This document shows, in pieces, positions 1 to 32,093 of a stretch of 32,093 nucleotides of DNA. Positions within the stretch are counted from its first letter, which is position 1. Each line of letters opens with the position of its first letter. A model generated the notes under the pieces. That model saw only the letters and a list, made by a program, of their open reading frames with translations, ran no database searches and was not told where the DNA came from. A program made the position numbers and the translations under genes. Source of the DNA: Pseudomonadota bacterium. Lineage in GTDB: Bacteria; Pseudomonadota; Alphaproteobacteria; MPNO01; UBA2964. The stretch lies in the NCBI GenBank assembly GCA_027624735.1, contig JAQBTY010000006.1:1-32093 (forward strand), in the 5' to 3' direction.

Positions 1-68
1 TGCGCGGCGCGCCTAACCGGTCGCGCGCCCAGACGCATGAAACAGGTCAATATCAGCGACCCTTGGTA

Positions 69-1370
69 TTACACCGTCGCAAAATACAGCACGAAGATGG
101 CGGCGATCAGCCACATGGCGGCGCTGATGTCACCGATTCGCCCGCACACCAGCTTGATGGCGACGTAGCTGATAAAGCCGAGCCCGATGCCCGTCGCGAT
201 GGAGAATGTCAGCGGCATGGAAAGGGCTGTGATCACGCCCGGCGCGTATTCGGTGACATCCTCCCAATCGAGATCGGCGAGACCGTGCGCCATGATGCAG
301 GCGACGAAGACGATGGCGGGCGCCGTCGCATAGGCGGGGATGGCCGTCGCCAGCGGCGCGAAGAACAGCGCGAGGACGAACAGGCCGGCCGTGGCCACGG
401 CGGTAAGCCCGGTACGCCCGCCGGCGCGGACGCCGGACGCGCTCTCGATGTAGCTGGTGGTCGACGAGGTGCCGACCAGGGCGCCGATGATTGTCGCCGA
501 ACTGTCGGCTACCAGGGCCGGCCCGAGGCGCGGCAGATTGCCTTTTTCGTCCAGCATTTTGGCCTGATGAGCGACGCCGATGAGGGTGCCTGCCGTGTCG
601 AACAGATCGACCAGCAGAAAGCTCAGGACGATGATCATGATCGTCGTGGCGCCAAGCTGGAACAGGCCGCCGAAATCGAGGGCGAGGAACGTCGGGGCGA
701 TGCTTGGCGGCGCGCTCATGATGCCTGACGGGGCAGGGGAAACGCCCAGCAGGAATCCGGCTACGGCGACCAGCAGGATGCCGATAATGATCGATCCGGT
801 GATTTTGCGGTAATCCAGCGCGATCATGATGATCAGACCCAGAAAGGCCAGAAGGACCGGCGCGCTGGTCAATTTGCCCACCGTGACGAAGGTCGCGGGA
901 TGGTCGGCGACGATCCCGGCGCTTTTCAGGCCGATAAAGCCCAGAAACAGGCCGATCCCCGCCGCGATGGCCAGCTTTTGCGACCGGGGAATGCTGTTGA
1001 TGATCCAGGCGCGGATCGGCAGGACGCTGAGCGCCAGGAACAGGACGCCGGAACAGAACACCGCGGCGAGTGCGATCTGCCAGCTTACCCCCATCCCCTT
1101 GACGACGGCGAAGGCAAAAAAGGCATTCAGACCCATGCCCGGCGCCAGCGCGATGGGATAGTTTGCGTAAACTCCCATGATCAGGGTGCCGGCCGCCGCC
1201 GCGATACAGGTGGCGACAAAGACGGCGTTCTTGTCCATGCCGGCCACGGCCAGAATGTCCGGATTGACGAAAATGATATAGGCCATGGTGAGGAAGGTCG
1301 TCAGGCCCGCGAACAGCTCGGTTTTGACAGTCGTATGATTTTCGTCCAGGTGAAACAGATTGTTCAGCAT
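69..1370 (-). CDS. NCS2 family (guanine/hypoxanthine-type) purine permease
   Basis: 433 aa ORF; MAYIIFVNPDIL, YANYPIALAPGMGLNAFFAF, DLFDTAGTLIGVA and GTSSTTSYIESASGVRAGGRTGLTAV are typical of the PbuG/AdeP branch of NCS2 permeases. Confidence 0.93.
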   Translation of the reverse strand: MLNNLFHLDENHTTVKTELFAGLTTFLTMAYIIFVNPDILAVAGMDKNAVFVATCIAAAAGTLIMGVYANYPIALAPGMGLNAFFAFAVVKGMGVSWQIALAAVFCSGVLFLALSVLPIRAWIINSIPRSQKLAIAAGIGLFLGFIGLKSAGIVADHPATFVTVGKLTSAPVLLAFLGLIIMIALDYRKITGSIIIGILLVAVAGFLLGVSPAPSGIMSAPPSIAPTFLALDFGGLFQLGATTIMIIVLSFLLVDLFDTAGTLIGVAHQAKMLDEKGNLPRLGPALVADSSATIIGALVGTSSTTSYIESASGVRAGGRTGLTAVATAGLFVLALFFAPLATAIPAYATAPAIVFVACIMAHGLADLDWEDVTEYAPGVITALSMPLTFSIATGIGLGFISYVAIKLVCGRIGDISAAMWLIAAIFVLYFATV

Positions 1371-1514
1371 GGGAGCCCCCTCCGGAATGGTCTTTATTCA
1401 ATCGCCGGGTCAGGATAGGGGGAAAACAGGACGCGGCAAAGTGAATCGGTTAACCATTCTTAAACGATCGTTAATTTTAAGCGTTCCTTAAATTTGTGCT
1501 TGTATAACAGACCT

Positions 1515-1934
1515 ATGCGCAGCTTCCTTCATGCAGCGGCTCTCATGGCCGCGACTGTCCTCAATTGCCCGGCGGCGGCCCAGACCGTCACCATCAGGGC
1601 CGACGATTGCGCGCAGCTCGTCCAGCACGTTGCCGCGTCGGACGTTGCGTTCGAGCCTGGGGTCGACCTTCAGGGCCGTTTTGTCGTTCCCGCCGATCTC
1701 GGCGGCGGGACAATTCTGGAACTACCCAGCGAATTCACTATCCCGATCACCGTGGACCTTCAGAAAAGGCTAGGTATACCGGTCGATCCAGATCGGTTTC
1801 AGACCCAGAATTTCAGCGTCGGAACTGTGGTCTGGAACGACGGAAAGGCGTATTTCAACGGCCAGCCGCTACAAAGCGACCAGTCCGAAAAGCTCGCCGC
1901 GCTTTGCCAGAAACGAATGGGGTCCGGCGGCTAG
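1515..1934 (+). CDS. small secreted/periplasmic protein of unknown function
   Basis: Signal-peptide-like N-terminus (MRSFLHAAALMAATVLNCPAAAQ); ORF opens at 1494, but the ATG at 1515 better fits a signal peptide. Confidence 0.6.
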   Translation: MRSFLHAAALMAATVLNCPAAAQTVTIRADDCAQLVQHVAASDVAFEPGVDLQGRFVVPADLGGGTILELPSEFTIPITVDLQKRLGIPVDPDRFQTQNFSVGTVVWNDGKAYFNGQPLQSDQSEKLAALCQKRMGSGG

Positions 1935-2033
1935 AGCCCCATTGCCTTCCCAAGGACGTTTGCCTAAAGTCTGACCGCCGCGCGGCCGGACCCCCCAATG
2001 TTGGGCGACCGTCCCGCGCCGGCAGGAATTGAA

Positions 2034-3347
2034 ATGCGTTTATCGAGCTATTTTCTACCGACATTGAAGGAAGATCCCGCCGAGGCGCAAATCGTGTCTC
2101 ACCGGCTGATGCTGCGCGCCGGCATGGTGCGCCAGGCGAGCGCCGGGATTTATTCCTGGCTGCCGCTGGGGCTTCGCGTTCTTCGCAAAGTTGAGCAGAT
2201 TGTTCGTCAAGAACAGGACGCGGCCGGCTGTCAGGAAATTTTGATGCCGACGATTCAGTCGGCGGATTTATGGCGCGAAAGCGGCCGTTATGACGGTTAT
2301 GGCAAGGAAATGCTGCGCATTATCGATCGTCATGATCGGGAAATGCTGTATGGCCCGACAAACGAAGAGCTGGTAACGGATATTTTCCGCAATACCGTGC
2401 GGAGCTATCGCGACCTGCCGACGCTTCTGTACCATATTCAGTGGAAGTTCCGGGACGAAATGCGGCCCCGGTTTGGCGTGATGCGCGGCCGCGAATTCCT
2501 GATGAAGGACGCCTATTCCTTCGATCTCGATTATGATGCCGCGCGCCGCTCCTACAACAAGATGTTCGTGTCCTACCTGCGAACCTTCGCGCGCATGGGA
2601 TTGCAGGCTATTCCCATGCAGGCCGATACCGGACCTATCGGCGGTGATCTAAGCCACGAGTTCATCATCCTCGCGGAAACCGGCGAAAGCGAAGTTTACT
2701 GCCACAAGGATTATTTGACATTCGATCCGCTGGCCGCCGGGATCGATTACGAGGCCGATCTGCAGCCCGTTGTCGATCAATGGACAAGCCTTTATGCCGC
2801 CACCGACGAAAAACACGATCCTGCATCGGTGGACGCCATAGGGGATGCTCTTCTTCAGGCGCGTGGGATAGAGGTCGGCCATATCTTCTATTTCGGGACC
2901 AAGTACTCGCGTGCGATGAACGCCACCGTCACCGGCCCGGACGGCAGCGAAATCGTCGCTGAAATGGGATCCTACGGCATTGGTGTATCGCGCCTTGTGG
3001 GGGCCATTATCGAGGCCTATCACGATGATTCGGGCATCGTCTGGCCCGATAGCGTCGCGCCTTTTTCCGTCGGGCTCCTCAATCTCCGCAGCGGCGATAC
3101 GGCCTGTGATGTCGCCTGTGACGATATGTATGGCAAACTCCGGGCCGCTGGCCTTGATGTGCTGTATGATGACCGGGACGAACGGGCCGGTGGCAAGTTC
3201 GCCGATATGGATCTGATCGGTGTGCCGTGGCAGCTGATCGTCGGGCCACGCGGCCTGAAATCCGGAACCGTCGAGGTGAAACGCCGGGCGACCGGGGAAC
3301 GGGAGGAACTATCCGTTGAGGCAGCCCTGTCGCGCGTTTCGTCGTAA
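2034..3347 (+). CDS. proS: prolyl-tRNA synthetase, short alphaproteobacterial form
   Basis: [61 protein letters not shown]; about 437 aa, too short for the large insertion/editing domain. Confidence 0.95.
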
Positions 3348-3362
3348 TTGTCTGATGGTAGC

Positions 3363-3480
3363 CACCCCCACCTCACCCCAACCCTCTCCCCCCCAACGGG
3401 GCGGAGAGGGAGTCAGTTTGAGATCTTGCAACCGTATTCCCCACCGCCCTTCAGGGGGGAGGGGCCAGGGGAGGTGGGCC
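3363..3480. repeat. GC-rich imperfect inverted repeat, REP-like intergenic element
   Basis: Left arm CCACCCCCACCTCACCCCAACCCTCTCCCCCCC pairs imperfectly with right arm GGGGGGAGGGGCCAGGGGAGGTGGGCC; inner CCCTCTCC...GGAGAGGG hairpin. Confidence 0.6.
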
Positions 3481-3539
3481 TTCGTATGTTCCTACACGGG
3501 ACATATTTACTCTGACGAGGCGGTGGACGGTATCGCCGT

Positions 3540-4797
3540 ATGATTTTTTCATCCTTCGAACGAATGGTTGCCTGGCGCTATCTCCGGGCTCGACGCCAGG
3601 AAGGATTCATCTCCGTCATCGCCGGGTTTTCCTTGGCCGGGATCGGACTGGGGGTCGCGACGCTCATCATCGTGATGGCGGTGATGAACGGATTTAGGGC
3701 AGAATTGCTCGGACGTATTCTCGGGCTGAATGGCCACATCGGTGTTTCATCGGCAAGCCAGCGGAGCCTGAGCAACTTCGACGCCATTGCCGCGCGTCTC
3801 CGTGGAATCGACCGGGTGGTGCGGGTGACGCCGATCGTCGAGGGTCAGGCCATGGCGACGGTCAGGGGCCAGGCCGGCGGCGTGCTAGTGCGTGGTATCC
3901 GGACCGAAGACCTTTTAAAGCACCCCATCCTGGTGAAAAGTATCCTTCAGGGTGATCTTTCGAAATTCGGTGTCGGGAATGACGGCCTGGCTGACGTTCT
4001 TGTCGGCAGCCGCTTTGCCCAAAAATTCGGCGTGAGTATCGGAAGCCGGGTCACACTGATTGCGCCCGAGAGCCGATCCACGGCGTTCGGTTCGGTGCCC
4101 CGCATCAAGAGTTTCCGGGTTCAGGGACTGTTTGAAATCGGCATGTACGAATATGACAGCAGCTTCCTGTTTGTGCCCCTGCAGGCCGCGCAGGCCTTCT
4201 TTCGCGTCGGCAAGGGCGGGGTCACGACACTGGAAGTCATGCTGACCAGTCCGGACGACGTGGACCGGGTACGGCCGATCATCGGCAAGGCGGCAGGGGA
4301 ACCTGTTCGCATGGTCGACTGGCAGCGCGCCAATGCGAGCTTCTTCAACGCCATTCAGGTGGAACGGAACGTCATGTTTCTTATCCTGACTCTGATCATC
4401 GTTGTCGCCGCCTTCAACGTTATTTCCGGTCTTATCATGATGGTGAAGGATAAGGGGCGCGACATTGCCATTCTGCGAACCATGGGGGCGACCCGTGGCA
4501 TGATCATGCGGATATTTCTGTTGTCGGGCATGGCCGTCGGAATCATCGGAACCATCGCGGGCTTTGCGCTGGGGCTGGCGTTTTCACTCAACATAGACAC
4601 GGTCAAGAAGGGGCTCGAAGCCTTGACCGGGTCGGAGCTCTTTGCCGCCGAGATCTATTTTCTGTCCACCTTGCCGGCGAAGGTCGATCCGATGGAAGTG
4701 GTTTCCGTCGTCGGCATGGCGCTGGGCCTGTGTTTTATCGCAACCCTTTATCCGGCATGGCGGGCTGCCCGTCTCGATCCGGTCGAGGCCCTGCGCT

Positions 4798-4805
<8 letters not shown>
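3540..4805 (+). CDS. lolC: lipoprotein-releasing ABC transporter permease, LolC/LolE family
   Basis: [46 protein letters not shown]-terminus; C-terminal [18 protein letters not shown]; followed by lolD. Confidence 0.93.
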
Positions 4806-5508
<703 letters not shown>

Positions 5509-5609
5509 GGTAGGGATCGGACGGCGATGAAGGTGTTTCCTGTTGGGTCAATGTTGGTGATTCGTTCTTCCTTATAAAAATTGTGTGTTTTCAGGGCTTT
5601 ATGGAGACA

Positions 5610-5633
5610 TTGTCCACATGATCTTGTGGACAA
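5610..5633. promoter_or_regulatory. inverted pair of DnaA-box-like 9-mers upstream of dnaE
   Basis: TTGTCCACA (5610-5618) - 6 nt - TGTGGACAA (5625-5633), perfect 9-bp inverted repeat; one mismatch to TTATCCACA. Confidence 0.4.
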
Positions 5634-5716
5634 GTCGGCCGTCAATTCATTTATGTTGTATGTTCCTGATTTGTTCGGAATGACATAAACGGCCGCTTAT
5701 GGAATCATTTGGATAC

Positions 5717-8700
5717 ATGAGCCACGCAAAATTCGTCCACCTTCACGTCCACTCGGCCTATTCCCTTTCGGAAGGCGCGATCAAGCTGCCTCAGCTGATC
5801 AGCCTCTGCGAAAAAGAGGGCATGCCGGCTGTGGCGGTAACCGACACCGGCAATCTGTTTGGCGCGCTCGAGTTTTCCCTTGCCGCGCGACGGGCTGGCG
5901 TACAGCCGATTATCGGATGCCAGATTGCCGTGGCTCGACCAACCGGTATTGGCGCCGCGCATGGACACCGCGCGCCGGGTCAGCGGGCGGATCTGGATGA
6001 TCTGGTTTTGCTGGTTCGCGATCGGACCGGCTATCAGAATCTGCTGAAACTCGCGAGCCGTTCCTTTCTGGAGACGCCCAGCGGCGAGCGGCCCCATATT
6101 ACCTTCGACGATCTGGAAAAATATTCCGAGGGGCTGATCGCGTTGACCAGCGGACCGAGCGGCGCCGTGGGGGCGTTGCTGGCGGCCGGTCAGCATGACG
6201 CGGCAACGGAAATGTTACAGCGTTTAATGACCCTTTTCCCCGGCGCGCTCTATGTCGAACTGATGCGCCATGGGGAGGCGATCGAGGACAGGATCGATGG
6301 GCCGCTGATCGATCTCGCCTATAAACATGAATTGCCGCTTGTCGCGACGAACAACTGCTATTTCAGCGATCCCGATATGTTTGAAGCCCATGACGCTTTG
6401 CTGTGCATTGCGGCGGGGGCCCATGTCAGTGATCGCGAACGGCGGCGCCTGACGCCGCTTTATGGATTTCGGTCGGCAGAGGAAATGCAGCAGGCCTTTG
6501 CCGACGTTCCCGAAGCCATCGACAATACGCTGATCATCGCTCAGCGCTGCGCCTTCATGCCCGATGAGCATGCGCCGATCCTGCCGGCCTTCTCCACACC
6601 CGACGGGATTACCGAAACCGAGATGCTGCGCGCCGAAGCGGAAGAGGGGCTCGAAGCGCGCATGGCGGTGCTTGGGCTCAATAAAGAGGGGCGGAAACCT
6701 TATGTAGACCGGCTGAATTTCGAGCTCGACGTGATCGTCGAAATGGGGTTCCCCGGATATTTCCTGATCGTTTCCGACTTTATTAAATGGGCGAAGGCGC
6801 AAGGTATTCCGGTAGGTCCCGGTCGTGGATCGGGGGCGGGATCGGTCGTCGCCTGGTCTCTGTCCATTACCGACCTGGATCCGCTTGAATTCGGATTGCT
6901 GTTCGAACGGTTCCTCAATCCAGAACGTGTGTCGATGCCTGATTTCGACATCGATTTTTGCCAGGACCGGCGTGACGAGGTCATTCGCTATGTTCAGGAC
7001 AAATATGGTTCCGATCAAGTAGCGCAGATTATTACCTTCGGAAAATTGCAGGCCCGTGCCGTGTTGCGCGATGTTGGCCGCGTGCTCGCCATGCCCTATG
7101 GTTATGTCGACAAGATCTGCAAGCTGGTTCCTTTCAATCCGGCGCATCCGCCGAGCTTGAAGGAAGCGCTGGAGCAGGAGCCCGAGTTAAGGCGCCTGCA
7201 GAAAGACGATGAACAGGTCGCCCGCCTTCTCGACATCGGGATGCGTCTCGAGGGGCTTTTCCGGCACGCCTCTACCCATGCCGCGGGCGTGGTTATCGGC
7301 GACCGCAGGCTGGACGAGCTGGTGCCGCTTTATCAGGATCCCCGCTCAAGCATGGCGGCGACCCAGTTTTCCATGAAATATGCCGAAGCCGCGGGGCTGG
7401 TGAAATTCGATTTTCTGGGGCTAAAGACCCTGACCGTCCTGGCGAAGGCGGTTGGGTTCCTGGCCGAACGCGGTGTCGATATCGACCTCCTCCAACTACC
7501 GTTGAAAGACGAAAAGACGTTTGAAATGCTGGGCCGCGGCGACACCATCGGGGTGTTCCAGTTGGAAAGTTCGGGCATGCGGGACGTGCTGCGGCAGATG
7601 AAGCCTGACTGTTTCGGAGACATCATCGCGCTGGTCGCGCTCTACCGCCCGGGCCCGATGGACAATATTCCCCGCTATATCGCCTGTAAGCACGGGAAAG
7701 AGGAGCCGGACTACCTGCATCCCGATCTGGAAGGTATCCTGAAAGAAACGTTCGGGGTCATGATCTATCAGGAACAGGTCATGCAGATAGCCCAGGTTCT
7801 TTCCGGGTTTTCTCTTGGCTCCGCCGACCTGCTGCGGCGCGCCATGGGCAAGAAGATCAAGTCGGAAATGGAGGCGCAGCGTAACGCCTTCGTTGAAGGC
7901 GCCGTGGCGCGTGCCGTCGATAAGGGCCAGGCCGGCCAGATTTTCGACCAAGTCGACAAATTCGCGGGCTATGGCTTCAACAAATCGCACGCCGCAGCCT
8001 ATGCGCTGGTTGCGTATCAGACAGCCTGGCTCAAGGCGAATTATCCGGTCGAATTTTTGGCCGCCTCGATGACTCTCGAGCTTGGCAATACCGACAAACT
8101 CAACACATTCCGGCAGGAACTCGGCAACCTTGGCATTCCCCTGCTGCCGCCGGACATCAATGATTCAGACGTTGCGTTTGGCGTTCGGGCGCCTAAGAAC
8201 GAGAACGATAAGGGTGCAATCCGTTATGCGCTGGCCGCCATCAAGAATGTCGGGGCCCAGGCCATGGCGTCAGTCGTCGCGGAGCGGCGCGAGAATGGTC
8301 TCTATGAAGACGTCTTCGATTTTGCGGAACGAATTGGCGCTAAAGCGGCCAATAAGCGTCAGTTGGAAAATTTGGTCCGCGCCGGGGCCCTGGATTCACT
8401 ACACAAGAATCGGCGCCAGCTATTCGAAGGCGTCGAAATATTGTTGAAGACGGCCAGCGCCGCCGAGCGGGACCGGGCGGACCAGCAGGTGAGCCTGTTC
8501 GACGGGCAGGACGACATGCTTCCCAAGCAGCAGGACAGCCTGCCGGACATACAGGATTGGCTGCCGATCGAACGGCTGAAACAGGAGATGGATGCGGTCG
8601 GGCTCTATCTGTCGGCGCACCCTCTGGACGATTACCGGACAGCGTTGGAGCGTCTGGGCGTTGTCCCGCTGGAGTCGTTGACCGTATCGTCTGCCGGCAG

Positions 8701-9181
8701 CAAGCCGCGCGTTGCCGGTGTCGTGGTTCGCCGGCAGGATCGCACCTCCGCGAAGGGCAACCGTTTCGCGTTCCTGCAACTTTCCTGCATAGATGGCGAG
8801 CTTGAGGTCGTTTTGTTTTCGGAGATACTGTCGTCATCCCGCGACTTGCTGGAATCCGGCAAACCGCTTCTGCTTACCTGTGAAGCACGTGGCGATGGCG
8901 ATGGCGTAAGGCTCAGCGCCCTGTCGGTCGAAGATCTGGATGTGGCCGTGGCGCGGTCCGGCGCGGGGTTGAAAGTCCATATCGATCGCGAAGATGCTTT
9001 CCTGGGCCTCAGGAGCATCATCACGCAAGGGAAGCAGGGCAAGGGACAGGTTCGCCTGCTATTGGATATCGATAACCGTCAGTCCGTGGAACTTAGCCTG
9101 CCGGGCGGCTATGCCGTTTCCGCCGATTTGCGGGCCGCGATCAGCGCGGTGCCGGGTGTCATCGAACTGCGTGATATTTGA
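5717..9181 (+). CDS. dnaE: DNA polymerase III subunit alpha
   Basis: N-terminal PHP motif FVHLHVHSAYSLSEGAIK, GPGRGSGAGSVVAW, PDFDIDFCQDRRDEVI, FGKLQARAVLRDVGRVL, C-terminal OB region; ATG at 5717 preferred over 5699. Confidence 0.96.
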   Translation: MSHAKFVHLHVHSAYSLSEGAIKLPQLISLCEKEGMPAVAVTDTGNLFGALEFSLAARRAGVQPIIGCQIAVARPTGIGAAHGHRAPGQRADLDDLVLLVRDRTGYQNLLKLASRSFLETPSGERPHITFDDLEKYSEGLIALTSGPSGAVGALLAAGQHDAATEMLQRLMTLFPGALYVELMRHGEAIEDRIDGPLIDLAYKHELPLVATNNCYFSDPDMFEAHDALLCIAAGAHVSDRERRRLTPLYGFRSAEEMQQAFADVPEAIDNTLIIAQRCAFMPDEHAPILPAFSTPDGITETEMLRAEAEEGLEARMAVLGLNKEGRKPYVDRLNFELDVIVEMGFPGYFLIVSDFIKWAKAQGIPVGPGRGSGAGSVVAWSLSITDLDPLEFGLLFERFLNPERVSMPDFDIDFCQDRRDEVIRYVQDKYGSDQVAQIITFGKLQARAVLRDVGRVLAMPYGYVDKICKLVPFNPAHPPSLKEALEQEPELRRLQKDDEQVARLLDIGMRLEGLFRHASTHAAGVVIGDRRLDELVPLYQDPRSSMAATQFSMKYAEAAGLVKFDFLGLKTLTVLAKAVGFLAERGVDIDLLQLPLKDEKTFEMLGRGDTIGVFQLESSGMRDVLRQMKPDCFGDIIALVALYRPGPMDNIPRYIACKHGKEEPDYLHPDLEGILKETFGVMIYQEQVMQIAQVLSGFSLGSADLLRRAMGKKIKSEMEAQRNAFVEGAVARAVDKGQAGQIFDQVDKFAGYGFNKSHAAAYALVAYQTAWLKANYPVEFLAASMTLELGNTDKLNTFRQELGNLGIPLLPPDINDSDVAFGVRAPKNENDKGAIRYALAAIKNVGAQAMASVVAERRENGLYEDVFDFAERIGAKAANKRQLENLVRAGALDSLHKNRRQLFEGVEILLKTASAAERDRADQQVSLFDGQDDMLPKQQDSLPDIQDWLPIERLKQEMDAVGLYLSAHPLDDYRTALERLGVVPLESLTVSSAGSKPRVAGVVVRRQDRTSAKGNRFAFLQLSCIDGELEVVLFSEILSSSRDLLESGKPLLLTCEARGDGDGVRLSALSVEDLDVAVARSGAGLKVHIDREDAFLGLRSIITQGKQGKGQVRLLLDIDNRQSVELSLPGGYAVSADLRAAISAVPGVIELRDI

Positions 9182-9304
9182 TATTTCACGCATATTTCCA
9201 TGTTTCTGGTTGATAATTCCCCGACATAGGCGTATCAAAATGACGATTTTAACTCGCACGCGAATTTACGGCGGCGTCAGCTAACTCTGGCCCGCCGATC
9301 CGGT

Positions 9305-9331
9305 GTCTGGGGAACATGTGTTCCGCCAGAC
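9305..9331 (+). promoter_or_regulatory. stem-loop in rpsB 5' leader
   Basis: GTCTGGGGAACA-TG-TGTTCC-G-CCAGAC, near-perfect inverted repeat about 40 nt before the rpsB ATG. Confidence 0.5.
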
Positions 9332-9371
9332 CATGTGGTTCGCGGAGGCTAACCGGAGAAGAGGACACCAA

Positions 9372-10184
9372 ATGGCTTTGCCAACGTTTACCATGCGCCA
9401 GCTACTTGAAGCAGGCGTTCATTTCGGACATCAAACGCGCCGCTGGAATCCCAAGATGGAGCCGTACATTTACGGTTCCCGCAACGGTATTCACGTGCTG
9501 GATCTTCGCCAGACGGTGCCAATGCTTAACGCGGCGCTGCAGGCCGTGCGCGAAATCGTCAGCGGCGGCGGTCGCGTCCTGTTCGTTGGGACCAAGCGGC
9601 AGGCGAGCGAGCAAATTGCCGACTCGGCGAAACGGTGCGGCCAATATTACGTCAATCACCGCTGGTTAGGCGGCATGTTGACGAATTGGCGCACGATTAC
9701 CGCTTCAATTCGCCGTCTGAAGGAGTACGAGGATATTTTGGTCAATACCGATGTCGGGTTGACGAAAAAGGAATTGCTCATGCGGATGCGGGATCGCGAT
9801 AAGCTTGAACGTGCCTTGGGCGGCATTAAGGAAATGGGCGGATTGCCGGACATTCTGGTGGTGATCGACACCAATAAGGAAAGCAACGCCATCAAGGAAG
9901 CGATAAAACTGAACATACCCGTTGTTGCCGTGCTCGACAGCAATTGCGACCCCGCCGGGATCACCTTTCCAGTCCCCGGAAACGATGACGCCATTCGGTC
10001 GATCGCGCTTTATTGCGGATTATTCTCCGATGCCGTGCTCGATGGATTGCAACAAGAGGCGATTGCCGCCGGCGGCGATATCGGTGAAGCCGATGAAGTA
10101 ATGGCCGAGGCGGTCATTGAAGCGCTGGCGGTGCCGGCCGATGTGGCTGTGGCGGCCTCTGAGCCTCCCCCAGCCGCCGGTTAA
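9372..10184 (+). CDS. rpsB: 30S ribosomal protein S2
   Basis: [51 protein letters not shown]-like GGAGAAGAGGA upstream of ATG 9372. Confidence 0.97.
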
Positions 10185-10236
10185 CAAAAAAATAAGGTTA
10201 ACGTAGCCTTATAACCAAGGATTTGAGGGAAACGGA

Positions 10237-11160
10237 ATGGCGGAAATCACTGCGGCGCTGGTCAAGGAACTAAGAGACAGCACCGGCGCGGGAATGATGG
10301 ATTGTAAAAAGGCGTTGACGGCGGTCGATGGCGACATGGAGGCCGCGGTCGATTGGCTGCGCAAGGCCGGCATGGCATCGGCGGCGAAAAAGGCAAGCCG
10401 GGTGGCGGCGGAAGGGCTGGTCGCTGTACAAACGAGTGGCGCCTCCGGGGCCATTGTGGAAATCAATGCGGAAACCGATTTTGTCGCCCGAAACGAGCAA
10501 TTTCAGGAGTTTGTCGGTAAGGTCGCCCATATTGCCATGGAGCAGGGCGGTGACTTCGGAAAAATCAGGAATGCGCCATTTGATGGCGCCGGCACCGTGG
10601 ACGAAGCGGCGAAAAAGCTCGTGGCGACAATCGGTGAAAATATTAATTTGCGCCGGTCGGAGGCTCTGAACGTCTCCAACGGCGTTGTGGCAAGTTATAT
10701 CCACAATGCGGTTATGCCGGATTCCGGCCGGATCGGTGTTCTGGTTGGCCTGGAATCCGACGGCGACAAGGAAAAGCTGATGGCGGCGGGTCGGCAGCTT
10801 GCCATGCATGTCGCGGCGGCGGCGCCACAGTGGACCGACATTTCCGAGGTAGATCCTACTGTTCTGGAGCGCGAGCGTACAATTCTGGCCGACCAGGCGA
10901 AAGTATCCGGGAAACCGGATGAAATCGTCGAAAAGATGGTTGAAGGCCGGTTGCGCAAGTTTTACGAAGAAGTCGTTCTTCTGGAACAGATATATGTCAT
11001 CGACGGCGAATCCAAGGTCCGCAAGGCGGTCGAGGCCCTGGCCACGGACATCGGCGCGCCCGTCAAGCTGACCGGGTTTGTCCGGTTTGTTCTGGGAGAG
11101 GGCATAGCGCGCGAAGAAGGTGATTTTGCTGCGGAAGTGGCGGCTGTCGCAAAAGGCTGA
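10237..11160 (+). CDS. tsf: elongation factor Ts
   Basis: [27 protein letters not shown]...; follows rpsB. Confidence 0.97.
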
Positions 11161-11237
11161 GACGGTAAATCGTGTATCCCGTCCGAGTAAGGCGGGGTAT
11201 TTTCGGCGGTTAATCAGTGGATTTTGGGTTGGAAAAA

Positions 11238-11975
11238 ATGGGACATCGCCGAGTACTCCTGAAGCTTTCCGGTGAAGCGCTTATGGGCGATCGGGAGTTT
11301 GGGCTCGACACGTCCACCATCGACCGTATTGCCGACGAGATAAAAAGTGTCTTGGCCCTCGGTGTCCAGCTTAGCCTTGTCATCGGCGGCGGAAACCTTT
11401 TTAGAGGCGTCGAAGCGGCGAGCCAGGGTATTGAACGCGGAACCGCTGATTACATGGGCATGCTGGCAACAGTCATCAATGCCCTTGCTGTCCAGGGATT
11501 GCTGGAAAGGCATGGCGTCCACACCCGTGTTCAGTCGGCAATTCCCATGTCGACGGTTTGCGAACCCTATATCCGCCGGCGGGCTGTTCGCCACATGGAA
11601 AAAGGCCGTGTTGTCATATTCGCGGCCGGGACGGGTAACCCCTATTTCACAACCGATACAGCCGCCGCCCTGCGGGCGGTCGAGATGGGTTGCGACGCCT
11701 TGTTCAAGGGAACCCAGGTTGACGGAGTCTATTCTGCTGATCCGCACAAGGTGCCCGATGCGGTTCGCTATGACCGACTCACATATCATGATGTCCTGAC
11801 ACAGGACCTTAAAGTCATGGATGCATCGGCGATTTCTCTTTGCAGAGAAAATGCAATTCCGATTCTCGTGTTTTCAATTCACAATTCTGGCGAGTTCGCA
11901 AAAGTCGTAACCGGTAATGGTCGTTTCACCATTATTTGCGGGGAGGAACAGCGTGATGTCGGATCTGGATCTTGA
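11238..11975 (+). CDS. pyrH: UMP kinase
   Basis: [43 protein letters not shown] 11238 is the likely start. Confidence 0.95.
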
Positions 11976-12513
11976 AGACCTAAAAAGACGCATGCAGGGG
12001 GCTATAGAAGTTCTCCAGTCCGAGTTTGCCGGATTACGTACCGGTCGTGCATCGGCGGGATTGCTCGAACCGCTGACAGTCGAGGCCTATGGCTCCAGGA
12101 TGCCGATAAATCAGGTTGGGACCATCGGCGTGCCGGATGCGCGGATGCTGACGGTGCAGGTGTGGGATCAGGGCCTGGTTTCCGCCGTTGAGAGGGCGAT
12201 CATGGAATCGGGGCTCGGTCTGAACCCGTCGCGCGACGGAAACGTGGTCCGTGTGCCAATCCCGCAATTGAGCGAGGAACGTCGGGCGGAACTCGCCAAG
12301 ATTGCGCATAAGTATGCCGAACAGGCACGTGTCGCGGTACGCAATGTCCGGCGCGACGGAATGGATAAACTCAAACGGATGGAACGCGATGGCGATTTGT
12401 CGCAAGACGAACAACGGGCCTGGAGCGACGATCTACAAAAATTAACAGACGAGAGCATCAAGGGAATGGATGAGGCATTGGCTGCGAAGGAAAAAGAAAT
12501 TATGCAGGTCTAA
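11956..12513 (+). CDS. frr: ribosome recycling factor
   Basis: [50 protein letters not shown]; overlaps the pyrH 3' end by 20 nt. Confidence 0.96.
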
Positions 12514-12518
12514 ATGCC

Positions 12519-13250
12519 ATGGAATTAGTACCGTCTCTTTCTGATACTCTTACACCACCGACCCATGTCGGAATTATCATGGATGGCAATGGCCGGTGGG
12601 CTCAGTCCCGCGGCTTGCCGAGAATTGCGGGACATCGTAAGGGAGCGGATTCCGTGCGTATTGCGGTTTCCACCGCAGTCGAACTCGGCATTCAATATTT
12701 GACGCTCTATGGGTTTTCCATGGAGAACTGGAAACGTCCCATGGCTGAGGTTACAGCGCTCATGGGATTGTTGCGGCTCTATCTTCGCCAGGAAATCGAC
12801 GAGCTGGATGAAAAAGGCGTCCGTATTCGCTTCATCGGAGAGCGACAGCGATTAGCGCCTGACATCGTGAACCTCATTAGAGAGGCGGAAAAGCGGACGG
12901 AGGCAAATACGGCGCTGAATTTGGTTGTTGCGCTTAGTTATGGTGCTCGTCAGGAAATTACCGCCGCGGCGCGACAATTGGCGCAAATGGTTCTGGATGG
13001 AGACCTCGCACTCGACGACATCAATGAGAGTTTAATGTCGCAGAATTTGGCGACGGCCGGTATCCCCGATGTGGATCTGGTGATCAGGACGAGTGGGGAA
13101 AAGCGGGTAAGCAATTTCCTTTTGTGGCAATTAGCGTATGCCGAACTCATATTCGTTGACACGTTGTGGCCCGATTTTTTAGGTCGCGACCTTCAGGAGG
13201 CTGTTAATGAATATCATCGCCGCGAGCGGCGGTACGGCGCCACGGGATAA
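12519..13250 (+). CDS. uppS: (di-trans,poly-cis)-undecaprenyl diphosphate synthase
   Basis: HVGIIMDGNGRWAQSRGLPRIAGHRKGADSVR, LYGFSMENWKRP, DLVIRTSGEKRVSNFLLWQLAYAEL. Confidence 0.96.
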   Translation: MELVPSLSDTLTPPTHVGIIMDGNGRWAQSRGLPRIAGHRKGADSVRIAVSTAVELGIQYLTLYGFSMENWKRPMAEVTALMGLLRLYLRQEIDELDEKGVRIRFIGERQRLAPDIVNLIREAEKRTEANTALNLVVALSYGARQEITAAARQLAQMVLDGDLALDDINESLMSQNLATAGIPDVDLVIRTSGEKRVSNFLLWQLAYAELIFVDTLWPDFLGRDLQEAVNEYHRRERRYGATG

Positions 13251-14064
13251 GGCCTCTGTTTCAGGTGCATCATTGAAATCACGGGTAATTTCAGCGTTAA
13301 TTTTAGCGCCGCTTGTGGTGTGGGCGGTTTATTTCGGGAGCCCCGTTTATGACCTGCTGATACTAACTGCCGTCGTCGTCATGGCGTGGGAATGGCGGCG
13401 TCTATGTGCTTCTCGGCATTTCGACACAGCCGGCATTATTTTTTCCGTTGCGGTCGCCGGCGCCACGATCCTGACGTCGTTTCACCATGTTAGGTTGGCT
13501 GTTTTATCTGTTGTTGTTGGCGCGTTAATCGTTTCATTCATGATTGCCAGGTCAGAAGGAAAATCGTCGGTTTGGACAATTGCCGGCATAATGGCCATCG
13601 GGTGGACCGGTATTTCTCTCATACTGATTCGAAGGATAGGGGACGACTGGTCGGTCGCAATATGGTTTTTGGTGGCGGTTTGGGCAACTGATATTACTGC
13701 ATTTTTTGTCGGCCGTACGGTGGGCGGGCCTAAACTTGCGCCTAAAATCAGCCCGGGTAAGACTTGGTCGGGCCTGATCGGCGGGATCATCGGTGCCGTA
13801 GGTTGGAGTGTGGTGTGGGCGCTCTGGACAGGAGCCGGGCAAGCGGGCACTCTGGCCTTCTTCGGTGCCGCCATTGCCGTATTCGCCCAGCTAGGTGATT
13901 TAGGTGTTTCTCGTGTAAAACGCAGATTCGGCGTAAAAGATACAGGAACTCTGATTCCCGGTCATGGGGGATTACTCGATCGGGTAGATGGCGTCATAGG
14001 CGCCGCCCCTATCGCGTTGTTGGGTATTTCGTTGGCAAGAGGAGACATGTCCCTATGGACATGA
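13207..14064 (+). CDS. cdsA: phosphatidate cytidylyltransferase
   Basis: Multi-TM; signature [28 protein letters not shown]. Confidence 0.94.
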
Positions 14065-15266
14065 AAACCGCCAAACATCAAGCCACCCAGGATCTGGGTG
14101 ACGTCCGTCGTGTGTCCATTTTGGGATCCACGGGATCGATCGGTTGCAACACGATCGATCTGATTTCGCGTAATCCGGATGCCTATTTGGTCGAAGCGCT
14201 GACCGCCAACGTGAATGTGGAGGTGCTTGCCAGGCAGGCAAAAGCGACTAACGCGCGGCTTGCGGTGGTCGCCGATGAAACCTGTTATGCCGACCTGAAG
14301 GATGCCCTGGCGGGCACCGGTATCGAGGCCGCAGCGGGAGAAAGCGCTGTGGTTGAGGCTGCGGCGCGCCCCGCGGACTGGGTCATGGCGGCTATCGTCG
14401 GAGCGGCTGGTTTACTGCCGACTTTAACCGCCGTTCGACGCGGCGCCGTGATTGCCCTGGCCAATAAGGAATGTCTTGTGTGCGCGGGTGCTTTAGTGCT
14501 GGCGGAAATTGAACGCAGCGGCGCCACATTGTTGCCGGTCGATTCAGAACACAATGCAATTTTTCAGGTCTTCGACTTCGGTCAACGTGACGCTGTCGAA
14601 AAGATCATCTTGACCGCCTCGGGTGGGCCGTTCTGGCGGACGCCGCTCGAAACGATGGCGCGGGCAACGCCGGAGGAGGCTATTGCCCATCCGAATTGGG
14701 ACATGGGCGCCAAGATTTCCGTTGATTCGGCAACGATGATGAATAAAGGGCTGGAATTGATTGAAGCCTATCATCTCTTTCAATTGCCGGAAGATAAGAT
14801 AGACGTTCTCGTCCATCCGCAATCGATCATTCACAGCCTCGTCGCCTATGTTGACGGTTCCGTGCTGGCCCAGCTTGGCTCCCCTGACATGCGAACGCCC
14901 ATCGCGTATGCACTCGGTTGGCCGAAGCGAATTGAGGCGCCCAGCCCCAGACTGGATTTAGCGGCAGTCGGGACGCTCAAGTTCGAAACCCCCGACAATC
15001 GCCGGTTTCCATCAATTGACCTCGCGAGACAGGCGCTGCGGGATGGTGGCATGGCGCCGACGATCCTGAATGCGGCAAATGAAGTTGCCGTGGCCGCATT
15101 TCTTAATCGAAAGATCGGCTTTCTTGATATTGCCCGGACTGTTGCGGAAACATTGGCGCGTCTGCCGAATGTCCCGATGCTCACCCTCGATGACGTCATT
15201 TCAGTTGATGCCAACGCCCGCCGTTTGGCGGAGGAACAGGCAACCGCCCGCACAGTGAGCGCATAG
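14055..15266 (+). CDS. dxr: 1-deoxy-D-xylulose-5-phosphate reductoisomerase
   Basis: [76 protein letters not shown]. Confidence 0.97.
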
Positions 15267-15280
15267 CGAGTATCATATAT

Positions 15281-16423
15281 ATGGATCTGCTCAATATAAT
15301 TTGGACCTACGTCGTTCCGTTTATCGGGGTTCTTACCGTTCTTGTGTTTTTTCACGAGTTGGGCCATTTCGCCGTAGCCCGCAGGTGCGGTGTTCGAGTC
15401 GAAGTCTTTTCTATCGGTTTCGGTCCTGAATTATTCGGATACACGGCGAAAAGCGGCACCCGTTGGAAATTTAGCGCTATACCCTTTGGCGGCTATGTTC
15501 GAATGTTCGGCGAACGTGCGCCGGAAGACAATCCGGAAGACAATGAAGAGTCACGAGTGGTCACGAAGGAAGACGAGGCCGTATCGTTTTATGCTAAGCC
15601 GTTGGGACAGCGCGCGTGCATCGTTGCTGCCGGTCCAATTGCAAATTTCTTGCTTGCCATTGTAGCTCTGGCCTCCCTTTTTATGATTATTGGCCAGCCT
15701 TACACACCAGCGGACGTCGGTAAGGTTGTAGAGGGCTCCGCGGCTGAAAGAGCGGGACTCCAGGCGGGTGACGTTTTCCTGAAAATTGATGACGCAGAGA
15801 TTGACCGCTTCGAACAGGTTCGTCAGATCGTCCAGCTGGCGCCCGGAAAACCGCTGTCAATTGTCCTTCGCCGTGGCCAGCAAGTCATAACGGTAACGGC
15901 AGTGCCAGATGCCGTGGAAGAAACCCAATTCGGTGCGACGCAGAAACTCGGTCGGCTTGGTGTTTCCCGTCCCTCGGGCGATATGGTGTTTGTTCGTTAT
16001 GACCCGTTTACGGCCGTTTGGAAGGCAACAGAACGAACCTATTTTTTGACCGGCAGCATCCTTGATGCTCTGGGGCAGATCGTTACCGGTAAAAGGACCG
16101 CTAAAGAACTCGGTGGACCGGTCCGAATCGCGCAAATCTCGGGCGATATGGCGCAAGCGGGACTGGTAATGGTTATCCAGTTTGCGGCGATATTATCAAT
16201 TAATCTTGGTTTGATTAATTTGTTCCCTATCCCCTTGCTTGATGGCGGCCATTTGGTTTTCTATGGCATTGAAGCCATCCGCGGTCGTCCGGTTGGGGAG
16301 AAGGCCATGGGATATAGTCTGTATTTCGGCATGGCGCTGATTCTTTGTCTTACTGTATTTGTTACAGGGAACGACCTAGTACAGATGGGCTTATTCGAAT
16401 ATCTTATGGGTCTTGTCACCTAA
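15281..16423 (+). CDS. rseP: RIP metalloprotease RseP
   Basis: HELGH zinc motif, PDZ segment, NLFPIPLLDGGHLVFYGIEAIRG. Confidence 0.94.
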   Translation: MDLLNIIWTYVVPFIGVLTVLVFFHELGHFAVARRCGVRVEVFSIGFGPELFGYTAKSGTRWKFSAIPFGGYVRMFGERAPEDNPEDNEESRVVTKEDEAVSFYAKPLGQRACIVAAGPIANFLLAIVALASLFMIIGQPYTPADVGKVVEGSAAERAGLQAGDVFLKIDDAEIDRFEQVRQIVQLAPGKPLSIVLRRGQQVITVTAVPDAVEETQFGATQKLGRLGVSRPSGDMVFVRYDPFTAVWKATERTYFLTGSILDALGQIVTGKRTAKELGGPVRIAQISGDMAQAGLVMVIQFAAILSINLGLINLFPIPLLDGGHLVFYGIEAIRGRPVGEKAMGYSLYFGMALILCLTVFVTGNDLVQMGLFEYLMGLVT

Positions 16424-16438
16424 AGATACGTTGCTCAA

Positions 16439-18733
16439 TTGAGAATTATCAGACGTTTGTTGCGGGGCCTTGTTTTCGGTGCGGTGTTAATCGCGCCGTT
16501 TTTGTCGTTGGGGCCGTCTGTGGCCCAGCAGCCGGGTTTTGTCATCAAGGCAAGTGAAATTAGAGTGGAAGGCTCGCAGCGAATAGAGCCGGAAACCGTG
16601 CGATCCTATGTCAGCATTGGTATCGGCGATCCCATTACGCCGGAGGCAATGGATGAGGCGCTGAAGAAACTATTTGCAACGGGGCTCTTCGCGGATGTTG
16701 TTGTTCGTCAGGAAGGTACCGCCGTTGTTATTCGGATAGTAGAGAACCCGATTATCAATCGGATTGCCTTTGAGGGTAACAAGAGAATCACCGATCAGAT
16801 ATTACGCGATGAGGTGAAACTTCGTCCGCGCGTGGTTTACACCCGTTCTCGGGTCCAGAATGACGTTCAGCGGTTGATAGATGTCTATCGGCGCAGCGGG
16901 CGATTTTCCGCCACTGTGGATCCCAAAGTCATCCAGCTGCCACAAAATCGGGTTGATCTTGTTTTTGAGGTAAAGGAAGGTCCGATTACGGCGATTCGCC
17001 GAATCAATATCGTTGGAAACAGTCGGTTCAGCGACAGTCAACTGCGGGAAATTATCAGGACCAAGGAAAGTATCTGGTATCGGTTCCTGACGTCGGAGGA
17101 CAATTACGACCCGGACCGTCTGACATTTGATAGAGAATTAATGCGACGGTTTTATTTATCCAAAGGATATGCCGATTTTCGGGTTGTATCCGCGGTAGCG
17201 GAACTTGCGCCAAATAGAGAAGGTTTTTTTATAACCTTTACCGTCGAGGAGGGAGAGAGATACCAATTCGGAAAAATCGACGTTGTCGCTTCGTTACGGG
17301 ATTTAGGCGTTAAACAACTTCGCCAGCATGTCGTTGCGAAAGAAGGCGACTGGTACAACGCTGATCTGGTCGAGGACGTTATCGGAAAGCTCACTGATGT
17401 GGTCGGCACTCTTGGGTTTGCTTTTGTGGAAATACGCCCACAAGTCGATCGCAACCGAAAAGAAAAAAAAATAAACCTAACTTTCCGGGTTCAGGAGGGG
17501 CCCAGAGTGTTTGTCGAGCGCATCGATATCAAGGGCAATGTGAGAACCATCGATCCGGTGATCCGGCGCGAGATGTCGGTGGTCGAAGGCGATGCATTCA
17601 ACACCTCCAAAATAAGGCGCGCACGGAAGAGAATTCAGAATCTTGGGTTTTTTGAAAAGGTCGAATTGACCAATGCGCCAGGATCCGCGCCTGACAAAAC
17701 CGTTGTGAACGTGACGGTGTCTGAAAAATCGACGGGCGAAATTTCTTTTGGCGCAGGGTTTTCATCGAGCGTCGGTGTACTTGGCGATATCGGAATTCGC
17801 GAGCGTAATCTGTTGGGACGGGGTCAGGACCTTTTCCTTAAAGCGCAACTAAGTTCTCAATCGAGCGAAATTGATCTTAAATTTACCGAACCATATTTTT
17901 TGGACCGGCGGTTGCGCGCCGGGGTGGATCTATTTCGTACAAGCCGTGATTTATCGGACGAAAGCTCCTTTGAACGCCAATCGTTCGGTGGCGGCTTGCG
18001 CCTGGGGTACGAAATAACCGATAAGGTTTCGCAATCCTGGAAATATGAAATAAGTCACGATGAGGTGACCGATGTTGATTCTGCCGCTTCACTAGCTGTT
18101 CAGGAACAGGAAGGCTCGTCGGTAAAATCGGAAATTGGTCAGGTGCTGACATACGATGCCCGGGACAGCCGGTCTGATCCGACCGAAGGTTTTTTAGCGC
18201 GCTATAATATTGACGTCGCTGGCTTGGGTGGAAGCGTCAAATACCTGCGCAATCGACTTAAAGCCGTCCAGTATTTTCCAATTACAGAGCAAGTTACAGG
18301 AAGTCTGGGCGGCAATGGTGGTCTTATCGTCGGTTTGAATGACGATACCCGCATCATCGACAGATTTTTTCTTGGCGGCAGCACTCTTCGTGGTTTCGCA
18401 AATCTTGGCGCCGGTCCGCGCGATACGGTTTCGGGCGATGCGGTTGGCGGGCGCTGGATGTATAGTGGCACCGCGCAGGTAACGTTTCCGCTGGGGCTTC
18501 CCAGTGAATTAGGTATTCGAGGTCGTGTATTCAGTGATATTGGTAGTTCGGGAAGTTCCGATACGAGCGTTGGTGTTATCGAGGATACAAAATCGTTGCG
18601 CGCCGCGGTGGGCGTCGGGCTTTCCTGGAAGTCACCGTTCGGCCCCATTGCGATCGACATTTCGAAGGCGCTCCTTGAGGAAGATTTTGATGAAACCGAG
18701 GTGTTGCGATTTGACTTCGGGGCGCGGTTCTAG
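16439..18733 (+). CDS. bamA: outer membrane protein assembly factor BamA
   Basis: POTRA repeats (e.g. IRVEGSQRIEPETV, IAFEGNKRITDQIL), C-terminal barrel ending LRFDFGARF; ORF opens with TTG. Confidence 0.95.
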   Translation: MRIIRRLLRGLVFGAVLIAPFLSLGPSVAQQPGFVIKASEIRVEGSQRIEPETVRSYVSIGIGDPITPEAMDEALKKLFATGLFADVVVRQEGTAVVIRIVENPIINRIAFEGNKRITDQILRDEVKLRPRVVYTRSRVQNDVQRLIDVYRRSGRFSATVDPKVIQLPQNRVDLVFEVKEGPITAIRRINIVGNSRFSDSQLREIIRTKESIWYRFLTSEDNYDPDRLTFDRELMRRFYLSKGYADFRVVSAVAELAPNREGFFITFTVEEGERYQFGKIDVVASLRDLGVKQLRQHVVAKEGDWYNADLVEDVIGKLTDVVGTLGFAFVEIRPQVDRNRKEKKINLTFRVQEGPRVFVERIDIKGNVRTIDPVIRREMSVVEGDAFNTSKIRRARKRIQNLGFFEKVELTNAPGSAPDKTVVNVTVSEKSTGEISFGAGFSSSVGVLGDIGIRERNLLGRGQDLFLKAQLSSQSSEIDLKFTEPYFLDRRLRAGVDLFRTSRDLSDESSFERQSFGGGLRLGYEITDKVSQSWKYEISHDEVTDVDSAASLAVQEQEGSSVKSEIGQVLTYDARDSRSDPTEGFLARYNIDVAGLGGSVKYLRNRLKAVQYFPITEQVTGSLGGNGGLIVGLNDDTRIIDRFFLGGSTLRGFANLGAGPRDTVSGDAVGGRWMYSGTAQVTFPLGLPSELGIRGRVFSDIGSSGSSDTSVGVIEDTKSLRAAVGVGLSWKSPFGPIAIDISKALLEEDFDETEVLRFDFGARF

Positions 18734-19348
18734 GTGATGGGCATGAAGATTCCGAATGCTAACTTGATTGTACTGCTTGTTTGTTCGCTTGCCGTAACGA
18801 CGGGTCCTGTTATCGCGCAGCAAAATTCGCCATCGGCGAATGTCAAATTCGCAGTAGTGAATTTTCAGAAAATTTTCAGAGAAGCCGCCGCTACACGATC
18901 AGTCGCACCCCAGATAGCCAAGCTCAAGAAGTCTTTTGAAGTTCAGTTCAAGGATTTTCAAACAAAACTCCAGGCTGCTGAGCGGGATCTGAAAAATCAA
19001 AGAACCATTCTTTCACCGGAGCCTTATGCGCAGAAACAAGAAGCCTTTAAGAAGCAGGTGAATGGCGTGCAACGAAACGTGCAGGCAGCTCAGAGAATGG
19101 TCGGGCTCGCCCAGGACGACGCGTATAAAAGCGTTCGGCAGGCCTTTTATCGAATTACTCAGGAAGTCGCGAAGGAAAGATCTCTAGAGGTCGTCTTTCC
19201 CCGTTCAGGGTTGATCCACGTGGATGCCAAATACGATATTTCGGATGAAGTTCTGAAAAGGCTGAACAAAGTTTTGCCGTCCGTTAAAGTAAAACTGCCA
19301 ACTGCGGGTGAAGGGCAAGCAGGGGCCTCTTCTCGAAAGAAGAAATAA
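18734..19348 (+). CDS. skp: OmpH/Skp family periplasmic chaperone
   Basis: Signal-like N-terminus, VNFQKIFREAAATRSVAPQ, helical Skp-like body; located between bamA and lpxD. Confidence 0.85.
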   Translation: MMGMKIPNANLIVLLVCSLAVTTGPVIAQQNSPSANVKFAVVNFQKIFREAAATRSVAPQIAKLKKSFEVQFKDFQTKLQAAERDLKNQRTILSPEPYAQKQEAFKKQVNGVQRNVQAAQRMVGLAQDDAYKSVRQAFYRITQEVAKERSLEVVFPRSGLIHVDAKYDISDEVLKRLNKVLPSVKVKLPTAGEGQAGASSRKKK

Positions 19349-19355
19349 GGCAGGC

Positions 19356-20390
19356 ATGCCGGATCCAAGATTTTTTTCGGTTGCAGGTCCTTTCAAAGTT
19401 GCCGAGCTGGCTGAAATTGGACAGGCGCGTCTGAATGATGGCGCCAATGCCCAGCTAGTTATCTGTGATGTAGCGCCCATCGATGCGGCCGGGCCGCGTG
19501 AGTTGAGTTTTCTCGATAACCCGCGCTATGCGGATTTATTTCTGCATAGCAAGGCGGGCGCCTGCGTTGTCCAACCGGATCGTGCAAATACCGCGCCCCC
19601 TACCATGAGTCTGCTGGTATCCGATAATCCCTACCTATCCTATGCACGAATAGCGTCGGCCTTTTATCCGACGGCGGATTCCGAACCGCGAGAAAGCGAA
19701 GACAAATTCTTTATCCACTCCACGGCGGAAATAGGCTCAGGCGCAAGAATTGCCGTTGGGGCGGTCATAAAAAAAGCCGCCAAAATTGGCGACAATGTCA
19801 GGATCGATTCGAATGCCGTCATTGGACCCGGTGTAATCATCGGAGATGATTGTCACATTGGCGCCATGGCGTCGGTTTTCTATTGCGTTATGGGTAACGG
19901 GGTTCGCCTTTATTCGGGCGCGAGAATTGGTGAGGCCGGTTTCGGATTTGCCCACGACGGGGAAAAATTTGTTTCTGTCCCGCAACTCGGACGTGTTTTG
20001 ATAGGCGACCATGTTGAAATTGGCGCCAATACCACCATTGATCGGGGTAGTGGGCCGGATACGGTTATTGGCGCTGGCTGCCGTATTGATAATTTGGTGC
20101 AGATCGGGCACAACGTCCGTCTGGGACGCAATTGCGTTATCGTTGCTCAAGCGGGAATTTCCGGCAGTACAATATTGGAAGATGCCGTCACTCTCGGGGG
20201 GCAGGTGGGGCTGACCGGCCATCTGACGGTGGGCAAAGGCGCGCAAATCGGTGCTCAATCAGGCGTCATGAAAAATATAGCACCAGGTGAAAGAATGATA
20301 GGGACGCCTGCGGTGCCAGCGCGCCAGTTCATGCGCCAGGCGGCCATTTTAGGACGTTTGGCGCGAGGAAAGGAGATTAAAGATGGATAG
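19356..20390 (+). CDS. lpxD: UDP-3-O-(3-hydroxymyristoyl)glucosamine N-acyltransferase
   Basis: Left-handed beta-helix hexapeptide repeats; GAGCRIDNLVQIGHNVRLGRNCVIVAQAGISGS; ATG 19356 likely start. Confidence 0.95.
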   Translation: MPDPRFFSVAGPFKVAELAEIGQARLNDGANAQLVICDVAPIDAAGPRELSFLDNPRYADLFLHSKAGACVVQPDRANTAPPTMSLLVSDNPYLSYARIASAFYPTADSEPRESEDKFFIHSTAEIGSGARIAVGAVIKKAAKIGDNVRIDSNAVIGPGVIIGDDCHIGAMASVFYCVMGNGVRLYSGARIGEAGFGFAHDGEKFVSVPQLGRVLIGDHVEIGANTTIDRGSGPDTVIGAGCRIDNLVQIGHNVRLGRNCVIVAQAGISGSTILEDAVTLGGQVGLTGHLTVGKGAQIGAQSGVMKNIAPGERMIGTPAVPARQFMRQAAILGRLARGKEIKDG

Positions 20391-20853
20391 TCTCGATTCG
20401 AAATCGGTCGTCGACACGATAGAAATCGAGCGGATCATGACGATGATACCGCATCGATACCCTTTTCTGCTGGTTGACAGGGTGATCGATCTGGTGAAAG
20501 GGGAAAGCGCGACCGGGATCAAGAACGTTTCGATCAATGAACCCTTCTTCCAGGGGCATTTCCCGGGGCGCCCCGTGATGCCCGGCGTGCTTATCGTGGA
20601 GGCTATGGCGCAGACGGCCGGCGTGGTTGTTATAGATTTTCTCGAAGCTGAAAATCAGGCCAAGCTGGTCTATTTCATGTCCATTGAAAACGCCAAATTT
20701 CGCAAACCCGTCACACCCGGTGACACGCTGCATATCCATGTTACCAAGCAGGCGCAGCGCGGCAACGTATGGAAATTTTCGGCTCAGGCGAAGGTGGATG
20801 GCGTTGTTGTCTCGGATGCTTCTTACGCGGCGATGATCGTGGATAGCCAGTAG
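20383..20853 (+). CDS. fabZ: 3-hydroxyacyl-ACP dehydratase FabZ
   Basis: IMTMIPHRYPFLLVDRV, NEPFFQGHFPGRPVMPGVLIVEAMAQTAGV. Confidence 0.97.
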   Translation: MDSLDSKSVVDTIEIERIMTMIPHRYPFLLVDRVIDLVKGESATGIKNVSINEPFFQGHFPGRPVMPGVLIVEAMAQTAGVVVIDFLEAENQAKLVYFMSIENAKFRKPVTPGDTLHIHVTKQAQRGNVWKFSAQAKVDGVVVSDASYAAMIVDSQ

Positions 20854-20854
20854 C

Positions 20855-21658
20855 ATGAGCGATATTCACCCCACGGCGGTAATCGAAGACGGCGCGATCA
20901 TTGGCGACAATGTCGTGATTGGCCCCTATTGCTGCGTTGGCGGTGATACGGTGTTGGGGGATGGCGTGCGCTTGACCTCGCATGTCGTTGTCGCGGGTTT
21001 CACGACAATTGGACCAAATTCTCACCTTTATCCCTTTGCCTCCATTGGCCATCCGCCACAGGATTTGAAATATAAGGGGGAGGCATCCCGGCTGGAGATT
21101 GGGGCCAATAACGTCATCCGAGAGTATGTGACCATGAATCCGGGCACCGAGGGTGGCGGGATGCTTACTCAAATCGGAAACAATTGCCTGTTTATGGTCG
21201 GTGCCCATGTCGCCCATGATTGCATCGTGGGCAACCATGTAATTTTCGCCAACAACGCGACCATCGGTGGTCACGTGTCGGTGGAGGAATTCGCCATATT
21301 GGGCGGCCTGTCCGCGGTTCATCAGTTTGTCCGTATCGGCCGACATGCCATGGTTGGCGGGATGTCGGGGGTTGAACAGGATGTCATCCCCTACGGCTCC
21401 GTGATTGGAAATCGCGCCAGGCTGGCTGGTTTGAATATCGTCGGTTTGAAACGGCGGGGTTTTTCCCGTGGCGATATTGCCATTCTGCGAAAAGCATACA
21501 GGCTGATGTTCGCGGAAGAAGGATCCATGGCGGAACGGTTGATTGATGCATCGGAAATGTACAAGGAAAATCAGGCCGTGATGGATATTGTGGAGTTTAT
21601 ACGTGGTGATTCCAGCCGCGCGATTTGTCAGCCCCGAACGGAGCAAGGCGGCGCCTAA
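20855..21658 (+). CDS. lpxA: acyl-ACP--UDP-N-acetylglucosamine O-acyltransferase
   Basis: IHPTAVIEDGAIIGDNVVIGPYCCVGG, SIGHPPQDLKYKGE, VAHDCIVGNHVIFANNATIGGHV. Confidence 0.97.
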   Translation: MSDIHPTAVIEDGAIIGDNVVIGPYCCVGGDTVLGDGVRLTSHVVVAGFTTIGPNSHLYPFASIGHPPQDLKYKGEASRLEIGANNVIREYVTMNPGTEGGGMLTQIGNNCLFMVGAHVAHDCIVGNHVIFANNATIGGHVSVEEFAILGGLSAVHQFVRIGRHAMVGGMSGVEQDVIPYGSVIGNRARLAGLNIVGLKRRGFSRGDIAILRKAYRLMFAEEGSMAERLIDASEMYKENQAVMDIVEFIRGDSSRAICQPRTEQGGA

Positions 21659-22457
21659 GCTCGGCATTATCGCTGGAGGCGGAACACTTCCCGCCCTGCT
21701 GGCCTGTGCGTGTGTGGAGAACGGCAGGGAATATTTCCTGCTTGCCATAGAAGGCTTCGCTGACCCTGCATTGATGGAAGGCCGTCCCCATGCCTGGTTC
21801 CGGTTGGGTGAAGCCGGAAAAGGCATCAAGTTGCTGCGCGAACAGGGGGTAGAAGACCTTGTCCTTGCAGGGGGCGTTCGCCGTCCGAGCTTGAAGGAAT
21901 TGCGGCCGGACCTCTGGGCCATGGGTTTTTTCGCTAAATTGGGGAAAGCCTGGGTTGGCGATGATTCCCTCCTGTCCGCCTTGATCGGGGCATTGGAGAC
22001 TGAAGGCTTCAGAGTGGTGGGGGCTGATTCCATTTTGGCGGATTATCTGGCGGTATCGGGCCCCTATGGAACGATCCTGCCCGATGACGTTGCCCAAAGG
22101 GATATGGATCGCGGTTTTGCCGCTGTTCGTCGACTGGGTGAACTGGATATCGGCCAGGCCGTCATCGTGCAGCAGGGAATCGTTCTCGGCGTGGAGGGCG
22201 CGGAGGGTACCGACGGGCTGATCCGCCGATGCGCCGGCCTGCGCCGTGACGGCCCAGGCGGTGTCCTGGTGAAGGCGCGAAAACCCGGGCAGGAACAGCG
22301 GGCGGATTTACCCACCATAGGAAAAGCCACGGTGGAGACCGCTATCGACAGCGGACTCCGTGGCATTGCCATTGAAGCGGGCGGCGTGTTTGTCTTTGAC
22401 CGTGACGAAGCAATTCGCCTTGCAAGCCAGGCGGGACTGTTCATCATTGGCGTTTGA
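21603..22457 (+). CDS. lpxI: UDP-2,3-diacylglucosamine diphosphatase LpxI
   Basis: KLGIIAGGGTLPALLA, LVLAGGVRRPSLKELRPD, KARKPGQEQRADLPTIGKATVE, GIAIEAGGVFVFDR; start uncertain (TTG 21588, GTG 21603 or 21606). Confidence 0.92.
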   Translation: MVIPAARFVSPERSKAAPKLGIIAGGGTLPALLACACVENGREYFLLAIEGFADPALMEGRPHAWFRLGEAGKGIKLLREQGVEDLVLAGGVRRPSLKELRPDLWAMGFFAKLGKAWVGDDSLLSALIGALETEGFRVVGADSILADYLAVSGPYGTILPDDVAQRDMDRGFAAVRRLGELDIGQAVIVQQGIVLGVEGAEGTDGLIRRCAGLRRDGPGGVLVKARKPGQEQRADLPTIGKATVETAIDSGLRGIAIEAGGVFVFDRDEAIRLASQAGLFIIGV

Positions 22458-23623
22458 TGGAGCCAAAGGGGACTGGCATTAAAATTTTTCTCATAGCGGG
22501 CGAGCCCTCCGGCGATGTTTTAGGTGGCCGGTTGATGGCCGCTATAAAGCGCGCGACTCCTGATCCGGTCCAGTTCGTCGGCGTCGGTGGCACGCGCATG
22601 GTATCGGAGGGGCTGGACTCCCTGTTTCCCCTGTCCGAACTATCCGTGATGGGCGTCGCGGAAATTTTCCCCCACCTGTCGCGCCTGTTGCGCCGTATAT
22701 CGGAGACAGCCGAGGCGGTGAGAAACGCGCAGCCTGATTTGATTGTAACCATTGATGCGCCCGCCTTCTGTTTTCGGGTCCTGAAGCAGCTTAAAGGCTC
22801 CTCAATCGCCAAAATACATTATGTGGCGCCGACTGTTTGGGCCTGGCGTCCGGGGCGCGCACGCAAGATTGCACAGCTTGTCGATCGACTGCTGGTGCTT
22901 CTTCCCTTTGAGCCCCCCTATTTCGAGGCGGTTGGTCTATCGACGAGCTTTGTTGGCCACCCGGTGCTTGAAAACAACATTAGCGAAGCCGATGGAAGAA
23001 AATTTCGTCAAGACCACGGCATAGCATGGGATGCGCCTTTGCTTGTGCTGTTACCCGGCAGCCGGCGCGGCGAAATACGGTATCTCTTGCCGCCGTTCGA
23101 AGAGGCGGTAGCGCGTCTCAAATCAAAACTCCCGGCACTGACTATCGTGGTGCCGGCAATTGCCAATCTTGTGGATACTCTCCGCGCGGAATTCCAGCAT
23201 TGGTCGGTGCCGGTTACTGTCATCGAAGGTGAACGGGAAAAATTTTCTGCCATGGCCGCCGCTGACGTTGCCCTGGCTGCTTCCGGCACGGTCGCGCTTG
23301 AACTGGCGTTGTTTGGCGTTCCGAACGTAATCGCGTACCGGGTGCATCCGCTTACCGCCGCCATCGTGCGCCGGCTGGTGAAGGTGAAGTACGCGAATCT
23401 GGTAAATTTGCTGATTGACCGTGAGGCTGTTCCGGAATTTATCCAGGCCAATTGCCGCGGAGACCTGCTCTCTGATGCAGTCGAAAAATTACTGACCGAT
23501 CGGGCCGCCGCGGATGCGCAGAAAGCGGCGATGCGCGAAGCCATCGGCCTGTTGTCGCCGGGCGGGGCTACCCCAAGCGACAGAGCCGCCAAGGCGGTCC
23601 TGGATACGGCTGGTAAAATATGA
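22454..23623 (+). CDS. lpxB: lipid-A-disaccharide synthase
   Basis: IFLIAGEPSGDVLGGRLM, FVGVGGTRMVSEGLDSLFPLSELSVMGVAE, YVAPTVWAWRPGRARKIA, LLPGSRRGEI. Confidence 0.96.
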   Translation: MMEPKGTGIKIFLIAGEPSGDVLGGRLMAAIKRATPDPVQFVGVGGTRMVSEGLDSLFPLSELSVMGVAEIFPHLSRLLRRISETAEAVRNAQPDLIVTIDAPAFCFRVLKQLKGSSIAKIHYVAPTVWAWRPGRARKIAQLVDRLLVLLPFEPPYFEAVGLSTSFVGHPVLENNISEADGRKFRQDHGIAWDAPLLVLLPGSRRGEIRYLLPPFEEAVARLKSKLPALTIVVPAIANLVDTLRAEFQHWSVPVTVIEGEREKFSAMAAADVALAASGTVALELALFGVPNVIAYRVHPLTAAIVRRLVKVKYANLVNLLIDREAVPEFIQANCRGDLLSDAVEKLLTDRAAADAQKAAMREAIGLLSPGGATPSDRAAKAVLDTAGKI

Positions 23624-23624
23624 A

Positions 23625-23651
23625 AACGGGACGCCAGACTGGCGCCCCGTT
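23625..23651. terminator. candidate bidirectional terminator between convergent lpxB and gltA
   Basis: AACGGGACGCCAG-A-CTGGCGCCCCGTT inverted repeat with one A/C mismatch, right after the lpxB stop; no strong U tract. Confidence 0.55.
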
Positions 23652-23684
23652 CGAGAGTTCTCAGAAATATATATCTGAATTATC

Positions 23685-24998
23685 TCAGCGTTTTGAGACC
23701 GGAATGTATTCCCGTTTTGCGGCGCCGGTGTATAGCTGGCGCGGACGGCCAATTTTCTGGTTCGGGTCCTCAACCATTTCGTTCCACTGCGCGATCCATC
23801 CGACGGTGCGCGCGACCGCGAACAGAACCGTGAACATGGATGTCGGAATGCCGAGCGCCTGGAAAATAATACCCGAATAGAAATCGACATTGGGATAGAG
23901 CTTGCGCTCGATAAAGTACTCGTCTTCCAACGCGATACGTTCGAGCTCCATGGCGAGATCGAGCAACGGCTCGTCCTTTATGCCCAGTTCCTTCAAGACC
24001 GAATGACAGGTTTCCCGCATGATTTTTGTGCGCGGGTCGAAGTTCTTATAGACCCGGTGACCGAAGCCCATGAGAAGGAAGGGGTCATCCTTGTCCTTCG
24101 CTTTTTCCACAAATTCAGGGATGTTCTTGGTGTGGCCAATCTGGCTCAGCATATTGAGAACGGCTTCATTGGCGCCGCCATGCGCCGGGCCCCAAAGGCT
24201 AGCGATCCCCGCCGAAATGCAGGCAAACGGGTTGGCGCCGCTCGAGCCCGCCAGCCGCACGGTTGAGGTCGACGCGTTCTGTTCATGATCGGCATGCAGG
24301 ATCAGGATTCGGTCCATCGTCTTCGCGATAACCGGGTTGATCTCGTAGTCCTCACAAGGGGTGGCGAAAAGCATTCTGAGGAAGTTTTCGGCGAAACCCA
24401 AATTGTTTTGCGGATAGATGAAAGGCTGCCCCTGGGAATATTTGTACGCCCAGCCGGCGATGGTCGGCATTTTGGCGATCATCCTATGGGACGCGATCAT
24501 GCGCTGGCGCGGGTCGGAAATGTCCAGACTGTCGTGATAAAAGGCCGAGAGCGCGCCAACCACGCCGCACATGATGGCCATCGGGTGCGCGTCGCGGCGG
24601 AAGCCCCGGTAAAAATAGGACAGTTGCTCATGCAGCATCGTGTGATGGGTGATCCTGTAGTCGAATTCAGTTTTCTCGGCCGGCGTGGGCAATTCGCCGT
24701 TAAGCAACAGGTAACAGACCTCAAGAAAATCACTGTTTTCGGCCAGCTGTTCGATGGGGTAGCCGCGATGGAGCAAGACACCGTTGTCGCCGTCGATATA
24801 GGTAATGGCCGATTCGCAGCTGCCGGTCGCCACAAAACCCGGATCATAGGTGAAATAGCCGGTTTCCGCGTACAGCCGCCTGATATCGATCACGGGCGGG
24901 CCTTCCGTTCCGGTCAATATCGGAAAGGTCGCTTCTTTGCCGGTTGTATTGTCCCTTATCGTGACGCTGGCATTTTTCGCTGCGGAATCCTGGCTCAT
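23685..24998 (-). CDS. gltA: citrate synthase
   Basis: [17 protein letters not shown] start preferred; [49 protein letters not shown]-terminus. Confidence 0.96.
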
Positions 24999-25107
24999 AC
25001 GGTCGACCCTTTTTGAAACCGTTAAGGCCGGCGTCATGCCAGCCAAGATGGCTTATTGGAGTTGTCGGGAAAATAGCGGATATGTCGTTATGAATCAAAT
25101 AATGTGG

Positions 25108-26511
25108 TCACGCTGAAATCACGTCGGCGAGACGACCGAGCACTTCTTCCTTCCCCAGCACCTCCGCAACTTCGAATATGCCGGGTGATGTCGTCGTGCC
25201 GCAAAGGGCGGCCCGCAGGGGCTGCGCGATTTGCCCTAGTTTCGCGCCTTCTTTGTCGGCGAAATTGTGGATGGCGGCATCGATCGCATCGGCCGACCAA
25301 GGCTCAAGAGCAGCCAGAATACCCGATAAAAGCGCCAGCAAGCGACGCCCATCGTCGGTCAGAAGCCGGGCCGCTTTTTCATCCAGTGCCAGGGGGCGTT
25401 TTCTGACATAAAATAATGAAATATCAATAAGTTCATTGATTGTCTTTGCGCGATCTTTCAAGCTGTTCATGCCCTGAATCAGGCGTGGGCGGGCAGTTGT
25501 GTCGATCGCCGCAGCCAAGGACTTTTCGATTCCTGGTACTATGAGGTCGACCAGATGCTGATTGTCGCTGGCTTTCAGGTAATGGGAATTGAGCGATGAC
25601 AGCTTGTCGAAATCGAAACGGGCGGCGCCCCGATTTACGGCTGCGATGTCGAACCACTCCACGGCCTGTTCACGGGATATGATTTCGTCATCGCCGTGGC
25701 TCCAACCCAGGCGCAGGAGATAATTCAGCAGGGCTTCCGGGAGATATCCCATATCGCGGTAGGCGTCGACGCCAAGCGCCCCGTGGCGTTTTGACATCTT
25801 GGCGCCATCGGCGCCATGGATCAGCGGAATATGGCCATAAACCGGCGGCTGCCAGCCAAGAGCCAAAAACAGCTGAATCTGGCGGAACGCGTTGGTCAGA
25901 TGATCGTCCCCCCGGATGACGTGGGTGATGGCCATGTCGTGGTCATCGACGACCACCGAAAGCATATAGGTGGGTGTACCGTCGGCCCGCAAAAGGACCA
26001 TATCATCGAGCTGGTCGTTCGCGACCGTCACATCGCCCTGTACGGCGTCCCGAAGAACTGTGTCGCCGGTCTGCGGCGCTTGGAAACGGACCACCGGCGG
26101 GATTCCGGCCGGCGCCTCCGACGGATCGCGGTCGCGCCATCTCCCGTCATAGCGCATGGAACGGCCTTCAGCCTTGGCCGTCTCGCGCATTTCCGTCAGT
26201 TCTTGCGGCGTGCAGTAGCAATGATAGGCCTTGCCCTCTGCCAGCAGCTGGTTCGCCAGAGCCGCATGCCGGTCCAGCCGGGTCGATTGAAACAGCGGTT
26301 CTTCATCGGCCTCTAACCCGAGCCATTGCAGCCCATCCAAAATCGCGTCGATGGCCTCCTGGGTGGAGCGCTTGCGGTCCGTATCCTCAATCCGCAGAAG
26401 ATACTTGCCGCCGTGATGGCGGCTGAACAGCCAGTTGAACAAGGCGGTTCGCGCGCCACCGATGTGCAGGAATCCGGTGGGTGAGGGGGCAAATCGGGTT
26501 ACGACATTCAT
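25108..26511 (-). CDS. gltX: glutamyl-tRNA synthetase
   Basis: [26 protein letters not shown] (HIGH), KMSKRHGA (KMSKS-like). Confidence 0.96.
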
Positions 26512-26735
26512 GGCAATGGCTAACTGGAAAACGACTTATTGAAAAATGGGTAAGGTTGCGGAGGCTCTGATAGCACATTGTTGGAAAGGACGCAGCTATC
26601 CATGATCGAACGGCGCCGCGGCTGATTTTTTACCGAAATGGCGTTCTCGATATATTTCTCCCTAAATTGGTAGACGCAGCGGCAATTCCCCATAGGATGA
26701 AACCAACAATGCTTCGGTGAAACGAAGTCTGATCG

Positions 26736-27884
26736 ATGCGCGGACAGGGGATGACGCGGATTTTGCCCACACCATCGGCCCATACGGGCCGGCGCGGTAT
26801 TTCGGTACCCGGAATATGGACCGTTCTTTCCGTTCCATTGTACTATCTTGGCGACAGTTTCGCCGGCGAGCGGACGCGATGGGCACTGTGGATTCCCGTC
26901 TGTATGGGGGCGGGAATCGCGTTCTATTTTTCCCTGCACAATGAGCCCGAGATTTGGGTCGGTCCGGCCCTTATCGGCCTTGCCGTATTGGCGGCGGCAG
27001 GCCTGCGGCATCGGCCCGCCTTGTTAATCCTGGTTTATTCTATTGTTTTCCTGTCGTTGGGCTTTGGCGTTGCCCAGTTGCGGACGGCGCTGGTGTCGGC
27101 GCCCGTGCTCCAGAAGAAAATCGGCCCTGTTGCGCTGGAAGGCCGAATTGCCCGTATTGAAGTTCTTACCAAGGGCAGGCGCCTATGGCTCGACAGGCTT
27201 TCTGTTGATCGTCTCGGCCCGGACAAAACACCGGTAAAGGTTCGGATCAAGGTCTTCGCCGGGAAATTGGATTTCCGGCCCGGCGACCGTATCCGCCTTC
27301 GCGCCATCCTTCATCCGCCGTCCGGCCCTGCCATGCCAGACGCATTTGATTTTGCGCGAAGCGCTTATTTCCAGAGGCTGGGCGGTGTCGGTTACGCGAT
27401 TAGCCAACCGATACTCATCAGTCGGGCGACCGGCGGCGGTTTTTCCATCCGGCTTGCGGCGCTGCGCCAGCGGATCACCCAGTCCATTCATGCGGCGTTG
27501 CCCGGCCCGGTGGGAGCGGTTGCCGCGGCATTAATGACCGGCGAGAGGGGCGCCATACCGGAAGAAACCCTGGCCGCTATGCGGGAATCAGGCCTCGCCC
27601 ATCTTCTGGCCATATCAGGATTGCATATGGGCCTGGTCGGCGGATTGCTGTTCTTCAGCGTTCTTCGAACGTCTTGCTTTGCGATACCCCATAAAAAAAT
27701 GGGCGGCCGTCGCGGCTTTTATGGGCAGTCTGGGGTATCTGCTGATTTCAGGCGCCACCCTGCCGACACAGCGGGCATTTCTGATGCTCTCTCTCGTCAT
27801 GCTGGCCGTCGTCATCGACCGGTCCGCGATTTCCATGAACATGGTTGCCTGGGCGGCGGGCGTTATCCTGTTGATCGCCCCTGA
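26736..27884 (+). CDS. comEC: ComEC/Rec2-family DNA-uptake channel protein, N-terminal part (frame-disrupted)
   Basis: N-terminal TM region and competence-domain motif LAAMRESGLAHLLAISGLHMGLVGGLLFF; family resemblance lost after about 27665-27700. Confidence 0.8.
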   Translation: MRGQGMTRILPTPSAHTGRRGISVPGIWTVLSVPLYYLGDSFAGERTRWALWIPVCMGAGIAFYFSLHNEPEIWVGPALIGLAVLAAAGLRHRPALLILVYSIVFLSLGFGVAQLRTALVSAPVLQKKIGPVALEGRIARIEVLTKGRRLWLDRLSVDRLGPDKTPVKVRIKVFAGKLDFRPGDRIRLRAILHPPSGPAMPDAFDFARSAYFQRLGGVGYAISQPILISRATGGGFSIRLAALRQRITQSIHAALPGPVGAVAAALMTGERGAIPEETLAAMRESGLAHLLAISGLHMGLVGGLLFFSVLRTSCFAIPHKKMGGRRGFYGQSGVSADFRRHPADTAGISDALSRHAGRRHRPVRDFHEHGCLGGGRYPVDRP

Positions 27885-28905
27885 AAGCCTGATGAGCGTC
27901 AGTTTTCAAATGTCCTTTGCCGCCGTGACGGCGCTCGTTGCGATCTATGAACTCAGCTACACAAGCCGGCTCAACCATTCGGGCGGGCGTTCGAAAATTC
28001 GGCGCTCGGTGTATTATTTGGCGGCGGTACTGCTCACCACATTGGTTGCGGGCGCCGCGACGGCGCCCTTCGCGCTCTATCATTTTAACCAGGTCGCTGT
28101 TTTGGGCGTGGTCGCTAATCTCTTTGCCGTCCCGCTGACCGCGCTCTGGGTCATGCCCCTGGCGATTACGGCCTTTATCCTGATGCCGTTTGGATTGTCC
28201 GGACTCGCCCTCGGCCCCATGGGGTGGGGAATAGAGGCGGTCATCACGATAGCTGAAACGGTTCAGGCAATGCCTGGCGCGGTTACATTCTTGCCTGCCA
28301 TGCCGGTATGGGGATTTGCGCTCCTGAGCATCGGCGGCCTCTGGCTGTGCCTGTGGCGTCTGCCCTGGCGCGCCATCGGCCTATGTCCCATCGTGATTGG
28401 CGTTGCGGCGATTGCCCTGGTGCGGACACCGGATATTCTGGTGTCCGAAACAGGTACGCTCACCGCTGTGAAGGGAAACGATGGCCGGCTCCTGTTTCAG
28501 TCCCGCGCCCACGGCTTTGTCGCCGAAACCTGGCTGCGCCGGGCGGGGCTGTCGCCATCGGCTACAGGTTCGGTCAAAGGCCCGGCCACAGGGGATGCAC
28601 GAGGGGATGCACGGTGCGACGCGCTTGGATGCATCGTACGAACCCGCGGAGAGGTCATCGCTTTCGTGAAAAATGCTGCCGCGTTGCCGGAAGATTGCGT
28701 GGTTGCAACGATCATTGTCAGCCGCGTTCCCGTCCGCGATAAACACTGCATCGGACCAAAAATCATTATCGACCGGTTCGATCTGTGGCGCGCCGGCGCC
28801 CATGCCCTGTGGCTTACGCCAGCGGGAATTCAGGTGAAATCCGTGGCGGGCACGAACAACGGACGGCCGTGGAACATTTATCCCCGTAAGCGCTTTCAGA
28901 ATTGA
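27679..28905 (+). CDS. comEC: ComEC/Rec2-family protein, C-terminal part in the next frame
   Basis: LRYPIKKWAAVAAFMGSLGYLLISGATLPTQRAFLMLSLVMLAVVIDR...SVSFQMSFAAVTALVAIYE continues the ComEC competence domain in frame +1 relative to the upstream ORF. Confidence 0.8.
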   Translation: MRYPIKKWAAVAAFMGSLGYLLISGATLPTQRAFLMLSLVMLAVVIDRSAISMNMVAWAAGVILLIAPESLMSVSFQMSFAAVTALVAIYELSYTSRLNHSGGRSKIRRSVYYLAAVLLTTLVAGAATAPFALYHFNQVAVLGVVANLFAVPLTALWVMPLAITAFILMPFGLSGLALGPMGWGIEAVITIAETVQAMPGAVTFLPAMPVWGFALLSIGGLWLCLWRLPWRAIGLCPIVIGVAAIALVRTPDILVSETGTLTAVKGNDGRLLFQSRAHGFVAETWLRRAGLSPSATGSVKGPATGDARGDARCDALGCIVRTRGEVIAFVKNAAALPEDCVVATIIVSRVPVRDKHCIGPKIIIDRFDLWRAGAHALWLTPAGIQVKSVAGTNNGRPWNIYPRKRFQN

Positions 28906-29009
28906 CCGATTTTGGCTGCCGCCACCAAGAAAAGCGTAAGGAGGTGAAGTCAGGCGCAGCGTCGTCGCGGCGCCTCGAATAAATGACCGGGTGCGCTGAT
29001 CGAGCCGGG

Positions 29010-30194
29010 TCAAAAGCTTTTTACAACGAACCCTATGATGAGCGCGAACACCGATATGGTGAGCCAATACGACCAACGGCTATCGGCGCCCTCCGATGCG
29101 GTCGATGCTCCGGTGGCTTTCGCATTGGATTCTGGAATCATGGTCCTGCCAGCGGTGGCCCTCGATGCCGCAGGTTGCGATGGGCCCGGTAAGGTTTTTG
29201 TCAGTGTGGATCTGATGTAGTCGATGTTGCTGATGCCCTCCGGCTTCGGCCGAACACGGGCTTGGCGTGTCGCCGGGCCGGCGGTAACCGGGGCGGACTT
29301 GCGATGCCGGGCGAGGAAATCCTCCAGCGACGGGGTCTCCTCGATGGGCCGTTTGCAGATCGTGGCAAAGTCGTCAATCTTGTCCGCCAGAGGTGGAATG
29401 TGTCTCAATTCCTTGAACACCGGGGATGTTTCGGGAGCTTCGAAATCGGACTTTTGGAACAGGATGTTGTCGCCGTTGCAAAACCGTTCGTATAGCGATG
29501 GGTCGCGGGCGATGGCATCGAGGCTGAGATTGATCATGATGAACGAGAAATCATCGATCCTCGGACCGAAATGGTCCGGCGTTCGTCCGGGGTGTTGGAA
29601 ATGGGCGTGGCCAAGCTCGTTGCCGTTGCCGAGCGCCATCCCTGGCACGTACATGCCGTCATAGTCGATCAGGGTCAGGCCACCGCCGTTTCTCACCACC
29701 AGGTTTCCGTTCTCGAGATCGCCGTGGGCGATTTCGCGGGCGGCGAGGAAGTGCGCGAGATCTCGAAACGACGACCAGAGTGTTCGCATGGCCGCGCCGT
29801 CGGAATAATTGTCCTCGATGAACGCACCGAGGGTCTGCCCCTCGGCCCACGCCATCTTGACCACGGGATAGAGGGCCGAGGATACACGCACGCCTTCGCG
29901 CTGATACTCGAACGAGACGAAATGGGCGCTCCCGAGCCCACAGACGGCTTCACTGATCTGCGCATAGCGATGCTCCAGGTCGGGGACGTACCGATGGAAG
30001 CAGCGGACGGCGAATTTCTGTATCTTGGAGGTGACCGTGTAGGTGAGCGCGAAACCGCCGCCAAGAACAATGGGCAGGCCGAGCTTGCTGGTGGCAAGCG
30101 TACCGGCGGCAAGCTCCGCGTCGGTGAATGCCCTGACCGGATGCTGCGCCGCTTGATTATAATCGGCAATGTTCGGGTAACGTGTCACGGCCAT
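29010..30194 (-). CDS. protein-kinase-like protein with C-terminal transmembrane segment (third gene of VWA/PP2C/kinase triad)
   Basis: Gly-rich LGGGFALTYTV, FAVRCF in the beta3 position, catalytic-loop-like HGDLENGNLVV, LIDYDGMY (DFG-like), C-terminal WSYWLTISVFALIIGFVV. Confidence 0.82.
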   Translation of the reverse strand: MAVTRYPNIADYNQAAQHPVRAFTDAELAAGTLATSKLGLPIVLGGGFALTYTVTSKIQKFAVRCFHRYVPDLEHRYAQISEAVCGLGSAHFVSFEYQREGVRVSSALYPVVKMAWAEGQTLGAFIEDNYSDGAAMRTLWSSFRDLAHFLAAREIAHGDLENGNLVVRNGGGLTLIDYDGMYVPGMALGNGNELGHAHFQHPGRTPDHFGPRIDDFSFIMINLSLDAIARDPSLYERFCNGDNILFQKSDFEAPETSPVFKELRHIPPLADKIDDFATICKRPIEETPSLEDFLARHRKSAPVTAGPATRQARVRPKPEGISNIDYIRSTLTKTLPGPSQPAASRATAGRTMIPESNAKATGASTASEGADSRWSYWLTISVFALIIGFVVKSF

Positions 30195-30197
30195 CGA

Positions 30198-30950
30198 TCA
30201 CTCCAGAATCAGCATTGTCGAATCGTCCACCTTCATGCGGCCCGCTTCGCGTTCGTGCGCGACCAGCGCTTCGAGATGGGCGATGTCGGAGATACCGAGC
30301 AGAATGTCTCCTGAGCAGGGATCCGCCTGGGCGAGACGGAGGAACCATTCGGCGATCGCGTCGGTCATGCAGACGATCCTTGGCTGGGCCAGGTGGTCCA
30401 ACTGCCAGATTGTGCTAGAGGCGCTTGCGTGGTCTGGTCGATCGAGAAACGAATTGAGGTCACGCCGCGTCGACAAGAGCGTCGGCCGGCGCCCGAAATC
30501 CTCCGGATCGGTATAGGGAAAGCTCGCCACCAGCCGGGGCCCGTCGAGCAAAAGCCCGACAGTGTCACCAATCGCCAGCAATTGGACCTCGTTCGATTCG
30601 GGCGTGAACGACACCCCAAGCAACGTGGCGAAACTGCCGCGATCGAATGCCGCCTGGCGGCTCCAGGACATGGATTGGGGATCATGGCGACGCGTGAACA
30701 AGGTTATCGCCGCGTTCAATTTCGCCATTGAAAGAACCGGTTCCAGGACGAAGAGCCGGACCAGTATCCTCGCCCACAGCCTGGAATCGAAGGATTCTGT
30801 TGCGCCATCGCTCAGGGCAAGCGCCGATCGCTCCGAAGACCATCTGAAGGCGTCTTCGTTGCGATCGGCGTCACCTGAGTGCTTCGGAACCGATCCAAAA
30901 ACCGGGGCGTAAACTGGAACGGCATGGCCCGGTCCGGCTGTTATCTCAAT
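30198..30950 (-). CDS. PP2C-family serine/threonine phosphatase-like protein (second gene of triad); standard-start ORF covers only 30198..30728
   Basis: Hand translation upstream of ATG 30728 is open and gives ...GDADRNEDAFRWSSERSALALSDGATESFDSRLWARILVRLFVLEPVLS-M..., then GSFATLLGV, IGDTVGLLL, CMTDAIAEWFL, VDDSTMLIL. End 30950 assumes an ATT start. Confidence 0.7.
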   Translation of the reverse strand: MEITAGPGHAVPVYAPVFGSVPKHSGDADRNEDAFRWSSERSALALSDGATESFDSRLWARILVRLFVLEPVLSMAKLNAAITLFTRRHDPQSMSWSRQAAFDRGSFATLLGVSFTPESNEVQLLAIGDTVGLLLDGPRLVASFPYTDPEDFGRRPTLLSTRRDLNSFLDRPDHASASSTIWQLDHLAQPRIVCMTDAIAEWFLRLAQADPCSGDILLGISDIAHLEALVAHEREAGRMKVDDSTMLILE

Positions 30951-31774
30951 TGGCTGGCGCGGGTACCGATCTCGAAGAAGTGACCGATGAAGTCCATGCC
31001 GGCTTTGTAGGCAAAGAAGCGGCTATCTTCGTTCACGTCGTACCCCATGCCCTGGGCAACCGCCACGAGATGTTCGGGAATCCGGCTCGACATGCGAAAC
31101 AGCATCTTCGAGTACTCGTCAGGCAGGTCATCCTCGGATGATGGGAACAGTATCTCATCACCCGATTCCGTATCGACATGGAGGTTGAATAAAAGCGCTT
31201 CACCGTCGTTGGTCGAAACGCCTTTGATTGCTTCCGCCACCTCCTCGGGATCACCATCGGTCGATAGCCCGTCGGTGACATGGACGACGGTCGGCGGATA
31301 AGAGGTCGGATGTTCGTCGCACCATTGCGCGACGATTTCGCCAACCGTGCCCATGGCCTCGCGCATCGGCGTGCCGCCATCATGATTGGGATCGATCCAG
31401 ACCGGGAACTTTACCAATTGTCTTTCGAGAACTTCGTCGCCGGAATCGACATCAATTTCACGCTCGTCGATCCGCAGCGGGTTGTTTTCGATTTCGGAAA
31501 TGGGCAGCACGGTTCGGCCCGACAACGCGCCACCGAAAGCTGAGCCGACCCGTTCCCCGCCGTACCCGATGACGCCGATATCGAAGTAATCGCGGACCCC
31601 GTCCGCCTTGGTACAGCGCACGATGGTTTCGGCTAACGTCTTGTTGAGGACGTCGGCAACGAACTCGGACTTGATGCTGCCGCCGTCCATTTGTTCATCC
31701 ATCGAACCGGACTGATCTATCACGAATAGGAAGCAGGTCGGGTTCTTCCTGTTGATTTCCTTGGTGTAAGACAT
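30941..31774 (-). CDS. VWA-domain (TerY-like) protein (first gene of triad)
   Basis: MSYTKEINRKNPTCFLFVIDQSGSMDEQ (MIDAS DxSxS), VVHVTDGLSTDGDPEEVAEAI; AGGAG upstream of ATG 31774; the ORF-track extension to 32056 is probably untranslated. Confidence 0.85.
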   Translation of the reverse strand: MSYTKEINRKNPTCFLFVIDQSGSMDEQMDGGSIKSEFVADVLNKTLAETIVRCTKADGVRDYFDIGVIGYGGERVGSAFGGALSGRTVLPISEIENNPLRIDEREIDVDSGDEVLERQLVKFPVWIDPNHDGGTPMREAMGTVGEIVAQWCDEHPTSYPPTVVHVTDGLSTDGDPEEVAEAIKGVSTNDGEALLFNLHVDTESGDEILFPSSEDDLPDEYSKMLFRMSSRIPEHLVAVAQGMGYDVNEDSRFFAYKAGMDFIGHFFEIGTRASQLR

Positions 31775-31965
31775 CTTAATCGCTCCTGAAATGTGAACAA
31801 AAATGGTGTGTCCAGCAATCGCGGCCAAGTTAGGCGAATGGTGATGCCGATCGGTTCCCGCTTGCCTCTGCTGCTGACTTTTTTTATCTTTGGCCGCTGG
31901 GCCGGAACGAAAATCCAGGCCCTCTGGTGGCTCTTGAGAGCAAGATATGCAGTAAGTCTTAAAAT

Positions 31966-31996
31966 CGCGATAACGCGTGCCCGCGATAACGCGTGC
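31966..31996. repeat. tandem direct repeat upstream of the VWA gene
   Basis: CGCGATAACGCGTGC twice (31966-31980, 31982-31996), 16-nt period; each copy contains CGCG-ATAA-CGCG. Confidence 0.7.
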
Positions 31997-32093
31997 CGAG
32001 TTAACCGGCATCGCACCATCGCAGGCTAATACCAAGTCTCGCGGAGTGAGACTCACAAAGGGGATTTCTGAATCGGTCTATTTGTGATTCAAG

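What the first reader, a model, noticed from the sequence alone, without database searches (positions are those of the whole stretch)
29010..31774. VWA / PP2C phosphatase / kinase-like triad: candidate signalling or defence module
Seen: three tightly packed genes on the - strand (VWA with DQSGSM; PP2C-like phosphatase; kinase-like protein with HGDLxxxN and DYDG), with VWA and PP2C overlapping and PP2C-to-kinase separated by 3 nt. Established: VWA-PP2C-kinase sets are known as TerY-P phosphorylation triads near tellurite-resistance genes, and a TerY-containing system is among experimentally supported anti-phage candidates. Inference: this is a stand-alone version with no ter genes, nuclease or effector visible in the window, next to a disrupted comEC. 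It is the best candidate here for a poorly described system, though its components belong to known families.
Basis: partly seen in the sequence, partly recalled or inferred. Interest (0 to 1): 0.75.

Follow-up and report, generated by a model that had tools for sequence, protein, structure and literature searches.

The report
TerY-P anti-phage triad, OB-less kinase
Three neighbouring bacterial genes form a copy of a phage-defence system already shown elsewhere to protect bacteria (TerY-P); this copy is unusual only because its kinase lacks the usual nucleic-acid-binding-type domain, and one of its genes has no clear start.

Summary
They are not a poorly described relative of TerY-P but the known stand-alone TerY-P anti-phage triad. 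PADLOC models match VWA/TerY at 8e-117 over the full length, PP2C at 1.7e-82 and the STK_OB kinase at 5e-112. Homologous E. coli operons with the same gene order are already annotated "TerY-P anti-phage system". Catalytic and metal-site residues are present. The triad sits between comEC and lexA, which are neighbours in six related genomes, next to a multi-copy element end where the contig stops. It is therefore an acquired insertion; only this genome in its order carries it.

Two points depart from the norm. The kinase matches only positions 2-306 of the 562-position STK_OB profile: its OB region is gone, but a C-terminal membrane helix, also seen in several OB-bearing relatives, remains. The PP2C frame has no ATG, GTG or TTG ahead of its conserved core, so the claimed VWA/PP2C overlap is not confirmed. 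The neighbouring comEC is also frame-broken, so decay or assembly error cannot be excluded. A new variant of a known kind, of low to moderate interest.

The parts
30941..31774 (-). TerY: VWA-domain protein, 277 aa, complete MIDAS motif (D20-x-S22-x-S24, T135, D168); AGGAG ribosome-binding-type sequence upstream of ATG
   Evidence: PADLOC TerY 8e-117, profile 1-277/277; MIDAS residues invariant in 4 homologues
30198..30950 (-). PP2C-type phosphatase frame; metal-site aspartates present (EDA, SDGA, IGD, TDA, DDST); no standard start codon in frame before the conserved core, so the start is unresolved (ATT at 30950, or a frame slip)
   Evidence: PADLOC PP2C 1.7e-82; alignment with L013 and L015; sequence
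29010..30194 (-). Ser/Thr kinase of the STK_OB family, 394 aa, with catalytic HGD/N and DYDG; beta-3 lysine is Arg (AVRC) as in the aligned relatives; OB region absent
   Evidence: PADLOC STK_OB 5e-112 but only profile 2-306/562; OB regions of four homologues find nothing in the window; residues invariant
29013..29072 (-). C-terminal hydrophobic helix (SYWLTISVFALIIGFVVKSF), predicted tail anchor
   Evidence: best 17-residue hydropathy 2.19 at residues 378-394; the same position is hydrophobic in L013, L014, L015, L016; helix 372-393 in the low-confidence AF2 model
29073..29279 (-). short low-complexity linker where relatives carry the OB domain plus a longer linker
28906..29009 (.). left junction of the insertion: comEC stop to kinase stop, the place where lexA ends in relatives
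   Evidence: synteny
31775..32024 (-). upstream region of the operon (about 250 nt); no sigma-70-like site found by the simple scan
32025..32093 (.). end of a multi-copy element starting at a TA dinucleotide; the contig ends inside it
   Evidence: same sequence at the ends of six other contigs of the genome

Best explanation
This is a horizontally acquired, stand-alone TerY-P anti-phage triad with an OB-less, membrane-tailed kinase. Shown: the three genes, their family membership, intact active-site residues, the missing OB region, and insertion between comEC and lexA beside a multi-copy element. Inferred mechanism: the kinase is held at the inner membrane by its C-terminal helix and kept in check by the PP2C phosphatase, with TerY as a metal-dependent (MIDAS) adapter that bridges them and possibly a target. 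Infection by certain phages, T7-like ones in the tested systems, tips the balance to phosphorylation of host or phage proteins and stops the phage. In this copy, sensing or substrate choice cannot depend on a kinase-fused OB domain.
For: Full-strength PADLOC matches of all three proteins in the canonical order. VWA 57/53/47%, PP2C 40% and kinase domain 50% identical to other triads. E. coli homologous operons with the same order are annotated as TerY-P anti-phage and one is followed directly by a type I RM system. Relatives lie beside SIR2 plus HerA genes (L078) and a CBASS-like patatin plus SMODS nucleotidyltransferase pair (L014). TerY-P protects P. aeruginosa without culture collapse at low and high MOI (PMC10889362) and was active against T7-like phages (PMC7699616). 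Six relatives have comEC next to lexA; here lexA is intact on C17, whose end is also a multi-copy repeat starting TATACCAAGTC. Sparse distribution: at E <= 1e-10 the kinase is in 2 of 385 genomes sampled in the class and 3 of 399 in the phylum sample; TerY is in this genome alone of 27 in its order.
Against: The OB region that names the kinase family is missing. PP2C has no standard start codon. comEC next door is frame-broken, so the stretch may be decaying or mis-assembled. The system's activity here is untested. The closest relatives are only about 50% identical in the kinase domain.
Confidence: 0.72

Rival explanations
1. A decaying TerY-P remnant: the OB region was lost by deletion and the PP2C start by a frame slip, and the operon no longer defends.
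For: No ATG/GTG/TTG start for PP2C; OB region absent; adjacent comEC split in two frames; element end directly upstream.
Against: VWA and kinase frames are full and end cleanly; catalytic residues are kept in all three; the kinase keeps an in-frame linker and membrane tail after the lost region; ribosome-binding-type sequences precede VWA and kinase; GC3 equals that of the neighbours.
Confidence: 0.2
2. A membrane stress-signalling switch (kinase/phosphatase/VWA) unrelated to phage, as proposed for TerY triads in metal or tellurite stress.
For: VWA, PP2C and kinase triads are linked to tellurite resistance and proposed as metal-sensing switches (Anantharaman et al. 2012, cited in PMC11090510); the membrane tail and absent OB region fit a membrane rather than a nucleic-acid signal.
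Against: Best matches are the defence form, in defence neighbourhoods; no ter genes beside the triad; patchy, acquired distribution.
Confidence: 0.08

Closest known systems
Stand-alone TerY-P anti-phage system (VWA + PP2C + STK-OB; Gao et al. 2020; PADLOC TerY/PP2C/STK_OB; E. coli CFSAN051542 BCD20_RS00345-00355)
   Same: Same three families, same gene order and orientation, same active-site residues, no associated nuclease needed
   Different: Kinase of 394 aa lacks the OB region (561 aa in E. coli) but has a C-terminal membrane helix; PP2C start unresolved
TerY-P module of CoCoNuT type II/III-A systems (kinase with C-terminal zinc ribbon)
   Same: VWA + PP2C + kinase logic
   Different: No zinc ribbon visible on this kinase, no McrBC/CoCoNuT genes seen in the window
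Divergent VWA-PP2C-kinase triads with membrane kinases and no recognised OB (Acaryochloris plasmid pREC4, L075; G1277, L076 and L077)
   Same: Kinase followed by membrane helix instead of OB
   Different: Much more distant (29-40% in the kinase domain), with extra C-terminal regions such as coiled coil

Membership tests
TerY-P anti-phage system | TerY-type VWA protein | tested here: met
   PADLOC TerY 8e-117, full profile
TerY-P anti-phage system | PP2C-like phosphatase next to it | tested here: met
   PADLOC PP2C 1.7e-82, profile 7-238/242
TerY-P anti-phage system | PP2C encoded as a complete gene with a standard start | tested here: inconclusive
   no ATG/GTG/TTG in frame before the core
TerY-P anti-phage system | Ser/Thr kinase of the STK_OB family in the third position | tested here: met
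   kinase part 5e-112, profile 2-306/562
TerY-P anti-phage system | OB-fold fused to the C-terminus of the kinase | tested here: not met
   profile 307-562 unmatched; OB regions of L013-L016 find nothing in the window
TerY-P anti-phage system | active catalytic and metal-site residues in all three proteins | tested here: met
   invariant columns
TerY-P anti-phage system | protection against phage | not testable with these tools
   needs a phage challenge
TerY-P with zinc-ribbon kinase (CoCoNuT-associated) | zinc ribbon after the kinase | tested here: not met
   no cysteine in residues 306-394 (translation)
Tellurite-resistance ter cluster | ter genes next to the triad | tested here: inconclusive
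   none among the ten window genes searched by family or in the shared gene order; the contig ends 319 bp upstream of TerY and the rest of the genome was not searched for ter genes

The most novel reading that the evidence does not exclude
A working TerY-P defence whose kinase needs no OB domain: a tail-anchored membrane kinase with TerY and PP2C suffices, so the OB domain would be an optional input or targeting module and the membrane would be where the switch acts.
Probability: 0.25. Interest if true: 0.42.

Novelty: new variant of a known kind. Interest (0 to 1): 0.27.

Why it matters
The OB fold has been read as a sign that the TerY-P kinase interacts with an oligonucleotide (PMC11090510). 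A natural OB-less copy with the membrane tail kept is a ready-made test of which part is essential. Its partial match (about 306 of 562 profile positions) may also let coverage-based annotation miss such copies (inference, not tested).

Tried and rejected
Chance ORFs: rejected by the E-values. OB domain hidden in another frame or downstream: rejected by tblastn of four OB regions and three-frame translation. Contig as contamination: comEC is closest to a genome of the same family (56%), and gltX and gltA match the order's genomes well in the same gene order. More OB-less close relatives: none among the hits; the OB-less ones found (L075, L076, L077) are distant. A scan of viral contigs with TerY and of phage records found nothing. 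The tree leaves the window's place among close OB-bearing relatives unresolved, so a single OB loss is likely but not shown. AF2 of the kinase with 5 sequences gave a poor model (pLDDT 50); the PDB fold search matched eukaryotic kinases only weakly. No solved structure is close to TerY or PP2C by sequence. The linker motif of relatives is not recognisable in the window kinase. NCBIfam and PHROGs gave nothing useful.

Full report
Observation. The window is a whole contig (G000:C245, 32,093 bp) of an unnamed draft genome of 4.42 Mb in 515 contigs, 93.8% complete and 5.9% contaminated. Three - strand genes lie at 31774-30941 (VWA), a frame ending at 30198 (PP2C) and 30194-29010 (kinase). The kinase starts 3 nt after PP2C stops. 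The PP2C frame is open from 31022 but contains no ATG, GTG or TTG before the Met at 30728, which lies behind the first metal-binding motifs. An ATG at 30925 is in another frame. Relatives have an ordinary ATG that overlaps the VWA stop (L013, L015) or follows it by 7 nt (E. coli).

Identity. PADLOC: TerY 8e-117 over 277/277; PP2C 1.7e-82; STK_OB 5e-112, but only 2-306 of 562. Pfam sees only weak VWA, PP2C_2 and kinase-like traces below its cut-offs. The TerY MIDAS residues, the PP2C metal-site aspartates and the kinase HGD, N and DYDG are invariant across the aligned homologues. The kinase has Arg where the beta-3 Lys is expected (AVRC), as does every homologue, so this is a family trait and not a defect of this copy.

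Known or not. A stand-alone triad with an OB-fold kinase is described as an experimentally shown anti-phage system (Gao et al. 2020, described in PMC11090510 and PMC7699616). TerY-P protects P. aeruginosa PAO1 without culture collapse at high MOI (PMC10889362). Homologous E. coli operons carry these names in RefSeq; four of 5,426 complete E. coli genomes have one close to the L017 sequence. In strain CFSAN051542 the operon is followed directly by a type I RM system. Other relatives sit beside SIR2 plus HerA genes (L078) and beside a patatin plus SMODS pair of CBASS type (L014). The kinase of L014 has no triad partners upstream of it and may be solitary or cut by its contig end.

What differs. 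Seven relatives (L013/L003, L014, L015, L016, L017, E. coli L074, Calothrix L012) carry a further region after the kinase that aligns with one another or with the OB part of the profile. That this region is an OB fold rests on the profile's name and the literature; it was not tested by structure here. The window kinase's match stops at about residue 305; it continues with a 70-residue linker and ends in a hydrophobic helix at 378-394. L013, L014, L015 and L016 end in the same kind of helix, E. coli and L017 in a much less hydrophobic tail. No OB sequence is found in the window. Distant triads with membrane kinases lacking a recognised OB exist (L075, L076, L077), but the window kinase is closer to the OB-bearing ones: 50% to L013 against 29-40% to these. 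The tree does not resolve the branch order.

Setting. In six genomes of the same order, comEC is followed convergently by lexA, then moeA, moaC and trp genes as read from their translations. In this genome the triad takes lexA's place next to comEC, and lexA is intact near the end of contig C17 after moeA. The window ends in a 69-nt sequence found at six other contig ends; C17 ends in another sequence matched at six other places, mostly contig ends. Both start with TA-flanked TACCAAGTC, which suggests the two ends of one insertion sequence that targets TA (IS630/mariner type, inference). The triad with an element copy was thus most simply inserted between comEC and lexA; that C245 and C17 were joined there is inferred from synteny, and whether more cargo lies in the gap is unknown. 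Only this genome of 27 in the order has TerY; at E <= 1e-10 the kinase occurs in 2 of 385 sampled genomes of the class, 3 of 399 of the phylum and 2 of 369 of a second class.

Mechanism. Shown: components, order, active-site residues, membrane-type tail, acquisition. From literature: protection, mainly against T7-like or Autographiviridae phages, without population collapse. Inferred: a kinase/phosphatase switch bridged by TerY, held at the membrane, tipped by infection. The phosphorylated targets are, as far as I know, not identified for this family.

Verdict. A member of TerY-P by its three components, with the OB feature tested and not met. It is a new variant, of modest interest, with a real chance (0.2) of being a decaying copy.

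Noticed in passing
window 26736-28905: comEC is split into two overlapping frames; five of six relatives of the order have it as one long ORF of about 700 aa or more (L041 is also split in the listing).
   Followed up: partly
window 32025-32093 and ends of contigs C263, C462, C108, C18, C5, C376: Multi-copy 69-nt element end beginning at TA (TACCAAGTCTCGCGGAGTGAGACTC...), at which assembly breaks; C17 and six other places carry a second end type, TACCAAGTCCCGC..., probably the two ends of one TA-targeting insertion sequence.
   Followed up: partly
L013, L014, L015, L016, L074 kinases, linker after the OB region: A short motif N-x-x-[IA]-[LA]-x-x-[ILM] occurs once or twice in the otherwise low-complexity linker of each of five TerY-P kinases (9 instances; shuffles of the linkers give 0.05 on average; the pattern was derived from part of the same set). 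Possibly a docking motif; absent from the window's kinase.
   Followed up: partly
kinase family, residue 64 of the window kinase: The beta-3 lysine of protein kinases is replaced by Arg (AVRC) throughout the aligned family, while HGD/N and DYDG are kept.
   Followed up: no
L076 (G1277) 6638-8921: A TerY-P-like kinase with membrane helices, long coiled coil and a helix-hairpin-helix-like stretch in place of OB; the same genome has a second divergent triad (L077) in which the PP2C protein also has a membrane helix and an extra C-terminal region.
   Followed up: no
L016 (IMG/VR contig): A full OB-bearing TerY-P kinase at the edge of a contig that goes on with phage-like genes, so triads may travel on prophages.
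   Followed up: no
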